Assembly: GCF_002272135.1 (NCBI RefSeq)
Contig: NZ_NPBF01000014.1
Span: forward strand, 1 to 64,000
Direction: 5' to 3'
DNA from: Virgibacillus sp. 7505
GTDB taxonomy: Bacteria > Bacillota > Bacilli > Bacillales > Amphibacillaceae
DNA length: 64,000 nt
Under the pieces are notes generated by a model, which saw only the letters and a list, made by a program, of their open reading frames with translations, searched no databases and had not been told where the DNA came from. The translations under genes were made by a program, and so were the position numbers. Shown here in pieces: positions 1 to 64,000 of this stretch (positions are counted from its first letter, which is position 1; each line of letters begins with the position of its first letter).

Positions 1-10
1 GAGGAGGGGA

Positions 11-27
11 TGGGGCTGAAATGGGGC
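11..27 (+). other. Left-end integrase arm-type site candidate
   Basis: TGGGGC occurs twice here with an 11-bp period, one helical turn. The same 17-bp pattern with two changed bases occurs in the same orientation at 50632-50648 beside the other prophage end. Paired short repeats flanking the core are typical arm-binding sites of tyrosine integrases. The attachment core itself would lie left of the window. Confidence 0.55.
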
Positions 28-34
28 AGGAATA

Positions 35-1213
35 TTACGCGCCCCCATTTTTCTGCTTCTTTTCAAACATTGAATCAAAGTGGCTGGCAGCTTTTTGATC
101 AGCTTCTTCAAGTACATGTCCATAAGTATTCATTGTTGTAGAAATGGTAGAGTGTCCTAATCTTTCTTGGATGATTTTAGCATGTACTTGCTTATTGATT
201 AGTAAGGTTGCTGAAGTATGTCTCAGATCATGAAATCTTATTTTCTTTAAATTATATTTCTCGACCAATCTTAACCAGTACTGAGCAATACTATCTGGTC
301 GTATAGGTCGCCCGAATTCGTTAGCGAATAAGAAGAGATGATCAGGCCATTCTCTAAGCGAACCTGCTTTCATTGTTTCACGTTTACGTTGATTGTCTAA
401 TCGTTTTAGCATGTCCATCATTGCACTAGGCACAGATATAGTTCTTTCTCGATCTGTCTTTGTAGCTTTGATTCCAACACCGCCGCCTTTTAACTCATAT
501 GCCGATTGTTCTATGCGCACGGTGTTCTTTTCGAAATTAAGATGCTTTGATTCAAGAGCAGCAATTTCCCCTTGCCGAGCAGCAGAGGTAAGAGCAAACA
601 TAATACATGTTTGCCAGTTAAAAGGTTCGTTAGTCATGTGAGCCAATAGAACACTAACATCTTCTTCATTATATACTTCTGTCTTTTTGCTTCTTACTTT
701 AGGTGGCTTAGCGGCAGATGCTGGGTTTTCATTAATCAATTTCCACTTAGTAGCAAGATTTAAGATGTTATTAAACGCTTTGTAGATATTATTCAGCGAT
801 GAAGCAGATAGCACACCTTTCTTACCGTCCAACCGTTTACCGTTCTTACTTAACTCATCTAGGAAGTTAACTATATGAATAGTTTTGATGTCTGATAGCT
901 TCATATGTCCATATACAGGTAGTATTCGGGTGTTTAGTATGTTCACATAGTTTGTTCTTGTATCGTGACCTAACTCTTTCTCTGCATACTTTTGGAGCCA
1001 ATCGTCGTAGAACTGACTTAATGTCATCTTTTCTGGTTTAACGTAAGTACCACCTCTTATGGTCATTTCAAATTCAGCTAATTTCAGACGTGCATCCTTA
1101 ATACCTTTAGCTTTAACAGTAATTCTTTCTCTGATGGCTTTACCTTTATTATCATATCCAATGACTACGCTAAGTCGATAGCTGCCATTTCCTCTGTCCT
1201 CAACAGATCCCAT
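35..1213 (-). CDS. int: Tyrosine site-specific integrase
   Basis: Inserts and, with an excisionase, removes the prophage at tRNA-Arg. The 392-aa length fits the ICEBs1/phage integrase class: an N-terminal arm-binding domain (about 1-55), a SAM-like core-binding domain (about 60-165) and a C-terminal catalytic domain. Catalytic residues visible are R213 (in AARQGE), K252 in the beta hairpin, H328 and R331 (HDLRH), H354 (LGHS) and nucleophile Y364 (NTYGH). The start overlaps the end of the ImmA-like gene by 14 bp, so the two are probably co-translated. It sits at the extreme left end, pointing out toward the expected attL. Confidence 0.97.
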   Translation of the reverse strand: MGSVEDRGNGSYRLSVVIGYDNKGKAIRERITVKAKGIKDARLKLAEFEMTIRGGTYVKPEKMTLSQFYDDWLQKYAEKELGHDTRTNYVNILNTRILPVYGHMKLSDIKTIHIVNFLDELSKNGKRLDGKKGVLSASSLNNIYKAFNNILNLATKWKLINENPASAAKPPKVRSKKTEVYNEEDVSVLLAHMTNEPFNWQTCIMFALTSAARQGEIAALESKHLNFEKNTVRIEQSAYELKGGGVGIKATKTDRERTISVPSAMMDMLKRLDNQRKRETMKAGSLREWPDHLFLFANEFGRPIRPDSIAQYWLRLVEKYNLKKIRFHDLRHTSATLLINKQVHAKIIQERLGHSTISTTMNTYGHVLEEADQKAASHFDSMFEKKQKNGGA

Positions 1214-1697
1214 ATAAACAACTCCTTATCTTTCTCATATACATTTCGTACCTTTCTGCAGCGAATTGATAACTCACATTAAACTTATCCGATATGATTA
1301 GAGCGGCATAATGACATTGATCCGGAAGTAACATTTTTCTAAGCATGAAAGTAGGGACACAGAAATGGTAAGCAAATATATTAGCCTGAGTCTCCTGCAA
1401 CTCCTTGAAACTATCTGGCATAAGCACTTGATTGCCAGAATGTCGCAGTACATGACAAAGCTCATGCCCAAATACATGCCATTGAGCTGTGCTGTCCAAG
1501 CGTTCATCTATTAGAATAGAAATCATCCCATCTTCACGATTAATATACTTACTTTTGCCATCCCAATAATGTAACCATATGCCGAGCCTGCCGGCGATTA
1601 ATTCCTTGCTGATGTGTGAAGCTTCTGTGATATTAATTTGCTGATAGACTTCCTCAACAAAGTCTTCTAGATGACTAGTGTAATAGAATTTCCCCAT
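1200..1697 (-). CDS. immA: ImmA/IrrE-family metallopeptidase
   Basis: Probable anti-repressor protease. In ICEBs1 and related phages ImmA cleaves the ImmR-type repressor after DNA damage (family knowledge). The zinc motif HExxH is present as HELCH inside HVFGHELCHVLRH, and an acidic ETQAN segment follows about 30 residues later, as in the family. Start chosen at ATG 1697 because GGAGG lies 7 nt upstream; the longer start at 1715 would place that site inside the gene. Translationally coupled to int. Its target is likely the repressor at 2567-2908. Confidence 0.92.
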   Translation of the reverse strand: MGKFYYTSHLEDFVEEVYQQINITEASHISKELIAGRLGIWLHYWDGKSKYINREDGMISILIDERLDSTAQWHVFGHELCHVLRHSGNQVLMPDSFKELQETQANIFAYHFCVPTFMLRKMLLPDQCHYAALIISDKFNVSYQFAAERYEMYMRKIRSCLYGIC

Positions 1698-1772
1698 GAT
1701 GAAACCTCCAAGCAATGCGTATTAGAACATGTGTTCTGTTTTTGGTTGAAATAAAAACCCTGAATAGGGCTT

Positions 1773-2546
1773 TTATTTTTCTCCATCTTTCTTTTCAGCT
1801 TCTTCCCAGGAGAGGACATCAAATTCAATGCGTTTTTCCTCACCGATATCCTCGTATGTCTCCATATTGTAAGGAGGAGTAACAATTAAAGTGATTTTCT
1901 TTATTTCAGCTTCTGGGTCTTTTAAGATGTACCAAGCCTGACCTTCTTTTTTAACCTTGCCATAGAAGTCACCGCCTGCTTCACCAGAAAGCAATATTTC
2001 TGATTCCAATTGTTCTCCTGTGTCAGTTGTAACGATAGCTTGGTCAGGGTAGAAGCTAACATCCTTGTCAGTTTTATTTTCAGAAATTAGATCCACAATA
2101 ATTACTTTAGCTTTGTCGGCACCTTCAAAAATGTATTCCTTAGCGTCTGCATCTGGTACTACATCGACTACACCGACACCGCCAACCTTCATCTCAACAC
2201 CACCAAAGTCAAATGGTTTTAGTGGATTGTCTTCAACGCCATCAATACCAGCTTCTTCACTGTATCCAATACCTACAACTTCACCTTTGCCAAAACCTTC
2301 TTCTTCGAATTTACCTTCATCTCTAAAACCTTCGCCCGATGATTCACCTTCAGCAGTCTTTTCTTTTTCCTGCTCTTCCATATATTCAGCTTGTTTCTCA
2401 GCAGATGAAGCGTCTTCTGCTACTGCTGTTTCTTCCTTTTTGTTTTCAGTATCTTTATCGCTAGAAGCTTCTTTATCAGACCCACATGCTGCTAAAAGAA
2501 AGGTTAATAATGCTAGAAACAGTAAAGCTAGTAATTTCTTACTCAT
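1773..2546 (-). CDS. Prophage lipoprotein of the lysogeny module
   Basis: Starts with a lipoprotein signal peptide: lysines, a hydrophobic stretch and the lipobox LAAC, so the mature protein should be lipid-anchored outside the membrane at about Cys21. Residues about 25-105 are very acidic and low in complexity. The C-terminal half (about 110-250) has the beta-rich look of DUF4352-type extracellular domains. It lies between repressor and immA and is probably expressed in the lysogen. In Streptococcus phage TP-J34 a lipoprotein in the same position (Ltp) blocks superinfection; a similar role here is inference from position and type only. Confidence 0.85.
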   Translation of the reverse strand: MSKKLLALLFLALLTFLLAACGSDKEASSDKDTENKKEETAVAEDASSAEKQAEYMEEQEKEKTAEGESSGEGFRDEGKFEEEGFGKGEVVGIGYSEEAGIDGVEDNPLKPFDFGGVEMKVGGVGVVDVVPDADAKEYIFEGADKAKVIIVDLISENKTDKDVSFYPDQAIVTTDTGEQLESEILLSGEAGGDFYGKVKKEGQAWYILKDPEAEIKKITLIVTPPYNMETYEDIGEEKRIEFDVLSWEEAEKKDGEK

Positions 2547-2566
2547 TAATTGACTCCCCTTAATAG

Positions 2567-2908
2567 TTATTGTTTGTCGCCGGGCTTACGGTTCTTTTCT
2601 CTCTTAAGTATGAATTCCAATGCTCGTATTGCTTCTTCTTCTGTAATGTCTCCATCGGAAGCGGCTATGTTTGTATCTGCGTCTTTTATAATCTCTTTGG
2701 CCTGTTGATGGAAGTCTTCGCCTTTTAGCAAGAAATCCGTTGAAACATCGAAGTACTCCGATAACTTAATTAACATATCGTAATCTGGTTTTCTTCTGTT
2801 TTTCTCATAGGCTACATAAGCAGGTCTAGTTATATTCAAAACGTCAGCTATCTCTTGTTGGGTTTTCTTTTTACGCACTCTCAGCTTATAAAGCCTGTCT
2901 CCAAGCAT
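2567..2908 (-). CDS. XRE-family phage repressor (ImmR/CI-like)
   Basis: Predicted to keep the lytic genes silent. An N-terminal HTH_3 domain spans about residues 1-62, with TQQEIADVLNITRPAYVAYE forming the recognition region; an acidic helical tail of about 50 residues follows. There is no LexA-type peptidase domain, so inactivation probably needs the ImmA-like protease. ATG 2908 was chosen because GGTGG lies 7 nt upstream. It is divergent from the Cro-like gene across an operator region. Confidence 0.92.
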   Translation of the reverse strand: MLGDRLYKLRVRKKKTQQEIADVLNITRPAYVAYEKNRRKPDYDMLIKLSEYFDVSTDFLLKGEDFHQQAKEIIKDADTNIAASDGDITEEEAIRALEFILKREKNRKPGDKQ

Positions 2909-2941
2909 ATCCTCACCACCGTTTCTACCATGCATTTTACA

Positions 2942-3049
2942 GTAACAGTTAGTTACATATCTATATTAGTAACAAATCGCAACCTTTTTTCTATTCATAT
3001 GTTGACAAAGTAACAAAATGATACTATTATAAATGTAACGAAACGTTAC
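2942..3049. promoter_or_regulatory. Repressor/Cro operator cluster (GTAAC-N5-GTTAC)
   Basis: Two perfect 15-bp inverted repeats with the pattern GTAAC-N5-GTTAC lie at 2942-2956 and 3035-3049. Weaker copies lie at 3010-3024 (ending GATAC) and 2969-2983 (ending GCAAC). They fill the space between the divergent repressor and Cro-like genes, as expected for a lambda-like switch. Binding is inferred. Confidence 0.8.
3002..3030 (+). promoter_or_regulatory. Early rightward promoter (PR-like)
   Basis: TTGACA at 3002-3007 and TATTAT at 3025-3030 are separated by exactly 17 bp. The operator copy at 3010-3024 fills the spacer and another lies just downstream at 3035-3049, so repressor binding would block it. 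It drives the gene at 3065. Confidence 0.85.
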
Positions 3050-3064
3050 AGGAGGTGATTACCA

Positions 3065-3295
3065 ATGAGAGTATGGTTAAAAGAATTTAGAGAACAACGT
3101 GACTACACACAAGAGAAAGTAGCTAAATTGTCCGGGATCGAGCGCTCTTATTACACTATGATTGAAGGAGGCAAACGTATACCAAGTGTTACTGTCGCAC
3201 AATCTATCGGAAGAGCATTAGGGTTTGATTGGACTATTTTTTTTACACAAAATAGTAACGAAGTGACACGTGACGAAGCGCAAGAAGTCTGCTAA
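3065..3295 (+). CDS. Cro-like XRE regulator
   Basis: A 76-aa single HTH_3 domain (LKEFREQRDYTQEKVAKLSG at the start, IERSYYTMIEGGKR as recognition helix). It is the first gene of the rightward early operon and divergent from the repressor, the classic place for Cro. The ribosome site AGGAGGTG precedes the ATG. Probably represses the lysogeny promoter through the same operators (inference). Confidence 0.88.
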   Translation: MRVWLKEFREQRDYTQEKVAKLSGIERSYYTMIEGGKRIPSVTVAQSIGRALGFDWTIFFTQNSNEVTRDEAQEVC

Positions 3296-3312
3296 CCAAT
3301 AAGCATACTTCG

Positions 3313-3412
3313 CACACTGCACAGAGCGACTGAGAGCGAGAGGGAGCGACGATATGAGCCCCACCAAAATACATGCAGGCCATTGCCTAGACCGGACGTT
3401 CTCTGCAGTGTG
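3313..3412. repeat. Long-range inverted repeat
   Basis: CACACTGCA at 3313-3321 pairs with TGCAGTGTG at 3404-3412, with a further AGAG/CTCT extension, enclosing about 82 bases. It lies in the untranslated stretch between the Cro-like gene and the next gene. A folded leader RNA is possible; the function is unknown. Confidence 0.5.
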
Positions 3413-3437
3413 TGAAGGAGAAGAAAGGAGAACCAAT

Positions 3438-3650
3438 ATGTTTATAAATAATGAGAAGGAAACCTCTGCTGCAACAGAGGAATCCAAATTTGATCTTGCT
3501 ACTACTCTTTCAAATTCGATGCGATACGCTGGGAAGAATTTTGGTATGCCAACTCGACAATTATTGGAACGTAGTTTGAAACCATATGCCCCGTATGAAG
3601 AGCTGAAGATTGAAGGGCAGCTCCAGCAGCGCCAGAAATTACTTCCTTGA
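3438..3650 (+). CDS. Small early protein, overlaps a convergent gene
   Basis: A 70-aa product starting MFINNEKETS, with AAAGGAG 7 nt before the ATG, in the early transcription direction. No family recognised. Its 3' two thirds overlap antisense with the gene at 3502-3813, which also has a good ribosome site. Both could be real; this one is the less certain. Confidence 0.4.
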   Translation: MFINNEKETSAATEESKFDLATTLSNSMRYAGKNFGMPTRQLLERSLKPYAPYEELKIEGQLQQRQKLLP

Positions 3651-3813
3651 TGTAGTCTCTATCGGATAGATTCTTCTCGTCAGCTACATCAAATACTGCT
3701 TGCAATGTATCCATTAAAGCTGTTTCCGCAAGTTTCATAGCATCTAACTGAATCGCTTCCATGTCATTCTCGAGTTTTTCTATTGGAGCAAAATCACTTT
3801 TATCAATTTTCAT
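3502..3813 (-). CDS. Hypothetical 103-aa protein on the opposite strand
   Basis: A mostly helical acidic protein starting MKIDKSDFAPIEK with a central alanine-rich stretch. GGGGG lies 7 nt upstream of ATG 3813. It is the only leftward gene inside the rightward early block, so transcription from PR would read it antisense. That suggests expression in the lysogen or a separate promoter (inference). No family recognised. Confidence 0.6.
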   Translation of the reverse strand: MKIDKSDFAPIEKLENDMEAIQLDAMKLAETALMDTLQAVFDVADEKNLSDRDYIKEVISGAAGAALQSSALHTGHMVSNYVPIIVELAYQNSSQRIASNLKE

Positions 3814-3877
3814 TTCATCACCCCCTTTTGTCTCATTTTACGACAAATAGGGAGAAAATTCCTTAGGAGGAAAGAAA

Positions 3878-4642
3878 ATGACTGAATTAAAACTAGTTTC
3901 ACAGAATGGACAAGTACTAGCTGATAGTCGTGAAGTAGCAACAATGATTGAGAAAAATCACGGTCATCTAATTAGGGATATCAATCAATACAGAAGCATC
4001 ATGGATCAAAATCCAGATTTGGATTCTGATGATTTCTTCATAGAATCGCAATATCAAGCCGGTACAGGCAAGCTATACAAAATGTACTACCTCACCAAAA
4101 TCGGCTGTGACATGGTCGCTAACAAGATGACAGGAACAAAAGGTGTACTGTTCACAGCTACTTACACTAAAAAGTTTCAGCAGATGGAACAAGAGTTGCA
4201 ACAAGGCTTTAAACTTCCAAGCAACTTTAAGGAAGCATTGCTTCATCTGGTTGCAAAAGAAGAGGAAAACGAGAAACTTCAACAAGAAAACGCAGAACTT
4301 AAACCAAAAGCTTCTTATTACGACCTTGTATTGCAGAACAAATCATTGCTCGCTATAAGTACTATCGCTAAGGATTACGGTATGGGCGCTCAGACACTGA
4401 ACAAAATGCTATATGAGTTGGGAGTTCAATATAAACAAGGTGGCGTGTGGCTGCTATATCACAAGTACCAAGCAGAAGGATATACGCAGTCTAAAACACA
4501 CACTATTGATTCAGAAAAGAGTGCAACACATACCTATTGGACACAGAAAGGTCGCATGTTTATTTACCGAATATTGAAAAAAGAAAAAGGGATCGTCCCT
4601 TTAATAGAAAGAGACGATGAACAATTACGACTTGTAAGATAA
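3878..4642 (+). CDS. Phage antirepressor, Rha plus KilAC domains
   Basis: Residues about 1-110 match the Rha/pRha regulatory family (DSREVATMIEKNHGHLIRDI, then a MTGTKGVLFTATYTKKF-type segment). Residues about 145-250 match the KilA-C antirepressor domain (LAISTIAKDYGMGAQTLNKM, then QKGRMFIYRIL). A helical linker joins them. Such proteins counter repressors or reprogram early transcription. AGGAGG lies 7 nt before the ATG. Length and domain order are normal for the family. Confidence 0.93.
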   Translation: MTELKLVSQNGQVLADSREVATMIEKNHGHLIRDINQYRSIMDQNPDLDSDDFFIESQYQAGTGKLYKMYYLTKIGCDMVANKMTGTKGVLFTATYTKKFQQMEQELQQGFKLPSNFKEALLHLVAKEEENEKLQQENAELKPKASYYDLVLQNKSLLAISTIAKDYGMGAQTLNKMLYELGVQYKQGGVWLLYHKYQAEGYTQSKTHTIDSEKSATHTYWTQKGRMFIYRILKKEKGIVPLIERDDEQLRLVR

Positions 4643-4668
4643 ACAAATTCTCATAAGGGAGTGAGAAC

Positions 4669-4866
4669 ATGTCACAAAAATTTGATGTACCAGGTTGTGC
4701 CGATTACCTTGGCGTATGCACTGACACCATCTACACGATGGTAAGGGAGAAACAGATTCCACACGCAAGGATTCGTCGTCGCATCATCTTCTCAAGGGAG
4801 TCAATCGATGCTTGGATTCGGGAGCAGGAAGCCAAAAGCATGATCGTTGAAGATGAAGCAATTTAA
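4669..4866 (+). CDS. Excisionase-type HTH protein
   Basis: A 65-aa protein with an HTH_17/MerR-like winged helix (DVPGCADYLGVCTDTIYTMV, then a basic RIRRRIIFSRESIDAWI). The fold is shared by Xis proteins and small phage regulators. With the integrase at the left end it is the best excisionase candidate, but a regulator role is equally possible. Confidence 0.75.
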   Translation: MSQKFDVPGCADYLGVCTDTIYTMVREKQIPHARIRRRIIFSRESIDAWIREQEAKSMIVEDEAI

Positions 4867-4956
4867 CTTATATAAGCAACATTGGGAGTATGTCACTCAG
4901 TTACTTCTATAAAACAATAATACAACGAATTAAGGGACAAGAAAGGACGAGAACAC

Positions 4957-5529
4957 GTGGCGAACAAAGCATATTCTTTGGAAAATCTGCACCTACAAAT
5001 GAGGGAGGAACGCCTATGCGCGGGATTAAGCCAGGAACAAATGGGAGCACTTTTGAAAAAGGGTCGAAAAGCAGTGAGCGAAATCGAAAATGGATACGTC
5101 AAGCCAAACCCCCTTCTAGCAATTAGGTGGTTCGAAATTACCGAATCTTATGAACATATCGACTTGGTTCATTACCTGTTCAATCTGCACCCTTTGGCGA
5201 CTGTTCCAGTGGATCCAGAACTTAATCAACGTCCGGCCATGGCGACAAATAATTTACGCAGACAGATAGAACATGCACTGCCAGCAATAGAACGGATAGA
5301 GGAATGGATGTTAAAACAGCGACCAGGAAGAAAAACAGAAATACCTTTAGGTGATTTCAAGGAATTAAGCGATCTGGATGATGCACTAAAAACTCTGTTT
5401 TACGCCTGTCAAAGAAAAGTCGGTTTGGATATGAAGGAAGTTTCGGATTCGTGGACTATGGAAGCGTTGGCCGATCAAGTGGCTATGCCTCGGTACCAAG
5501 AAAAAACAAAGGAGATGAGTTTTGCATGA
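4957..5529 (+). CDS. XRE-family early regulator with long C-terminal region
   Basis: A 190-aa protein with an HTH_3 domain at about residues 8-65 (LSQEQMGALLKKGRKAVSEI) followed by a helical region of unknown function. The start is GTG 4957 with AAAGGA 8-10 nt upstream. The stop overlaps the next start as ATGA, so the genes are translationally coupled. Role in the phage is not clear. Confidence 0.8.
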   Translation: MANKAYSLENLHLQMREERLCAGLSQEQMGALLKKGRKAVSEIENGYVKPNPLLAIRWFEITESYEHIDLVHYLFNLHPLATVPVDPELNQRPAMATNNLRRQIEHALPAIERIEEWMLKQRPGRKTEIPLGDFKELSDLDDALKTLFYACQRKVGLDMKEVSDSWTMEALADQVAMPRYQEKTKEMSFA

Positions 5530-5816
5530 AACGCATTCTAGCTGAACAATTCAAACCATCGGACATAGCAGCTGCTGAAAGAGAGATTGTATGTATCAAA
5601 GATATGTTGATTGAAGCTCAAATGGATGTAGATAAGGGATTTTACGAAGGGCTAATTTTACGCTTAGAGAATGCCACGCGATCAGCCAAACAAATGCTGA
5701 AGATGCAAGAAGAAAAGACGCAATCTGATGAAATCTTGGAGTTAGTCCAGGAGATAGAAGAGCAGGGACGAGTAAATGAAATGTACAGACGTTTCAAAGG
5801 TAAAGAGGCGATATGA
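5526..5816 (+). CDS. Small helical early protein
   Basis: A 96-aa predicted all-helical protein with charged heptad-like runs (ENATRSAKQMLKMQEEKTQS). ATG 5526 overlaps the previous stop (ATGA). An in-frame upstream ATG exists but lies deep inside the previous gene. Both ends overlap neighbours, marking a tight operon. No family recognised. Confidence 0.7.
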   Translation: MKRILAEQFKPSDIAAAEREIVCIKDMLIEAQMDVDKGFYEGLILRLENATRSAKQMLKMQEEKTQSDEILELVQEIEEQGRVNEMYRRFKGKEAI

Positions 5817-5896
5817 ATCCGAAAGTATTCTTCCCCATAGCTTTCGTTCTAATGTTGGTAGCTCTCTACTTTTGCATCATCATTTTTGCGGCATAA
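5813..5896 (+). CDS. 27-aa single-span membrane peptide
   Basis: ATG 5813 overlaps the preceding stop (ATGA). The product is MNPKVFFPI followed by one hydrophobic span to the end. A weak AGAGG site lies 4 nt upstream. Coupling to the upstream gene and clean hydrophobicity argue for translation. A second coupled 27-aa membrane peptide lies at 11689. Function unknown. Confidence 0.6.
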   Translation: MNPKVFFPIAFVLMLVALYFCIIIFAA

Positions 5897-5901
5897 GAAA
5901 A

Positions 5902-5930
5902 GACGCATAGCGGCTGGCACCACTAGCGTC
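5902..5930 (+). other. RNA hairpin after membrane peptide
   Basis: GACGC and TAG pair with CTA and GCGTC around a 12-nt loop containing GGCTGGCACC. No T-run follows, so it is not a plain terminator. It may stabilise or process the early transcript. Confidence 0.5.
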
Positions 5931-5996
5931 CTTAGTTATCTCAATACAAACCGATTATAACATATGCCAATTTACTCGCCAAGGGAGGGCGTAGTT

Positions 5997-6260
5997 ATGG
6001 AAGCAACGGACATTATCGAAGTGGAATATGACCAATTTGGCAGGATGAAAAGACATCCATTGTATCACCACAACAGCTACAATCGGACTCCTTTTACGGT
6101 GGAGGAGTTGGAATACATTTGTAAGTATTGGCATGCCGATCACATGGATGATCTAGGACTAGCGTTAGGAAGAACGGGAGTAAGCTTGGCGCAGCAGGTA
6201 TCTAATCTTCGGAAACAAGGATTGTTCGAACACTACAAAAATATGAATCGTCACTGGTGA
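5997..6260 (+). CDS. Small SANT/HTH-like phage protein
   Basis: An 87-aa protein whose C-terminal half resembles a SANT/Myb-like DNA-binding helix set (FTVEELEYICKYWHADHMDD, then LALGRTGVSLAQQVSNLRK). AGGGAGG 8 nt before ATG 5997 fixes the start; an earlier in-frame ATG at 5964 has no site. Function unknown; DNA binding is inferred. Confidence 0.7.
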   Translation: MEATDIIEVEYDQFGRMKRHPLYHHNSYNRTPFTVEELEYICKYWHADHMDDLGLALGRTGVSLAQQVSNLRKQGLFEHYKNMNRHW

Positions 6261-6276
6261 CGGGATGGAGGAAGTT

Positions 6277-6594
6277 ATGAGAGAGATTAAGTTTCGAGCT
6301 TGGTATGGAGAAAAGATCGGCATGCTTGAGCCGACTTTTAATGGCAGCATCAACGAGATATTCGCTGAACGAAACGGAGAATACATGCAATACACAGGCC
6401 TAAAGGACAAGAACGGCAAGGAGATATACGAAGGCGACGTTTATCATCAGGGCGATCCTAAAATTACGTATACAGTCGTATGGCACGATACAGGTTTTAA
6501 AGGCAAACAAAACAGCAGTAGTAGCTATGCTGGCTTGGAACATTGGCAAGAAAGAATTGAGGTTGTAGGCAACATTTACGAACCAAAGGAATGA
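6277..6594 (+). CDS. YopX-family protein
   Basis: Starts MREIKFRAW, the hallmark of the YopX family found in phages SPbeta and others, and carries the MQYTGLKDKNGKEIYEGD core. The family has a beta-barrel-like fold and no settled function. 105 aa is a usual size. The ATG at 6277 follows GGAGG; the upstream ATG at 6265 overlaps that site and is rejected. Confidence 0.93.
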   Translation: MREIKFRAWYGEKIGMLEPTFNGSINEIFAERNGEYMQYTGLKDKNGKEIYEGDVYHQGDPKITYTVVWHDTGFKGKQNSSSSYAGLEHWQERIEVVGNIYEPKE

Positions 6595-6678
6595 CCATCC
6601 GGTCTTCCTCAGTGAGCATAGATCCTGTGCTTAGTGAGGGCTATCGGATAGCTCAATACATAGGAGAGGAGGACAAGC

Positions 6679-6882
6679 ATGGAACATCCAGCAATAGCGC
6701 AAACGCTTCGAACAGGCTACCCGTTCCCGATTCATTCAGACATTCACGGATATGACTACTGGGGCAAAGAAATAGTTCGCGGTGAAGATGTAGTCGAGAT
6801 TGATGGAGACTTGGTGCTGCAGGATGACTTACAGAAGTATCTGAGTGAAGTGTATCACGCCAAATTTTATACAGCGAAATAG
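6679..6882 (+). CDS. YqaI-like small phage protein
   Basis: A 67-aa acidic protein with the pattern MEHPAIAQTLRTGYPF, a DIHGYDYWGKEI turn, then GDLVLQDDLQKYL. This resembles the YqaI family of the B. subtilis skin element, whose function is unknown. A strong GGAGAGGAGG site precedes it. Confidence 0.65.
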   Translation: MEHPAIAQTLRTGYPFPIHSDIHGYDYWGKEIVRGEDVVEIDGDLVLQDDLQKYLSEVYHAKFYTAK

Positions 6883-6892
6883 GAGGATTCAT

Positions 6893-7138
6893 GTGATAGC
6901 AGAAAAGGCAGCGTTCATTTATCGATGTGAGTATTGTAGCAAACGTTTTTTAACTAAGCAGGGAGCTAAACGTCACGAAGAAGATTATTGCTATAAGTCA
7001 CCGATTCCGGAACAGAAAAAGCAAGATAAACAAGCATCATGTGACCATGAATTCAAAACGGTTTACGACTACATTCCTGGTGAAGCAGTCAAGGAACCGC
7101 AGTATGACCAATGTATCCATTGCGAATTTATCCAATAA
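6893..7138 (+). CDS. Small zinc-finger phage protein
   Basis: An 81-aa product from GTG 6893 (AGGAGG 6 nt upstream; the overlapping ATG at 6891 reads into a stop at once). Residues about 10-33 form a C2H2/C2HC finger (YRCEYCSKRF, then KRHEEDYC), and a second C-H/C-x2-C set lies near the C-terminus (CDHEF, then CIHC). Nucleic-acid or protein binding is likely; the target is unknown. Confidence 0.75.
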   Translation: MIAEKAAFIYRCEYCSKRFLTKQGAKRHEEDYCYKSPIPEQKKQDKQASCDHEFKTVYDYIPGEAVKEPQYDQCIHCEFIQ

Positions 7139-7143
7139 AAAAA

Positions 7144-7206
7144 CCACCCATAAGGTGGCGGTCAGTCAGTTATAAAGATTCGCACCTTTAGAATAGCTGA
7201 TTGGCC
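7144..7206 (+). other. Terminator-like hairpin and a second stacked hairpin
   Basis: CCACC (7144-7148) pairs with GGTGG (7154-7158). Next, GGTCAGTCAG (7160-7169) pairs with CTGATTGGCC (7197-7206) allowing two G-U pairs, and an inner TAAAG/CTTTA stem nests inside. This is the only structured gap of this part of the early operon. It could be an attenuator or a processed RNA element. Confidence 0.5.
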
Positions 7207-7230
7207 GGCAAATATCAAGGGAGTGAGGGT

Positions 7231-7419
7231 ATGCAAGAAGACTTTAACTTGTTGTTCCAAGAACATTTAAAAACTATGACCAGAGACAACGCATTCATAA
7301 CAACTGTCTACTGCATAGGGATAAACGGTAATTTAGATGACCTTAAGAGCGTTATTAAGGATCACAAAAATATAGTGATGGAGGAAATATTCAATGGCAA
7401 ATCTCGTACAGCAATTTGA
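7231..7419 (+). CDS. Small early protein ahead of recombination genes
   Basis: A 62-aa acidic protein from ATG 7231, with a GGGAGTGAGGG ribosome site. Its last 26 bp overlap the next gene, suggesting coupling. No family recognised. The position directly before the recombination block suggests a modulator (weak inference). Confidence 0.6.
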   Translation: MQEDFNLLFQEHLKTMTRDNAFITTVYCIGINGNLDDLKSVIKDHKNIVMEEIFNGKSRTAI

Positions 7420-8290
7420 ACAGTCTCAACAGCCATCTGTTTTAGGACAAGCATCATCCAGCCGTGAAATGGAGGAAGTAAAGGGGCAGATATTCATGGC
7501 TCGTCAGTTCCCTCGGAATATTTATCAAGCAGAGCAAAGGATCCTGGACAACTGCAAACGTGCATCTTTGGCAGAAGTTGCAGTCTACAGCTATCCAAGG
7601 GGTGGGACGAAGGTAGAAGGACCTTCCATCCGATTGGCTGAGGTACTAGCACAGAACTGGGGCAACCTTTCATTCGGCGTGAAAGAGCTAGAGCAGCGTG
7701 AAGGTGAATCTGTCGCCCTGGCTTATGCCTGGGACTTAGAAACCAACGTTCGCCAAGAGAAAGTATTCACAGTTAAGCACTCGCGTAAAGCCGGAGGGAA
7801 GCTTAAAAAGCTCGATGATCCACGCGATATCTACGAGCTGGTTGCGAATAACGGTTCCCGTCGGGTTCGTGCATGCATCCTTGGTATCATCCCTGGTGAC
7901 ATCGTTGAAAAGGCAGTGCAGGAGTGCAACAAGACATTGGAAGGTGGAAATGGCCGACCGTTGAAAGATCGCATTGCGAAAACGCTGGAACTATTCAAAG
8001 AAGAATACGGAGTCACACAGCAGCAACTAGAAGAATATGTCGGCTACAACATTTCAGCTTTCACTGATCGCGACTTAGCTGGACTAGGCAAGATTTACAC
8101 CTCTTTGAAAGACGGTATGTCCAAGCCAGTTGACTGGTTCGGCAAGAAAGCTGCAGCTGATAAACCAAAGGATGACAAACCATCCAGTAAACTGGCCGCC
8201 GACATGCAAAATGAGCAGGACAAGCCAAAGGAAGTGAAAGATGATGTCAGCGTTAATGACCTTGACCCAAGCAAACTACCACTCGACTGA
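7394..8290 (+). CDS. Candidate single-strand annealing/recombination protein
   Basis: A 298-aa protein of a phage family I know only as hypothetical. A conserved-looking core runs through about residues 27-190 (VKGQIFMARQFPRNIYQA, CKRASLAEVAVYSYPRGG, NNGSRRVRACILGIIPGDIV); the C-terminus is lysine/aspartate rich. It is followed by a PD-(D/E)XK nuclease and SSB. In phages that slot is usually filled by RecT, Erf or Sak annealing proteins, but none of their motifs is obvious. Annealase function is inferred from context. Confidence 0.7.
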   Translation: MANLVQQFEQSQQPSVLGQASSSREMEEVKGQIFMARQFPRNIYQAEQRILDNCKRASLAEVAVYSYPRGGTKVEGPSIRLAEVLAQNWGNLSFGVKELEQREGESVALAYAWDLETNVRQEKVFTVKHSRKAGGKLKKLDDPRDIYELVANNGSRRVRACILGIIPGDIVEKAVQECNKTLEGGNGRPLKDRIAKTLELFKEEYGVTQQQLEEYVGYNISAFTDRDLAGLGKIYTSLKDGMSKPVDWFGKKAAADKPKDDKPSSKLAADMQNEQDKPKEVKDDVSVNDLDPSKLPLD

Positions 8291-9047
8291 AGCTAACCGG
8301 GATTACTTCTCTGTTTCCCAATTCAAAAGGTTTGAGCAATGCGAAGCCAAAGCAATGGCAGATCTGAAAGGTGAATATAAAGAGCCGACTACTAACGCTT
8401 TACTGGTTGGCTCCTACGTTCACGCAGCATTCGAAAGTGATGAAGCATTCAATGACATTTTGACACAGAACAGTGACGCAATATTCAAGAATAACGGCAG
8501 CAAATACGCCGACTTCGAAACAGCTGACCGAATGATTGAGACATTGAAGAACGACAACTTGTCCATGTTCGCTCTGACAGGTGAAAAAGAGGTCATTATG
8601 ACTGCTGAACTGTTCGGGGTCCCTTGGAAAATGAAAGCAGACAACATCAATCTAGACCGAGGATTCTTCTCAGACATAAAGACCACACAGGAGCTTCATA
8701 AACGCTACTGGAGCAACAAATACGAAGGTTGGGTGTCATTTATCGAAGCATGGGGTTATGTGCTCCAGATGGCTCTGTATCGCTTAGTCATTAAGGCTAA
8801 TACCGGAAAAGAGCTGACACCATATATTGTGGCAGTTACAAAAGAGAATCCATGCAATAAGGCAGTGATCCACTTTGACGAATCAAGGTTCACATTCGAG
8901 GAGGAATACCTGGAAATGCGAATGGGGCGATTCAAGAAAGTAAAATCCGGTGAAGAAGAACCGAGCAGCTGTGGTAACTGCATCTATTGCCGACAGACTA
9001 AGAAACTAGCAGACACGATTGAAGTGGGAGCCTTGCTCTACGAATAG
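8241..9047 (+). CDS. PD-(D/E)XK exonuclease (DUF3799/RecB-like)
   Basis: Likely the 5'-3' exonuclease partner of the annealing protein. The N-terminal [15 protein letters not shown] and GSYVHAAFE are the family signature; the middle holds the catalytic D and K (FFSDIKTT) and a conserved Q/Y helix ([11 protein letters not shown]). Cysteines in CGNCIYC plus the early C resemble the Fe-S/zinc staple of AddB/Cas4-type nucleases. The start at 8241 has a GGAAG site and overlaps the previous gene by 50 bp; ATG 8256 is an alternative. Confidence 0.88.
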
Positions 9048-9058
9048 GAGGAAATGAA

Positions 9059-9508
9059 ATGTTAAACAGAGTCGTACTTGCTGGCCGTCTGGTCCGCGAT
9101 CCAGAGCTTAAATACACACCAAATGGCGTGGCAGTTGCGAACTTTACTCTTGCGGTGAACCGACCATTCAAAAGTCAATCAGGAGAAAGTGAAGCAGATT
9201 TCATCAACTGTGTCGTTTGGAGAAAGCCGGCAGAGAACCTGGCTAACTACATGAGTAAAGGAAGCTTAGTCGGAGTGGATGGACGTGTACAGACACGCAG
9301 CTTCGATAATCAGGAAGGCAAGAAAGTGTACGTGACTGAAATCGTTGCCGACAGTGTGCAGTTCCTTGAATCAAAAGGCGGCAGCAACACTCAAAGCAAT
9401 AACCAAAGCTACAACGGTGGCGGACAAGCTAACCAGCAGCAGAATAATGATCCATTTAAAGACAAAGGTGAACCAATCGATATTTCAGATGATGATTTGC
9501 CTTTCTAA
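9059..9508 (+). CDS. ssb: Single-stranded DNA-binding protein
   Basis: Binds ssDNA during phage replication and recombination. An OB-fold at residues 1-105 opens with [20 protein letters not shown] and contains [22 protein letters not shown] Gly/Asn/Gln linker leads to the acidic partner-binding tip DDDLPF. 149 aa is normal. A GGAGG site precedes the ATG. Confidence 0.98.
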
Positions 9509-9623
9509 ATATTAGTCATATTCACGAACACAGTCACCTGCTAGAAGAAGCAAAGTAAAAGCATATGGCTGCCTCGGGAGCGGCGGCTAGAAATAACACC
9601 TAAAGGGAGAGGTGAAAGGGAGT

Positions 9624-10427
9624 ATGGCAAGACCAAGAAAAGAAGGAATGGATTACTTTCCACATGACACAGACGCCAGCAGCGATGAAAAGCTTGAAGC
9701 ATTGCGATCCGTCCATGGGAACGATGGATATGCATTTTACTTCATCCTTCTGGAAAGGATTTACCGGACAAGTCAGGCTGCATTGGATGTATCAAAACCT
9801 GTATTGTTCAAAGCTTTGGCTAACAAGCTGATGGTATCAGAACAGAAGCTTACAGACATGCTGCACGATTCATTTGATCTTGAGTTGTTGGATAGAGAAG
9901 CTTTTGAATCAAAGGGTTGGATCACCAGCAATGGCATAAGGAAACGACATGAAGAAGTAGAAAACATGAGGAATAAGTGGAGAAAAACGAAAGATACAGG
10001 AGTTTTCCAGGGAGAAAACACAGCGGATAATTCGGGAGATAACGCCGGGAAAAGCCCACAAAGTAAAGGAAAGGAAAGTAAAGCAAATAAAAAGCAAAGT
10101 AAAGAACAGGAAAGCAAGGTAGAGAACGCTACCTCCTACCTGTCCGAAAACTTTTTCAATGCATCCTTAAAAGAAAAAGAAACCTTATTCAGCTTTATCG
10201 ATGATCTCGGTGATGAGCTTTGTATCGAAGCTATGAAAAGAACTCGTATTGCTGAAAAGAAGTTGTCCTATGCTTTAGGAATCTTAAAACAATGGTATGC
10301 CAAAGGTATCCGAAATATGAAAGATGTTGATCGTGATGATGATTTGCACAACAAAAACAGCAATGTAAGACAGTTCAAGCCTAGAAGACAGCAACATGTA
10401 TATGATCCTGCGTCTGACGCATTCTGA
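9624..10427 (+). CDS. DnaD-like replication initiator (Lin1244-type N-terminus)
   Basis: Residues about 1-110 match the Lin1244/Lin1753 winged-helix domain (MARPRKEGMDYFPHD opening). A Lys/Ser linker (about 130-165) follows, and residues about 170-235 match the DnaB_2/DnaD C-terminal domain. Such phage proteins bind the origin and recruit the loader encoded next. ATG 9624 gives the family's usual start; a GTG at 9612 is possible. Its linker DNA contains three AAAGTAAAG repeats. Confidence 0.9.
   Translation: MARPRKEGMDYFPHDTDASSDEKLEALRSVHGNDGYAFYFILLERIYRTSQAALDVSKPVLFKALANKLMVSEQKLTDMLHDSFDLELLDREAFESKGWITSNGIRKRHEEVENMRNKWRKTKDTGVFQGENTADNSGDNAGKSPQSKGKESKANKKQSKEQESKVENATSYLSENFFNASLKEKETLFSFIDDLGDELCIEAMKRTRIAEKKLSYALGILKQWYAKGIRNMKDVDRDDDLHNKNSNVRQFKPRRQQHVYDPASDAF
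10060..10104 (+). repeat. AAAGTAAAG iteron-like repeats in replication gene
   Basis: AAAGTAAAG occurs three times, at 10060-10068, 10075-10083 and 10096-10104, in an A/G-rich stretch of the initiator gene. Several Firmicutes phages place their origin inside the initiator gene. The same bases encode a Lys-Ser linker, so low-complexity coding is an alternative explanation. Confidence 0.35.
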
Positions 10428-10438
10428 GGAGGTAGACA

Positions 10439-11251
10439 ATGAAATCATTCAAAGACGCGTTCAAAAGTAGCAGTTTTGCACAAAAGATTAAGCCAGCAGG
10501 CAGCCGTAACTGCGAAACCTGCGGTAATGAATACAAAGTCTATGAAACTCCTGCAGGTGTACAAGGTGCATGTAAGACTTGCTCAGACAATGAACTTAAG
10601 AAGGGACTACCATTCATCGAAGACCTTCAAGAAAGACGTGAAAGAAACTTCATCGAAAAGTTTGAGCGCGTGCCTTGGGATCTCCATGAAGCCACTGTAA
10701 ATTCATTCAAACCAGATTCTGAGTATGCATCGCAAGGAGAAGCTAGAAATTTAGTGGCTCGATTCATTCAAGGGTTTGCCAACGATGAAGGGGCGTCGCT
10801 TGTATTGAGCGGTTCCCCCGGCCTTGGCAAAAGTCATCTTGCGTATGCTGCAGCTAAAGCACTGAAGCACCAGAACTACAAGGTCCTGTATATAAAAGCT
10901 TCGGATTTACTGGAGTACGTAAGAGGTACATTTTCACCGAAGTCGGAGCTTACTGAGACGCAGATATTCGACATGATATCAGGACTTGATTTGTTGGTGA
11001 TGGATGACGTAGGTGCTGAGTACGTGAAAATGAACGATCATGGCTACGAAACATGGGTGTCTGATGTTCTGTGTAAAGTGTTCGATCTACGACTCAATAA
11101 GCCCGTTATTTGTACAACTAACTATACAGAGCGGGAGCTAGCAACCAAATACGGGATGCACGGCAATCGTATTACTTCAAGGATGCTGCAGAACGCAAAA
11201 GGGATACGGCTAGAAGGCAAGGATCGTAGAAAAAGGGAGGATGCATTCTGA
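10439..11251 (+). CDS. DnaC/DnaI-like helicase loader ATPase
   Basis: Loads the replicative helicase at the phage origin. A zinc-binding N-terminus has Cys25, Cys28, Cys45 and Cys48. AAA+ motifs follow: Walker A GSPGLGKS (125-132), Walker B LLVMDD (185-190), sensor I CTTNYT and an arginine-rich C-terminus. 270 aa is typical. It follows the DnaD-like gene by 11 bp with a GAGGAGG site; its stop overlaps the next start. Confidence 0.95.
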   Translation: MKSFKDAFKSSSFAQKIKPAGSRNCETCGNEYKVYETPAGVQGACKTCSDNELKKGLPFIEDLQERRERNFIEKFERVPWDLHEATVNSFKPDSEYASQGEARNLVARFIQGFANDEGASLVLSGSPGLGKSHLAYAAAKALKHQNYKVLYIKASDLLEYVRGTFSPKSELTETQIFDMISGLDLLVMDDVGAEYVKMNDHGYETWVSDVLCKVFDLRLNKPVICTTNYTERELATKYGMHGNRITSRMLQNAKGIRLEGKDRRKREDAF

Positions 11252-11427
11252 TGTGCAACATCTGCCACAATGGAGTATTTCACAATCTGGCCGGGGCTGT
11301 AACGCAAATAAGACCCTGCCCAAATGGTTGCAATAGGGCAACACCGGAAGAGTTGGATGCCAGGATTGAACGACAGATTCAGCGGTTGCTGACTGCTATG
11401 AGGAAGCGTGAAGCTAATGCCTGCTGA
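11251..11427 (+). CDS. 58-aa cysteine-rich small protein
   Basis: ATG 11251 overlaps the loader stop (TGATG). Starts MCNICHNGV, with a second cluster RPCPNGCNRA and a helical basic tail. The two Cys pairs suggest a zinc ribbon. It may act with the loader or bind nucleic acid (inference). Confidence 0.65.
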   Translation: MCNICHNGVFHNLAGAVTQIRPCPNGCNRATPEELDARIERQIQRLLTAMRKREANAC

Positions 11428-11692
11428 AGCATCGGTTTTCAAAAGGGAGAAGGCGAGCGACAGATACATTTTGCCGATCAAGGATCCTGGACACTGGACC
11501 AACATGCTTGAGGATCTTGAATTCATTATTGAGACAGAAAAGTTAGATGAAATAGCGAGACTACACAACGAAGGATACAACATGCACCAAATTAGTAAAT
11601 GCGTGAAACGGTACTCATGGGAAACACTCATCGCAATAATTCATTTGGCACGTCAAGGCAGGCTGACGCGACCGATAGCATTTGTGCAATGA
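11417..11692 (+). CDS. Phage hypothetical protein, HTH-like C-terminus
   Basis: A 91-aa protein from ATG 11417, overlapping the previous gene by 11 bp. The C-terminal helices (LDEIARLHNEGYNMHQISKC, then ETLIAIIHLARQGRL) look like a resolvase/TrfB-type HTH. No named family recognised. GTG 11408 is an alternative start. Confidence 0.65.
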   Translation: MPAEASVFKREKASDRYILPIKDPGHWTNMLEDLEFIIETEKLDEIARLHNEGYNMHQISKCVKRYSWETLIAIIHLARQGRLTRPIAFVQ

Positions 11693-11772
11693 CCACCATG
11701 GATTATGTGATTGTCATCGTAGTACCGGCAGCATTGTTTATTATCTTATGGCTTACGACAGGGGAGTGGTGA
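11689..11772 (+). CDS. 27-aa single-span membrane peptide
   Basis: ATG 11689 overlaps the preceding stop (ATGA). MTTMDY precedes a 17-residue hydrophobic span ending LW, then a short LTTGEW tail. Same length and coupling style as the peptide at 5813. Its 3' end carries the ribosome site of the methyltransferase, so it may act partly as a leader for that gene. Confidence 0.55.
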   Translation: MTTMDYVIVIVVPAALFIILWLTTGEW

Positions 11773-11774
11773 AG

Positions 11775-12674
11775 ATGAACTCCATCGAATTATTTGCCGG
11801 AATTGGCGGAATCAGCCTAGCAGCTGAATGGGCAGGGATTGAAACAAAAGCATTTTGTGAGATTGAGCCATTTGCTCAAAGGGTCTTGAACAAGCATTGG
11901 CCGGATGTACCGATCTTTGACGATGTAAGAACACTTAATAAACAAGCATTGGAAAAAAGGGGAGTTGACGTTGGAGCAATTGAGCTTATTACAGGAGGAT
12001 TCCCTTGCCAGCCTTACAGTATTGCCGGGAAGCGAAAAGGCAAGGGAGATGACCGTGACCTCTGGCCAGAGATGTTTAGGATTATCAAAGAAATCAGACC
12101 CCGTTGGGTTGTTGGTGAAAACGTTGCTAACTTCGTCAACATGGAGCTCGACAGAACGCTTTTTGACTTGGAGAGTGCAGGTTACAAGGGGCAATCGTTT
12201 GTTATACCGGCTGCAGCCATCGGCGCCAAGCATGAGCGAATGCGGACATTCGTTGTTGCCTACTCCGACAGCATCGGACGGGACGACAGGCGGGATCATC
12301 GGGAAAAACGATACCTACAAGATGAACAAGACAGGAACACTGCGGAAGATAAATCAGAACGGATCGGACGGTTCAATAGGGCTGGGGAGGTACGTTCAGT
12401 TCTGGCCGACACCAAGAACCAAGGGAATGTGCGGAGGAACGGGATCTTTTCAGAAGATGATGGAGCTTCAGAACAAAGGAATCATAACGGAGAAGGAAAG
12501 AAAGCAAATGACTGCAGGGAATGGTGGTCAGTTGAACCCGACGTGGGTCGAGTGGCTAATGGGGTTCCCAATCGGGTGGACAGAATTAAGGGACTCGGAA
12601 ACGCGGTAGTGCCTCAGCAGATCTACCCGATATTCAAAGCAATCATGGACATTGAGAACAGAACACTTAGGTAA
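11775..12674 (+). CDS. DNA (cytosine-5) methyltransferase
   Basis: Methylates cytosine in DNA, probably shielding phage DNA from restriction. C5-MTase motifs visible: I LFAGIGG (6-12), IV GGFPCQPYS with catalytic Cys78, VI GENV (114-117), VIII AKHERMRTF, and X GLGNAVVPQ near the end. The target-recognition region is short and polar. The start at ATG 11775 begins directly at motif I. No restriction enzyme is adjacent, as usual for phage orphan enzymes. A second long frame overlaps it from 11971 to 12609. Confidence 0.96.
   Translation: MNSIELFAGIGGISLAAEWAGIETKAFCEIEPFAQRVLNKHWPDVPIFDDVRTLNKQALEKRGVDVGAIELITGGFPCQPYSIAGKRKGKGDDRDLWPEMFRIIKEIRPRWVVGENVANFVNMELDRTLFDLESAGYKGQSFVIPAAAIGAKHERMRTFVVAYSDSIGRDDRRDHREKRYLQDEQDRNTAEDKSERIGRFNRAGEVRSVLADTKNQGNVRRNGIFSEDDGASEQRNHNGEGKKANDCREWWSVEPDVGRVANGVPNRVDRIKGLGNAVVPQQIYPIFKAIMDIENRTLR
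11971..12609 (+). CDS. Second reading frame nested in the methyltransferase gene
   Basis: A +1-frame reading of about 212 codons without a stop, wholly inside the methyltransferase. TTG 11971 has AAGGGGAG six nt upstream; ATG 12232 is an internal alternative. The product carries motifs I know from phage proteins found beside or inside such genes: SLLPTPTASDG, a repeated WPTP, and near the end LNPTWVEWLMGFPIGWT. The same bases encode methyltransferase motif X just after. It may be a true dual-coding gene or a shadow frame conserved because the enzyme is conserved. Confidence 0.45.
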   Translation: MEQLSLLQEDSLASLTVLPGSEKAREMTVTSGQRCLGLSKKSDPVGLLVKTLLTSSTWSSTERFLTWRVQVTRGNRLLYRLQPSAPSMSECGHSLLPTPTASDGTTGGIIGKNDTYKMNKTGTLRKINQNGSDGSIGLGRYVQFWPTPRTKGMCGGTGSFQKMMELQNKGIITEKERKQMTAGNGGQLNPTWVEWLMGFPIGWTELRDSETR

Positions 12675-12687
12675 GGGGGAAAAGAAT

Positions 12688-13308
12688 GTGAATTTAAAAG
12701 CATTGTTTGAAACACAAGCAAAGTTGGAAGCAGATATTTTGGAGAAGCACCCGGTGCAAGAAGGCGAGGATAGACTCAGCAAGAAGATACTGGCGCTGCA
12801 AGTGGAGCTGGGAGAATGTGCGAACGAATGGCGCGGGTTTAAGTTTTGGAGTCTTAAGCAAAATCCGATTCAAAGTAAATGGTGTGAAAGATGCCAGGGT
12901 TCCGGAAAAATCTATGGCGGATCCTTGCTTAATGAAAAGGTATTAGACTGCTGGCACTGTGATGGAAAGGGTTCTACTAATCCTCTGCTTGAGGAGTACG
13001 TTGACTGCCTGCATTTCATTTTGAGTATTGGGTTGGAGTTAAATGCAAGGGACATAGTAATCGATGGTAATTATACAGAAGAAAATACAGTTAAAACATT
13101 TATCAAGCTATACGATGATATAACAATGATTCTAACGGACTTGGGAACAGATATTTTTCGAGGACATATAAGAACAGACTATGAAGAGCTATTTAATACC
13201 TTTATTGGATTAGGAGAAAAACATCTAGGCTTCACTTGGGAACAAATCGAACAAGCCTACTACGAAAAGAACATGATCAATCATCAACGGCAACAGTCGG
13301 GATATTGA
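12688..13308 (+). CDS. Dimeric dUTPase-like NTP pyrophosphatase with zinc-knuckle insert
   Basis: Hydrolyses dUTP to keep uracil out of phage DNA (dUTPase_2, all-alpha NTP-PPase). Metal-site motifs are ELGECANEWRGFKFW (about 40-54) and EYVDCLHF (103-110). Between them lies a two-Cys-pair insert, CERCQGSG and CWHCDGKG (Cys66, 69, 88, 91), that looks like a DnaJ-type zinc finger. The start is GTG 12688 after AAGGGGG. The insert falls in the usual short loop; its role is unknown. Confidence 0.88.
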   Translation: MNLKALFETQAKLEADILEKHPVQEGEDRLSKKILALQVELGECANEWRGFKFWSLKQNPIQSKWCERCQGSGKIYGGSLLNEKVLDCWHCDGKGSTNPLLEEYVDCLHFILSIGLELNARDIVIDGNYTEENTVKTFIKLYDDITMILTDLGTDIFRGHIRTDYEELFNTFIGLGEKHLGFTWEQIEQAYYEKNMINHQRQQSGY

Positions 13309-13317
13309 GGTGATTAC

Positions 13318-13512
13318 ATGCCATTACTTAAAGAATACGCCGGAAGGCAACGGCAAGCAGTCATAGACCGACGCTGGTACCTGATAGATAAGCTGAAACG
13401 ATTTGGTGTGATTGAATACAAAGGAGTGCCGATCGAGCAGGCGGGACTGGTGCAGCTGGAGGATTTGCATATCAAGGTGATGTGCGAGAGGGGGAAGCAG
13501 GTTGAAGACTAA
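13318..13512 (+). CDS. FbpA-like small protein
   Basis: A 64-aa protein resembling the Fur-regulated basic protein A family (RRWYLIDKLKRFG, then a LVQLEDLHIKVM helix). In B. subtilis such proteins relate to iron sparing; phage copies have no known role. GAGGTGA precedes the ATG, and the 3' end overlaps the next gene. Confidence 0.6.
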   Translation: MPLLKEYAGRQRQAVIDRRWYLIDKLKRFGVIEYKGVPIEQAGLVQLEDLHIKVMCERGKQVED

Positions 13513-13909
13513 GAATAAAGCTGATCGAGTTAAATTAGCTAATGAACTTTTGAATATGATTGGCAGGCTGGGTAGACATTACTTTTACAATAAGGACGAA
13601 AATGCAATGTCAATCTTCGTGATAAGAGGCAGAAACAAGCGATTATGGTTCATCGATAAATTAGGATTCCTAGTCAATCCCTATGAATCTAACATAAGCA
13701 ATGACACTGGTTTTTCAGAAGGTGGAACGCTTTGGTCGCTGGTGCATGATATGAGAGAGTACATCCTTACAGTTAAAGCTACGAACGGCAATCATGGTTA
13801 TAGCGGTCTGTTGGGTGAAGGATGGGGCTATTCGCAAGAGGAGATGCAGGAAATCATTGGCTTTGCAGAACAGATAGGATTTATTGATAGGGCTGAGATA
13901 AATGCCTAG
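13502..13909 (+). CDS. Hypothetical early phage protein
   Basis: A 135-aa product from TTG 13502 (GGGGGAAG upstream), overlapping its neighbours at both ends. The C-terminus reads as a helix (YSQEEMQEIIGFAEQIGFI) after a Gly-rich loop. No family recognised; the first residues are uncertain because the start is TTG. Confidence 0.65.
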   Translation: MKTKNKADRVKLANELLNMIGRLGRHYFYNKDENAMSIFVIRGRNKRLWFIDKLGFLVNPYESNISNDTGFSEGGTLWSLVHDMREYILTVKATNGNHGYSGLLGEGWGYSQEEMQEIIGFAEQIGFIDRAEINA

Positions 13910-14333
13910 AAGCAAGTACGGTGCCAAGAAGGTAACTCTTGATGGCCACACATTTGATTCCAAAGCCGAAGCACATTTCTATCAATATACGAAACTACGG
14001 TTAAAAGCCGGAGACATTCAAGCATACGAACTACAACCAAGATACTTACTACAAGAAGCATTCAAGCACCAGGGCAAGTCAATTCAGAAGATGGAGTATG
14101 TGGCAGACTTCCTGATTACGCACAATGATGGCAGCCAGGAGGTAGTCGATGTAAAAGGTGTGGAGACAGAGGCTTTTAAGATCAAAAAGAAACTATTCTA
14201 CAAGCGGTACCCGGATTTGAAGCTATCACTAATGACTTACAAGCATGAACTTGGCGGCTGGATTGAGTTGGACGAGCTCAAGAAGTTGGAAAGGAAGGCA
14301 AAAACGAAACGGCAGAAGAAAGGGGCGGTATAG
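13902..14333 (+). CDS. DUF1064-type PD-(D/E)XK endonuclease
   Basis: A 143-aa protein of the phage DUF1064/resolvase-like family. The opening MPRSKYGAKKVTLDGHTFDS and KAEAHFY (catalytic E), then YVADFLI and EVVDVKG (D, then D-x-K), trace a nuclease core. It probably resolves or trims branched phage DNA before packaging; the exact substrate is inferred. The start overlaps the previous gene by 8 bp. Confidence 0.85.
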   Translation: MPRSKYGAKKVTLDGHTFDSKAEAHFYQYTKLRLKAGDIQAYELQPRYLLQEAFKHQGKSIQKMEYVADFLITHNDGSQEVVDVKGVETEAFKIKKKLFYKRYPDLKLSLMTYKHELGGWIELDELKKLERKAKTKRQKKGAV

Positions 14334-14489
14334 ATGGACAGATCAAATGATCCTCTTATGCTAAGCAAAAACACCCGTGTAGCTGCATTTATTGAAATAT
14401 TGAAAACAAAGAAGGGTGAACCGACAGTTGTACTGATTGATGGAGTGGAATTCGTGAAGAAGCCAGCAGGCCAGAAGGGGAGGAAGTAA
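14334..14489 (+). CDS. 51-aa small phage protein
   Basis: The ATG follows the previous stop directly. The sequence ends in a basic tail (VKKPAGQKGRK) after a beta-like TVVLIDGVEF. No family recognised. Operon position and spacing support translation. Confidence 0.55.
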   Translation: MDRSNDPLMLSKNTRVAAFIEILKTKKGEPTVVLIDGVEFVKKPAGQKGRK

Positions 14490-14490
14490 G

Positions 14491-14652
14491 ATGAGCCAAG
14501 AAAAACGGTGTGATTATAACACTTGTAAAGAAATAGCTACGACTAAAGGTCATGTGTGGACCAGGGATAAAGAGTTTATTGAAGTAAATGCTTGCGATGA
14601 ACATTCAAAACTTAGTGGCTTCTTTCCAGAACCGAAGGAGGAAGACAAATGA
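14491..14652 (+). CDS. 53-aa zinc-binding small protein
   Basis: GGGGAGGAAG precedes ATG 14491. Cys at CDYNTC and CDEH could bind one zinc (C-x4-C and C-x2-H). The ATGA overlap with the next gene shows coupling. Function unknown. Confidence 0.6.
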   Translation: MSQEKRCDYNTCKEIATTKGHVWTRDKEFIEVNACDEHSKLSGFFPEPKEEDK

Positions 14653-14867
14653 ACAAATACAAGCTTGATTACAAACTGACAAACGGTGAGAAAGGCACAC
14701 AAAACATGCCGGCAAACACGATTGAGGGTGCTAAAAAGGGAGCGCTGGCGCACATCGCTGATCGTGAAATGGTGGAAGTGGACGAGATTGACGAAAGTTC
14801 TTTGGTAGTCACATATGTTGGGCCATGGGTTCGAAATAAGAACGTTGAATGCGAGGGATGCACCTGA
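14649..14867 (+). CDS. 72-aa hypothetical phage protein
   Basis: Coupled to the upstream gene by ATGA and preceded by AAGGAGG. Contains MPANTIEGAKKGALAHIA and a beta-like SSLVVTYVG, and ends CEGCT. No family recognised. Confidence 0.65.
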   Translation: MNKYKLDYKLTNGEKGTQNMPANTIEGAKKGALAHIADREMVEVDEIDESSLVVTYVGPWVRNKNVECEGCT

Positions 14868-15241
14868 TGAGGATACTAACTAATGGTGAACAACTAGTTG
14901 GAAAGACAGTAGCCTTTGCGCATATTGCTCAGTTTGCTACAGCTGTAACTCTAGCAACCACAGACAACGAAGTAATTGTTTTTGAACCCGAATACGATTT
15001 CGAGGAAGAGGACATGTTCCGTTCGCGAATAAGGATATACCAACCTTACAGAGCTATTGAATATATCGAGAATCATAATTACGTAAGAGAAGAACTGGGA
15101 AAGAAAGGAATTTTCGATATCGAGGCGTACAAACAGAAAGAGAAAGAGCGACGTGAGCAGGAAAATAAAAAATTGGAAGAACTAAAAGAAAAACGAGAAA
15201 GAGAAGCTTACGAGCGACTTAAATTAAAGTTTGAAAAATAG
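14867..15241 (+). CDS. Hypothetical protein with coiled-coil tail
   Basis: A 124-aa product from ATG 14867 (TGATG overlap with the previous stop). The N-terminal 80 residues look globular; the last 45 are a highly charged Lys/Glu/Arg helix, probably a coiled coil. No family recognised. Confidence 0.65.
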   Translation: MRILTNGEQLVGKTVAFAHIAQFATAVTLATTDNEVIVFEPEYDFEEEDMFRSRIRIYQPYRAIEYIENHNYVREELGKKGIFDIEAYKQKEKERREQENKKLEELKEKREREAYERLKLKFEK

Positions 15242-15289
15242 ACCAAATTTGCCATATATTACGTGCCATACAAAGGGAGAAGTGGTATA

Positions 15290-15511
15290 ATGGAAACAGC
15301 TAGAAACGTTGATATGACGCAGAACGTAGCGATTGACAAGCAGCGAATGATTGCGGAAGTACCACTTGTAGACGGCATGATTTACACGGTTGTAAAAGGC
15401 AGGATTGAAGTTATTGATCCACCCGAGAAAGGATTCGGGAATTACAACTTCTGTTATCAGGATGGACAAGTGATTGACGTAGTGAAGTCAATTCGTCAAC
15501 GATTCAAATAA
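15290..15511 (+). CDS. 73-aa small phage protein before terminator
   Basis: ATG 15290 follows AAAGGGAG. It has a compact beta-like core (GMIYTVVKGRIEVIDPP). Last gene before a strong terminator. The longer start at 15263 lacks a ribosome site. Confidence 0.65.
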   Translation: METARNVDMTQNVAIDKQRMIAEVPLVDGMIYTVVKGRIEVIDPPEKGFGNYNFCYQDGQVIDVVKSIRQRFK

Positions 15512-15533
15512 AATAAGTCTGAGCGAAAAACGC

Positions 15534-15584
15534 AGGACATGAACCAAATCCTAAAGGGAGGATTCGGTTTGTGTCCTTTTTTAT
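15534..15584 (+). terminator. Long rho-independent terminator
   Basis: AGGACA and AATCCT on the left arm pair with AGGATT and TGTCCT on the right, followed by a run of T. The stem is long with small bulges, so it may act as a controlled pause or attenuator before the late activator gene. Confidence 0.8.
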
Positions 15585-15608
15585 TTATCCAAAAAGGGAG
15601 CAATGGAT

Positions 15609-15740
15609 ATGAAAATGACATACAGGATTTTGATGAGGAAGAGTCCTTATCGTAAAGACCGCGACAAACCAGCACAACAGCCAATTCAGCGCAGCAGATA
15701 TGCACAGTCTTTGTGGGAAGTAGGTGCAGGGTGGAAATGA
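15609..15740 (+). CDS. 43-aa basic small protein
   Basis: ATG 15609 (GGGAG 8 nt upstream; ATG 15603 is too close to it). Rich in Arg/Lys with QQPIQRSRYAQSLWE. ATGA overlap with the next gene. No family recognised. Confidence 0.5.
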   Translation: MKMTYRILMRKSPYRKDRDKPAQQPIQRSRYAQSLWEVGAGWK

Positions 15741-15916
15741 GCTCAAAAGATCTGATTGAGTTGTCTTTGAAGGTTGCCAAGCCCTTTTATATCTTAAACA
15801 GGACGAAGAACAAGCGGATTCAAAGAAAGCAGCTAAAAAAGCTGGAACAAGTATCTGGCGGCACTTTCTCTTACTTCGAAGACGAGGAGGAAATGTATTA
15901 TGCTGACGGCAAATAG
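15737..15916 (+). CDS. 59-aa small protein coupled to late activator
   Basis: ATG 15737 overlaps the previous stop, and its end overlaps the start of the sigma-like gene by 17 bp. The middle is basic (RTKNKRIQRKQLKKLEQ) and the tail acidic. Tight coupling suggests a job with the late activator, but no family is recognised. Confidence 0.6.
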   Translation: MSSKDLIELSLKVAKPFYILNRTKNKRIQRKQLKKLEQVSGGTFSYFEDEEEMYYADGK

Positions 15917-16403
15917 GGAGCTTGCTGTACACGATAACTGGGCGGACAGAATGATTATTGAGTATGAGAAGGGTCGTCAAGGTTTGAGTCAGATGAAGAA
16001 CGCTCTGGATCCCGAGAATATTCATGATCAAAAAGATAAGTCACAGATTAATAGCATGATTGGCGAGATGTCGGAAGCTATGGAATGGATGAAATGTGGG
16101 CATCATCCAGGAGCAAGGGGTATAGAACGAAAATCAGCTTATCAGAGGCGTTCTCTGGTGAATATGGACTTGATGCCTTCCTTGGATATCGAACCACAGC
16201 AAAGGGAGCTGACAGAGGACGAGAAGCACGCCATACGCGATGTTTTAATCTTACTGTCTCACAGGGAAAGAGAATGTTTCCTTTTGCATAAAGCGCAAGG
16301 ATGGTCAATGTCAGAGATTGCGAGAGAGCTCCATATCAGCAAGCCGACAGTGCAAAAATACATTAATCGTGCCAAGGAAAAAATAAAAGAAAAAATAATT
16401 TAA
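15900..16403 (+). CDS. ArpU/sigma-70 region 4-like late gene activator
   Basis: A 167-aa protein placed last in the early operon, the usual spot for the ArpU/RinA-type activator of late transcription. Residues about 105-165 form a sigma region 4 HTH (LSHRERECFLLHKAQGWSMS, then EIARELHISKPTVQKYI). The N-terminal half is helical. GGAGG lies 9 nt upstream. Two tandem 11-bp repeats 8 bp downstream of the gene are candidate binding sites. Confidence 0.88.
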   Translation: MLTANRELAVHDNWADRMIIEYEKGRQGLSQMKNALDPENIHDQKDKSQINSMIGEMSEAMEWMKCGHHPGARGIERKSAYQRRSLVNMDLMPSLDIEPQQRELTEDEKHAIRDVLILLSHRERECFLLHKAQGWSMSEIARELHISKPTVQKYINRAKEKIKEKII

Positions 16404-16410
16404 AATTTCT

Positions 16411-16432
16411 TTGTCATACGATTGTCATACGA
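16411..16432 (+). promoter_or_regulatory. Tandem 11-bp repeat upstream of late region
   Basis: TTGTCATACGA occurs twice head to tail with no gap, putting both copies on the same DNA face. It lies just after the late activator gene and before the cargo and late genes. Probably its operator or part of the late promoter (inference). Confidence 0.55.
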
Positions 16433-16473
16433 ACCCACCTAAGGGTGAAGGGGTTAGATGATAAGCTGAATAA

Positions 16474-16511
16474 AGTGGTTTGCCAAGGAACTTCGTTCCT
16501 CCAAACCCACT
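16474..16511 (+). other. Stable hairpin in 190-bp gap before late region
   Basis: AGGAAC-TTC-GTTCCT forms a perfect inner stem, and AGTGG/TTTG pairs with CAAA/CCCACT outside it. No T-run follows, so it is not a simple terminator. The rest of 16404-16593 holds no gene; a leader RNA is possible. Confidence 0.5.
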
Positions 16512-16593
16512 CTCATTCGAGATAGAATTGGTACATCTTTCTACCATTCATGCTCTAGATTCGCTGTTAACCTTATAGGGAGGCGGTGAATCT

Positions 16594-16734
16594 ATGAAGC
16601 TCACTCTATCAGCGCAGGTGATTTCAAAAGGGAGAGATCACGTGGTGCTGAATACACAAGTAAATAGCAAGGATATCGGCGACAAGAAGCCGAAAATAAG
16701 GATCATTGCGCGAAGCAGTGGGGAAAATAATTAA
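16594..16734 (+). CDS. 46-aa small protein
   Basis: A near-perfect GGGAGGCGGTGA site precedes ATG 16594. Mixed polar sequence (MKLTLSAQVISKGRDHVVLN opening) with a basic end. A terminator follows at once, so it forms its own small unit with the upstream gap. No family recognised. Confidence 0.6.
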   Translation: MKLTLSAQVISKGRDHVVLNTQVNSKDIGDKKPKIRIIARSSGENN

Positions 16735-16757
16735 AGCCTCCATAGTGGGGCTTTTTT
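16734..16757 (+). terminator. Terminator before cargo genes
   Basis: AAGCC pairs with GGCTT, followed by TTTTTT. It isolates the next gene, which has its own promoter-like sequence (TTAACA, then TAAAAT). Confidence 0.75.
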
Positions 16758-16808
16758 AGTTAACAAAACTTTCCTGGAATCTTGTAAAATAGATTTGGGA
16801 GGTAGGAT

Positions 16809-17435
16809 ATGAATTATAAAGAGATATTTAAAATTTCAGCTTTAGGATTGGTTTTATTAGGGATTATAGTAATCGACATAATCGCGATTGTCGCGATTAA
16901 TAAAGTTGTTGATGTACTAAGTGATGCCATTTTAGGTGGTATTATTGGATTTGTAGGTGCTTTAATTGGTGGAGCAATAACTTATTTTGGTGTTAGTATG
17001 CAATTACATCATAGGAAAGTGGAAAACTTCCTTCTCAATGCTCAAGAGAGATTAAATGTTTTATCCGGTATAATGCCAAAGTATAATAAATATTTAAATA
17101 GGTTATTCGTTTATCAATATTCTCAACAAGCTCAAAAGGATAAAGTAATTGCGAATGAGGCCTTAGAAGAAACAGCAAGAGAGTTTTTGGAAGAAATTAA
17201 TAAACAAAGTTTCGAAATATCGAGGGCGCTCGAATATAAAGACGCAAAATTGTTTAATGTGTATCTAAAATTTTTGAATTCAAAATTATTTCTCTATACA
17301 CACAGGAAAGATATATCTGATTCAGAGCTTACTGCAGCTGTTGAAGACATCAGAAGTATACTGGGATTGTTAAAACGAAGTAATGACACTCTTGAAGAAA
17401 AATACAGAAAATATCATAAGCAATACACAATATAA
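16809..17435 (+). CDS. Two-span membrane protein, cargo gene 1
   Basis: Two transmembrane spans at about residues 8-30 and 40-62 (the second includes ILGGIIGFVGALIGG), followed by a 145-residue cytoplasmic helical domain. Same architecture as the next gene, with matching spacer DNA, so they are paralogous cassettes. Flanked by terminators with its own promoter-like sequence, AT-rich, and wedged between early and late modules, where phages carry extra genes. Superinfection exclusion or defence is a plausible but unproven role. Confidence 0.8.
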   Translation: MNYKEIFKISALGLVLLGIIVIDIIAIVAINKVVDVLSDAILGGIIGFVGALIGGAITYFGVSMQLHHRKVENFLLNAQERLNVLSGIMPKYNKYLNRLFVYQYSQQAQKDKVIANEALEETAREFLEEINKQSFEISRALEYKDAKLFNVYLKFLNSKLFLYTHRKDISDSELTAAVEDIRSILGLLKRSNDTLEEKYRKYHKQYTI

Positions 17436-17457
17436 GCACCCTTATGGGTGTTTTTTA
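17436..17457 (+). terminator. Terminator between cargo genes
   Basis: CACCC pairs with GGGTG, then TTTTTT. The following AGTTAACAAA and TAAAAT segment repeats that upstream of the first cargo gene. Confidence 0.8.
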
Positions 17458-17510
17458 GTTAACAAATTCTTCCTGAAATCCGGTAAAATGGATATGGAGG
17501 GGTGATTCAT

Positions 17511-18278
17511 ATGAAGAAATATTATGCTTGGGCGCTATTATTTGGATTCATTTTTATTGAAATCATATTCATTGTAATGGGGACCATGTTTTCTTTAAAA
17601 ATAACTGGTTTAAATGACACGGAAATATTAGGTGGTCTAATAGGGTTTGCAGGAGCAATTTTAGGAGGGATTCTAACTCTTGGTGGTGTCTATTTAACCA
17701 TAAGAGCTAATAAAAAGAGCAAAGAAGAGGAAGATTTGCCGGTTCAGATTTACAGAGTAGAGGAAAGTAAAAACTTTTTGGAGCGCTTAGATCAAATAGA
17801 AATGCCGACCTATATATCCAGAGACCCATATGATATGAAATATTTTTTCATAGAAGTTGATGAAGATTTAAGGGTTTATTACACAAATACCTTTGAATTA
17901 TTAACAGTAACTTATTTAGAAGAGCTTCGGCGGAACTTAACTTTTGTCGATACTGAGACATACAAGATGTTTTTAGACACCCATGAAAAAATAACTAGAA
18001 TAGAATTGGAAGATTTCTTCGATGCTAAGGATCAAATAATGGAATTCCAAGAGTTAATGATTAAGAAACATTATCCTGAATGGGATTACGAAGAGCAATA
18101 CGGTTTTTTAGAAGAGTTGGATGATGAAGATGAGGCACGATTTAATGAATTAATGGGGATCTTATGGAAAGCGGATAGGAGGATACATTACCACATAGAT
18201 CAAGCTTATGGGGACTTATATATTCAATTATCTTTAAAGCATGATGATCTTATTAAAGAGTTAAAAAAAGCAAATTAG
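17511..18278 (+). CDS. Two-span membrane protein, cargo gene 2
   Basis: 255 aa from ATG 17511 (GGAGGGGTGA upstream). Spans lie at about 5-28 and 37-60 (ILGGLIGFAGAILGG), then RANKK, then a 190-residue acidic cytoplasmic domain (EELDDEDEARFNEL). The membrane part clearly resembles cargo gene 1; the cytoplasmic domains have diverged. Own promoter and terminator. Possibly a paired or alternative effector. Confidence 0.8.
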   Translation: MKKYYAWALLFGFIFIEIIFIVMGTMFSLKITGLNDTEILGGLIGFAGAILGGILTLGGVYLTIRANKKSKEEEDLPVQIYRVEESKNFLERLDQIEMPTYISRDPYDMKYFFIEVDEDLRVYYTNTFELLTVTYLEELRRNLTFVDTETYKMFLDTHEKITRIELEDFFDAKDQIMEFQELMIKKHYPEWDYEEQYGFLEELDDEDEARFNELMGILWKADRRIHYHIDQAYGDLYIQLSLKHDDLIKELKKAN

Positions 18279-18300
18279 CACCCCATAAAGGGTGTTTTTT
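18278..18300 (+). terminator. Terminator after cargo genes
   Basis: CACCC pairs with GGGTG, then TTTTTT. It insulates the cargo unit from the packaging genes. Confidence 0.8.
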
Positions 18301-18388
18301 ATTTAGCTTTCGACCTAAGCAACTGATGTGGTTGTTTACGTGGGACGCTAAGACAATACCAAAACCCGGAGGTGGCAGGTGAATGTAA

Positions 18389-19291
18389 ATGGATTGGAAT
18401 ACGGTTAGAGAAGAATACGAGACAAGTGATATTACACTGAAAGCATTAGCTGAAAAGCATGATATAAAGCTTGGTACATTGAAAAGTAGGAAAAGTCGTG
18501 AAGGATGGTCGAGGGATGCAACTCCTGCTAAAAAGGTTGCAACCCCAAAGAAGAAGGATGCAACCAAGAAAGAGATGCAACCAGAAGAGTTAGTGCCAGA
18601 GATTGATGAAGATGGATTGACCAACAAACAGCAATTATTCTGCATTTATTATGTTAAGTCATTTAATGCTACACAATCAGCAATAAAAGCTGGTTATAGT
18701 CCCGATACTGCTCATGTGCAGGGAAGTCGACTGTTAAAGAATGATAAGATTGCAGCTGAAATTCGCCGCATAAAGCAGGACTTAACTGATAGCCTGTTTA
18801 TTGATGCGCAGGATGTGCTGGCGAAGTATGCTGCTATCGCCTTTGCTGATATAACCGACTTTACGACCTTCGGTAAGAAAGAAGTCGAAGTGATGGGCAT
18901 GTTCGGTCCTGTTGAAGATGAAGACGGCAATGTGATGATGAAAGAAGTTAATTACGTGGACTTCAAGGAATCCAACATGATCGACGGCACTATCATTACT
19001 GAAGTGAAGCAAGGTAAAGATGGCGTAGCTATTAAAATGGCTGACAAGATGAAGGCGCTGGATGTGCTGACTAAATACTTTGAGCTGTTGCCAGATAGCT
19101 ATAAACGCAGATTGGCAGAAGAGAAGATGCAGCTTGAGAAAGATAGATTCGCATTCGATAAAGCGAAAGCTAACCTTGATGATGACGAATACGAGGATGA
19201 TGGATTCATGGATGCATTGGATAAGGCTGCTGAAGGAGCGTGGGACGATGACGGTGACGATGGAAGCAATACCGAAGCCGAAGAAGCTTAA
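18389..19291 (+). CDS. terS: Terminase small subunit
   Basis: Recognises phage DNA for packaging. Residues about 1-45 form a phage terminase small-subunit HTH (LKALAEKHDIKLGTLKSRKS). A charged linker follows, and from about 75 the Terminase_2 domain (LTNKQQLFCIYYVKSFNATQ, then AIKAGYSPDTAHVQGSRLL). The C-terminus is very acidic. 300 aa is normal for PBSX/SPP1-like forms. It overlaps the large subunit gene by 44 bp. Confidence 0.94.
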   Translation: MDWNTVREEYETSDITLKALAEKHDIKLGTLKSRKSREGWSRDATPAKKVATPKKKDATKKEMQPEELVPEIDEDGLTNKQQLFCIYYVKSFNATQSAIKAGYSPDTAHVQGSRLLKNDKIAAEIRRIKQDLTDSLFIDAQDVLAKYAAIAFADITDFTTFGKKEVEVMGMFGPVEDEDGNVMMKEVNYVDFKESNMIDGTIITEVKQGKDGVAIKMADKMKALDVLTKYFELLPDSYKRRLAEEKMQLEKDRFAFDKAKANLDDDEYEDDGFMDALDKAAEGAWDDDGDDGSNTEAEEA

Positions 19292-20561
19292 GCCGGCGCT
19301 GTTTAAGTTCCAGCCGTTCTCCAGAAAGCAGATGAAGGTGCTGACATGGTGGAATAAGAAGACTCCCGTTCATGATAAAGACGGCATTATATGCGATGGC
19401 TCGGTTCGTGCTGGTAAAACAGTCGTGATGAGCCTTTCTTACGTTATGTGGGGCATGCAGTCATTTAATGAAGAGAACTTTGGAATGGCTGGTAAAACTA
19501 TCGGGGCACTCCGACGTAACGTAATTACTCCGCTTAAACGGATGCTGAAGTCCAGAGGATACAAGGTCAAGGATCATCGAGCAGACAACTATCTGACGAT
19601 AACGAAGAATGGGGTAAGCAATTACTTCTATATCTTCGGTGGTAAGGATGAAAGCTCGCAGGATCTTATTCAGGGTATCACGCTGGCTGGCATGTTCTTT
19701 GACGAAGCAGCACTAATGCCACAGTCATTCGTGAGCCAGGCAGAAGCACGTTGCTCTGTTGATGGCTCGAAATATTGGTACAACTGCAACCCAGGCAGTC
19801 CTTATCATTGGTTCAAGACTGAATACATCGATAAGCTGCAGGAAAAGAACCTGATTCGCCTACACTTCACGATGGACGACAACCCATCGCTTTCTGAGCG
19901 AGTTAAAGCTCGTTATAAGCGCATGTTTACCGGTGTCTTCTACAAACGGTTCATTCTCGGCTTATGGGTTCTTGCTGAGGGCGTTATATATGACATGTTC
20001 AACAATGATAAAGGCGGACACGTTGTAGAGACTATTCAGCGGCGGTACACAGATTACTACGTCAGTATTGACTATGGTACTCAGAACCCTACGACATTCG
20101 GATTGTGGGGCAAGTTCGAGAAGAAATGGTACAAGGTCAAGGAGTATTACTACAACGGCCGCGAGAAGTCCAAGCAGAAGACCGATATCGATTACAGCAA
20201 GGACTTGAAGGAGTTCACAAAAGGTCTACGGGTCAAAGGGGTTATCGTGGATCCATCTGCATCCAGCTTCATAGCGCAACTGAAGAAGGATAGGTTCCAT
20301 GTAATCAAAGCCAAGAACGATGTGCTGGAAGGAATTCGTAATGTGCAGTCAGCATTGAGTGATTACCTGATTTACTTCAACGACTGCTGCAAAGAGACAT
20401 TCAAGGAGTTCTCTTCTTACATCTGGGACGAGAAGGCAGCCAATCGAGGCGAGGATAAGCCTGTGAAGCAATTCGACCATACGATGGATGCTGACAGGTA
20501 TTTCATAAATACTATCCTATTTGCTCCTCAAGGAGGTATCAGCAGTTCTAATGTCTGGTAA
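19248..20561 (+). CDS. terL: Terminase large subunit
   Basis: Motor ATPase and nuclease that fills the prohead. Walker A GSVRAGKT (51-58), Walker B LAGMFFDEA (146-154), coupling motif NCNPGSP, and an RNase H-type nuclease domain with SIDYGTQNP and VDPSASSF. PBSX XtmB/Terminase_3 type, 437 aa. Start set at ATG 19248, with AAGGAG 9 nt upstream inside terS; the in-frame sequence further upstream is not protein-like. Confidence 0.97.
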   Translation: MTVTMEAIPKPKKLKPALFKFQPFSRKQMKVLTWWNKKTPVHDKDGIICDGSVRAGKTVVMSLSYVMWGMQSFNEENFGMAGKTIGALRRNVITPLKRMLKSRGYKVKDHRADNYLTITKNGVSNYFYIFGGKDESSQDLIQGITLAGMFFDEAALMPQSFVSQAEARCSVDGSKYWYNCNPGSPYHWFKTEYIDKLQEKNLIRLHFTMDDNPSLSERVKARYKRMFTGVFYKRFILGLWVLAEGVIYDMFNNDKGGHVVETIQRRYTDYYVSIDYGTQNPTTFGLWGKFEKKWYKVKEYYYNGREKSKQKTDIDYSKDLKEFTKGLRVKGVIVDPSASSFIAQLKKDRFHVIKAKNDVLEGIRNVQSALSDYLIYFNDCCKETFKEFSSYIWDEKAANRGEDKPVKQFDHTMDADRYFINTILFAPQGGISSSNVW

Positions 20562-20730
20562 AGAAGATATATTCAAACTTTATGCCATTATCAAACATTG
20601 TTCAGATTCGCTTATGGAAATCGAGAGGTTATGCAGCAGAGCAGAACATTACGGTGTCACGATGGATGATATAAAAGAAATCAAGAGACAGGCAATTATA
20701 GGAGCAAGAGGCAAGGATGGTATAGGATGA
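20551..20730 (+). CDS. 59-aa small protein after terminase
   Basis: Helical product starting MSGKEDIFKLYAIIKHC. AAGGAGG lies rather far (about 14 nt) upstream, and it overlaps terL by 11 bp. The ATGA overlap with the next gene supports translation. No family recognised. Confidence 0.55.
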   Translation: MSGKEDIFKLYAIIKHCSDSLMEIERLCSRAEHYGVTMDDIKEIKRQAIIGARGKDGIG

Positions 20731-21161
20731 ATAACCTAACCAAACGGAAGACTGATATCCGCATATGCGAAAGGCTATCATCTGGCAAGCTTCTGAACAT
20801 TTACTTCCATCGTAAGTTAGGCAAGCCTCCTACAAAGTATTGGTACGTCGGTGTATGCGTCTCTGAAACTCGCAAACAAGCAAATTTGTGGTTCAACAAG
20901 CAGAGTAAGCAGCTGGATATCACGGGTGACGGTACTCTGGAAGCATTGATGAGAGCAAAGGAAATCATTCTTGAAGTCGTTCATATGCTTGGCTATGACG
21001 AGGAGTTAATAGTTGAGTGGCAGGATGAAAGACGACGCAGTGCATACCGTTGGCTTAAACGATATGGATTCCAAGATTACTATGACGATGATGGGAACCT
21101 TATTGGCTATGGCATTGCAAATCCAGACCTATACGAATTCATACCAACACAAGCCGAGTAG
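20727..21161 (+). CDS. Hypothetical protein between terminase and portal
   Basis: 144 aa; a basic, aromatic-rich middle (RRSAYRWLKRYGF) suggests nucleic-acid contact. Coupled to the upstream gene by ATGA. Proteins at this place are often packaging accessories, but no family is recognised. Confidence 0.65.
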   Translation: MNNLTKRKTDIRICERLSSGKLLNIYFHRKLGKPPTKYWYVGVCVSETRKQANLWFNKQSKQLDITGDGTLEALMRAKEIILEVVHMLGYDEELIVEWQDERRRSAYRWLKRYGFQDYYDDDGNLIGYGIANPDLYEFIPTQAE

Positions 21162-21194
21162 GCTTTTTTATTTTGCACGAAAGAAGGTGAGAGA

Positions 21195-22838
21195 ATGCCA
21201 AATGGTCCGATCGAGTGGACGAAATGGGGAGAAGACGTGATAAAGGAATATCACGGCCCTATTTCAGATTATCGCAAACTATACGATGGTGATCACACCG
21301 AATTGTTCGGCCGAGCAAAAGACTTGGTCGATAAGGGTGAAATCGTCGATAACATTACAGAGGGTAAACGCAAGGCTATAAACGTCCGTCCGCCTTATAT
21401 CATAGCCAATGTAGCCAAGTTAATACCTGAGATACCCGCAACGCTGGTGGCGCGATCTATCGGCAAGATACAGTCGTCTGTAAAATCAACGGATGAGCAG
21501 AACGAGAGTTTGGATGAAGAAACAGAGAAAAAGATTGATGGTCCTAATGATGATTCGTTCAACGGCACCGTACTAGATATCCAGAATGAACTGATTAAGC
21601 AGATCGATAAGAACAGCAAGCTGCAGTTCGAGCACTGGTCAAATATTGTCGCGCATCAAGTCGATGGTGGCCTTGTTGGCTGCGTGTGGGAAGATGAGCG
21701 TGGCATAAGGCTGGAATTCAAGCAAAGAGATGTCTACTTCCCACATGAAGATGAATTAGGCAGTGATCTTGCCTACTATTTTGAGCGAGAAGATGAAAAA
21801 TATCTGCATGTATATAGAGAGCGTGTTGAAGAGAATGGATTGCGAACCTCCAACATGCTCTTTTCTATTGGCAGAGATTCCAAAACCAATAGGATTGATG
21901 ATGAGAAAGCGAAAGAAATCCTTGGTATGAAGGAAACAGACAAGCTGGAAGTATTCTATGAGGGGCGCAACCGTCCATTCATTCAGTATTGGGCGAATGA
22001 AAAGACATTTTCCCATCCTTACGGGAAATCAGTTCTCAAAGACCAGTTCGGTAAGCAAGATGAAATCAACTGGACACTGACACGCAGTGGACTAACATTC
22101 GAGCGTAACGGTAAGCCGAGACTTGCTGTATCGAAGGAAGTATTCCAAGCACTGCAGGATGCTGCACAGCAGCGATATGGCGATGAAACAAAGATTGACC
22201 ATCGTGACTTGGAAATCACTACAATGGATGACCAAGGAAAGTCACTGGAAGTCATCCAAATCGACATCACCAAGATCGGTGACATCCAGTGGGTTAAAGA
22301 CCTCATGAAGCTCATGTTCGTAGAGACAAGGACTTCTGAAAAGGCGGTCGATTTCTACATGGACGAAGGCGGCAGCCCGGCACAATCCGGTGTTGCTAAG
22401 TTCTACGACCTGTTCACATCCATATCCAAAGCCGATCAGTTGCAGAAAGAATATATCTACTTCCTGCAACAGCTATTCGAAAGTGCGCTGTGGCTGGCTA
22501 ATCAAGATGATCCTGCTGTGATTATAGAGGAACCGGAAATCACAGTTCAATCCATGGTACCGGTTAGCCGTAAGGAGCTTATCGAAGAGAATATGATTCC
22601 ATTCAACGGCAGCAAACAGGCGCAGTCGCTCGAGACAACTGTACGCCGCATTAATCCTCATGCATCGGAAGAATGGATTCAAGAGGAGATTGTACGTATC
22701 GAAGAGGAAGCAACATCGAGCAACAGCATGTCAGCTGGCGCTATGACGCTGGCTAACTTCATGGATAATCCAGCTGATCGTAGCAATGAGCAGGAAACCA
22801 ACGAGGAAGAGGAGGAGGCAGAAGATGAAGAAAGTTAA
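21195..22838 (+). CDS. Portal protein
   Basis: Forms the ring at the capsid vertex through which DNA passes. 547 aa of the SPP1-gp6/PBSX-like portal class: an N-terminal wing, a core with RPPYIIANVAKLIPEIPA and FIQYWANEKTFSHPYGKSVL, an alpha-helical stem region, and a Glu-rich C-terminus. It lies between terminase and the minor head protein, as expected. Its end overlaps the next gene by 14 bp. Confidence 0.93.
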   Translation: MPNGPIEWTKWGEDVIKEYHGPISDYRKLYDGDHTELFGRAKDLVDKGEIVDNITEGKRKAINVRPPYIIANVAKLIPEIPATLVARSIGKIQSSVKSTDEQNESLDEETEKKIDGPNDDSFNGTVLDIQNELIKQIDKNSKLQFEHWSNIVAHQVDGGLVGCVWEDERGIRLEFKQRDVYFPHEDELGSDLAYYFEREDEKYLHVYRERVEENGLRTSNMLFSIGRDSKTNRIDDEKAKEILGMKETDKLEVFYEGRNRPFIQYWANEKTFSHPYGKSVLKDQFGKQDEINWTLTRSGLTFERNGKPRLAVSKEVFQALQDAAQQRYGDETKIDHRDLEITTMDDQGKSLEVIQIDITKIGDIQWVKDLMKLMFVETRTSEKAVDFYMDEGGSPAQSGVAKFYDLFTSISKADQLQKEYIYFLQQLFESALWLANQDDPAVIIEEPEITVQSMVPVSRKELIEENMIPFNGSKQAQSLETTVRRINPHASEEWIQEEIVRIEEEATSSNSMSAGAMTLANFMDNPADRSNEQETNEEEEEAEDEES

Positions 22839-23088
22839 AATTGAGCTTGAACAAAAATTGACGTACTCCGAAGAAATGGTCGTAGGAGTGCCAGATTACT
22901 TGTCAGCAAATGATCTCTCTATACTCGTTGAAGGCATCCTTCAAAATCGTCCTGATGTAAGTCCGAAAGATGTAGCCTATATTCTCGAAAATGAGTATGA
23001 ACTGAAAATAGATAAACAATCTTTTAATTTTCCAGAGCAAAGCAGCGACTCCGAAACAGAAGTATTCAATGTTTACGATGTAAAGTAG
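22825..23088 (+). CDS. Small protein between portal and minor head protein
   Basis: 87 aa from ATG 22825, with GGAGGAGG encoded inside the portal tail. The opening MKKVKIELEQKLTYSEEMVV is beta-like, the end acidic. No family recognised. Confidence 0.65.
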   Translation: MKKVKIELEQKLTYSEEMVVGVPDYLSANDLSILVEGILQNRPDVSPKDVAYILENEYELKIDKQSFNFPEQSSDSETEVFNVYDVK

Positions 23089-23099
23089 GGTAGGCTCTT

Positions 23100-24545
23100 A
23101 TGAATGAGGAACAACTACTCAAATACATCACAGCTTCCGTATCAGCCATTAACGACCAGGTACAAGATGCAGGTGACCTACAACAGGATGATGAAGCTAG
23201 CGTGTTGATTGAGTCTATAATACAGATTCTTGAGCAGATGGACATCGATATTAATACTGTCATTCCTGAATTACTCTTGAAAGCTTACTTCGGGGGCATT
23301 GACCAAGCTACTGCAATGCTAATTGATGAGGGTATGGATATCGAGAAGGTTGCAGCGTTAACCGCATCCGGTAAAGTTGCAGCACCATTCCAGAAGAAAG
23401 TCCATTTGGACGCAGTCAATGAGCTTGTGAGCGATACACTAAGTGATTTTCAGGCCGCTATTCGTACTGCAAAGGGCAGTGCAAAGGACAACATTGAAGA
23501 CACGCTCAAAGAGGTTAAGAAAGATATAACCAATGGTCTTATTGTTGGAGATGCTCGTAAGGTTATACAGCAACGTGTGGCCAAGTCCTTTGAAAAGGGT
23601 GGATTAACCTCATTCGTTACGAAGGACGGCAAGAAGCTGCCGTTGGACTTCTATGCAATGACAGTTACAAGAGCAAAGACACGAGAAGCCACCACACAAG
23701 GCTCTGTCAATCGCTATAAAGAGAATAAAGTTACATTAGTCCAGGTCAACGAAAGAAGCGACACATGCGAAGTATGTGCTCGATTCAAGGACATGGTAAT
23801 CGATCTCACTGGCGATAATCCTGGCTTCAAATCGATAAAGGACAAAGGTGTAAAGCTTCCGCCTTACCATCCTAACTGCCAAGGAACTGTTAGACCGTTT
23901 GTTCTGGCGTTCAAAACAGAGGAGCAAATACAAAAGGAAAAGGGCAAATGGAAGTCTTTCAATCCTGAGAAGGACCCCCGTTCTATAACTGCTAAGAAGC
24001 AATATGAGCGCAATCAGAAGATAAGGCAGCAGGCTAATGCTGAAAAGAAAGAGTATGCTAAGTGGAAAGCAATGTTTGGTGATGAAGCACCTAAAACCAT
24101 CGGATCATTCCGGCGCATGAAAAGAGCTAACTCTACTAACTACCAGCATCTTGAAAAAAGATTTGAGAAAGAGAATGTACTCTCATCTCAACGGGAAAGA
24201 ATCAATAGTGGATATTATCCTAAAACTATCAGTAAAGGTAAACAAAACAAGCATATTGAAGGTACTAACGAATATAAGATGCATATGTTAAAATTAGGGG
24301 AAAGGGGATCTAAGCCTTCCATCCTAACCGAAGATCCTGAAAAGTTAGTGAATCAATATAGTGGAACTGGCCGTATTATTGCTAGCAGCTTGAGGAATCC
24401 ACCTAAAGAGGCGATAACTGCAGGCAAGATTATTGGTCAATATTTTGATCCTGGATCCATGGAATACGTAGATACTAGAGCCTTTATGATTGTTTATTCT
24501 AATAATGGGGTCCATTTATATCCGAAGAAGGAGGATGAATATTGA
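23100..24545 (+). CDS. MuF-type minor head protein with C-terminal toxin-50-like domain
   Basis: Residues about 1-290 are a phage minor capsid protein 2/MuF head morphogenesis domain, ending in the Cys/His site CEVC (223, 226) and HPNC (257, 260). Residues about 375-481 match the polymorphic toxin 50 (Ntox50) pattern: YYPKTISKGKQNKHIEGTNE, then ILTEDPEKLVNQYSGTGR. Temperate-phage MuF proteins with toxin tails are a described class; the toxin would be packaged in the virion and reach the next host with the DNA. Target and activity here are inferred. The following gene may encode immunity. Confidence 0.88.
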   Translation: MNEEQLLKYITASVSAINDQVQDAGDLQQDDEASVLIESIIQILEQMDIDINTVIPELLLKAYFGGIDQATAMLIDEGMDIEKVAALTASGKVAAPFQKKVHLDAVNELVSDTLSDFQAAIRTAKGSAKDNIEDTLKEVKKDITNGLIVGDARKVIQQRVAKSFEKGGLTSFVTKDGKKLPLDFYAMTVTRAKTREATTQGSVNRYKENKVTLVQVNERSDTCEVCARFKDMVIDLTGDNPGFKSIKDKGVKLPPYHPNCQGTVRPFVLAFKTEEQIQKEKGKWKSFNPEKDPRSITAKKQYERNQKIRQQANAEKKEYAKWKAMFGDEAPKTIGSFRRMKRANSTNYQHLEKRFEKENVLSSQRERINSGYYPKTISKGKQNKHIEGTNEYKMHMLKLGERGSKPSILTEDPEKLVNQYSGTGRIIASSLRNPPKEAITAGKIIGQYFDPGSMEYVDTRAFMIVYSNNGVHLYPKKEDEY

Positions 24546-24763
24546 TGACTGCGAAAATGTTGGTTAAATTAGCAGAGAATATCGATAAAAAAGTAGAAGT
24601 CCATCTGAAGAATGGAGAAAAGCTACGTTGTAAACCACAACAGTATTTAGAAGAGGATTATGAGTCCTTTTTGGTGGAGACATATGAAAATTACGGGTCA
24701 TATTCAGCTGGCATGTTAGTTGAATTAGAGGAAGATCAAATCTCTACTGTGAAGAAAATCTAA
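24545..24763 (+). CDS. Candidate immunity protein for the toxin-50 tail
   Basis: 72 aa; starts on the last base of the MuF-toxin stop codon, with AGGAGG about 10 nt upstream (TTG 24542 is also possible). A small acidic beta-rich protein (VEVHLKNGEKLRCKPQQY, then MLVELEEDQISTV) followed by a terminator. Coupling directly behind a toxin domain is the usual place of an immunity gene. The family itself is not one I can name with certainty. Confidence 0.6.
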   Translation: MTAKMLVKLAENIDKKVEVHLKNGEKLRCKPQQYLEEDYESFLVETYENYGSYSAGMLVELEEDQISTVKKI

Positions 24764-24803
24764 AAAGTCATCTCTCGTACATTTGAAGAGATGGCTTTTT
24801 TAT
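24763..24803 (+). terminator. Terminator after toxin/immunity pair
   Basis: AAAAGTCATCTCT pairs with AGAGATGGCTTTTT (one G-U), followed by T. It closes the portal-MuF unit. Confidence 0.85.
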
Positions 24804-24878
24804 ATTCTCCTGAAAGGAAGTGATCCTACATCTCGCTTTGCTACTGCGTTATGTAGCTGCTGAAAGGTGGTGGTGATA

Positions 24879-24962
24879 TTGAAGAGTAGTACACTGCATA
24901 ATGCATTGCTTGCTATTGCATACATCGAATATAGGTATAGCAATAAAAACGAAAGCCGATAA
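24879..24962 (+). CDS. 27-aa tiny reading frame, tentative
   Basis: TTG 24879 follows GGTGGTGGTGAT. The product begins MKSSTLHNALLAIAYIEYRY. It lies in the 290-bp gap before the scaffold gene, and the next terminator overlaps its end. Translation is uncertain. Confidence 0.3.
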   Translation: MKSSTLHNALLAIAYIEYRYSNKNESR

Positions 24963-24975
24963 GGCTTATTTTTTT
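24952..24975 (+). terminator. Terminator before scaffold gene
   Basis: AAAGCC pairs with GGCTT, followed by TTTTTTT. Two terminators within 200 bp around this gap suggest the capsid genes have their own promoter, not identified here. Confidence 0.7.
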
Positions 24976-25056
24976 ATGCCCAAACCATATTGACGGCGCT
25001 AAAAGCTATATGAGTATTGGTTCCTGCACCATAAAGCAGAGGAGAGGAGCAACACA

Positions 25057-25821
25057 ATGAAACCATTCACCGTTATTTATCTATGGATTATCAGTCTACT
25101 AACTCCGGCAGCTGCGCCTGCTGTTGAACGTCGCATGCCGTACAAACTTAATCTTCAGTTCTTTGCTGATGGAGAAGATGACGAGGGCGGCGATGAGAAT
25201 GACGGAGGAGACGACGATGATTCGGATGAGGACGAGGACGAAGATGACACGCCGGATTTAAACGAGCTGCTAAAGAATCCGAAGTTCAAGAAGCAATATA
25301 ATGAGCGATTCAAGACACAGCTTGGAAAACGAATGAAGAAGTTCGAGGGCATTGACCCTGAAGAGGCTCGCCGACTCAAACAACAGGCAGAGAAGAAGAA
25401 GGGGAAAGGCGCTGACGATGATGAAGGTGACGATTCCCAATCAAAGGAGCAAGAACAACGCCTCCTGCGGGCGGAACGCAGAGAAAAGCGGGCGCTAGTA
25501 AAAGAAGAAGCGCTGGAACGCGGTCACAATCCTAAGTTGGTTGCCCGTCTTATCGACTTGAATGAAGTGGATCTGGACGAAGACGGAGAGTCAGACAACC
25601 TCGAAGAGCTTATCGATGATCTTGAAGCGGAATTCGGTCATCTACTCGGTGGTAGTCGTGACGATAATGAGGACGATGAGGATGAAGACGAACCTTCGAC
25701 AAAGAAGAAAGCGTACAAGCCTGGTCGGAACCAGAAAAACAATAATAAAACGAAAAAGAAAGATCCGCGAGCTCTCGGTGCTGAACGTGCTGCTGCTCGC
25801 CACAAAAAGAAGGAGGACTAA
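25057..25821 (+). CDS. Capsid scaffold protein
   Basis: Internal scaffold for prohead assembly. 254 aa, highly charged and helical, with long Asp/Glu runs and a basic C-terminus. The segment KLNLQFFADG (about 30-39) is the usual start motif of phage scaffold/head proteins. Upstream of it lies an unusual hydrophobic stretch (VIYLWIISLLTPAAAPA), so translation could instead begin near Met27. The ATG at 25057 has a strong GAGGAGAGGAG site. Confidence 0.85.
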   Translation: MKPFTVIYLWIISLLTPAAAPAVERRMPYKLNLQFFADGEDDEGGDENDGGDDDDSDEDEDEDDTPDLNELLKNPKFKKQYNERFKTQLGKRMKKFEGIDPEEARRLKQQAEKKKGKGADDDEGDDSQSKEQEQRLLRAERREKRALVKEEALERGHNPKLVARLIDLNEVDLDEDGESDNLEELIDDLEAEFGHLLGGSRDDNEDDEDEDEPSTKKKAYKPGRNQKNNNKTKKKDPRALGAERAAARHKKKED

Positions 25822-25824
25822 TCA

Positions 25825-26187
25825 ATGAATCTACAACCTCGCCGCGAAGTAATCGCAGGACAGAAAGAGTTCTTGCGTAACGCTAATGATCTACAGTTCA
25901 AAACAGCTGGTGCAACACTTTCTGGCGCCGACTTTACTGCTGGAGAGTACGTGAAAGCTGGTACCGCAGTGTACAAGGGTGAAGATGGCTTATTCCATCC
26001 TTGGGCGGTCGATACGCCTGCTACTGCTCCTGCTGCTGGTCTGACAACACATGATGTCAAAGTTCTATCCAATCAAAATCCGATTGTCGGAGTACTTGCT
26101 GCCGGTCATCCACTTGAACGAAAATGCACAGGCGTTAATGCTGCATTTAAAGAAGCTACTAAAGGCCGTCTTGTATTCGATATCTAA
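25825..26187 (+). CDS. Head decoration/stabilising protein
   Basis: 120 aa, beta-rich and Gly/Ala-rich, between scaffold and major capsid genes. Typical of small capsid-cementing proteins (TLSGADFTAGEYVKAGTAVY). Starts 3 bp after the scaffold stop. Assignment rests on position and composition. Confidence 0.75.
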   Translation: MNLQPRREVIAGQKEFLRNANDLQFKTAGATLSGADFTAGEYVKAGTAVYKGEDGLFHPWAVDTPATAPAAGLTTHDVKVLSNQNPIVGVLAAGHPLERKCTGVNAAFKEATKGRLVFDI

Positions 26188-26218
26188 AAAACGAAGGTAA
26201 TTGAAAGGGGAAAAATAC

Positions 26219-27208
26219 ATGCCAACACATCTTGATGAATTCCAAGGAGAACAGTTTCAAGGATACGTGGAAAGCGTACCGCCTTCCAGAACTTATCCGC
26301 TTGCAAGATTCCTGCCAGTAGAGCCAATTGATGACATCGATTTCTCTTATGGCGTAATCAACAATAAATATGGTCGCGCTGCTTCTATCACTGGATGGAA
26401 CGCATCTACACCATTGCGCGATAAAAAGGAACTAGAGAAAGTTTACGGTTCTATCGCTAAGATTCAACATGGTTTCCGTTTGGACGAGAAAGAGATCCTG
26501 AAGTTTAACCGACCACGTACCGAAGGAGAGAAGCAACGCGCAGTAGAAGCCGTGTATAACGACACTGATGAGCTTATTTATGGTGTTGATGATACGGAGG
26601 AGTATCTGCGGGCTCAAGCTTTGTACAATGGGGTGCTCAATTACAAGGACGAAGACAACGATCTTGAAATTGAAGTTACATTCGATTTGCTGGATGAGAA
26701 CAAAATCACGGCAACTACTCCATGGAGCGATCCTGCTTCTACACCACTTACTGACATTCAGGTGGCTGTCCGTCAGTTCCAGAAGACGAACAAACGCCAG
26801 AAGCCAGTGGCTATGCACATGACGAGCGTTACAGAAGCTAACTTGCTGCAGAATGAACAGGTTCGCGTTCAGGTATTCGGTGAGAATAACGGTAATCGTA
26901 TCGTTACACAAGAAAACTTGCGAGCTGTATTCACTGCACTTGGTCTACCTCCATATGAAATAAACGACGATGTTTATTCCTTAGATGGTGAAGAAGAAGT
27001 GCAATTCCTTGCTGATAACAAAGTAGTATTCTTGGGTGCTGATCTAGGGAAAACATTCCTTGGACCGACAGAAGAAAACAACTTCAACCCGGGTAAATTC
27101 GGTGTGACAAAACGTGAGTCAGATCCACCACGACAATTTGTTCGCGTTGGTGAAGCGGCATTCCCAGGTCTGCAGCGTCCACAATCCATCGTTCATCTAT
27201 CTGTATAA
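26219..27208 (+). CDS. Major capsid protein (phage capsid E family)
   Basis: HK97-fold capsid subunit of the protein E group, 329 aa. Family features include the AASITGWNASTPLRDK region, KIQHGFRLDEKEIL, VVFLGADLGKTFLGPTEEN and a C-terminal VGEAAFPGLQRP. AAAGGGG precedes ATG 26219; the longer start at 26201 includes that site. A terminator follows, as expected for a highly expressed gene. Confidence 0.93.
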   Translation: MPTHLDEFQGEQFQGYVESVPPSRTYPLARFLPVEPIDDIDFSYGVINNKYGRAASITGWNASTPLRDKKELEKVYGSIAKIQHGFRLDEKEILKFNRPRTEGEKQRAVEAVYNDTDELIYGVDDTEEYLRAQALYNGVLNYKDEDNDLEIEVTFDLLDENKITATTPWSDPASTPLTDIQVAVRQFQKTNKRQKPVAMHMTSVTEANLLQNEQVRVQVFGENNGNRIVTQENLRAVFTALGLPPYEINDDVYSLDGEEEVQFLADNKVVFLGADLGKTFLGPTEENNFNPGKFGVTKRESDPPRQFVRVGEAAFPGLQRPQSIVHLSV

Positions 27209-27238
27209 GCAAGGCTTCTAACGAGGCTTTGCTTTTTT
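27209..27238 (+). terminator. Terminator after capsid gene
   Basis: GCAAGGCTTC pairs with GAGGCTTTGC using G-U pairs, followed by TTTTTT. Confidence 0.85.
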
Positions 27239-27268
27239 CTTTATCAAAAATAAAAGGAGGGCATTAAC

Positions 27269-27562
27269 ATGCCGAAATATGAAGCAAATGCTTATTTAAC
27301 TCAAGGCGGAAAGATGATTGCGCCAGGAGAAAAAGTTGAACTTACAGAAGAACAAGCAATTCGTTTGGGTCACAAGCTGAAAAACGCTCCAGGAAAAGAA
27401 ACCGAAGAGGGCGGTAATGGTGAAGAGAAGTACACTGAGGCTTCCTTGAAAAAGCTTGGTGCTGAAGGACAAAAAGCCATTGTCGAACAAGCAGGCGGTA
27501 ACTTGGAAGAAATCACAAATGAAGAAAAGCGCATTGCCTTTATCCTAGAAAATCAAGAATAA
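27269..27562 (+). CDS. Head-tail region small protein
   Basis: 97 aa. The N-terminus (YLTQGGKMIAPGEKVELTEE) is an SH3-like beta segment seen in proteins at this phage position (YqbF-like). The rest is an acidic helical pair. AAAGGAGG precedes the ATG. Confidence 0.65.
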   Translation: MPKYEANAYLTQGGKMIAPGEKVELTEEQAIRLGHKLKNAPGKETEEGGNGEEKYTEASLKKLGAEGQKAIVEQAGGNLEEITNEEKRIAFILENQE

Positions 27563-27575
27563 GCAGGTGATCCGA

Positions 27576-27911
27576 ATGGATTTCCAAACAATAAATGCAT
27601 ATCTAGAAAGCATCTTTAATTCCGATGCTTACACAGCGTTAGATAATGACGCAAGAAAAAAAGCGGTATTCTCTGCCACTGAACTGCTGAAAGATAAATT
27701 CGATGAATCCAAGCTAACTGATCGTGCAGTTGCTATCCAAGTCATGTACATGTTGGAAGGAGAAGAAGAGTATTTTGCTGTGCTTAAAAGGCATGGCATT
27801 ACCTCTTATTCTACTAAGGGTGTTTCAGTCAGTATCAGTGTTGGCAGCATATCCCCTGATGTTCTAACCATTTTGGGATATCACAAAGCCGGGATTGGTA
27901 GATTGATATGA
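27576..27911 (+). CDS. Head-tail connector (YqbG/gp6-like)
   Basis: 111 aa, all-helical like phage connector adaptors (TINAYLESIFNSDAYTALDN). It sits first in the connector series between capsid and tail tube. ATG 27576 follows AGGTGA. Ends as ATGA with the next gene. Confidence 0.75.
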   Translation: MDFQTINAYLESIFNSDAYTALDNDARKKAVFSATELLKDKFDESKLTDRAVAIQVMYMLEGEEEYFAVLKRHGITSYSTKGVSVSISVGSISPDVLTILGYHKAGIGRLI

Positions 27912-28252
27912 AACCACCAATGAGGCACCGGGTCCTCCTGGAGATTCCGGTATTGGACGAGAATGGTCAACCTAAGAAAGATAGATACGGTCGTCCAGTT
28001 ACACCGGAGCAAGTGGTGAGCAAAGCGCGTGTACAGCGAAAAACAAAGGTTGTCGAAGCATCAGATGGTCAACAACACGAAACAGTGCTGGAGGTTGATT
28101 TGCCAACCTACCAAAAGGTTGATTACCAGACAACACTCACCTACGTTGATGCATTAGGAATTCAAACTAAAGGGCAGGTGGTAGCCGTGGAGGATATATT
28201 GAATCTATCAGGCTCCAAAGTCTTTTATAGGACTGTTCACATTGGCCAGTAA
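27908..28252 (+). CDS. Head closure/stopper protein (YqbH-like)
   Basis: 114 aa, beta-rich (HRVLLEIPVLDENGQPKKDR, then VAVEDILNLSGSKVFYRTV), second in the connector series. Coupled to its neighbours by ATGA upstream and an 11-bp overlap downstream. Assignment by fold impression and order. Confidence 0.7.
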   Translation: MKPPMRHRVLLEIPVLDENGQPKKDRYGRPVTPEQVVSKARVQRKTKVVEASDGQQHETVLEVDLPTYQKVDYQTTLTYVDALGIQTKGQVVAVEDILNLSGSKVFYRTVHIGQ

Positions 28253-28736
28253 GGATGGATTCCTGTCGCTGGAATGGGAAGGATTGGAGGAATTAATCGA
28301 TCAGTTTGAACATATGGGAGACAAGTTTGAGGAAGCTCTAGTCGATGGATACACCGAATATGGCTTGTTAGTCGAAGAAGGCTCCCGAGCGCTGGCGGGC
28401 TATGACACGGGCGACTTGGAACAGAGCATAACCTTCGACCGGGCTGAATTAAATGGTGATACCGTCACAGTAGAAGGCGGTTCAAACCTTTCATATGCAC
28501 TCAGAAGGCATGAAGAACCATATCGAATGGGTGTCCATGATAAATACGATAACGGATCTCTGTTTCCTAATTACTATGTAGGTGGACGGGGTAGAGCCAC
28601 TGCCCGTAAGCCTACATGGATGGGGATGCGTCCGGGTCGTAAGTTCATGGAGAACGCAATCCTTGCTACAGAAACGAATTACAACGATATGCTGCAGCGT
28701 ATCATGGATATCACTCTAGGTGGTGGTCGCAAATGA
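28242..28736 (+). CDS. Tail completion protein, HK97 gp10-like (YqbI-like)
   Basis: 164 aa with the gp10-like pattern: an N-terminal helix EELIDQFEHMGDKFEEAL, then AGYDTGDLEQSITFD, then YALRRHEEPYRMG. Starts TTG 28242 without a clear ribosome site, probably by coupling. Confidence 0.8.
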   Translation: MASKDGFLSLEWEGLEELIDQFEHMGDKFEEALVDGYTEYGLLVEEGSRALAGYDTGDLEQSITFDRAELNGDTVTVEGGSNLSYALRRHEEPYRMGVHDKYDNGSLFPNYYVGGRGRATARKPTWMGMRPGRKFMENAILATETNYNDMLQRIMDITLGGGRK

Positions 28737-29167
28737 TACAAGAATATCTTATGAACCGACTAGCAGCAAAGTTTCCGGGGCTTACCTGGACAACGAGCTT
28801 TTATACGAACAATGACAATACAGGCACTATCTATTACGAGGGCGGGAGCAAGCCAAGCACTTATGAAGATAAGATGCGATACCCGCGATACATGATATGG
28901 CTACGGTCGTCAAAATGGGCTTATTTAGAAAGCCTTGTAGATCAGATACATGAGGAACTGCACGAGAAGGGAAACTTCACTGTTGCGGTTCCTCTTTATG
29001 ATGAGCAAGAACGTCAGATTGGTGAGGATTTACTCCATGTTTATTTCATCGAGGCAGCCAGTGATCCAAATAGGATTGGTGTACAAGATGATGTCATGGA
29101 ATACTCGCTTAATTTTGATGTGACACTTAAAAAAGTTAGAGGAGGAATTCTTGATGGCAACAGTTGA
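28733..29167 (+). CDS. Tail terminator-type minor protein (YqbJ-like)
   Basis: 144 aa with an alpha/beta pattern (IWLRSSKWAYLESLVDQIHE) as in phage tail terminator/minor capsid families. It is the last connector gene before the tail tube. Overlaps both neighbours. Confidence 0.75.
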   Translation: MIQEYLMNRLAAKFPGLTWTTSFYTNNDNTGTIYYEGGSKPSTYEDKMRYPRYMIWLRSSKWAYLESLVDQIHEELHEKGNFTVAVPLYDEQERQIGEDLLHVYFIEAASDPNRIGVQDDVMEYSLNFDVTLKKVRGGILDGNS

Positions 29168-29735
29168 TCCGATTCATATCCCTTTTGGGCTATCCGATAT
29201 CCTAATAGGTGAAGGGGCAGACGCAATTAAATTCGATGGTAAAGACAACTATCAAGCTGAAGGCGGAGAACTTAGTCTTACACCTTCATTTGAGGATATT
29301 GTTATCCAAGACTTTGGTACAGGCGTTTACGATCAGCGCCTTGTAGGTTGGGAAGGTACAGTGACTATCACAGCCTCCCACCAAAGCATTAAGATGCTTC
29401 AATTGGCTCTTGCAGCCACTGAGGAGATTACTGACGCGGAGTCTGGAGAGCTTACAGGCTTAATGGACTCTAAGATGGGTACATCCATCCGTACAAAAGG
29501 CAAAAAGGTTACGATCCACCCTAGACAGTACGCTGTTGATTACAAGGACATGGATATCACAATCTATAAAATGGCTTCCAACGGTGAAATGGCTCGTACA
29601 TTTGGTAATGAGCAAGGTAACGTCACTATCGAGCTTACAATGTTTGTTCGTGACAATGCTGATGCCAACAAGCCGGGTAACTATTTCTACATTGGTGGAA
29701 CTGATCCAAACGCTAGCGAAACACCAGCTGCATAA
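29154..29735 (+). CDS. Major tail tube protein
   Basis: 193 aa from ATG 29154 (AGGAGG 8 nt upstream). Beta-rich with features of siphovirus tube proteins (IPFGLSDILIGEGADAIKF, and VTIELTMFVRDNA near the end). A terminator follows, giving the expected high separate expression. Confidence 0.88.
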   Translation: MATVDPIHIPFGLSDILIGEGADAIKFDGKDNYQAEGGELSLTPSFEDIVIQDFGTGVYDQRLVGWEGTVTITASHQSIKMLQLALAATEEITDAESGELTGLMDSKMGTSIRTKGKKVTIHPRQYAVDYKDMDITIYKMASNGEMARTFGNEQGNVTIELTMFVRDNADANKPGNYFYIGGTDPNASETPAA

Positions 29736-29748
29736 ATCAAAAAATAAT

Positions 29749-29778
29749 GAGGGGTTGCCAAAAGGCGCTCCTCTTTTT
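29749..29778 (+). terminator. Terminator after tail tube gene
   Basis: GAGG-G and GCC pair with GGC and C-CCTC around AAAA, followed by TTTTT. Confidence 0.75.
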
Positions 29779-29795
29779 CATTAGGAGGAAATAGG

Positions 29796-30296
29796 ATGCC
29801 AACAACAGTACAGGTGAAAATTAAAGAACAAGATACAGTACGCACAGAAAGCCATGAAATTGAGGATATCGAGTTCTGGCAGTACGAAGAAATGATGAAA
29901 GTTGTTACAGACGTATTTTCTGAAGCTGAAAGAAATCCAGAAGTTGCTGCAATGGTTAATGACTTCCTTGGATCTCTTGAGAACGAGAATGATGACCTTG
30001 TACTAGATCAGAAATTCATTAAAGGCATTATAGGATCATTTGAATTATTCGCAGTTAAACTGCCGGGACATGCTATCAAGCTAGTATCTGTAATGAGTGG
30101 AATCGATCTAGCAATCTTGAAAAAGCAAAAGCTGATGAAAGTCTTGGATATTTATGATGCCGTAATCGAGGAGAACGACATCGAGGCTTTGGTGGAGCGA
30201 GGAAAAAAGTCTTTCGCAAAAACCAAGCGCAAGTTGGCGTTCAAGATTGGGGTGGCGAAAGTAACAAACGCAATAAAACCTTCGGCCCAACACTAA
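29796..30296 (+). CDS. Tail assembly chaperone (gpG-like)
   Basis: 166 aa, acidic and mostly helical. In long-tailed phages this protein, with a frameshifted longer form, coats the tape measure during tail assembly. A slippery A AAA AAG lies at 30203-30209, 29 codons before the stop. The -1 frame downstream is open to 30655. Confidence 0.9.
   Translation: MPTTVQVKIKEQDTVRTESHEIEDIEFWQYEEMMKVVTDVFSEAERNPEVAAMVNDFLGSLENENDDLVLDQKFIKGIIGSFELFAVKLPGHAIKLVSVMSGIDLAILKKQKLMKVLDIYDAVIEENDIEALVERGKKSFAKTKRKLAFKIGVAKVTNAIKPSAQH
30203..30209 (+). other. -1 ribosomal frameshift heptamer A AAA AAG
   Basis: In frame 0 the codons read GGA AAA AAG, the classic X XXY YYZ arrangement. The -1 frame is closed upstream by TGA at 30155 and open downstream to 30653, so the shift must fall in this stretch. 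No other standard heptamer is seen in the overlap. Confidence 0.85.
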
Positions 30297-30655
30297 CAGA
30301 AGCATTCGTATTTAAGCTGGCAAAGGATCTCGGGGGAGCAAAGGAAGTTATACATGGTAAAGCTTCCTCAATGCTCATGTACATGGATATGGCATTAAGA
30401 CGAGATGAGGACCTTGTAGAGCAAAAGAAAGCCGAACAATTTATTCAATACCTAATCGCTATGTATACACGCCCTCCCGCTATGGGAGAGAAGCGCGATC
30501 ATAAGTTTGAGCAAGGTAAGCGAGAGTTTGTCGAATCTCTTAAACCTAAGCTTCCTGAAAACAAGGGACCAGCGAAGGTATATCAATGGGATGAAGAGTT
30601 GATGAAGAGATTGGCAGCTCAACAGAATAAGCCGGGTGGTTTATCGAGTGTTTAG
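30209..30655 (+). CDS. Tail assembly chaperone, frameshift extension (gpGT T-part)
   Basis: Made as a fusion: 138 codons of the first chaperone, then about 148 codons here, giving a 286-aa GT form. After the slip the frame reads VFRKNQAQVGVQDWGG, then FVFKLAKDLGGAKEVIHGKA. An internal ATG at 30371 has no ribosome site, which argues against separate expression. In lambda-like phages the ratio of G to GT is set by frameshift frequency. Confidence 0.85.
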   Translation, partial: VFRKNQAQVGVQDWGGESNKRNKTFGPTLTEAFVFKLAKDLGGAKEVIHGKASSMLMYMDMALRRDEDLVEQKKAEQFIQYLIAMYTRPPAMGEKRDHKFEQGKREFVESLKPKLPENKGPAKVYQWDEELMKRLAAQQNKPGGLSSV

Positions 30656-30693
30656 AGAGTTTGCGAGCAGATCGGCAGAAGGGAGGGTAACCA

Positions 30694-33600
30694 ATGGCGG
30701 GTCCTATCAGAGAATTGCGTACCAAATTCGAAGGTACTGCTAAAGGATTCAAAGCGACAATCAATGAAGTGAAGAAGGAAATCAGACAGCTTGGTCCTAC
30801 TACCGATAAGGCAGTACAAGAAGCCAATAAAAGTTATGACGACCTTCTGAAATCCACTGGTAAGCTCGAAAAAGCGCTTGAGAAGTCAGGTAATCCAAAA
30901 GTATTCAAGCCATTAGCAACTGCTATTGAAGATGCTAAGCGTGAAATGGACGTATATGGCGAAGTCAGTGAAGGAACACAGCGGCGTCTGCAGAAAGCTG
31001 TACAGAAAAGCGAGCAAGAACTGAAAAAGCTTGGTACAGAGGGTTCAGATAGCTTTGAAGAGTTAGAGTCTGCTATTAATCTTGTAAATCAGGATCTTCA
31101 GAAGCTTGGGCTGAAAACGGGTCTTGATCAAACTGATAAAGCTGCTCAAAAGACTACGGACAATCTCAAAGAGCTTGGTGCTTCCGGCAAGAAAAGCATG
31201 GATGACATTGAGAAAGCTTCTGATAAAGCCGATGATGCGCTAGCAGATGTAGGCAAGGACAGCAAGGGATTGGAAGACTTCAACAGTGAAGTGGACAAGA
31301 CTGAATCTAATGTTGGCAACTTAGGTGATAGTGTCAGCGAAACGAACAATAAACTGAAAGAAACTGGAGATTCGAAAAAAGGCATTGCCGGAGTGGCAGA
31401 AGCTTTTATTGGTATAAAGGGAAGTACGCTTGCGGCAGCAGCTGGTGTTACAGCGTTTCTAGCAGGTATCTATAAAGCGGTTGCGGTTGCAGATGAAATG
31501 CAAGGAACGATGAACAAACTTAGCGTACAGACCGGCGCCACTGATGAAGAACTGAAAGAAATGAACAGTTCCATTCGAGACATTTACAGCGCTAATGTCG
31601 GACCAGGTATTCGAGAAATCGGAGATGCTATGGCATATGTCAAGCAAGCCACAAAACTTACTGGTGATGAGCTAGAAAGTGCCACCAAAGAAGCACTGTT
31701 GTTGCAAGATGCATTTGGTTGGGAAGTTCCCGAAACAATTAACGCTGCACGTCAAATGATGAACGAATTTGGCTATTCGTCAGAAGAGGCTCTAACATTG
31801 TTGGCTCAAGGGCAGCAGACTGGTGTGAACGTTGGAAACGACTTATTAGATACCTTTTGGGAATACTCACATGCGTTTGCTGATTTAGGCTTTAATGGTG
31901 AGCAGTCAATGAACATGCTAAACAACGCTATCGAAGCTGGAGCAAGAAACAGCGATGTGGCAGCAGATGCAGTCAATGAATTCGCTACACGGATACGAGA
32001 TGGATCTGATACGACGAGAGAGGCTTTACAGGCGGCCGGATTAAATGCCGATGAGATCATTGAGAAATTCAATAAAGGTGGAGAATCTGGTCGCGAAGCA
32101 TTCAAACAAGTCACTGATGCTATAGGTGGAATTGGTGATGCAAGCAAACAGGAACAGGCTGCTGTAGGCTTATTCGGTACATTGGCAGAGGATGTAGGTG
32201 TAAGGGCTGTCTTAGCACTAGGAGATGTAGAAGGACAAGCAGACAAAACAGCAGACACATTAAAGGAAATCAATGACGTTAACTATGACACTATAGGCGA
32301 AGCGGCGCAGGGTGTCGGCCGTAAGTTTGTTACAGGCGTCCTCCTACCAATACAAGATAAGGTTATGCCTGGCATTAACACAGCAATTGATAAGGTAACA
32401 GAATGGTCGGGAAAATTGCGTAAAGTATTCGGTTCGTTATTTTCAGATCACAAAGCTGAAGGAGCTAGCCTGTTAAAACAAATGGGCTTCGATGATAAGG
32501 AAATTCAGCTAGCAATTCGTAGCGCGAACCTTATCATGGATGCGATAAACCGTATTCGAACGATAATATCCTCTCTGTTTTCAGATAATAAAGCAGAGGG
32601 TGCTTACCTGCTTAAGCAAATGGGGCTCAGCGATGAGCAAGTTCAGATGGCTATCCGTATTGCAAATGGAATTATGGGCGCCGTTGAACGAATACCAGAT
32701 GCATTCAAGCTTGTACTAGGTCTTGCCAAGACTCTTGTTTCCAATGCAATTGCAGTATTCCGTACCATTTACCCCTTCATTGAACCAATACTTAATGACG
32801 TTGTTACCTTCGTCGGTAATATAGTTGGTCAGATAGTATCATTCTGGAAATCTGACGGACAACAGATCATACAAGCCGTAAAGAATGCTTTTAACTTTGT
32901 GTTGAGCATTATTAAGTTTGTAATGCCGGTTGTTCTAGCCATTATCGAGTCTGTCTGGGGTTCGATAAAGAATGTCATCCAAGGTGCCGTAAATGTGATT
33001 AAGGGTATTATCCAGGTGTTCACTGGCATATTTACCGGCGACTTCAAGAAGATGTGGGAAGGTATTAAGAATATCTTCTTCGGTGCAATAGAGCTCGTTT
33101 GGGGATATATCAACCTGCTATTAGTCGGGCGAATATTAAAAGGCGTTAAACTTTTATTCAACGGATTTAAAGCAGCAGCTACAGCTGGTTGGGCAGCGAT
33201 AAAGAACCTCTTTGGAGGTAATTTAGGCGCTATTGTCGGTAACTTGAGAACAGCTTGGACAACCGCTTGGAATGCCACAAGAACTGCTTTTACGGGTATC
33301 TGGAATTTCTTGAAAGACACCTTCAATACGCTGAAATCATTGTTTACAGGAACGTTTAATATCTTTAGAACAGTGATATCAAACAGCTGGAAGTTCATTT
33401 GGAATAACACCAAAACAGTATTTAACGGCATATGGACCTTCCTAAAGGGTATTTTCAATTTCCTGAAAACCACCTTTAATGCTGCGTTTAATGGTTATTT
33501 CCGATTGGTTACTGGTATCTGGTCAAGGATTTTTAATACGACTAAAACAGTATTTCAAGGCGTCTGGAACTTTTTAAAAGGCATTTTTAACACAATAAAA

Positions 33601-35439
33601 AATCTGTTTACAACAGTTTTTAATGCATATTATCGACTGGTAACAAGCATTTGGACAAAGATTTGGAATACAACGAAGTCAGTGTTCAACAATGTCTGGA
33701 ATTTCTTGAAAAGCATCTTTAATTTCTTGAAATCGACATTCACAACCGCCTTTAACGCCTATTACAGGTTGGTTACCACTGTTTGGAATCGAATCTGGAA
33801 CACCACGAAAAGTGTATTCCAGAATGTATGGAACTTCCTAAAAGGTATATTCAATACTATTCGTGATTTCATATCAGGCCGAGTAAGCAGCATATACAAC
33901 CGTGTTAAAGGTGCCTGGGATAACATCTATAGCAGAACTAAGAGCATATTTAAAAACGTCTATAATACTGTCCGAGATTGGTTTGGAAAAATCGTTGATC
34001 GAGCCAAAGAGTTGCCAGGAAAAATCGGTGACGGTATCGGCAAAATGAAGGATAAAGTAACTGGCGGTATTAAGAAAGTCATAAACAGCATGACTGATAT
34101 CCTCGGTAAAGGCGTAAATGGTGTTATAGGTGGAGTGAACTGGGTTCTTGAGAAGCTTAATGTTCCGGAAGACAAGTGGGTTGATACATGGGACGTACCC
34201 AAATATGCAAAAGGAACGAAAGGGCATCCTGGCGGAGCTGCAATAGTTGGGGACGGACGAGGTTCAAATGCCGGTCAAGAGCTAATCCAAACACCAGATG
34301 GAAAAGTCGCTTTATCTCCTGACACCGATACACTCATGAACTTACCGAAAGGATCGACAGTTGTATCTGCGAAGGACACTAGAAAATTACTAGATGAAAT
34401 TCCAGCTTATGCAAACGGAATTTCAGGGAAAATTAGCGGCGCAATAAGCGGCATCGCGAAAAAAGGTAAAGGGTTATACGAAGTGGGCAAGGAAAAATTA
34501 AGTTCCTTTAAAGACACTGCTTCGAGCACGGCATCTGCTGTTAAAGAGGGCGTAAAGAAAGGCGCCAAGAAAATAAAGGATGTTGCATTCAATATTTGGG
34601 ATTATGCTACTAATCCAGGTAAGTTACTTAAACTTGCGATGAAGACACTGGGTTTTGAAATCCCAACACTACCTAAACCATTTGGGGAAGCAGGCAAAAA
34701 AGCATTTAGTCTTGCCACAAAAGGTGCGCACGACTTTATCAGAAAGAAATTTGATGACTTCGGCTCATTCGACAGCAGCGCTCCAGGTAACGTTAAAAGC
34801 TGGATATCAGCTGCTATTTATCGTACTGGAGTACCATCATCATGGCTTGGTCCCTTGACTACGATTGCTATGAAAGAATCAGGTGGTAATCCTAATGCAA
34901 TCAATAAATGGGATATAAACTGGAAAAACGGCATTCCGTCCCAAGGATTAATGCAGACCATTCCACCTACCTTCCATGCAAATAAAGAGCCTGGATGGGA
35001 TAATATTCTAAATCCTATTCATAATGCTGCTGCAGCAATCAACTACATCAAGAGAAGGTACGGATCCATTAATGAGGTGCCTGGCATCAAAGCGATGCTC
35101 AACGGCATGAAGTATGTTGGTTATGCTGACGGAGGTATCGTAGATACGGCTCAATTGGCGTGGATTGCGGAAGGTGGATGGGCTGAGAGTATCATAAGTC
35201 ATGATCCGGCTAAACGACCAAGCCAGCGTGCTATATGGGAGCAGACAGGACGTGAACTTGGTTTCTTCCAAGATGATCAAGACAATCAAGAGATTCTTGA
35301 TTTGCTTCTAAGAATCGCTAATGCAACTGAGAGGGAACGCGCGATTCTCCTAAATGATGAAAAATTAGCGGAGTTTGTGAAAGACACCATAGATCAAGCC
35401 AACGGAGAAAACTATGCTGTATCCAAATTTAAATTGTGA
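30694..35439 (+). CDS. Tape measure protein with lytic transglycosylase domain
   Basis: Sets tail length and helps DNA entry. 1581 aa: a coiled-coil N-terminus (1-220), a TMP core (about 240-560), hydrophobic spans (about 670-850), five 44-aa repeats (about 855-1065), a linker, then a soluble lytic transglycosylase (SLT) domain (about 1365-1470) with catalytic Glu1395 in MKESGGNPNAINKWD and GLMQTIPPTF. The SLT part probably opens peptidoglycan during infection. At a rough 0.15 nm per residue the tail would be a little over 200 nm (estimate). Confidence 0.96.
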   Translation: MAGPIRELRTKFEGTAKGFKATINEVKKEIRQLGPTTDKAVQEANKSYDDLLKSTGKLEKALEKSGNPKVFKPLATAIEDAKREMDVYGEVSEGTQRRLQKAVQKSEQELKKLGTEGSDSFEELESAINLVNQDLQKLGLKTGLDQTDKAAQKTTDNLKELGASGKKSMDDIEKASDKADDALADVGKDSKGLEDFNSEVDKTESNVGNLGDSVSETNNKLKETGDSKKGIAGVAEAFIGIKGSTLAAAAGVTAFLAGIYKAVAVADEMQGTMNKLSVQTGATDEELKEMNSSIRDIYSANVGPGIREIGDAMAYVKQATKLTGDELESATKEALLLQDAFGWEVPETINAARQMMNEFGYSSEEALTLLAQGQQTGVNVGNDLLDTFWEYSHAFADLGFNGEQSMNMLNNAIEAGARNSDVAADAVNEFATRIRDGSDTTREALQAAGLNADEIIEKFNKGGESGREAFKQVTDAIGGIGDASKQEQAAVGLFGTLAEDVGVRAVLALGDVEGQADKTADTLKEINDVNYDTIGEAAQGVGRKFVTGVLLPIQDKVMPGINTAIDKVTEWSGKLRKVFGSLFSDHKAEGASLLKQMGFDDKEIQLAIRSANLIMDAINRIRTIISSLFSDNKAEGAYLLKQMGLSDEQVQMAIRIANGIMGAVERIPDAFKLVLGLAKTLVSNAIAVFRTIYPFIEPILNDVVTFVGNIVGQIVSFWKSDGQQIIQAVKNAFNFVLSIIKFVMPVVLAIIESVWGSIKNVIQGAVNVIKGIIQVFTGIFTGDFKKMWEGIKNIFFGAIELVWGYINLLLVGRILKGVKLLFNGFKAAATAGWAAIKNLFGGNLGAIVGNLRTAWTTAWNATRTAFTGIWNFLKDTFNTLKSLFTGTFNIFRTVISNSWKFIWNNTKTVFNGIWTFLKGIFNFLKTTFNAAFNGYFRLVTGIWSRIFNTTKTVFQGVWNFLKGIFNTIKNLFTTVFNAYYRLVTSIWTKIWNTTKSVFNNVWNFLKSIFNFLKSTFTTAFNAYYRLVTTVWNRIWNTTKSVFQNVWNFLKGIFNTIRDFISGRVSSIYNRVKGAWDNIYSRTKSIFKNVYNTVRDWFGKIVDRAKELPGKIGDGIGKMKDKVTGGIKKVINSMTDILGKGVNGVIGGVNWVLEKLNVPEDKWVDTWDVPKYAKGTKGHPGGAAIVGDGRGSNAGQELIQTPDGKVALSPDTDTLMNLPKGSTVVSAKDTRKLLDEIPAYANGISGKISGAISGIAKKGKGLYEVGKEKLSSFKDTASSTASAVKEGVKKGAKKIKDVAFNIWDYATNPGKLLKLAMKTLGFEIPTLPKPFGEAGKKAFSLATKGAHDFIRKKFDDFGSFDSSAPGNVKSWISAAIYRTGVPSSWLGPLTTIAMKESGGNPNAINKWDINWKNGIPSQGLMQTIPPTFHANKEPGWDNILNPIHNAAAAINYIKRRYGSINEVPGIKAMLNGMKYVGYADGGIVDTAQLAWIAEGGWAESIISHDPAKRPSQRAIWEQTGRELGFFQDDQDNQEILDLLLRIANATERERAILLNDEKLAEFVKDTIDQANGENYAVSKFKL
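33241..33900 (+). repeat. Five tandem 132-bp (44-aa) repeats in tape measure gene
   Basis: Homologous Trp codons fall at 33301, 33433, 33565, 33697 and 33829, exactly 132 bp apart. Each unit has the form W-x-F-L-K-x-I/T-F-N, then a Tyr/Phe-rich RLVT, then IWNTTK-type segments. Copies differ at many bases, so the expansion is not recent. Confidence 0.9.
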
Positions 35440-35449
35440 GGTGATCTAA

Positions 35450-36301
35450 GTGCCAGTTTTTATAGCGCCAAAGACTTCCCATAACTTCAAAATAGTTAGG
35501 GCGGACGGAACAACCTATGACATGTACGAGATTGGTTTGCTGGTGAATAAGCTTTTGCTTAGATCACCCGCACCCAATCACGTAAGAGAAGAAGCTGAAG
35601 GTAGAAATGGGTTTTGGGATATGGGAACCACCTATGGCGGAAGGGTAATCGAAGCTGAACTGAGTATGTTCCCGTCTGATCTTCCTGATTACGCATTGCT
35701 TCAGAATGAGATTTTTTTCATGTTCGATAGCAGGGAACCATTTTACTTGATACGTGATCGGGAACCAGGTAAACGCTGGTTGGTGAAAGTTGATTCGGAA
35801 TACAGTATGGAGGAACTCGTGCTGCGGGGAGACTTTTCCCTGACATTTATAAGCCCGTCACCATTCTGCGAATCTATAAATACAACTGAAGATTTACAAA
35901 GTTTTGATGTCCCTAATTGGCAGACTGGAATGGGGTTATCAAGCGAAGATGGAAGTAAGGATTACAGCTTTAAAAGTACAAGTTTCAAACTTTACAATCC
36001 AAGCAATGTCATAGTTGATCCGTTGGAACATGAGCTTGGAATTACAGTTAAAGCTGTTGCTGGTACTTATTTTCAGATTCAAAACGAAACTACAGGAGAC
36101 GTTTTTCGCTATGAAGGGAAACTTAGTGCTGGTGATGTCTTAACATTAAATAGAAGTGAATATGAGCTTAACAAAGCTAATATAATTCGGAGCACTAATA
36201 GAGAGTTAATTCGGCTGGCTCCTGGATGGAACACATTCACCGTTACAGGAACATCTTCTATCGAAGAAATTAAATTCCTGTTTCGTTTTTATTATCTGTA
36301 G
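35450..36301 (+). CDS. Distal tail protein (Dit/sipho_tail)
   Basis: 283 aa, joins tail tube and tip. N-terminal Dit domain with GRNGFWDMGTTYGGRVIEAE and FSLTFISPSPFC; the C-terminal half (about 145-283) is a beta-sandwich/galectin-like extension. GTG 35450 follows GAGGTGATCTAA. Order TMP-Dit-Tal is canonical. Confidence 0.92.
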   Translation: MPVFIAPKTSHNFKIVRADGTTYDMYEIGLLVNKLLLRSPAPNHVREEAEGRNGFWDMGTTYGGRVIEAELSMFPSDLPDYALLQNEIFFMFDSREPFYLIRDREPGKRWLVKVDSEYSMEELVLRGDFSLTFISPSPFCESINTTEDLQSFDVPNWQTGMGLSSEDGSKDYSFKSTSFKLYNPSNVIVDPLEHELGITVKAVAGTYFQIQNETTGDVFRYEGKLSAGDVLTLNRSEYELNKANIIRSTNRELIRLAPGWNTFTVTGTSSIEEIKFLFRFYYL

Positions 36302-36309
36302 GTGATTAT

Positions 36310-38676
36310 ATGAAACGAATAACAGTAAGGGACCTATATGGCAATGAATATTTTGCACAAGGTACAGTGGATATTACTCAGTCATTGAATGGACAAGAAG
36401 AAATTACACTGAACTTTGCTCAAACCACACTTAATGAGAAGTGGATTCAAGATATAAGCAATTACTGGCGAGTAATATTTGACAACAAAGAGTATGTGGT
36501 TGTCTTAGCCAGCAAGAAGCCAAGAGGAAATAAAGTGATGCGTAGCATAAAAGCTATTCATCACTTTTTTGTTTCTCTGGCAAATAACTGGATTTACGAA
36601 ACTCATGATGGTTCTATGACTTTTGAAAAACGCCTGGAGTTCTTATTTAAGGGAACTTCGCTGAATTATAGTGTTATCGATGGTTTTTATGCAGCAAGTA
36701 TCGATGGATTTGGCAACAGCAGCAGTCTTGATTTGTTGTCAAAAGCGTTGGATGCTCACGATGCTGAGATAGAAGTGAGTGGTAACCGCGGCTATTTTAG
36801 GGCTCAAACAGGGTCAGATAGTGATTTCCAGATAAGAAGAAGGCTTAATTTAAAAGATATTTCTATTGAGGAAGATGGTTCTGGTTTCGGTACTTACGGA
36901 AAGGGATTCGGAGAAATCCTCAATGAAGAGACTGGAGAAAGACTAGAAGTTGAGTATCAATCACCTTTAGCAGATATTCCGGGATTCGGTAAAATTCATA
37001 TTCCGCCTGTCGATGACGAGAAATACACCATAAAAGAAAATCTTCTAGCAGCTGTAAAAAAACAAGTTGACGAGTCAATATCAGTCTCTATGACTGTGGA
37101 CATGGTGGATTTAAGAGCACAGGGGTATAAAAAAGCACCTTATATTGGTGATCGGATCTTTGTTTATGACGAAGTGGTAAAAGTTAACATTGAGACTAGG
37201 ATTATTGATATAAACACTAAATACAACGAACAATTAAAGCCAGTTTCTGTAACTGTCACCTTATCCAATCAAAGTATAAAAGAAGCATTCCGATCACAAT
37301 TAAACAACACAGTTAAACAATTGAAAGACATTGCGGAAGGGCGCGGGCAAATCCCTTACTCGGTCTTGCCACCTGCTGCTAAACGTGCAGCAGAAGCTCT
37401 TAATAACAGTTTAACTCAATTGGAGTATCCTCCTAATCTAGGCATAATTGCACGAGATCCAAAAAATGCGAACCGTTATACAATCTTCAATTCCTCCGGT
37501 TTGGGGATAACGCGCGATGGTGGTAACACATATGAACAAGCTATTACACCAGATGGAGTAAACACCGCTTTACTAACAGCTGGAGCAATACTTACGAACA
37601 ACATCACCATCTTTGGTGGTAATTCAGAAACATATGCCTCAATTTACGGAGAAATTATCGAGACCAAAGGCACTTATGACCGCACATGGTTTGGAAGTAC
37701 AGAAAAGATTGAATCTGAGATTACTATGGGCCGTGGATATCTAAGGCTAAGTAAGCTAAATGATGAACGCGGTAGGAGAAATCTATACCTGACTAATAAT
37801 GGTTTAGCGACGTTCATTGGCGGTGCCAGCGAAGATGACGGTTTTGGTTCAGGGGTAATTGAATTCTGGTCTTATATGTTCGAAAGTGATAGACGCGGTC
37901 TCACATTGTACTCCAATTTAGGGACGGTTGGATTTAAAACAGAATCACGGGACATTGTTTCGGATTCTTATCGTGACGTTATCATGAAGGCTCAAATCGG
38001 GCGAATAATCATGCGCCCTAAAGACTCTAACAGAACTGGAGATAATGAGTTCTCCTTTAACGTTAAAGAAAACCCTGACAAATGGGATCAGGATGGAGTG
38101 ATTCAGTATGGTTCTGAATCTAATGGATATGCCTCAGCTATTCGAATGTCTAAAGACCCTTCCGACCCGGTTGTTTATATAACGAACGGTAACGGTGACT
38201 TTTTCACAGGTGATTTACACGCTAAAGACATAACAGCTCATGGAAAATTCTACGGAGATATGGTTGGTTCATTGGTAGCCAGCGCAGATAACTCCTATGC
38301 CATGGTCGATGGGAGCTTTCGTGTGACTGACAAGAGGGGGTATAACAACGGAGATATCAGATATAAGCCTATAACTGCTAGTGAATTCAATTCAGCCTCC
38401 AGTAAGTTCTTTAAAAAGAATATCGAAGACGCTCATATAGATGCCACAGATCTGATAAGGTCCACACCAGTAAGGAAATATCACATGTTAGACGATGTTG
38501 ATGAAGTCGATATGAAGAGAATTGGCTTGATAGTACAGGAGTCACCTCTGGAAATCGTCAACATGAACAATGGAGAATCGATTGACATATACGCTATGGC
38601 TACATTGCTATGGAAATCAAATCAAGAGCTCAACGAGCGTATTGCTACGTTGGAAGGGAAAAGGGAGGCTTCATGA
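36310..38676 (+). CDS. Tail-associated protein (Tal) with S74-like C-terminus
   Basis: 788 aa. Residues about 1-340 are the prophage endopeptidase tail (gp27-like hub) domain; the middle is beta-helix-like repeats (about 390-640). The C-terminus (about 690-788) resembles the peptidase S74 intramolecular chaperone (SSKFFKKNIEDAHIDATDLI, then KRIGLIVQESPLEIV, then a helical end). S74 domains fold trimeric spikes and then cut themselves off; whether this copy cleaves is not visible. Confidence 0.9.
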   Translation: MKRITVRDLYGNEYFAQGTVDITQSLNGQEEITLNFAQTTLNEKWIQDISNYWRVIFDNKEYVVVLASKKPRGNKVMRSIKAIHHFFVSLANNWIYETHDGSMTFEKRLEFLFKGTSLNYSVIDGFYAASIDGFGNSSSLDLLSKALDAHDAEIEVSGNRGYFRAQTGSDSDFQIRRRLNLKDISIEEDGSGFGTYGKGFGEILNEETGERLEVEYQSPLADIPGFGKIHIPPVDDEKYTIKENLLAAVKKQVDESISVSMTVDMVDLRAQGYKKAPYIGDRIFVYDEVVKVNIETRIIDINTKYNEQLKPVSVTVTLSNQSIKEAFRSQLNNTVKQLKDIAEGRGQIPYSVLPPAAKRAAEALNNSLTQLEYPPNLGIIARDPKNANRYTIFNSSGLGITRDGGNTYEQAITPDGVNTALLTAGAILTNNITIFGGNSETYASIYGEIIETKGTYDRTWFGSTEKIESEITMGRGYLRLSKLNDERGRRNLYLTNNGLATFIGGASEDDGFGSGVIEFWSYMFESDRRGLTLYSNLGTVGFKTESRDIVSDSYRDVIMKAQIGRIIMRPKDSNRTGDNEFSFNVKENPDKWDQDGVIQYGSESNGYASAIRMSKDPSDPVVYITNGNGDFFTGDLHAKDITAHGKFYGDMVGSLVASADNSYAMVDGSFRVTDKRGYNNGDIRYKPITASEFNSASSKFFKKNIEDAHIDATDLIRSTPVRKYHMLDDVDEVDMKRIGLIVQESPLEIVNMNNGESIDIYAMATLLWKSNQELNERIATLEGKREAS

Positions 38677-38906
38677 TGGAAACTAACAGACATGATTTAA
38701 TCATTCAAAATCTAAGGGCGCAAATTAATGATTATGCCGGCCGGCTAGCATCTGTTGGTGCTGATTATGTTTTGGCAAAACAGGAAGCAGAAGAGGCAAA
38801 GCAAGAGCTTAGTGATTTGAAGGATTATATCAAGGAACAGGATGAGGAATTAAAAAAGCTTCGTGAGCAAATAAACGGAAATTCGGAAGAAAAAGAGGTG
38901 GAATAG
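38676..38906 (+). CDS. Coiled-coil small tail protein
   Basis: 76 aa from ATG 38676 (AGGGAGG 7 nt upstream), with heptad-like helices (EAKQELSDLKDYIKEQDEEL). Sits between Tal and fibre genes; perhaps a fibre adaptor. Confidence 0.7.
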   Translation: METNRHDLIIQNLRAQINDYAGRLASVGADYVLAKQEAEEAKQELSDLKDYIKEQDEELKKLREQINGNSEEKEVE

Positions 38907-40982
38907 ATGGCTGATTACACCCAACAAGCCTTGCAAGGAACGCCTTTACCAAGTGAGTTTAACCGGGACTACAGAGAGCTGCTAAATGCTTATATTAAAC
39001 TATGGCAGGATGGAAAGATTAGTTTAGATTTGCTACACAAAAGGGTTATGGAACTTGCTGACGAATCTAACAAGCTAGCAAACCAGGCGTTGGATAACTC
39101 AGGTACAGCGATCGAAACTTCAGAATCAGCAGAAGCCACTGCTAACTGGATACTGTCTCAATTCAACTCTATTGTTGGAAAGGCGACAGATGGCCCTGCT
39201 TCATTGCAGCTGAAATTTGGCGGTTATACCGGAACGGAATACGAATCACCACAGGAAAGAATGCAAAAAGAACTAGTGCAAAGAGGGAAGCCACCGGCAT
39301 CCGGCGATTTGAACGACTACCAAGACTTGAATACTTTCTTCACCTTCGATACCGGAAAAGGGGCGATGAAAAACACGCCGTTAGGAAACCTAGCTCAAGG
39401 TAGCGCACAAGTTTTCCTGGTTCAAAACTTCGGTTTTTCTAACGTGAGAATTGAACAAAGGTTCACGGTAATATACACACATTCACAATGGGCAGAATAT
39501 AGAAGGATTAAAACTGAAAATACCTGGGGCGAATGGTATCAGATTGCGACAACAAACAAGGCACAAATGCATAAAGTTACATCAGATAACGGACAAGCTA
39601 TGTCAGTTTCATATCAAGACTTGAATAAAATTGTGTTGACTGGAAATTATCGCGGCGTGGATATGGTAAATGCGCCTTCAAAAGGTTGGTACTTTGTTGA
39701 AATATTAAATCAAGGTACTAGTGAATGCCTTCAAATAGCAACGAATTTCGGAACAAAACGCCGGTATATTCGTTACAGTGATTCAGTCGGAACATTTAAC
39801 GCTTGGGAAGAAATTGCTTATGTGAAAACCATACAACAAATGCTTGATGATCAGGTAAAGGCATACGGTCTAGGGTCCAATCCTACAAATACTCTTTCAG
39901 CTGGAACAGATTTAAATACAAAAACGGATTCGGGATTCTACCGTTTGAATGGTGATTCCTTCGTCAATCAGCCAGCTTCAGTCGGCTATTCTCAAATGTT
40001 GGTGATTCGTGGCGGTGGCGATACCGTAACACAAGTTATATTCAAATATAATGAACAGATTATATGGGTAAGATCAGGTAATCCATTGAATGCAAGTGGT
40101 GGTAAATGGTTCCCGTGGTACAAGATCGCAAGCCTAGACGAAGTTACTAATTACGGTTTGGGAGTTGCAGCTGCTTCTGGTGTCGATTGGAACACATTGA
40201 CGAAGTCTGGATTCTATGCTGGTTCGACTAACGGACCGACTTCAAGTGTTTATATCGGGATTCATGTTCAGCATGGTTCAGCTTATGCATATCAGATAGC
40301 CGGAAGAAATGGCGCTCACTACTTCAGAACGAACGAGAATGGCACATGGTCAGCGTGGCAATCAATCGGAAAAGATTTATCTCCGCAAGGTCTAGGGGTT
40401 GCTGCCACAACTACGGTGACAGATTTGAATGAGCTAACTCTTTCCGGTTGGTATACGTTTAATTCTTCAACAGCAAATGCCCCTTCGATAGTTGGGGGCG
40501 GGATTGTGGAACATATACCATACAGCAATAACGCCTACGCAATACAGACCGCGCGCCTTGTGAATAAGCGCGTGCAATGGATGCGTATTAAAAATAATGG
40601 TGTTTGGGGAGATTGGTTGCAAACAGCCGGTTCGGTAGTGGATGCCCTATGGGAAAATCTCACGCCACGCGGTGGTTCTTCAGCCTATGACACAGCAAAC
40701 CCGCCACAGGTATTACGATTGGGCGATATGGTTTATCTTCGCGGAGCATTAAAAGGAATAACAGGGAGACAATTTATCGCGCTCACACTTCCTGGGCATT
40801 GCCGTCCGTCGAAACTATATGCAGATCAATCCAACATTTCCATAGGTGCAAACTATGTCGCGCGTTTTGCTAGATGGTCAATTGCGACAAATGGTGATGT
40901 CACTATGGAATATACGTCTGATAACAGTTTTGATGCTGCTTGGTGGAGCCTGGATGGTATCAGCTTCCCAATCACTGCATAA
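38907..40982 (+). CDS. Tail fibre with pyocin-knob-like repeats
   Basis: 691 aa receptor-binding candidate. An N-terminal helical attachment region (1-95) precedes about five repeated beta modules of roughly 80-110 residues, each built like DLNTLTKSGFY at the start and W-x-x-W near the end (WGEWYQIA, WFPWYKIA, WSAWQSIG, WGDWLQTAG). The C-terminal about 85 residues form a different head domain. Such knob repeats occur in phage and pyocin fibres. Confidence 0.85.
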   Translation: MADYTQQALQGTPLPSEFNRDYRELLNAYIKLWQDGKISLDLLHKRVMELADESNKLANQALDNSGTAIETSESAEATANWILSQFNSIVGKATDGPASLQLKFGGYTGTEYESPQERMQKELVQRGKPPASGDLNDYQDLNTFFTFDTGKGAMKNTPLGNLAQGSAQVFLVQNFGFSNVRIEQRFTVIYTHSQWAEYRRIKTENTWGEWYQIATTNKAQMHKVTSDNGQAMSVSYQDLNKIVLTGNYRGVDMVNAPSKGWYFVEILNQGTSECLQIATNFGTKRRYIRYSDSVGTFNAWEEIAYVKTIQQMLDDQVKAYGLGSNPTNTLSAGTDLNTKTDSGFYRLNGDSFVNQPASVGYSQMLVIRGGGDTVTQVIFKYNEQIIWVRSGNPLNASGGKWFPWYKIASLDEVTNYGLGVAAASGVDWNTLTKSGFYAGSTNGPTSSVYIGIHVQHGSAYAYQIAGRNGAHYFRTNENGTWSAWQSIGKDLSPQGLGVAATTTVTDLNELTLSGWYTFNSSTANAPSIVGGGIVEHIPYSNNAYAIQTARLVNKRVQWMRIKNNGVWGDWLQTAGSVVDALWENLTPRGGSSAYDTANPPQVLRLGDMVYLRGALKGITGRQFIALTLPGHCRPSKLYADQSNISIGANYVARFARWSIATNGDVTMEYTSDNSFDAAWWSLDGISFPITA

Positions 40983-40994
40983 GGAGGAAATAAG

Positions 40995-41363
40995 ATGGCA
41001 GATATAAAAACAGCTTACTTCATTGATCCAGACACGTTGCTTCACACATATGATTATGTTCAAGTATCAGCTGATGCGAAAGGAAAGTTTATTCTTCCTG
41101 AAAATGCTACATGGGTTGAGCCTAAAAAAGGTGAAAATGAATTTTACATTCATGCGCGATGGAATCCAGATTTGCAGAATTGGGAAGAGGGTGGGGTTGC
41201 AGTAGAGCCTGCACCGTCTGCACCAGCTTTCGAAGGTGTAACCAAAGAACAATATCTTGCTCTAGTAAAGCAAAATATTGATCTAACAAAGAAATTCGCT
41301 ACAATGCAAGCAACTCTTAGTAAGGTATTACTTGCTCAGGCGGAAGCCACAAAAACCCAATAG
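40995..41363 (+). CDS. Small tail/baseplate accessory protein
   Basis: 122 aa. The N-terminus resembles tail accessory proteins that follow fibres (AYFIDPDTLLHTYDYVQV, WVEPKKGENEFYIHARWNP); the C-terminus is helical. GGAGG precedes the ATG. Confidence 0.7.
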   Translation: MADIKTAYFIDPDTLLHTYDYVQVSADAKGKFILPENATWVEPKKGENEFYIHARWNPDLQNWEEGGVAVEPAPSAPAFEGVTKEQYLALVKQNIDLTKKFATMQATLSKVLLAQAEATKTQ

Positions 41364-41402
41364 GGATCTGATTGAACGAAGAATTTAAGGAGGGGAATAG
41401 AA

Positions 41403-41897
41403 ATGGCAAAGTATGAGGAATGGGAATTTCACATTAACGATGTAGATGCTTTTATCTGGTGGTACAAGGATGACAAAGTTCCTTCCATTGAGGATTTGCG
41501 TTTATTTTATGAAGTCTCATTTTTAACTGATCAGAATGTGGTTGATGGAGTGTATTATACTTTCTTGACGGCAGAAGAGTACAAGTACATCACAGGGAAA
41601 GATTACGAAGGACCAGCGCCAATAGAGCCACGTCCGTTGCCACAGCCAGCACCACCTGTAACAGATTGGGAAGGTCCACTTGTCCAACCAAGTCCTGATG
41701 ATGCGCCAGAAGGGGTAGAGACACCAGAAGAAACAGAAACTCCGATTGACAATGAACCAATTCCAGAAGAACCCGAACGCGATCCTGCAGAAGAAGTAAA
41801 CGATAATCCGTATAATCCAGAACCGGTTGAGGAAGAAGCAGCCGAAGAACCACAATCTACAAATGAAGAAGAAACATCCACCACCCAGAACGGATAA
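41403..41897 (+). CDS. Fibre-region protein with Pro/Glu-rich tail
   Basis: 164 aa: a folded N-terminal about 70 residues (WEFHINDVDAFIWWYKDDKV), then a Pro/Glu-rich disordered tail. Possibly XkdW-like; not recognised with certainty. AAGGAGGGG precedes the ATG. Confidence 0.65.
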   Translation: MAKYEEWEFHINDVDAFIWWYKDDKVPSIEDLRLFYEVSFLTDQNVVDGVYYTFLTAEEYKYITGKDYEGPAPIEPRPLPQPAPPVTDWEGPLVQPSPDDAPEGVETPEETETPIDNEPIPEEPERDPAEEVNDNPYNPEPVEEEAAEEPQSTNEEETSTTQNG

Positions 41898-41966
41898 GGT
41901 GGTTTTTTATTGCAGGAATATACTCCCATTCTGTCGAATATAGTCGGAAAGGGAGGAATGTTAGTT

Positions 41967-42347
41967 ATGTGGATGAAAAATTACGTTAGAGCTTTAAACG
42001 AGACTTATTTCAACAAGAGTGAACTTAATCTTATTGCCGAAGATTTTAAGAGGGATATAGATGGAGCTTTTCAAAACTACGGTGATGGAGAATCCAGCTT
42101 TTATTCCTCAAAAGATCTTTACTGGGAATTTCCTAATTGCGCTATAAAGTTAGATATATCCGGAAATAAATTGACTTTCACGAAGTCAGAAAAAGAAAAT
42201 GCTGTTCTGGTTTTGGGGATGGTTGAAGTGACTTCAAAAATTGATAGATACCATCTCACATCCATGGAGAGTTTCGATGTCACATATGATTATAACGATC
42301 TTGATGACGTATATTACGAAGCTATGAAAATTTTACTTATAAATTAA
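41967..42347 (+). CDS. Hypothetical protein after tail genes
   Basis: 126 aa from ATG 41967 (GGGAGG 10 nt upstream). Alpha/beta mix (WMKNYVRALNETYFNKSELN). No family recognised. Position suggests a fibre assembly or cargo protein. Confidence 0.6.
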   Translation: MWMKNYVRALNETYFNKSELNLIAEDFKRDIDGAFQNYGDGESSFYSSKDLYWEFPNCAIKLDISGNKLTFTKSEKENAVLVLGMVEVTSKIDRYHLTSMESFDVTYDYNDLDDVYYEAMKILLIN

Positions 42348-42404
42348 ATCACCAGGTGGGAATGTTCTTATCAGCTACTACAGACCGAATAAGGAGGTGA
42401 GTAA

Positions 42405-42545
42405 GTGGGCTTTAATTATGGTACAAGACATCTTCCAAAACAGACGCAAGAAATTATTAAAAAGCGAGAAGAGAATGACAAGATTTTAAAAGAGGAAGCC
42501 GAAAAGAAAAAAGAACAAGAACAAGAACAAAAACAAAAAGATTAA
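42405..42545 (+). CDS. 46-aa charged small protein
   Basis: GTG 42405 follows a perfect AAGGAGGTGA. The opening MGFNYGTRHLPKQTQEIIKK is followed by a Lys/Glu/Gln-only helix. Terminator directly after. XkdX-like by position, which is not proven. Confidence 0.65.
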   Translation: MGFNYGTRHLPKQTQEIIKKREENDKILKEEAEKKKEQEQEQKQKD

Positions 42546-42550
42546 ATTAT

Positions 42551-42582
42551 AAAAAGCATCCCAAATGGGGTGCTTTTTCTTT
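42551..42582 (+). terminator. Terminator after tail operon
   Basis: AAAAAGCATCCC pairs with GGGGTGCTTTTT, followed by T. Ends the structural operon. Confidence 0.88.
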
Positions 42583-42646
42583 TGAAAATGGAAAGATTAT
42601 GAACTGAGGGGAAGTAGATAATATGAAAGGATAGATGTGACGTAGC

Positions 42647-42719
42647 ATATCGGTAATTACAAGTAGAAATGTAAATTTCTAGTCTTAACATTTGTTTTAC
42701 ATCGCCGATATTTATATCG
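42647..42719 (+). promoter_or_regulatory. Palindromic control region of cargo membrane gene
   Basis: CGATAT-TT-ATATCG at 42706-42719 is a perfect palindrome just before the ribosome site. ATATCGG at 42647 also pairs with CCGATAT at 42705, enclosing a TAGAAAT/ATTTCTA stem. The gap 42583-42732 holds no gene. Likely a separately controlled promoter and operator. Confidence 0.5.
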
Positions 42720-42732
42720 AGGTGATAAAAAA

Positions 42733-43275
42733 GTGAGTAGGAATTTCAAGAATTCAAAAGTAGTGGTGTCCTATCTTTACAAAAAATATGGCAAATTACA
42801 CGGCCAAACAATAGAAGATGAAATTTATATTATCGAGAATATAAAAAGAGACCATACTCAAGAAGAATTAAAAATGATGAAGCGTAGATTAAATGGATCT
42901 CTAGATGTTATCAAGGAAAGTAACGCATTATTCTATTTGCCAATTACAATAATGTTAAGCTTTCTTACTGTAATGAGTACAATTATAATTACTATGATAA
43001 ATTCCAACACAAACTATGCAGGAAAAGCTGTTGACCTTTATAAAGACGAGATAACCAAGGAAGAATTTATGTCGATGTATGATTATTCGTCCCTATTCGA
43101 CTTAGTTATGAGTAATATTTCAATAGCTTTTTTTACTATGATTTTATTTTGGGCGGTAGTAACCATTTACTTTATCGCAAGATTTAGAAACAGAAAAAAT
43201 GCTTTAATATTAATAGAAGAATCTATAGATCTAAGTTCTGAAGAAAAACATACAAACACACTAGAAGCGCCTTAA
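42733..43275 (+). CDS. Two-span membrane protein, cargo gene
   Basis: 180 aa from GTG 42733 (GAGGTGAT upstream). Hydrophobic spans at about 74-95 and 130-152 with a loop carrying TNYAGKAVDLYKDEI. Between tail and lysis genes, with its own control region and terminator and an AT-rich sequence. Typical of a moron. Function unknown; exclusion of other phages is possible. Confidence 0.75.
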   Translation: MSRNFKNSKVVVSYLYKKYGKLHGQTIEDEIYIIENIKRDHTQEELKMMKRRLNGSLDVIKESNALFYLPITIMLSFLTVMSTIIITMINSNTNYAGKAVDLYKDEITKEEFMSMYDYSSLFDLVMSNISIAFFTMILFWAVVTIYFIARFRNRKNALILIEESIDLSSEEKHTNTLEAP

Positions 43276-43292
43276 TCATAGGGTGCTTTTTT
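43265..43292 (+). terminator. Terminator before lysis cassette
   Basis: AAGCGCC pairs with GGGTGCTT (one wobble), followed by TTTTT; overlaps the end of the cargo gene. Confidence 0.75.
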
Positions 43293-43332
43293 ATTTGAAA
43301 GGGGGTCGAGAAAAGAGATGGAGGAGGAAATT

Positions 43333-43647
43333 ATGTGGCAGGATCACGAGAATCGTATATCGAAGCTTGAGCAAAACCAAGAAGTATTAATGACAAAAGT
43401 TGACGACCTGTCTGGTGCGGTTGAAAAGGGTAACACAAAAACAGAACAGGACAACAAGATTTTACGTGATCAAAACAACTTACTGTTGGAAAAAGTGATT
43501 GAAATAAACACCCGCTCACAAGATCGTAAACATGAACTGAAACTATTAGACAAACAGAACTGGTGGAAATTGATCTTAGGTATCGGTGGGAGCGTCGGAG
43601 CCTTTTATTCTATAGTCCAGATGATACTGGAGCATATTGCAAAGTAG
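43333..43647 (+). CDS. xhlA: XhlA-family lysis accessory protein
   Basis: 104 aa membrane-anchored accessory to holin-driven lysis. N-terminal coiled coil (HENRISKLEQNQEVLMTKVD) and one C-terminal membrane span (LILGIGGSVGAFYSIVQMIL), the XhlA layout. GGAGGAGG precedes ATG 43333; an upstream ATG at 43318 contains that site. Confidence 0.9.
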   Translation: MWQDHENRISKLEQNQEVLMTKVDDLSGAVEKGNTKTEQDNKILRDQNNLLLEKVIEINTRSQDRKHELKLLDKQNWWKLILGIGGSVGAFYSIVQMILEHIAK

Positions 43648-43704
43648 TGCCTATCGGGTCTAGCCGGTGGGCTTTTATTATGTACAAAAAGGGAGAGATT
43701 TGTT

Positions 43705-43968
43705 TTGGGAATTAATTGGAAAGTACGTCTTAAGAATCCAGCGTTTTATCTTGCAATAGTACCAGCATTGTTGCTTGTTGCTCAGATTGTTTTGAATTGG
43801 ATTGGTGTGGAACTGGCTGCTGATGTTATCGAAGCAGAAGCGACCAAATTTATTAATGCTGTATTCGTTGTCTTAGCATTGCTAGGTATAGTTGCAGATC
43901 CGACGACTAAAGGCGTGTCGGACAGTGAACGAGCCAAAACCTATAAAAAACCAAGGAGTGATATTTAA
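43705..43968 (+). CDS. Holin, phi LC3-like family
   Basis: 87 aa with two membrane spans (about 12-32 and 48-64) and a charged C-terminus (SERAKTYKKPRSD). The opening INWKVRLKNPAFYLAIVPAL is the Phage_holin_1 signature. TTG 43705 start with GGGAGAG seven nt upstream. Forms the pore that times lysis. Overlaps the endolysin start by one base. Confidence 0.94.
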   Translation: MGINWKVRLKNPAFYLAIVPALLLVAQIVLNWIGVELAADVIEAEATKFINAVFVVLALLGIVADPTTKGVSDSERAKTYKKPRSDI

Positions 43969-44888
43969 TGGGAAGAGTATCACTAGATACGTTGCTGCAG
44001 CGTTCTGAGAAGAACATGGGTAGCGGCATGAATGCAATCGTAAAGAAGAGTGCACTGGAAGTTATCCGGAGGGCATACAAGGAAGGAATCAATGCTCAGA
44101 TTTCACATGGTATGCGGACATACGCGCAACAAGATGCCCTGTATGCTCAAGGGCGTACAAAACCAGGTAGTAAAGTCACTAATGCCCGCGGCGGATATTC
44201 AAACCACAATTTCGGTCTTGCTGTAGATTATTTCTTAACGTCTGAAGACGGTACAAAAGCAATATGGAGTGTCAATTCTGATTGGAACCGTGTGGCCGCA
44301 ATTGCGAAAAGTCTAGGTTTTTCTTGGGGTGGCGATTGGACTAGCTTCAAAGATTATCCTCACCTCGAAATGTCAGGTGGTTTATCAACTGCGCAACTAC
44401 GTGCAGGCAAGAAGCCGAGCCTAACTGATCGTACTGGTACAAAGACAGCTGTACCCAGTAAGACTAGCAGCAAGCCAGCAGCATCTTCATCAGGAGGTTC
44501 TTCCTACATTAAGGAGGCACAAAAGTACGCCAACAGCCGGGACTATCCTACAAAAGCTAAGTTTACCAAGCTTACTGTGGATGGTTATAAAGGTCCGAAA
44601 ACGATGAATGCTTTGTTGAGGATTTATCAGTATTATGGAAAGGTAACGATCGATGGTATCTTCGGTCCTAAGAGTAAGGCTGCTGGATCCATTCAGAGTC
44701 GTAAAAAGCATACTCCAGGCTGGACAAGGCTTATACAAAGTCTGTTGAACGTCCATGGATACAAGTTAGCTGTAGATGGTATCTTTGGTACCGGAACAGA
44801 AGCAGCACTTAAATCCTTCCAGAAGAGCAAAGAAATTGCTTCCGACGGTGCGGCAGGATCTAACACATACGAGAAGTTCTTTAAGTAA
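43968..44888 (+). CDS. Endolysin, M15 L-alanyl-D-glutamate peptidase with PG-binding domains
   Basis: Cuts the peptidoglycan stem peptide at lysis. The M15_4/VanY-like catalytic domain (1-135) has zinc ligands His80 and Asp87 (SNHNFGLAVD) and His132 (HLEM). A Ser/Thr/Lys linker (145-175) leads to two C-terminal peptidoglycan-binding segments (VTIDGIFGPKSK and LAVDGIFGTGTEAALKSFQK). 306 aa. Related to Ply500/CwlK-type enzymes. Strong terminator after. Confidence 0.96.
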   Translation: MGRVSLDTLLQRSEKNMGSGMNAIVKKSALEVIRRAYKEGINAQISHGMRTYAQQDALYAQGRTKPGSKVTNARGGYSNHNFGLAVDYFLTSEDGTKAIWSVNSDWNRVAAIAKSLGFSWGGDWTSFKDYPHLEMSGGLSTAQLRAGKKPSLTDRTGTKTAVPSKTSSKPAASSSGGSSYIKEAQKYANSRDYPTKAKFTKLTVDGYKGPKTMNALLRIYQYYGKVTIDGIFGPKSKAAGSIQSRKKHTPGWTRLIQSLLNVHGYKLAVDGIFGTGTEAALKSFQKSKEIASDGAAGSNTYEKFFK

Positions 44889-44891
44889 AAC

Positions 44892-44925
44892 AAAAGCCCC
44901 TCCAATTAAGGAGGGGCTTTTTTAT
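44892..44925 (+). terminator. Terminator after endolysin
   Basis: AAAAGCCCCTCC pairs with GGAGGGGCTTT, followed by TTTT. Ends the late operon. Confidence 0.93.
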
Positions 44926-45016
44926 TACAAGTTCACTCCTACAATATACATAGAAGTATCCCTATAATGTATTTTATATGGTAATATATTCATAGTTTAA
45001 TTAAGGAGTGTAAAAC

Positions 45017-45916
45017 GTGTTAAAAGTATACATACCTGAAAAATTCAAAAAAACTACTATGCATATTCTAATTAACAAAGTGATTGATAGTGATATGATG
45101 CCAAAATCCAAAGATATTAGTTTTGACTTTAACAGATTATCCTTTATAGAGCCTGCTGGAGTAACAATATTGAGTAATCTCTTTGAGTGGCTAATGATAA
45201 GGGGTGTTAAAGTTACTCTTACAGGTCCAAAAGAAATGAGTCAAGCTTTAAGGTTTTTAGACGACTCTATGTTTTTCAAACATTATCTAAATGAAACATT
45301 TAGCAAGAATGCTGCCATAAGACCGACTACTTCTCCATTGAATGTTATTAATTATGATGAAAGCTTTTCTTATTTGGATAATACACTTTTGCCTTACCTA
45401 TCGGATATGTTATCTGTTAATGTTAAATCTATAGTTGATATGAAAACAAGCTTTGGTGAAATATTTAATAATATTCGTGACCATGCGAATGAGAAATGCG
45501 GCTGTATATTTGCACAGCGGTACCCCAACAGGGTACCGGATGAGATTGTCATTTCTGTTTCAGATTTCGGTGTTGGAATTCCCGAAACAATCAGGAGGGT
45601 ACATCCTTCACTAAACGATTCTGAAGCATTAGTCCATGCAATCGTTGAAGGTGTCTCTTCAAAGTCAACTCCGCGAAACAGGGGCGCAGGGCTTCGTACA
45701 TTGGTACATAACGTTGTATTAAATAACGGTGGCAGGATAGAAATTAGATCATTTTATGGTATATTAAATATATCGAGGAATACTTCTGGTGAATTAGAGG
45801 TAAACTCTGTACTAAGTGCGAATAAGTATCCAGGTACATTCATGGAAATAACACTGGACACAAACAAGTTTGTTCGCGAAGAAGTAGAAGAGGAGGAGTT
45901 CGAATGGGATTTCTAA
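45017..45916 (+). CDS. STAS-HATPase fusion protein (regulatory ATPase)
   Basis: 299 aa. Residues about 1-95 look like a STAS/anti-sigma-antagonist domain (ISFDFNRLSFIEPAGVTILS, then VKVTLTG). Residues about 115-285 form a GHKL ATPase: N-box E148..NN..H156, G1 DFGVGIP (183-189), G2 RGAGL (222-226). There is no histidine-kinase dimerisation domain. Overlaps the next, STAS-like gene. Resembles SpoIIAB/RsbW-type partner-switching parts, but as prophage cargo. GTG start with AAGGAG upstream and its own AT-rich promoter region (TATAAT near 44972). Role unknown. Confidence 0.8.
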   Translation: MLKVYIPEKFKKTTMHILINKVIDSDMMPKSKDISFDFNRLSFIEPAGVTILSNLFEWLMIRGVKVTLTGPKEMSQALRFLDDSMFFKHYLNETFSKNAAIRPTTSPLNVINYDESFSYLDNTLLPYLSDMLSVNVKSIVDMKTSFGEIFNNIRDHANEKCGCIFAQRYPNRVPDEIVISVSDFGVGIPETIRRVHPSLNDSEALVHAIVEGVSSKSTPRNRGAGLRTLVHNVVLNNGGRIEIRSFYGILNISRNTSGELEVNSVLSANKYPGTFMEITLDTNKFVREEVEEEEFEWDF

Positions 45917-46209
45917 AAATTTTAGATCATGTAGAACGCTGTTACTCCAATGAGGATGGTACTGTAATTCTTAACAAACTTTCAGAGCAACTTAGAAGAG
46001 GGGAAAATGTGGAACTTTCTTTTGACAAAGTTGATACGGTAACATCATCTTTCGTGAATTCAGCATTAATCGAACTGTTGGAAGAATATAGCTTTGATCA
46101 AATTAAAAGAAATTTAAAGTTCGTTGATACGAACAGTGTAATTAACGATATGATAAAAAGAAGATTTTTCTTTGAGGTAAAGGAAAGAAAAAACTTGGTT
46201 CATAATTAA
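45904..46209 (+). CDS. STAS-like DUF4325-type protein
   Basis: 101 aa with a DUF4325/STAS-like core (VELSFDKVDTVTSSFVNSAL, then LKFVDTNSVINDMIKRR). Overlaps the ATPase gene by 13 bp, so the two are made together. In such pairs the small protein may be the substrate or switch partner of the ATPase (inference from SpoIIAA/SpoIIAB logic). A terminator follows. Confidence 0.8.
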   Translation: MGFLKILDHVERCYSNEDGTVILNKLSEQLRRGENVELSFDKVDTVTSSFVNSALIELLEEYSFDQIKRNLKFVDTNSVINDMIKRRFFFEVKERKNLVHN

Positions 46210-46212
46210 GAC

Positions 46213-46243
46213 CAACCCCTCCTTAACGGGAGGGGTTTTTTTA
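46213..46243. terminator. Terminator between convergent cargo genes
   Basis: AACCCCTCC pairs with GGGAGGGGTT, with T-runs on the right; the leftward small genes end just beyond it. Confidence 0.88.
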
Positions 46244-46260
46244 TTTCCTATGGACAGCTT

Positions 46261-46467
46261 TCATATCCTTTTTGTAGATATACTCAAAAGAATCAATTTC
46301 ATCTTGCGTGACTTGCTAAAGGATGGATGCTCTGGTGTAAGCTTTGGTAGTTTTACATCATCATTGTCGTCTTCGCTAAAAACAAAACTCTTTAAGGTGT
46401 CCACTTCAACATCCATTCTCGCTTTTACAAATTCACCATACAATTCAATTCTGATAGGTCTTGCCAT
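46261..46467 (-). CDS. 68-aa protein of leftward micro-operon
   Basis: AAAGGAGGAG precedes ATG 46467. Starts MARPIRIELYGEFVKARMDV. A paralogue lies at 47381-47566 with similar upstream DNA. Function unknown. Last of five small leftward genes. Confidence 0.7.
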   Translation of the reverse strand: MARPIRIELYGEFVKARMDVEVDTLKSFVFSEDDNDDVKLPKLTPEHPSFSKSRKMKLILLSISTKRI

Positions 46468-46574
46468 ATTATCTCCTCCTTTTACCTATATAATCGCACT
46501 CAAATATAAAAAGGTGTGATTGATCGGTAAAAAAATAACCCTCCAACAAGGGGGAGGGAAAAGAGGTAATGTTG

Positions 46575-46724
46575 TTATTTGAACAGCTTTCTAGCGAGCT
46601 TTCCAGTAGCCTTACCATAGATACGACGACCAATCCGCTTGCCTGTTGCTTCAGGCCCTTTATTCAATGCCTTCACATCATTAGATAACTTCAATACAGT
46701 GTAAAGAAACGATTTAAAGCTCAC
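46575..46724 (-). CDS. 49-aa basic small phage protein
   Basis: GTG 46724 follows GGAGG. Sequence MSFKSFLYTVLKLSND, then GKRIGRRIYGKATGKLARKLFK: a strongly basic helix, possibly amphipathic. I have seen similar short proteins in phages without a known role. Directly downstream of the HTH gene. Confidence 0.65.
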   Translation of the reverse strand: MSFKSFLYTVLKLSNDVKALNKGPEATGKRIGRRIYGKATGKLARKLFK

Positions 46725-46725
46725 G

Positions 46726-46983
46726 TTACTTTCCTCCATCTTTTTCGTCATATGGGCGATACTTCTTCGTTAATTCCTCTTGTACAGTTTTTCGTTCTTC
46801 CAGATCTTCGCTAAAAAACAAACTATCTTTCCCTGAACGTTTAATTGGTACAATCTTTTCATTTTTAATCAACTGGCTAAGTCTGCCACGTGTAATCCCC
46901 AGAAACTCTACGGTTTCCGAGGATGTCAACACGTTTTTCTGGATGAACTCAATTAATTGTTCCTTGTTATCAAATGTGTACAT
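46726..46983 (-). CDS. 85-aa HTH regulator of leftward micro-operon
   Basis: HTH of about 45 residues (LTSSETVEFLGITRGRLSQL), then a charged C-terminus ending KKYRPYDEKDGGK. AAAGGG lies 9 nt upstream. Probably controls this gene group. A decayed second copy lies at 47659-47814. Confidence 0.78.
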   Translation of the reverse strand: MYTFDNKEQLIEFIQKNVLTSSETVEFLGITRGRLSQLIKNEKIVPIKRSGKDSLFFSEDLEERKTVQEELTKKYRPYDEKDGGK

Positions 46984-46985
46984 AG

Positions 46986-47147
46986 TTACTTACCCTTTCT
47001 TTTGAACAGGTCTGAGAATGCTACAATCAGAGTGGCAATGGCTAAACCAGCACTTAGGATATTCAGCCATACTCCACCATAAATGTTGTAAGCAATGAAC
47101 GCTGCAGCTGTGAGTAATATTAAAAAGAAAATGTTGTTTTTTTGCAT
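46986..47147 (-). CDS. 53-aa two-span membrane protein
   Basis: Two hydrophobic segments (NIFFLILLTAAAFIAYNIYG and WLNILSAGLAIATLIVAF) with a basic end RKGK. No clear ribosome site, so the start is uncertain. Immediately upstream of the HTH gene. Confidence 0.6.
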   Translation of the reverse strand: MQKNNIFFLILLTAAAFIAYNIYGGVWLNILSAGLAIATLIVAFSDLFKRKGK

Positions 47148-47209
47148 AACTAGTGTGTTGGATATATAATAATTTGTAATGGTAAGGGTGGGGCTTTCGC
47201 CCCTGTCCC

Positions 47210-47320
47210 TTATTCATTATCCTTGTCCTTCTTATAAGTGTCTTTCCACTGTTTGCCAACCCAAGCAATCGAAGTGATAAAGAACACTGTTTGAAGGACT
47301 TTATTTATTATATCCAACAT
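47210..47320 (-). CDS. 36-aa membrane peptide
   Basis: A perfect AGGAGGTGAACAAG precedes ATG 47320. MLDIINKVLQTVFFITSIAW forms one amphipathic membrane helix, then a charged tail KQWKDTYKKDKDNE. First gene of the leftward set; small phage peptide of unknown role (toxin-like or signalling are guesses). Confidence 0.65.
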   Translation of the reverse strand: MLDIINKVLQTVFFITSIAWVGKQWKDTYKKDKDNE

Positions 47321-47380
47321 CTTGTTCACCTCCTTTCTATAAATTAATTATACCAAAACTATAATCATATGTATATAGCT

Positions 47381-47566
47381 TTATGGTATATTTTTCATCT
47401 TTTTTTTGCATGAAGAACCCCTTTCCATAATAGGAAAAGGGTTCTTTTCATTTGCCAAATAATGCTGTTGTATATTTTTTAGATATTTCCTCAAACGCAT
47501 CAATACATCAATGTTGATCTGCAGTCTAGCCAATACATATTCAGAATATAAGCTGTGTCTAATCAC
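47381..47566 (-). CDS. Paralogue of the 68-aa leftward protein
   Basis: 61 aa from GTG 47566 with AAAGGAG upstream. LYSEYVLARLQINIDVL matches LYGEFVKARMDVEVDTL of the 68-aa protein at 46261-46467, and the DNA before both genes is alike (ATTATCTCC, TATAATCG, GTGTGATT). Its 3' part contains a hairpin with T-run, so the C-terminus may have been replaced. It may still be expressed. Confidence 0.55.
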   Translation of the reverse strand: MIRHSLYSEYVLARLQINIDVLMRLRKYLKNIQQHYLANEKNPFPIMERGSSCKKKMKNIP

Positions 47567-47658
47567 ATTATCTCCTTTTACTACTATAATCGAGCAAAAA
47601 ACCATAAAAGTGTGATTAATTTATGTAAAAAAATAGTCCTTGTATTAGAGCGAGGGAC

Positions 47659-47814
47659 TTATTTCTTATCATCATATGGTCGGTACTTCTTCACTAACTC
47701 TACTTAAGTAGTTTTGCGTTCCTCCAGATTTTCTTTTAGACCTAAACAGCAGTAAGTATAGCCCATAGCGCAACAGTGACTATTCTTGCTGAAAGGATTA
47801 ATCTTTAATTCCAT
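47659..47814 (-). pseudogene. Remnant of a second HTH-gene copy
   Basis: In one frame the leftward strand reads NLEERKTT, a TAA stop at 47704-47706, then VELVKKYRPYDDKK and a stop. This matches LEERKTVQEELTKKYRPYDEKD at the end of the HTH protein at 46726-46983. The 5' part before it, with four cysteines in CCAMGYTYCC, is unrelated to the HTH and may come from a fusion. Confidence 0.75.
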
Positions 47815-47836
47815 GTATGTAAATAATGAAATGCAT

Positions 47837-47879
47837 AAATAAAAGAAGCTACCCAGATAAGGAATAGCTTCTTTTATTT
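47837..47879. terminator. Bidirectional terminator, 15-bp perfect stem
   Basis: AAATAAAAGAAGCTA and TAGCTTCTTTTATTT pair perfectly around a 13-nt loop. It separates the leftward set from the rightward tiny operon. Confidence 0.88.
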
Positions 47880-47913
47880 TTAATAAAGAAATCTAGTTAA
47901 ATCAACATTAATC

Positions 47914-47944
47914 TGTTTACAATGTAAACAAAAGATGTTATAAT
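47914..47944 (+). promoter_or_regulatory. Operator-covered promoter of tiny-peptide operon
   Basis: TTTACA (47916-47921), 17 bp, then TATAAT (47939-47944). The 17-bp palindrome TGTTTACAATGTAAACA (47914-47930) covers the -35 box. A strong, repressible promoter; the HTH protein encoded third in the operon is the obvious candidate regulator. Confidence 0.8.
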
Positions 47945-47969
47945 TAATACATAGAAAGGAGGAGGTAAT

Positions 47970-48098
47970 GTGAAACCGGAAACGATAATAATGATAACTG
48001 CGATAGCCAATCTAAGCATAGCAGTCCTAAACTTGGCTACCGCAGTAATTCAGAAAAAGCCTAAAGCCAAGAAGAAAAAAGCTAAAGGCAAGAAATGA
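47970..48098 (+). CDS. 42-aa membrane peptide with polylysine tail
   Basis: GTG 47970 follows GGAGGAGG. MKPETIIMITAIANLSIAVL continues as one hydrophobic span, then KKPKAKKKKAKGKK. Size and layout recall the BsrG/TxpA/YonT type I toxin peptides of B. subtilis prophages. No antisense RNA promoter could be assigned, so toxin function is only suggested. Confidence 0.65.
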   Translation: MKPETIIMITAIANLSIAVLNLATAVIQKKPKAKKKKAKGKK

Positions 48099-48183
48099 GA
48101 GGGAGGGGAGGTGCAACTCCCCTTCTCATCATTATTATAACAGCTTCCGGATAAAATAAAAAATCAGTATAGGAGGATAACAC

Positions 48184-48276
48184 ATGTTAACTATAACAAT
48201 TGTTTTAACTGCGATTAGCTTAGTGACGTCTGTTTCTGCGCTTATTATATCCATTAAGAATAGAAAAGGTGCATAA
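48184..48276 (+). CDS. 30-aa membrane peptide
   Basis: AGGAGG lies 7 nt before ATG 48184. A hydrophobic span (TITIVLTAISLVTSVSALII) with a SIKNRKGA end. Second of three genes behind the operator-covered promoter. A GGGGAG/CTCCCC hairpin at about 48105-48125 separates it from the first gene. Confidence 0.6.
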   Translation: MLTITIVLTAISLVTSVSALIISIKNRKGA

Positions 48277-48278
48277 GG

Positions 48279-48485
48279 ATGAAAAGAGAGCTACCAAGAC
48301 TATACTCGAAGGCTGATCTTGCTCGCCGTTGGGGCGTAACAAGGCAGGTTGTGAACAATTGGGAGAAACGGCATAATGATTTCCCGGACCCAGTCATGCA
48401 TGTTCATGACGGGTCTCTGCCTCTTTATTTGCATGAAGATGCAATCGAATATGAAAAGAAAAGAAACCTTGAGGTACATCCCTAG
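48279..48485 (+). CDS. 68-aa HTH protein of tiny operon
   Basis: Winged HTH of the AlpA/MerR-like excisionase type (YSKADLARRWGVTRQVVNNW, then LPLYLHEDAIEYEK). ATG 48279 starts 3 nt after the previous stop. Probable autoregulator of the operon or a second excisionase candidate. Confidence 0.75.
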   Translation: MKRELPRLYSKADLARRWGVTRQVVNNWEKRHNDFPDPVMHVHDGSLPLYLHEDAIEYEKKRNLEVHP

Positions 48486-48494
48486 GCACTTGCA

Positions 48495-48518
48495 GACCAA
48501 TAATTAATTGGTCTTTTT
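48495..48518 (+). terminator. Terminator of tiny-peptide operon
   Basis: GACCAAT pairs with ATTGGTC, followed by TTTTT. Confidence 0.88.
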
Positions 48519-48856
48519 CTTTTTACATACATTCTGTATCAACCACTTTATTATATGGAATATACACCACCCCATACTCCTCCGGAACAAACATTTCCAA
48601 TCTATGCTATCTAAAAAAATTAATTCATTGTTAGATTATCTAGCGTAAATTTCCCATCTTAGGCTTTAAACAGTTAAAAAAATATAGTTATCATAAGTGA
48701 GTTTCCCAACATTATTTTACTTTTTTTACCACAAAATATATCTTTTTTACGATATTATAAAATTATGGCAAATAAATGGGTAGGAGGGTTTACTTTTTCT
48801 TCATAAAAAACTAAATATAAAGTTCTATGTCATAAGAGCTGTATGGGGGTATCGAA
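48519..48856. other. AT-rich intergenic region
   Basis: No gene-like frame. The last 100 bp are very AT-rich with TATTATAAAAT near 48755, a likely promoter for the protease gene. Nothing else recognised. Confidence 0.6.
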
Positions 48857-50059
48857 TTGAATTTATATTCAAAATTATTCGTTTTTGTGCTAGGATTACT
48901 AATATTCTTGTTAACTCCTCTAGTAAGTGAGGCTGAATCTTATTCTGTAACAGAAGAAGAAGCAATTGATAAAATAAATCAAACCATAGAAGCGAAACCA
49001 TACCTTAATGCCTTAAAGGGCGGTCAAGTTAATTTAGTACATAGTTTGTACGGTGAAAATGAAAATGTAATAGCCTATTATTATGAGATTCAAACAGGAA
49101 GTACAGATGGTTACTTTATTGTAGCTGCTGATAAAAGGTTAGACCCTCTTCCTCAGTACGGTGTAGACGGCACATTAGAGTTCGAATTCTCTAATATGCA
49201 AGAAGGAGATAAAGCTTATTACTTAGGCGTTAATAGTTTTGTATTTGCTAAAAGTGCGGAAGCTGCAGAGCAAAAATTCGAAGAACTTAAAAGTGAATTT
49301 GTTCCACCATTAGAAACTGAATCCCAAGTTAGTGCTTTTTCAACTTCAAAAGCTGACATTGCTGAAGCCGAAAAAGAATATAATGAAGCAATTAACCAAG
49401 AATTTAAAACTGTAGATTTATCTTCTGAAGTTAGTCCTGGATGGAGTGAAGATAACAGTGGTGGATTCTCTACTATGGGTGCGGGGGATACAAGGTATAA
49501 GGTTCTAAATGTTGATCGTATTTGGCAACGAAGAGGTGGAATGAAAGGTCAGAATTCTAATTGTGGCCCTGCAACTGGTGCAATGATAATTGATTATTAC
49601 CATGATCATTTAGGTTACAACGTGAGAGATAATGCATATTACGGTAGTTGGGCCGCCTTATCTAATCATTTGCGGATAGACATGGGAACACTTGCCGGAG
49701 GAACTACTTTGCGAGGGTATGCTGCTGGGATGTACAATCATGTGTTGCATACAAGTAGCGGATCTGCTTGGTCAAGTAAATACGTACCGGATGCTGTAGG
49801 AACAACAGCTCAGACTCAGTATATTGGTGCAATTAATAGTGCTGACCCAGCAGGTTTCAAATTTGATTTGTTTGTATCCTCCGGAACTGAATTTAAATAC
49901 CACTTTGTAGCAGGCATTGGCTATGATAGGGACGGAAGTTTTATAGGAGATCTTCATGTAGGCTATAAGAATCCTGATGGCGGCGAGAATAATAATGGAA
50001 CTCATTGGTTTGATTGGACAGCAAATGACGATGATATGGGATTCGCTTATCTTAAATAA
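48857..50059 (+). CDS. Secreted C39-like cysteine protease, prophage cargo
   Basis: 400 aa with a Sec signal peptide (about 1-26). A propeptide-like region (about 30-200) contains DGYFIVAADKRLDPLPQYG, as in streptopain/C10-type propeptides. A C39_2 papain-fold domain (about 210-400) has Cys236 in NSNCGPATGAMIIDYYHD and His349 in YHFVAGIGYD. Starts TTG 48857 after GGGGG. It lies between phage genes and attR with its own promoter, so it is likely lysogenic-conversion cargo. Possible roles: proenzyme protease, bacteriocin-like factor or surface modifier. Activity not proven. Confidence 0.85.
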   Translation: MNLYSKLFVFVLGLLIFLLTPLVSEAESYSVTEEEAIDKINQTIEAKPYLNALKGGQVNLVHSLYGENENVIAYYYEIQTGSTDGYFIVAADKRLDPLPQYGVDGTLEFEFSNMQEGDKAYYLGVNSFVFAKSAEAAEQKFEELKSEFVPPLETESQVSAFSTSKADIAEAEKEYNEAINQEFKTVDLSSEVSPGWSEDNSGGFSTMGAGDTRYKVLNVDRIWQRRGGMKGQNSNCGPATGAMIIDYYHDHLGYNVRDNAYYGSWAALSNHLRIDMGTLAGGTTLRGYAAGMYNHVLHTSSGSAWSSKYVPDAVGTTAQTQYIGAINSADPAGFKFDLFVSSGTEFKYHFVAGIGYDRDGSFIGDLHVGYKNPDGGENNNGTHWFDWTANDDDMGFAYLK

Positions 50060-50070
50060 TAAAAAGAGCG

Positions 50071-50559
50071 GTGAAACATTTGACAAAAAACAGAAAAAAT
50101 ACTTTAGTTCTCGTTCTTTCAATATTGGTCTGTATGATTTCATTTTTAATCATAAACTTATTGAATTTTGACATCCCTGAGAATGGAAACCGATCAGGAA
50201 ATGGTAATCTAGCTTTAGCTGGTTATCCATTTGCAATTGCATCAGCTATCTCAATTTTGATATTTGGTTCTCTGCTATGTATAAAGCTTTTGCGAAGATT
50301 GAGTAGAGTATGGTCTATAGTTTCTCTACTCATATTTATTACAATTCAAGTATTGTTATATGAGGGATTTGTGAACCATTTTTATGAAAAAATCGATTAT
50401 CTTGGTGGCGGACCAAAAGAACTCAGTTCATTCATTATCGACATGGGTTGGGTAAATACCTACACAAATGATATGTATTTTAATGTTTATTCTTTCTTTA
50501 CCGTATTAGTTCTTCCGATAATAATTTCATCATTAATCAGATTAATAAAGAAGGCTTAA
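50071..50559 (+). CDS. Four-span membrane protein, prophage cargo
   Basis: 162 aa with about four hydrophobic segments (about 12-32, 48-72, 80-97, 137-158). Starts at GTG 50071 or TTG 50080; the ribosome site is weak, and it follows the protease gene by 11 bp. It may be the partner (immunity, sorting or activation) of the secreted protease. No family recognised. Confidence 0.7.
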   Translation: MKHLTKNRKNTLVLVLSILVCMISFLIINLLNFDIPENGNRSGNGNLALAGYPFAIASAISILIFGSLLCIKLLRRLSRVWSIVSLLIFITIQVLLYEGFVNHFYEKIDYLGGGPKELSSFIIDMGWVNTYTNDMYFNVYSFFTVLVLPIIISSLIRLIKKA

Positions 50560-50567
50560 ATAGATCT

Positions 50568-50602
50568 GCGGACTACATTTAAATATGTAGTCCGCTTAAT
50601 TA
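50568..50602 (+). terminator. Terminator at right end of prophage genes
   Basis: GCGGACTACAT pairs with ATGTAGTCCGC, followed by TTAATTATTTT. Confidence 0.85.
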
Positions 50603-50631
50603 TTTTAAAGGATTAGCACTAAAAAGATAAA

Positions 50632-50673
50632 TGGGGCTGATTTGGGGCTAGAATTGGTTGCTCCAGCCCCAAA
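50632..50673 (+). other. Right-end integrase arm-type site candidate
   Basis: TGGGGC-N5-TGGGGC at 50632-50648 repeats the left-end motif with two changes. An inverted copy AGCCCCAAA lies at 50665-50673 and could also form a hairpin with 50641-50649. Position 90-130 bp from the core suits integrase arm sites. Confidence 0.55.
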
Positions 50674-50760
50674 AACATCTGAACAGTTAGCCACAAACCC
50701 TATTCCTATGCGATTTATACTTAATTATTCGATCACATTCCTACCCGTTCCCACAGAGAC

Positions 50761-50810
50761 CTACAGCCTTCTAAGCTGTGGGTCGGGGGTTCGAATCCCT
50801 CTTGGGACGC
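50761..50810 (+). tRNA. 3' part of tRNA-Arg(TCT): attR
   Basis: Anticodon arm ACAGC-CTTCTAA-GCTGT (anticodon TCT at 50770-50772), variable loop, T arm GGGGG-TTCGAAT-CCCTC and acceptor 3' strand TTGGGAC are present. The 5' acceptor strand and D arm are missing: upstream bases do not fit. This is the remnant left by integration into a tRNA; the intact copy should be left of base 1. Confidence 0.93.
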
Positions 50811-51171
50811 TAATAGGTTAAATTAATTTAGTTTAAAAGAGGAATTTCTTTAAAGCGTTGATATAATAGCGTTTGAAGGAGTTCCTTTTTTGTATGTTGA
50901 AGGGGCACCATATCTCAGCTTGACTCCAGCCAGCACCGACCCAACTCTGGAGGGACCAGTTTAGTACATATCGTTTTTCGAAGTAATTTAGTGAATTCTC
51001 ATTTTGAGTAAAATTAAATACATGGCAGATCATTTGATTTACACAAGGTTACCAAAGGAATACCTTTATCGAGGTTAACCAATTGATTGGGTGCATGTAC
51101 TTTTGGAAATTATAATGAGGAGCGCAAACGTAAATACTTGCTATTTGATGTTTTTGAGGAGGTAATACAAG
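50811..51171. other. Host intergenic stretch right of attR
   Basis: An imperfect hairpin with T-run at about 50841-50893 (AGGAATTTC with GGAGTTCCT, then TTTTTT) is the likely terminator of the original tRNA. The rest shows no gene-like frame on either strand and no recognised element. Confidence 0.5.
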
Positions 51172-51411
51172 ATGGACAAACAAGGACAAGAAAAGTTTTT
51201 GAATTGGATCTTAGAAAGAGTTCAAGCAGGCAAGGAGGACGAAGCGAGAGAGATACTTACCGAAAACTTCAGAAAACAAGATGAAGGTACTTTTTCTCAA
51301 GAAGATATTCAAGCGTTCGTCCCTAAAATGATCAGTTTAATACAAGCAGAAAAATTAGGGGAAGTGCAAGCGGTTGTCAAGCAATTTTCAGGTCAATTCG
51401 AGAGTAAATAG
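51172..51411 (+). CDS. 79-aa hypothetical host protein
   Basis: GAGGAGG lies 8 nt before ATG 51172. All-helical acidic protein (EKFLNWILERVQAGKEDEAR, then FVPKMISLIQAEKLGEVQAV). First gene of the host chromosome beyond the prophage. No family recognised. Confidence 0.7.
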   Translation: MDKQGQEKFLNWILERVQAGKEDEAREILTENFRKQDEGTFSQEDIQAFVPKMISLIQAEKLGEVQAVVKQFSGQFESK

Positions 51412-51553
51412 GAGCGGCCGTCTTAACAATATTAAACTGCGGCTGTCTCGGAACGACAATAACTTCCTGATAGGTATGTTTCACTATAGTACGCAAGAAG
51501 GTACAGTCGGAATAGGCAGCTTCATCTAATGGCAAGAGTCACAATCGAAAAGT

Positions 51554-51608
51554 AAGGAATCACTTTGAAAACGTAGGAAGTAGGACGTTCATTGTGATTC
51601 CTTTTTTG
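51554..51608 (+). terminator. Terminator in the gap before the sugar cluster
   Basis: AAGGAATCAC pairs with GTGATTCCTT, with a nested ACGT stem, followed by TTTTT. The rest of 51412-51790 shows no gene. Confidence 0.8.
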
Positions 51609-51783
51609 TCGATTTCTAATAGTGGTTTCACATTTAGTAAAGGGCATAGTGCTTGGTTATAGGTTAAACCTGCTAAGTCGAGTTTCCCACAAGTGTAATT
51701 ACAGTATCATTGGACTGTTAAGACCTCTTATTTTTAAACATTTACCCCTGTTTTCTATATACCCCTAATTTCCATCCTTTTGG

Positions 51784-51809
51784 TAAAATCATAAATGTAA
51801 TCGCTTACA
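51784..51809 (+). promoter_or_regulatory. -10 box and cre-like operator of sugar cluster
   Basis: TAAAAT at 51784-51789 is a -10 candidate; the -35 box is poor. TGTAATCGCTTACA (51796-51809) fits the CcpA cre consensus TGNAANCGNWNNCA and is nearly palindromic. Directly after the -10 it would repress in rich sugar; a poor -35 fits activation by the response regulator encoded downstream. Confidence 0.7.
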
Positions 51810-51830
51810 TCAGACCTGGGGGGATTGAAT

Positions 51831-53108
51831 ATGAAAAGAAAATCGCTTCTGTTGGTTTTTGGAATGATTTTGGTTTTATTACTTGCTGCTTGCAGCAATG
51901 AAGGAAGCAGCTCTGGTTCGGATGACGGGAAGGTGAAGCTGCGGATTGCGTGGTGGGGAGATCAGCCGCGAAATGATTATACGACGAAGGTTATTGAGAT
52001 GTATGAGGAACAAAATCCTGATGTTCAAATCGATGCGGAGTATGCGAGCTGGGATGACTATTGGCAGAAGCTTTCTCCTCAAGCGGCAGCAAATGAATTG
52101 CCGGATATCGTTCAAATGGACGTTTCCTACCTTGCACAATATGCGCAAGGTAATAAATTAGCCGATTTGACTCCGTTTTTAGGTGAACAAATCGACACGA
52201 GTAATATGACAGAGGATTACGTGAATGGCGGAAAAATAGATGACGGTATCTATGGAATGAACACTGGAGTAAACGCGGTTGGATTCCATTACAATCCTGA
52301 GCTATTGGAAGAACTGGGTCTTGGAAGCGAAATTCCGGAAGATTGGACATGGGATGATTATAAGAGCATGTCTGACAAGGCTGTTGCACAAGGAGTATAT
52401 TTCGATACACATCTAAGGCCTGATGTATTCTTCGATTATTACCTTCGCAGCCAAGGCGCTCGTCTGTATGCAGAGGATGGCAGCGGCTTAGGCTATGAGG
52501 ACGATAAATTATTCGTGGATTACTGGAGCATGATTGCAGAGCAAGTGGAAAAAGGAGCTACACCGACGCCTGATACGCTTGCACAGATTACTGGGATTGA
52601 AGATGATCCAGTTGTAAAAGGAGAAGCAATCGGTATTTTCCAATGGTCCAATCAGTTTGTAGGATTGAAGCAGGTGGCAGAAAAGCCGCTGGAGATTGCG
52701 CCAATGCCAGGACCTGGAACCTCTGATGGACTTTATTTGAAGCCAGGTATGTTCTTCTCTATTTCACAAAACTCCGAGCAGAAAGAAGCTGCTGCTGACT
52801 TCTTGGATTTCTTTATGAACGATGTAGAAGCGAATAAATTGATTCTCGGCGACCGTGGTGTACCAGGATCTTCAGAAGTAAAAGACGCGTTGAAGGATGA
52901 AGTTTCCGAAGCGCAGAAGCAAGTCTTTGAATATGTGGAATGGGCTGAAACAAACAGTTCTCCAATGGGATCTCCAGATCCAGCTGGTGCCGGAGAGGTC
53001 ATTGAATTACTGGAAACGTTAGCAGAACAAATCAGTTATGGTCAGCTTGCTCCTGAAGAAGCTGCTGAAAGCTTCAGAACGCAAGCAGAAGGCATGCTTG
53101 GACAATAG
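51831..53108 (+). CDS. ABC sugar importer, substrate-binding lipoprotein
   Basis: 425 aa SBP_bac_1-type extracellular sugar-binding protein. Lipoprotein signal with lipobox LLAAC (Cys about 21), then the KLRIAWWGDQPRND lobe and the hinge region NTGVNAVGFHYNPELLEELG. GGGGGG precedes ATG 51831. A hairpin at 53122 separates it from the permeases, the usual way to make more binding protein. Probably oligosaccharides; substrate not determined. Confidence 0.93.
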   Translation: MKRKSLLLVFGMILVLLLAACSNEGSSSGSDDGKVKLRIAWWGDQPRNDYTTKVIEMYEEQNPDVQIDAEYASWDDYWQKLSPQAAANELPDIVQMDVSYLAQYAQGNKLADLTPFLGEQIDTSNMTEDYVNGGKIDDGIYGMNTGVNAVGFHYNPELLEELGLGSEIPEDWTWDDYKSMSDKAVAQGVYFDTHLRPDVFFDYYLRSQGARLYAEDGSGLGYEDDKLFVDYWSMIAEQVEKGATPTPDTLAQITGIEDDPVVKGEAIGIFQWSNQFVGLKQVAEKPLEIAPMPGPGTSDGLYLKPGMFFSISQNSEQKEAAADFLDFFMNDVEANKLILGDRGVPGSSEVKDALKDEVSEAQKQVFEYVEWAETNSSPMGSPDPAGAGEVIELLETLAEQISYGQLAPEEAAESFRTQAEGMLGQ

Positions 53109-53121
53109 GAGAAAAGATAGT

Positions 53122-53151
53122 CAAAACGGCAGCTGAGCAGCTGTCGTTTTG
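53122..53151 (+). terminator. Intra-operon hairpin
   Basis: CAAAACGGCAGCTG pairs with CAGCTGTCGTTTTG with one mismatch. No long T-run, so likely an mRNA stabiliser or partial terminator giving excess binding protein. Confidence 0.7.
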
Positions 53152-53185
53152 ATTACACCTGCAAAAAAGGAGAGGAGTAAAGTCA

Positions 53186-54079
53186 TTGAGCTCACGTCTA
53201 AGAAGCAATTTGTGGGGATATCTTTTCATTGGACCGTTCATCATCGGCTTTTTAGCCTTTACGATCGTACCCATGCTAGCTTCCTTATATTTTTCATTTA
53301 CAGAGTACGGTTTATTTGATGCCCCAAAATGGATCGGCTTTGAGAACTATATAAAAATGTTCACGGAAGACCCCCGCTATATCAATTCATTGAAAGTCAC
53401 CATCATCTACGTATTCGCTGGCGTCCCATTGCGGCTTGCTTTTGCCTTACTGGTGGCCATGCTGCTGAATGTCGGATCACGAGCTGTCGGCTGGTACCGG
53501 ACGCTCTATTATTTGCCTTCCCTTATCGGCGGAAGTGTTGCAGTCGCAATCATGTGGCGGAATATCTTTGGTGATGATGGAATCGTAAATATCGCTCTTA
53601 AGACAATGGGGATTGATTCGATTCGTTGGTTTGGTGAACCAACAGCGGCATTGTGGATGCTGATTTTTCTTTCCATCTGGCAGTTTGGGTCATCGATGCT
53701 GATCTTCCTGGCTGGTTTGAAATCCATTCCGGCAAGCTTTTATGAAGCAGCCAGTGTGGATGGGGCAAACTTCTTCCAGAAATTCTTCCGCATCACTTTG
53801 CCTATGCTTAGCCCTGTTTTGCTGTTCAACATCATCATGCAGACAATCTCTGCTTTTATGACCTTTGTACCGGCCTTTATTATCTCCAAAGGGACAGGTG
53901 GGCCATTGGACGGAACGCTTCTTTATTCCCTGTATTTGTTCAAGCAAGGATTTGAGTACTTCAATATGGGCTATGCGTCGGCCATGGCTTGGGTCATGCT
54001 TATTATTGTAGCCGTTTTGACAGGAATCATCTTCTTGACGTCCAAGTATTGGGTGCATTACGAGTCGGAGGGGAAGTAG
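53186..54079 (+). CDS. ABC sugar importer permease 1 (MsmF/UgpA type)
   Basis: 297 aa with six spans. The opening [18 protein letters not shown] is typical of CUT1 permeases, and the EAA loop reads [23 protein letters not shown] 53186 has GGAGAGGAG upstream. Pairs with the next permease; no ATPase gene is in the cluster, so a shared MsmX-type ATPase is likely. Confidence 0.95.
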
Positions 54080-54080
54080 A

Positions 54081-54920
54081 ATGACGAAAAAACGACCTCG
54101 ATATTTTCTCTACCATATTCTTGTCGGAGGCTTTGCTATCCTGTTGCTATATCCGGTCATTTGGCTGTTTGTCAGCTCTTTCAAAGAGAGCGGCGATATT
54201 TTTATTACCGCAGGTTCGCTTATACCTAATCCCTTTACGTTACTGAATTACGCGCAAGGGTGGGAGGGATTTGGCGGATACGGTTTTGGTACGTTTATAA
54301 AAAATACGCTTGTTTTTGTTATATGGATGCTGCTAGGTCATTTGATTTCTTGTTCACTAATTGCATTTGGTTTTGCCAGACTTAAGTTCGTCGGACGAGG
54401 TTTTTGGTTCATGATCATGCTCGTTACATTGATGCTGCCGTATGAAGTCGTCATGATTCCGCAGTACATCATTTTCTCTGAGCTTGGCTGGCTGAATTCA
54501 TTGAAACCATTAGTTGTCCCAGCATTTTTTGGACACCCATTCTTCATATTCCTGCTTGTCCAGTTCATCCGAACCATCCCGAGGGAACTGGATGAGGCAG
54601 CGACAATCGATGGGGCTAATACATTCCAAATCTTCTACAAGGTGATCCTGCCGCTTATCGTTCCTGCTTTGGCAACAACGGCAATTTTCACTTTCTATTG
54701 GACGTGGGATAACTTACTTGGACCGGTGCTTTATTTAAACAGTCCGGAGAAATATACCGTCTCGATGGCGCTGAACATGTTCTTGAGTAATGAAACGGTA
54801 TCCAACTGGGGAGCGATGTTCGCGATGTCGATTGTCACACTCGTACCAGTGTTTGTCATATTCTTCATCTTCCAGCGCTATGTCGTGGAAGGGATCAGTA
54901 CGACAGGTCTAAAGGGATAG
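54081..54920 (+). CDS. ABC sugar importer permease 2 (MsmG/AraQ type)
   Basis: 279 aa with six spans and the EAA loop [20 protein letters not shown]. The C-terminus [16 protein letters not shown] is the CUT1 hallmark. Starts 1 bp after permease 1 stops. Confidence 0.95.
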
Positions 54921-54935
54921 AGAGGAGATGCTTTT

Positions 54936-55574
54936 ATGGCTGCTATAAATAAAGGTCTGGAATGGATCACAAGAATGGCATATGTAAATATTCTATGGCT
55001 CGTTTTCTTACTGCCGGGGCTTGTGGTCTTCGGGGTTTTCCCAGCTACCACTGCCCTGCTGCATGTGATAAACCAATGGCTGCAAGGAAAAACGGACTTT
55101 CCTATATTCCAAACCTTTTTACAGACGTATAAAAAGGAGTTCATGAACAGCAATAAATTGGGATATATCTACGTGCTGCTGGGATATATCCTCTATCTGG
55201 ACTTCCTCTTCTTAACATCTGCTGCAAATGCCGCTTTGTACTTCACGATTCCGTACCTTATTATTACGTCCATTGCTTTTTCAGCGAGTTTGTATGCGTT
55301 CCCGATGCTCGTACATTACGATATGAAGCCTTTTCAAATCGTGAAGCGTTCTTTCTTCATCATGATGCTGAACCCGAGTCAAACGTTTGTCATGCTTATC
55401 GGTACAATTGGAGTAGGTTCGATTTTATGGTATTTCCAGGGTTTGGCGTTATTTTTCAGCTTCAGTATTCTTGCATTGATCGTGATGATGCCAGCTGCAA
55501 AAGCATTTGAAAGAACCGAAAGGAAATCATCCAAACTCCTGGCCAGGGACATCAACTCCGTACCAGCGAACTGA
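54936..55574 (+). CDS. YesL-like DUF624 membrane protein
   Basis: 212 aa with about five spans. The opening NKGLEWITRMAYVNILWLVF and the GVFPATTAL motif mark the DUF624/YesL family that accompanies YesM/YesN and CUT1 importers. Role unknown, perhaps linked to signalling or transport. GAGGAG precedes the ATG. Confidence 0.92.
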   Translation: MAAINKGLEWITRMAYVNILWLVFLLPGLVVFGVFPATTALLHVINQWLQGKTDFPIFQTFLQTYKKEFMNSNKLGYIYVLLGYILYLDFLFLTSAANAALYFTIPYLIITSIAFSASLYAFPMLVHYDMKPFQIVKRSFFIMMLNPSQTFVMLIGTIGVGSILWYFQGLALFFSFSILALIVMMPAAKAFERTERKSSKLLARDINSVPAN

Positions 55575-55599
55575 GATCACAACAATGGGAGGTTATGCT

Positions 55600-56880
55600 A
55601 TGAAAAGGTATGTGCTCGTGGGAACAGGCGGCCGAGCGGAATTTTATTATGGAGCTATGGCGAGGGATTTTAAAGAAACATGTGCACTAGCTGCTTTTTG
55701 TGACATAAACGAAACAAGGATGGCTTACGCAAACAAGCTGCTGCAGGAAAGGTATCAGCATGCTGCAATACCAGCATATCCTGCAGCGGACTTTGAAAAG
55801 ATGATACAGCAGGTAAAGCCAGATATCGTCATTGTCACGACTATCGATCGAACGCATCACACGTATATCATCAGGGCATTGGAGCTTGGTTGTGATGTTA
55901 TTACAGAAAAACCAATGACGACGGATGAAAATAAGTGTCAGGAGATTTTGGATGCTATTGAAAGGACAGGAAGAGAAGTCCGGGTGACATTCAACTACCG
56001 ATATGCCCCGCATAATACAAAAATAAAGGAATTGATCAGCTCTGGTGTCATCGGAGAAGTGAATTCGGTGCATTTTGAATGGGCGCTGGATACGACACAT
56101 GGTGCCGATTATTTCCGTCGATGGCATCGCGACAAACGAAATAGCGGCGGCCTGCTCGTTCATAAGTCTACTCACCACTTTGACTTGGTGAACTTCTGGC
56201 TGGATACAACGCCTGAGCGTGTGTACGCTTCTGGCGATCTGCTTTTCTACGGAAGGGAAAATGCCGAACAAAGAGGAGAAACAAAGTTCTATCAGCGAGC
56301 TTATCAAAGTGAACAAGCAAAAAACGATCCATTCGCTCTTGACTTGGAAAACAATGACCATCTGAAAGCGATGTACCTTGATGCGGAGAAAGAAGATGGT
56401 TATCAAAGGGATCAAAGTGTTTTTGGTGATGGAATAAGTATCGAGGATACTTTAGGTGTGCTGGTGAACTATAAAAGTAAAGCAATCCTGACATACAGTT
56501 TGAATGCCTACTTGCCTTGGGAAGGTTTTATCGTCTCCTTTAATGGAACAAAAGGGAGAATCGATGCGCGCATTATAGAGAAGTCCTATGTAAATTCGGG
56601 AGGAAGCAAAGCTGAGGAAGGTCAGCTGGAGCAATTATCAATCGTCGTCAGTCCTATGTTCGATATTCCATATGAGGTACAGGTGGATAATGGAATCGGA
56701 GGACACGGCGGAGGAGATACGCTGCTGCTGGAAGATTTATTCGGTAATCCAAACCCAGACCCATACAAACGTGCAGCTTCCCACATAGACGGAGCAATGT
56801 CCATTATGACCGGCATTGCAGGTAATCATTCCTTGAAATCAGGAAATGCAGTGAACATAAAAGAATTGATGGATCTATAA
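55600..56880 (+). CDS. Gfo/Idh/MocA-family oxidoreductase
   Basis: 426 aa NAD(P)-dependent sugar oxidoreductase. Rossmann motif VGTGGRAEFYYGA at the N-terminus, TEKPMTTDE (catalytic Lys in EKP), and HKSTHHFDLVNFWL in the C-terminal domain. ATG 55600 follows GGGAGG. Longer than the usual 330-380 aa, with an insert at about 215-265. Probably oxidises or isomerises the imported sugar (inference). Confidence 0.92.
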   Translation: MKRYVLVGTGGRAEFYYGAMARDFKETCALAAFCDINETRMAYANKLLQERYQHAAIPAYPAADFEKMIQQVKPDIVIVTTIDRTHHTYIIRALELGCDVITEKPMTTDENKCQEILDAIERTGREVRVTFNYRYAPHNTKIKELISSGVIGEVNSVHFEWALDTTHGADYFRRWHRDKRNSGGLLVHKSTHHFDLVNFWLDTTPERVYASGDLLFYGRENAEQRGETKFYQRAYQSEQAKNDPFALDLENNDHLKAMYLDAEKEDGYQRDQSVFGDGISIEDTLGVLVNYKSKAILTYSLNAYLPWEGFIVSFNGTKGRIDARIIEKSYVNSGGSKAEEGQLEQLSIVVSPMFDIPYEVQVDNGIGGHGGGDTLLLEDLFGNPNPDPYKRAASHIDGAMSIMTGIAGNHSLKSGNAVNIKELMDL

Positions 56881-56910
56881 AAACGGTTTGCTTGAATGGA
56901 GGATATGTTG

Positions 56911-57684
56911 GTGGAGAAGACGGCCATCATTTCTGGCGGAGCCTCTGGAATCGGAAAGGCAGCTGCACTGAAGCTTGCCGATGCCGGTTTCCGGGTTTGC
57001 CTGCTGGATGTGAATGAAGCAAAATTGCGAGAAGTTAAATCGGAGATGGAAGAAAAGAAATTCAAGGTAATTACCATCCCCTGTAATATGTCCGACTACA
57101 ATCAAGTTGGGGCAGCTGCTAAAACAATGATGGAGCAGTGGGGAAGGATCGATGCAGTATTCGCCAATGCCGGAATAGTTGGTGAGACATCATCGATTGA
57201 GTCGATGAGTGTGGACAACTGGAGCCAGGTTCTCAGCATCAATTTGAACGGTACATTCTTCCTCGTGAAAGCAGCTATTCCTTACATGAAGCAGCAAGGC
57301 GGGAGCATCATCATTACAAGCTCCGTCAGTGGAAACAGAGTCTTTTCTCAAGCCGGATTCTCAGCTTACTCCACCTCTAAAGCAGCACAAGCAGCATTCG
57401 CTAAAATGGCCGCATTGGAGCTGGCAAAATACCATATCCGTGTAAATGTCATCTGCCCCGGCGGAATAGAAACTAATTTCAGTGAGTCGATAAAACGATC
57501 TCCTGATTTGGATGAAATCAAAGTGCCGGTTGAATTTCCGGAAGGAAGCAAGCCATTGGATAAACGATCTGGTAAGCCTGAGGAAGTAGCAGATTTGGTG
57601 AAGTTTTTAGCTTCTGATGAATCTAGTCATATTACAGGAACGGAAATATTTATAGATGGAGCAGAGTCCTTATTGATTGGATAA
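56911..57684 (+). CDS. SDR-family sugar dehydrogenase
   Basis: 257 aa classical short-chain dehydrogenase: cofactor motif GGASGIGKA, NAG (ANAGI), Ser in ITSSVSGN, YSTSK catalytic pair, CPGGIETNF. Start set at GTG 56911 (GGAGG 8 nt upstream); the ATG at 56905 is too close to that site. Next to a lactonase-type hydrolase, it is a candidate L-fucose/L-rhamnose-type dehydrogenase. Confidence 0.92.
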   Translation: MEKTAIISGGASGIGKAAALKLADAGFRVCLLDVNEAKLREVKSEMEEKKFKVITIPCNMSDYNQVGAAAKTMMEQWGRIDAVFANAGIVGETSSIESMSVDNWSQVLSINLNGTFFLVKAAIPYMKQQGGSIIITSSVSGNRVFSQAGFSAYSTSKAAQAAFAKMAALELAKYHIRVNVICPGGIETNFSESIKRSPDLDEIKVPVEFPEGSKPLDKRSGKPEEVADLVKFLASDESSHITGTEIFIDGAESLLIG

Positions 57685-57700
57685 GATATCTGATTTGCGA

Positions 57701-57730
57701 CAAACACCATGAGCTAAGTCATGGTGTTTG
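57701..57730 (+). other. 12-bp perfect hairpin within operon
   Basis: CAAACACCATGA pairs with TCATGGTGTTTG. No T-run follows, so mRNA processing or a weak terminator. Confidence 0.65.
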
Positions 57731-57770
57731 TCTGGCATTTCGAGGTCACTAATGAAAGGAGAGCAGATAT

Positions 57771-58601
57771 ATGATCATAGATGCTCACCAACATTTCTGG
57801 CACAAAACGCATGCCGAAGTTGATTACGGACCTGGCAGCAGAAGCCGCTCTTATTTACCTGAAGATCTAGGGCCCATTCTACATGAACGAAACATAAACA
57901 AAACGATAGCTGTGCAAGCTTTACCCACAATAGAAGAAAATGAGTTTCTGTTGGAAATAGCTAATACAAGAAAAGAAGTAATCGGAGTTGTAGGCTGGAT
58001 TGAATTGAATGATGCCCATGCTTTAGATACATTGGCTGCCTATAAAAAAGATCCTTACTTTGTAGGAATCCGGCCAATGATTCAAGATTTGCCTTCAGAG
58101 TGGCTGTTACAAAATACGGTGATCCGTAACCTTAGCAAGTTAGCCGATGAGGGTTTTCCTATTGATCTACAGGCAAACCCAAGACATTTACCTGCAATTA
58201 TTGAGCTGCTAGAAAAGCTGCCTCATATACACTGTGTCATAGACCATATAGCAAAACCTCCTATCGATAGCGGACAAATGGAGCCGTGGGCCAGTCATAT
58301 GCGGAAAATTGCGGAATACCCTAATATCATGTGTAAGATGTCTGGTCTTGTTCCAGAAAAAGTCGGTGCCAGCTGGACAACTGAAAGTATTTCTCCTTAT
58401 GCGAAGCTCGTTTTAGAGGCCTTCGGACCAAATCGGATTTTGTTCGGCAGCGATTGGCCAGTATGCTTAAAGTCTGCTTCTTACGCAGAGGTTGTCCAGC
58501 TGTTTGAGGATACAGTGACAAGTCAATTATCAGCTGGCGAGAAGGAAAATGTTTATTTCCATAATGCAAAACGGTTTTATAGATTAGAAGATATGATGTG
58601 A
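57771..58601 (+). CDS. Amidohydrolase, L-fuconolactonase/rhamnonolactonase-like
   Basis: 276 aa COG3618-type TIM-barrel hydrolase. Opening IDAHQHFWHKT metal motif, IDHIAKPPI, and the end motif FGSDWPVC with catalytic Asp. The family opens sugar lactones produced by dehydrogenases, which fits the SDR upstream. AAAGGAGAG precedes ATG 57771. Exact lactone unknown. Confidence 0.9.
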   Translation: MIIDAHQHFWHKTHAEVDYGPGSRSRSYLPEDLGPILHERNINKTIAVQALPTIEENEFLLEIANTRKEVIGVVGWIELNDAHALDTLAAYKKDPYFVGIRPMIQDLPSEWLLQNTVIRNLSKLADEGFPIDLQANPRHLPAIIELLEKLPHIHCVIDHIAKPPIDSGQMEPWASHMRKIAEYPNIMCKMSGLVPEKVGASWTTESISPYAKLVLEAFGPNRILFGSDWPVCLKSASYAEVVQLFEDTVTSQLSAGEKENVYFHNAKRFYRLEDMM

Positions 58602-58698
58602 AGTTACTCGAAAATATAGAGGATATCATTTCAAGTGTAGAGAAATTACATTGTTAATAGTGAACTCTTAGCTTGGATGTATGAGAGGGAGTGGCAGC

Positions 58699-60477
58699 AT
58701 GAAAAAAATCAAAAGCTTATTTACCAATCTGAAGATGAAATATAAACTAGTTTGCTTACTCTCTCTCATTCTTATTTCTTTTAGTATAGGCGGATTGGTA
58801 CTCCTGCAATATGCCCTTGTTACATACAACGATGAGATTCATCGTCAGTCTGCGCAGTCATTGAAGGTATCGTCTGCTTTGATCGAAAACGAGATTGAAA
58901 AAATGAAAGGGTTTTCATACAGATTAGCTACTGATCCTTATCTGCAGTCTTATCTCTACAATTTAAAAGAAACGGAAGATGATTATCAGGCATATCTCAT
59001 CGGAGTCACGATTAAAAAAAGGCTCGTTGACTTAGGTGCCTTCGAAGATTCGATAGATTCCATTCAGCTGTACGATACGACGGATCGAGGCTATAGTGCA
59101 GGAAACCGTGTCATCACAATCGGGAATGAGCGGCTGCTTCAATATAAACAAGGGACGAATCAAAAGGATGGAGGAGCTGAATGGTTTGCGCCTGATAGCC
59201 ACGACAAATCATTTGTCGTGGCACGGGAAGTAAATGCTTATCCAGATCTTTCGTTCGAGAGACTTGGCATGATTGTTGTGCGATTTGATATGCAGGATAT
59301 TGTCTCTTCTTTTGAGAAAAGTCTGGATGAAAAAGAGATGCAGCTGCTGATCTCCGATTCGGATGGAGAGATCATCTTCCCGCAGGAAACGACGAAGAAG
59401 GATACTTTTTTAATGGCCAGTGTGCAAGGCAGCGATGGATATCAGGTAGTGAATTATGATGCTGATAGATATTTTGTGACGTATTCTTCAGCTGCTTATA
59501 CAAACTGGACGTATATGATAGCCTCCCCCTACAATCAATTATTCCAGGCAGTAACGTTGGTGAAAAGCACGGTATTAACGATCTATCTCCTGTTATTTGT
59601 GATGCTGCTGTTTCTTGGCATTCGCTTCATTAAAGGAATTACCAATCCGATCGAGGCATTGAATAGAAAGATGAAAAGAGTGCAAAAAGGGAAGGTCGAG
59701 GACTTTAAGGTGGAGAGTCACGTAAGGTTCTCAAAGGATGAAGCAGGTCAAATGCATGAAAACTTCAATAAAATGATGAACCAAATCCATTCATTGATTG
59801 AGGAAAATTATAAGAAGCAGCTCGTGATCAAAGACGCTGAATTCAAAACACTCCAGGCACAAATTAATCCTCATTTTTTATATAACACATTGGAATCGAT
59901 CAATTGGTCGGCAAGACTAGGTAAACATCAGGAGACGTCACGAATGGCAACGTCACTTGGCTTTATATTACGATCGTCATTGGAAACCAAAGAAGCTCTC
60001 ATTCCGCTTGCTGATGAACTGGAGATTGTGAATCACTATATCACAATTCAATCGTATCGTTTTCAGGAACGGCTGCGTTTCCACACCGATATACCTGACT
60101 ATCTTCTCTCTTGCAAGGTACCTAAATTCAGTCTTCAGCCTTTGGTTGAAAATGCAATAAGATACGCCTTGCAGGAGATTATTGGTGTTTGTACGATAAC
60201 AATTGAAGCAGTAGAGGAAGGGGGAAATACGTTTATTTCTGTAACAGATGACGGACCTGGAATGGAAAAGGAACTCATTAATAAACTAGTAAGCGGGCAT
60301 TACCGGCCAAAAGGCACGGGCTTGGGTATCAGAAATATAGATAATCGATTAAAAATCTTGTTTGGTCCGCTATACGGAATTCAAGTGCTGAGTGAACCAG
60401 ACTTGGGAACGAAAATCTTGCTGAAGATCCCTTATGAAGGAGGAAGTGATAGTGTTCAAAGTTCTGCTGGTAGATGA
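58699..60477 (+). CDS. YesM-like sensor histidine kinase
   Basis: 592 aa. Membrane spans at about 20-42 and 290-312 bracket an extracellular sensor; a HAMP domain follows. The His_kinase domain has phospho-His in LQAQINPHFLYNTLESINW, and the ATPase has N-box PLVENAIRYAL, G1 DDGPGM and G2 GTGLGIRN. Start ATG 58699 after GAGGGAG. Partner of the overlapping response regulator; likely senses the cluster's sugar. Confidence 0.95.
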   Translation: MKKIKSLFTNLKMKYKLVCLLSLILISFSIGGLVLLQYALVTYNDEIHRQSAQSLKVSSALIENEIEKMKGFSYRLATDPYLQSYLYNLKETEDDYQAYLIGVTIKKRLVDLGAFEDSIDSIQLYDTTDRGYSAGNRVITIGNERLLQYKQGTNQKDGGAEWFAPDSHDKSFVVAREVNAYPDLSFERLGMIVVRFDMQDIVSSFEKSLDEKEMQLLISDSDGEIIFPQETTKKDTFLMASVQGSDGYQVVNYDADRYFVTYSSAAYTNWTYMIASPYNQLFQAVTLVKSTVLTIYLLLFVMLLFLGIRFIKGITNPIEALNRKMKRVQKGKVEDFKVESHVRFSKDEAGQMHENFNKMMNQIHSLIEENYKKQLVIKDAEFKTLQAQINPHFLYNTLESINWSARLGKHQETSRMATSLGFILRSSLETKEALIPLADELEIVNHYITIQSYRFQERLRFHTDIPDYLLSCKVPKFSLQPLVENAIRYALQEIIGVCTITIEAVEEGGNTFISVTDDGPGMEKELINKLVSGHYRPKGTGLGIRNIDNRLKILFGPLYGIQVLSEPDLGTKILLKIPYEGGSDSVQSSAGR

Positions 60478-61204
60478 TGAGCCGATGCTTCTGGAAGGAA
60501 TATCTTCTATTGTAGAATGGGAACAGCAGGGAACTGTCTTACATGGTACCGCCAGAAATGGATTGGAAGCGTTGGACTTTATTAAAGAACAGACTCCAGA
60601 CATCGTGATTACCGATATCACCATGCCTGGTCTGGATGGAATGGGACTGATCGAACAAGGGAGAAAAATCTCTCCTTTGATCAAATGGATACTGCTTTCC
60701 GGTTATAACGAATTTGAATATGCTCAAAAAGCGATGCGATTTGGTGTGAAACATTATCTGCTGAAGCCATCTAGCGAAGAAGATATCCATGAAGCTTTAG
60801 AAGAAGTCGTCCAAGAACTGGCGGAAGAGAATAAGGAAAAAATGACGGGCAGCCACGCAGAAAAATCTACCAGCTATTCTGCCGTCGTAAATAAAATAAT
60901 TGCCAGCATAAGAGAGAATATTGAAAACCCTGATCTATCTTTGCAATGGATAGCCAATGAAGTCTTATATATGAACACAGATTACCTAGGGAAATTATTC
61001 AAGAAAGAAGTAGGAGAGAAATTTTCTGCTTATGTAATGAAAAGCAAAATTGATAAAGCAGTAGAAATTATGGGTAGTCAGAAGGATATCAAAGTTTTCG
61101 AACTTGCAGAACAATTGGGATTTGGAAATAATCCGCAATATTTCAGTCAAATTTTTAAGAAAAGTAAAGGATGCAGCCCGACTGACTGGATAAAAAACAG
61201 GTAA
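60452..61204 (+). CDS. YesN-like AraC-type response regulator
   Basis: 250 aa. Receiver domain with VDDEP and phospho-Asp in IVITDITMPGLDG, Lys in YLLKPSS, then an AraC HTH pair at about 150-250 (LSLQWIANEVLYMNTDYLG, LGFGNNPQYFSQIFKKSKG). GTG 60452 with AAGGAGG upstream; overlaps the kinase by 26 bp. Probably activates the cluster promoter at about 51.78 kb. Confidence 0.95.
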   Translation: MFKVLLVDDEPMLLEGISSIVEWEQQGTVLHGTARNGLEALDFIKEQTPDIVITDITMPGLDGMGLIEQGRKISPLIKWILLSGYNEFEYAQKAMRFGVKHYLLKPSSEEDIHEALEEVVQELAEENKEKMTGSHAEKSTSYSAVVNKIIASIRENIENPDLSLQWIANEVLYMNTDYLGKLFKKEVGEKFSAYVMKSKIDKAVEIMGSQKDIKVFELAEQLGFGNNPQYFSQIFKKSKGCSPTDWIKNR

Positions 61205-61235
61205 GCAGGCTGGTAATTAAAAAGGAGGATTCTAG

Positions 61236-61835
61236 ATGAGTCAAAAATGGGTTTTTATCGGAGACAGTATAACCGAATGCGGAAGGTTCGAGGATCCTCA
61301 AGACATTGGCGATGGTTATGTAAAAATGATTCAGGATGAACTGACGCCGAATAAAGAGGTTGAAATCGTCAATAGAGGAGTAGGAGGCAACCGAGTTACC
61401 GATTTGGCGGCAAGATGGGAGAAAGATGTGCTCTCGTTAAAGCCTGACTTAATTTCTGTTTCAATTGGAATCAATGACGTATGGAGACAGCTGGATCAGC
61501 CTCAAATGGAACAGGTTTATCCGGATGAATTCAGAGAAGTCTTCGATAAGATCCTGGCTGAAACAAAACATACTGGTGCGGAGCTCTACCTTATGGAGCC
61601 GACTATTATCGAGGAGAATAACGAATCAAAAGGAAATCAAATGTTGATTCCTTATGTAGAAATTGTCAGGGAGTTGGCTGTAAAGTATGGCGCGAGACTC
61701 GTCCCGACTCATACCGCCTTTTTGCAAACGGCGCAAACGGCTTTGACAACAGACGGTGTGCATATGACGGACGCCGGTAATAGACTGATGGCTGATACGT
61801 GGCTGGAAGCCTATTTTGCAGCAGAACATAATTGA
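61236..61835 (+). CDS. SGNH/GDSL esterase
   Basis: 199 aa intracellular (no signal peptide) SGNH hydrolase: block I IGDSITE, block II G in NRGVGGN, block III GIND, block V TDGVHMTDAG. Similar to RhgT/YesT-type acetylesterases; probably removes acetyl groups from the imported sugar. Last gene of the cluster. Confidence 0.92.
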   Translation: MSQKWVFIGDSITECGRFEDPQDIGDGYVKMIQDELTPNKEVEIVNRGVGGNRVTDLAARWEKDVLSLKPDLISVSIGINDVWRQLDQPQMEQVYPDEFREVFDKILAETKHTGAELYLMEPTIIEENNESKGNQMLIPYVEIVRELAVKYGARLVPTHTAFLQTAQTALTTDGVHMTDAGNRLMADTWLEAYFAAEHN

Positions 61836-61938
61836 TTTTATCTAAAAAAGTGAATCTTCCACACATATGACTAAGCCCTCCTCTAATACAATGACATGAA
61901 AGCGGGTCTTTTTCATATGCTGTATGTGGGGTGATAAC

Positions 61939-62379
61939 ATGGCAAGAGTACAATACAATAGTTCTGATATCGACTTGATGGCTAGAATGATGCGTGCTGA
62001 AGCCGAAGGGGAAGGACAGCTGGGAATGCTGTTTGTTGGGAATGTCATTGTAAATCGTGCGGTTGCTGACTGTTTGGATTTTGCAGATGTAAGATCGATC
62101 AATGATGTTATCTTCCAAGTACAGGGCGGGAATTTCTCATTTGAAGCTGTTCAAAAAGGAAATGTGTTTTACCAGCGAGCACGTGAACAGGAAAGAAGAT
62201 TGGCAGAAAGGAATTTGAAGTCCTGGAGACAACAGCCTGCTGCGTATGCACTTTGGTATTTTAATCCATATGCACCATGCCCTCCGACTTGGTATGGCCA
62301 GCCGTTTGCGGGTCAATTTAAAGACCATTGTTTTTATGAGCCGCAGGCTGGGACGTGTGACAGCGTTTATATGGGTTAA
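61939..62379 (+). CDS. cwlJ: CwlJ/SleB-type spore cortex hydrolase
   Basis: 146 aa Hydrolase_2 domain: catalytic Glu in MMRAEAEGEGQLGMLFVGNV, then VNRA, YNPYAPC-like FNPYAPCPP, and the GQPFAGQFKDHCFY end. No signal peptide, as in CwlJ (142 aa in B. subtilis), which acts in spore germination. GGGGTGATAAC precedes ATG 61939. No GerQ gene is adjacent. Confidence 0.88.
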   Translation: MARVQYNSSDIDLMARMMRAEAEGEGQLGMLFVGNVIVNRAVADCLDFADVRSINDVIFQVQGGNFSFEAVQKGNVFYQRAREQERRLAERNLKSWRQQPAAYALWYFNPYAPCPPTWYGQPFAGQFKDHCFYEPQAGTCDSVYMG

Positions 62380-62396
62380 CTTGAATTGTGAAAAAG

Positions 62397-62428
62397 GGAA
62401 TAACCTTATTATAAGGTGTTCCTTTTTT
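62397..62428 (+). terminator. Terminator after cwlJ
   Basis: GGAATAACCTTAT pairs with ATAAGGTGTTCC (wobbles), followed by TTTTTT. Confidence 0.88.
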
Positions 62429-62519
62429 ATTTATCTAATTTAATACATATTATTACATTTAAACTATGGTAAGATTATCCTATAATAATAATTATATTTT
62501 TTACAACTGCAGATTGAAT

Positions 62520-63380
62520 GTGGTAATTGAAAAGAGGCTGATTAAACTGTTTCAAAAGTTGTTTGGTAAAAAATCTAAGTCACAGAAATCAAATGTAAAA
62601 TTGGAAAAGCCTAAAACAGAATCAAAAGCAAAGAAACCTAAAATAAATTCAACAAGAATTGGCGAACTTGGAGAGTACAAAATCAATATACAGCTTGATC
62701 AACTTCCTAAGGACAGCCGTTATTTAAGTGACGTATTAATCCCTAATTCTCGTGCTAAATCAGGATATTCACAAATTGATCACGTCATTTTTACTTCTAG
62801 GGCAATATTTGTGGTTGAAACAAAAAATTACGCCGGAACAATATATGGTGATCGAAATAGAGAGAAGTGGAGTGTGAATGGAAAGTTTCCGATGATGAAT
62901 CCTTTTCATCAAAATTATGGACATGTCCAAGCACTAAAATCGATTCTATCACTAGAAGAGGACTCGAATATTGTTTCCATTGTCTCATTTACTAGAAGAT
63001 GTACGTTTAAAGTGAATGAAGAACTGAGAAAAGTTCAATCGAATGATCTCATCGTTTATGATACGGAATTATCGGAGTACATAAACAGAAAAATGAATGT
63101 TTTAAGAGTACAGAGCAATTCTCCTATATTCTCTGATGAAGATATTTCACGAATGCACAGTATATTAAGTGAAAAGAACATAAAGGATCCTAATATTAGA
63201 AAAGAGCATATTGAAGCGTTGAAACAGAAGAAACATAAAGAGACATCTGCTGTACAGTCTACCAATGCCAAATGTTACATCTGTAATGTCACAGTCTCTA
63301 AAAAGGTAGAGTCCTTCTGCAAGGCTAATCACAATCGATTTAGCGGGAAGGTCTATTGTTATGAACATCAAAGAGGATAG
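62520..63380 (+). CDS. NERD-domain protein with C-terminal zinc motif
   Basis: Nuclease-related (NERD) domain at the middle: RIGELGEYKINIQLDQL, then QIDHVIFTSRAIFVVETKNY (E-x-K), then GTIYGDRNREKW. The C-terminus has CYIC, then C-x3-H and CYEH, a zinc finger. The N-terminus is basic. The true start is unclear: GTG 62520 lies after a TATAAT promoter-like box near 62481, but no good ribosome site is seen; ATG 62466 is the farthest option. Confidence 0.85.
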   Translation: MVIEKRLIKLFQKLFGKKSKSQKSNVKLEKPKTESKAKKPKINSTRIGELGEYKINIQLDQLPKDSRYLSDVLIPNSRAKSGYSQIDHVIFTSRAIFVVETKNYAGTIYGDRNREKWSVNGKFPMMNPFHQNYGHVQALKSILSLEEDSNIVSIVSFTRRCTFKVNEELRKVQSNDLIVYDTELSEYINRKMNVLRVQSNSPIFSDEDISRMHSILSEKNIKDPNIRKEHIEALKQKKHKETSAVQSTNAKCYICNVTVSKKVESFCKANHNRFSGKVYCYEHQRG

Positions 63381-63459
63381 TGGGCTCGAGCAATGATAGC
63401 AGTCGCTTTCTTGAACTGTTAAGTGGTTTTACTATATAGTATTAGTTAACAGAATATTC

Positions 63460-63592
63460 ACTTATCAAGAGAGGCGGAGGGACTGGCCCAATGAAGCCTC
63501 AGCAACAGACTATATCTACTGTGCTAATTCCAGACTAGATAAGAATCGGACTACAATGTAGCAAACCTCTTCTTATTTAGGAGAGGTTTTTC
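63460..63592 (+). ncRNA. SAM-I (S-box) riboswitch with terminator
   Basis: CTTATC (63461-63466) pairs with GATAAG (63538-63543) as P1. Core S-box sequences are present: AGAGGCGGAGGGACTGGCCC, ATGAAGCC, CAGCAAC and GTGCTAATTCCAG. AAACCTCT (63563-63570) pairs with AGAGGTTT plus T-run as the terminator. Predicted to stop transcription of the next gene when SAM is plentiful. Confidence 0.97.
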
Positions 63593-63628
63593 GTGTTCTC
63601 TTAAACTAATTATATGAGGTGAGAGTTT

Positions 63629-64000
63629 ATGACAAACGAATTGAGTAAAGTGTTGGAAGTATTAAGAGAAAAGAAGTGGGTGGATCTGACGCATACATTT
63701 GGTCCTGAGTCTCCGCATTTCTCGGCATTCAATTCTGCAAAGTTCGAAACACTATTCTCCCATGATGATGGCTTCTTCGCCCAGAGCTTTACTTTTCCGG
63801 GACAATACGGTACGCATCTGGATGCACCGATCCACTTTGTGCGGGATACACGATATTTAGAAGAACTCGATCTGAAAGAATTGGTATTACCGCTTGTTGT
63901 AATTGATAAATCCAAAGAAGCTGCTGCAAATCATGACTATTCACTGTCTGTGGATGATATTCTGGCGTTTGAGTCAGAATATGGAAAGATTGAACCTGGC
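63629..64000 (+). CDS. Cyclase-family metal hydrolase (5' part)
   Basis: Starts ATG 63629 after GAGGTGAGAG and runs off the window after 124 codons. Family motifs: WVDLTHTFGPESPHF at the N-terminus and the metal site GTHLDAPIHF. Cyclase-family members include kynurenine formamidase and other amide hydrolases. Controlled by the S-box riboswitch, so likely tied to sulfur/methionine metabolism (inference). Confidence 0.88.
   Translation, partial: MTNELSKVLEVLREKKWVDLTHTFGPESPHFSAFNSAKFETLFSHDDGFFAQSFTFPGQYGTHLDAPIHFVRDTRYLEELDLKELVLPLVVIDKSKEAAANHDYSLSVDDILAFESEYGKIEPG

Follow-up and report, generated by a model that had tools for sequence, protein, structure and literature searches.

The closest described counterpart of the locus reported here is the cytosine methyltransferase M.EcoHK31I, which recognises YGGCCR and has chains of near 309 aa and 23 kDa, the small chain being read in another frame inside the large gene. 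According to the title of Lee et al. 1995, the enzyme reportedly needs two proteins in vitro. Its large chain is described as carrying motifs I-VIII and X together with the recognition domain, and its small chain as carrying motif IX (PMC3404938); PMC3439449 describes the enzyme as split by nature, and PMC6456624 lists it alongside a type II restriction-modification system. M.AquI is described as another C5 methyltransferase of two polypeptides, split within the variable (recognition) region, and fragment complementation is described for M.HhaI, M.BspRI, M.BsuRI and M.SssI, that of M.SssI being best with a C-terminal fragment starting between motif VIII and the recognition domain (PMC3404938). 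A hidden out-of-frame coding region inside a methylase gene is described for mycobacteriophages as well, where the ShiLan domain encodes an HNH endonuclease (PMC11855218). For an orphan prophage C5-methyltransferase of Bacillus, a predicted target common to M.EaeI (YGGCCR) or M.EagI is given in PMC4722110.

In the window, that is, the whole 64,000-nucleotide stretch of Virgibacillus sp. 7505 that was analysed, a C5 cytosine methyltransferase gene (M) contains a second gene (S) nested in its +1 frame (Table 1). The first-pass annotation had pointed to a +1 frame open for about 212 codons inside the methyltransferase, to a Shine-Dalgarno-like site of its own six nucleotides before a TTG and to recognisable motifs in both translations. 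All of these were confirmed, as was its remark that VEWLMGFPIGWT shares bases with the VPNRVDR stretch of the enzyme. M matched PF00145 with an E value of 5.1e-42 over residues 1-227, and all of the catalytic motifs I, IV, VI, VIII and X of this family are present. A profile of M relatives matched M.HhaI over profile positions 2-166 (motifs I-VIII), with motif X giving an insignificant match only. The motif set of M, I-VIII and X, is the one described in the motif layout of the EcoHK31I large chain, and S, like the EcoHK31I small chain, lies in another frame inside the large gene.

The locus also departs from EcoHK31I. The recognition domain belongs to the large chain in the account of EcoHK31I (PMC3404938), whereas the evidence here points to S. 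Moreover, EcoHK31I is listed with a type II restriction system, whereas no type II restriction-enzyme family was among the 25 of 44 neighbour families listed for relatives of the locus. The 44 Pfam families were assigned from 110 of the 123 ORFs that neighbour relatives in up to 75 of the 80 genome loci; phage and mobile-element functions made up most of the 25 listed, which also had a ResIII helicase in 2 members. M.AquI differs in that its small subunit has motifs IX and X, an arrangement shared by the split actinophage pairs Eagle gp78/gp77 and Leona gp41/gp42 but not by the nested M/S pair. ShiLan is described as a homing insertion encoding an HNH nuclease, whereas S overlaps the catalytic motifs themselves and gives no HNH endonuclease match (Pfam, E <=1). 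The locus is most likely a two-polypeptide C5-methyltransferase, a kind already known. A literature search found no description of this overlap as a family, and neither its spread over about ten bacterial phyla nor the dual selection and the release in fused relatives was found in print. The words methyltransferase and methylase were absent from the word-searched text of PMC8903798, and no EcoHK31I or EaeI genes were recognised in plasmids and E. coli genomes.

The neighbours of M include an IstB/AAA-type ATPase gene (10439-11251) and a gene for a dUTPase_2 protein (12652-13308), a neighbourhood that looks like a prophage replication module. The dUTPase_2 protein seems to have an inserted CxxC/CxxC zinc-ribbon-like stretch, where the Anti-TRAP and DnaJ zinc matches were weak and below curated cut-offs. 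A 160-aa antisense ORF (11817-12299) gave no Pfam match and was dropped.

Table 1 Coordinates of M, S and their sequence elements in the window
Feature	Position	Strand	Remark
M, C5 cytosine methyltransferase gene	11775..12674	+	299 aa, catalytic subunit, motifs I-VIII and X
M motif I FAGIGG	11793..11810	+	
Shine-Dalgarno-like AAGGGGAG	11957..11964	+	6 nt before TTG 11971
S, nested +1-frame gene	11971..12609	+	212 aa plus stop; proposed target-recognition/motif IX subunit
Likely S start codon TTG	11971..11973	+	
M motif IV PCQ	12003..12011	+	
M motif VI ENV	12117..12125	+	
M motif VIII region HERMRTFV	12231..12254	+	
S first LLPTPTASD module	12253..12279	+	
M low-confidence stretch, residues 171-270	12285..12584	+	AlphaFold2 model
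S second WPTP module	12403..12414	+	
S motif-IX-like LNPTWVEWLMGFPIGWT	12532..12582	+	M-frame image VEPDVGRVANGVPNRVD
M motif X GNAVVPQ	12597..12617	+	

Relatives were collected as 80 loci on viral contigs found through S, 80 loci on viral contigs found through M regardless of S, 80 loci in bacterial genomes and 16 loci in phage records. The bacterial genome loci are a biased sample, because they were found through an S alignment with the search pattern [WF]VEWLMG[FY]. Near-duplicates included, 235 of the 256 loci contained a full-length M and a full-length S in the same +1 register, and none contained S without M. In 20,000 synonymous-codon shuffles of the Virgibacillus M gene alone, the S span was left open in 0.02% and held a mean of 5.8 stops; the +2 frame of M has 17 stops over the same span. 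Among the distinct M genes (141 of 144 used), the +1 frame from motif IV to motif X contained 53 stops versus 586 expected from synonymous shuffles, and the +2 control gave 1968 versus 1977. The first-pass annotation had named +1 stops at many homologous loci as a sign against a real gene; 112 of these 141 loci had none. The motif patterns needed for a split by region were found in 92 M genes, 35 of them from the M query. In these 35 loci, the +1 frame had 0 stops versus 119 expected over motifs IV-VIII and 12 versus 125 in the recognition region, and in all 92 loci the figures were 1 versus 271 and 16 versus 215, respectively. Outside S, the 35 M-query loci exhibited no depletion, with 95 stops versus 87 expected after S and 179 versus 116 upstream, an expectation that is too low because the codon pool was that of the entire gene, in which +1 stops are scarce. 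The ordinary C5-methyltransferases of the source's bacterial family (25 of 29 used) likewise showed no depletion, with 421 +1 stops versus 437 expected and no open frame.

Purifying selection acts on S over and above the constraint imposed by the enzyme frame. This was the separate per-frame examination that the first-pass annotation had suggested, and the lack of +1 selection that it had considered as evidence for the contrary was not what emerged. Each isolated change between the members of 37 disjoint nearest pairs was classed by what it does to M and to S (37 of 65 pairs; those left out had an identity <60% or no recognisable motif VIII pattern). Upstream of S, the effect in the S frame was irrelevant, with a dNN/dNS of 0.79 (0.41-1.56) and a dSN/dSS of 1.15 (0.82-1.85). 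The two ratios fell to 0.29 (0.19-0.43) and 0.32 (0.23-0.55) in the N half of S, and to 0.12 (0.08-0.16) and 0.13 (0.08-0.25) in its C half. Changes silent in M that created stops in S were found at 14 of 47 sites upstream, 0 of 142 in the N half and 4 of 89 in the C half. The per-site rates indicate that the first half is governed mainly by M and the second mainly by S: changes altering M only occurred at 0.047 per site versus 0.156 for those altering S only in the N half, and this order was reversed in the C half, where the rates were 0.204 and 0.058, a 3.5-fold difference. The 17 pairs from the M query alone gave a dNN/dNS of 0.27 in the N half and 0.15 in the C half and a dSN/dSS of 0.17 in the C half; their N-half dSN/dSS of 1.05 (0.36-3.70) is uninformative because it rests on only 3 SS changes.

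The +1 frame is open from TTG 11965, its first start, or from TTG 11971, and ends with a stop codon at 12607-12609. The latter is the likelier start of S, because the codon matching TTG 11965 is TAG in three relatives (L091, L092 and L095). At the place of 11971, nine of the ten relatives printed have TTG or GTG, and L096 has CTG. An S-frame start with at least 6 Shine-Dalgarno bases at proper spacing was present in 35% of 205 distinct loci; synonymous shuffles gave 4%, and control windows further downstream gave 1%. With at least 5 bases, the corresponding values were 62%, 15% and 13%.

S matched the PHROGs family phrog_1008, labelled DNA methyltransferase, over S residues 3-208 (E 1.4e-31), as did all 89 aligned relatives. 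Searches of Pfam and NCBIfam (E <=1) and of PADLOC (E <=0.01) gave nothing for S, and a single relative out of 89 gave any Pfam match at E 0.01 (DUF2250, E 0.0043). The family name and that of the Mte8-like protein of Escherichia phage K1ind2 are database names of S proteins, labels without a subunit role, and in the text of the phage paper PMC5582158 Mte8 is merely named. The S profile found no relative among PDB sequences (best E 1.1). The structure model of S was modest (pLDDT 67.5, pTM 0.31); Foldseek returned no match at E <=0.001 (best E 0.98) and VIA-align nothing usable (best Z 2.9).

An AlphaFold2 single-chain model of M, built from a 75-sequence alignment, had pLDDT values mostly >90 in the catalytic part, lower at residues 71-100, and was confident again at the motif X helix. 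Residues 171-270 had block means of 41-65, and the only helices before that of motif X, at 169-186 and 202-206, were both of low confidence. The model suggests that M is without a folded target-recognition region between motifs VIII and X, and the poor fold at 171-270 is suggestive only, because the alignment is gappy there. It is this stretch that S covers with its PTP modules, followed near the S end by the motif-IX-like LNPxWVEWLMGFPxGWT, in which M199 and G200 of S are invariant in all 89 aligned relatives. This end segment resembles the motif IX found in ordinary enzymes, such as the TPIECERLNGFPDNWT of L282. Against this reading, profile-profile alignment (hhalign) gave no significant match of S to 25 ordinary C5-methyltransferases (E 0.78), nor of the S profile to the M profile. 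A C-terminal EPxVGRVAxGVPxRVDRLK of M is conserved before motif X, and its counterpart in alignments with ordinary enzymes is their motif IX-X region. In one IMG/VR contig (L021:2284-3298), M ends after motif VIII and the S frame continues through the motif-IX-like segment into an M-type end, EPDIPRVxGRIPNRAARIKALGNAVVP, so that the two C-terminal elements no longer overlap there. Since the EPxVGRVAxGVPxRVDRLK element is kept in this contig without the S overlap, M may itself contain a variant of motif IX, and M and S may share the work less cleanly than proposed.

Actinophages have relatives in which the same elements are arranged differently. In Moonbeam, MidnightRain and Fushigi, the equivalent of the C-half segment of S sits in the M frame and is followed by GNGVVPQQ, and the S-like segment of Tweety is also in the M frame. 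The S profile matched the M frame in four of five fused phage loci with 21-37 bits, Fushigi being the one without a match. The segment is encoded by a second gene in Eagle (gp78/gp77), Leona (gp41/gp42) and Getalong (gp85/gp86). Among 77 actinophage-type loci, 37 were fused, 12 had the motif in +1, 1 in +2 and 1 in frame 0 after a stop, giving 51 classified loci; of the 26 unparsed ones, 24 lacked the motif VIII pattern, 1 lacked M and 1 lacked motif IX. Counted as distinct loci, 35 were fused and 10 had the +1 segment. The 35 fused loci exhibited no +1 openness, with 47 stops versus 39 expected over motifs IV-VI and 98 versus 109 over VIII-IX, and some depletion over motifs VI-VIII (20 versus 36). 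In the 10 distinct +1 loci, motifs IV-VIII were not kept open either (16 versus 17 and 9 versus 10 stops), which means that the N half of S, about 95 residues, is missing there. A tree of the catalytic part separated the ordinary enzymes (100/100) and placed fused and split forms interleaved in an actinophage clade. The nested forms may have a single origin, to judge from a count of 2 changes on this tree (bootstrap range 1-2, the bootstrap not being settled). As a natural control, the fused enzymes provide what we consider the best evidence on the role of S, to which their sequences appear to assign the motif IX place; as they form one actinophage clade, they are not a phylogenetically independent control, and the relief of their +1 frame could in part be a clade effect.

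The first-pass annotation had left the role of S unstated; on the evidence, M and S are quite probably two subunits of one C5 methyltransferase, with target recognition and motif IX provided in trans by S. Frame 0 would give M, the catalytic subunit with motifs I-VIII and X and seemingly without a folded target-recognition region, and an internal start with its own Shine-Dalgarno site would give S in the +1 frame. S would carry the region between motifs VIII and IX, with its PTP modules, together with the motif-IX segment. The two proteins would then assemble, S reading the target sequence and M transferring the methyl group. Phages probably use such methylation to shield their own DNA from host restriction. 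On the computational side, both frames are selected, S has start signals, the constraint is segregated between the frames and S is never without M in the 256 loci.

That the composition and codon use of the methyltransferase leave the +1 frame open by accident would be conceivable for one gene, as even the 0.02% of open shuffles might arise by chance in a large genome scan. It does not accommodate the shortage of +1 stops across 141 loci with the +2 frame at expectation, the confinement of this depletion to the S span, its absence from ordinary C5-methyltransferases, or substitution patterns that amount to purifying selection, and we reject such a shadow frame as having practically no probability unless the alignments are wrong. 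The choice offered by the first-pass annotation, between a widespread real overlapping gene and a shadow frame repeatedly annotated, is thereby narrowed: the former agrees with the full-length pairs in 235 of 256 loci and with the selection, and the latter fails on the stop depletion and on the ordinary-enzyme control. A real S could also be reached by ribosomal frameshifting from M, giving an M-S fusion and no separate subunit, and the occurrence of both fused and split forms in actinophages speaks for this. Start codons preceded by Shine-Dalgarno sites, however, are strongly enriched where S begins, which fits a separately translated protein better, and a shift near motif VIII would not require the S frame to be open from as early as motif IV, as it is. 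Furthermore, a frameshift fusion would lack motif X, as S stops before that motif is complete. We hold frameshifting to be very improbable.

Somewhat less remote, and still unlikely, is a real overlapping gene with a separate job outside the methyltransferase, for example as a regulator or a counter-defence protein. Such a job would agree with the lack of a sequence relative of S among solved proteins and of a detectable profile match to ordinary C5-methyltransferases, as well as with the selection on an N half that overprints the catalytic motifs. It is at odds with the constant company of M in all 256 loci, with the actinophage methyltransferase chains in which an equivalent of the S C half occupies the motif IX place before GNGVVPQQ, and with the want of a confident fold in M just where S is most constrained.

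Both full frames were found in records titled as Bacillota, Bacteroidota, Pseudomonadota, Acidobacteriota, Actinomycetota, Chloroflexota, Chlorobiota, Verrucomicrobiota and Desulforhopalus (Thermodesulfobacteriota), and in a deltaproteobacterial bin that the tree tool puts in Myxococcota; the phylum labels are rough because many genome loci are metagenome bins. Within the source's class, the S profile matched 12 of 200 genomes, the source genome included. A Methanomethylovorans plasmid (NC_019972.1, about 275118-275864) encodes a methyltransferase that matches M at 34% and the S end weakly (E 0.1), and on this sequence similarity the nested form may reach archaea. One chromosome of an uncultured Roseovarius genome has five equal-scoring nested pairs (L210, L211, L214, L215 and L216), which are perhaps related prophages.

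Several of the loci L150-L169, for example L169:2649-4241, have an S of up to 619 aa with many PTP modules; M has a matching long hydrophilic stretch in these long versions, and the +1 frame is still nearly stop-free. In the IMG/VR contig L154:2393-3957, both frames change register in the recognition region and one open frame joins the catalytic M to an S-type C-terminus, which is either a real variant or a sequencing error. The annotation of these genes is uneven. Both frames are annotated as methyltransferases in Leyra and as a C-specific methylase and an Mte8-like protein in K1ind2, and elsewhere S is recorded either as a second methyltransferase or as a hypothetical protein. In all five E. 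coli prophage loci examined, M is listed and S is unlisted, yet each has an open S frame that the S profile recognises. In the prophage of E. coli ECCTRSRTH03 (L307:2011-3222), the methyltransferase is annotated as two incomplete pseudogene pieces, a call that looks doubtful because M reads as a single open frame with S open beside it.

If the two-subunit reading is right, one half of a common phage enzyme is often missing from annotations, and the methylation specificity of these orphan enzymes could be neither predicted nor reconstituted from M alone. The family also represents a deep natural data set of two proteins sharing one sequence, with the overlap released in fused relatives. We see about an even chance that the nested C5-methyltransferases form an ancient class, carried by phages and mobile elements across many phyla. 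In such a class, one stretch of DNA would encode, in two frames that divide the constraint between them, a catalytic subunit that lacks a recognition domain and a modular subunit of ~150-620 aa that provides recognition. If so, few long nested gene pairs on one strand would be as widespread in prokaryotes, and S would be an exchangeable specificity subunit with a role comparable to that of HsdS.
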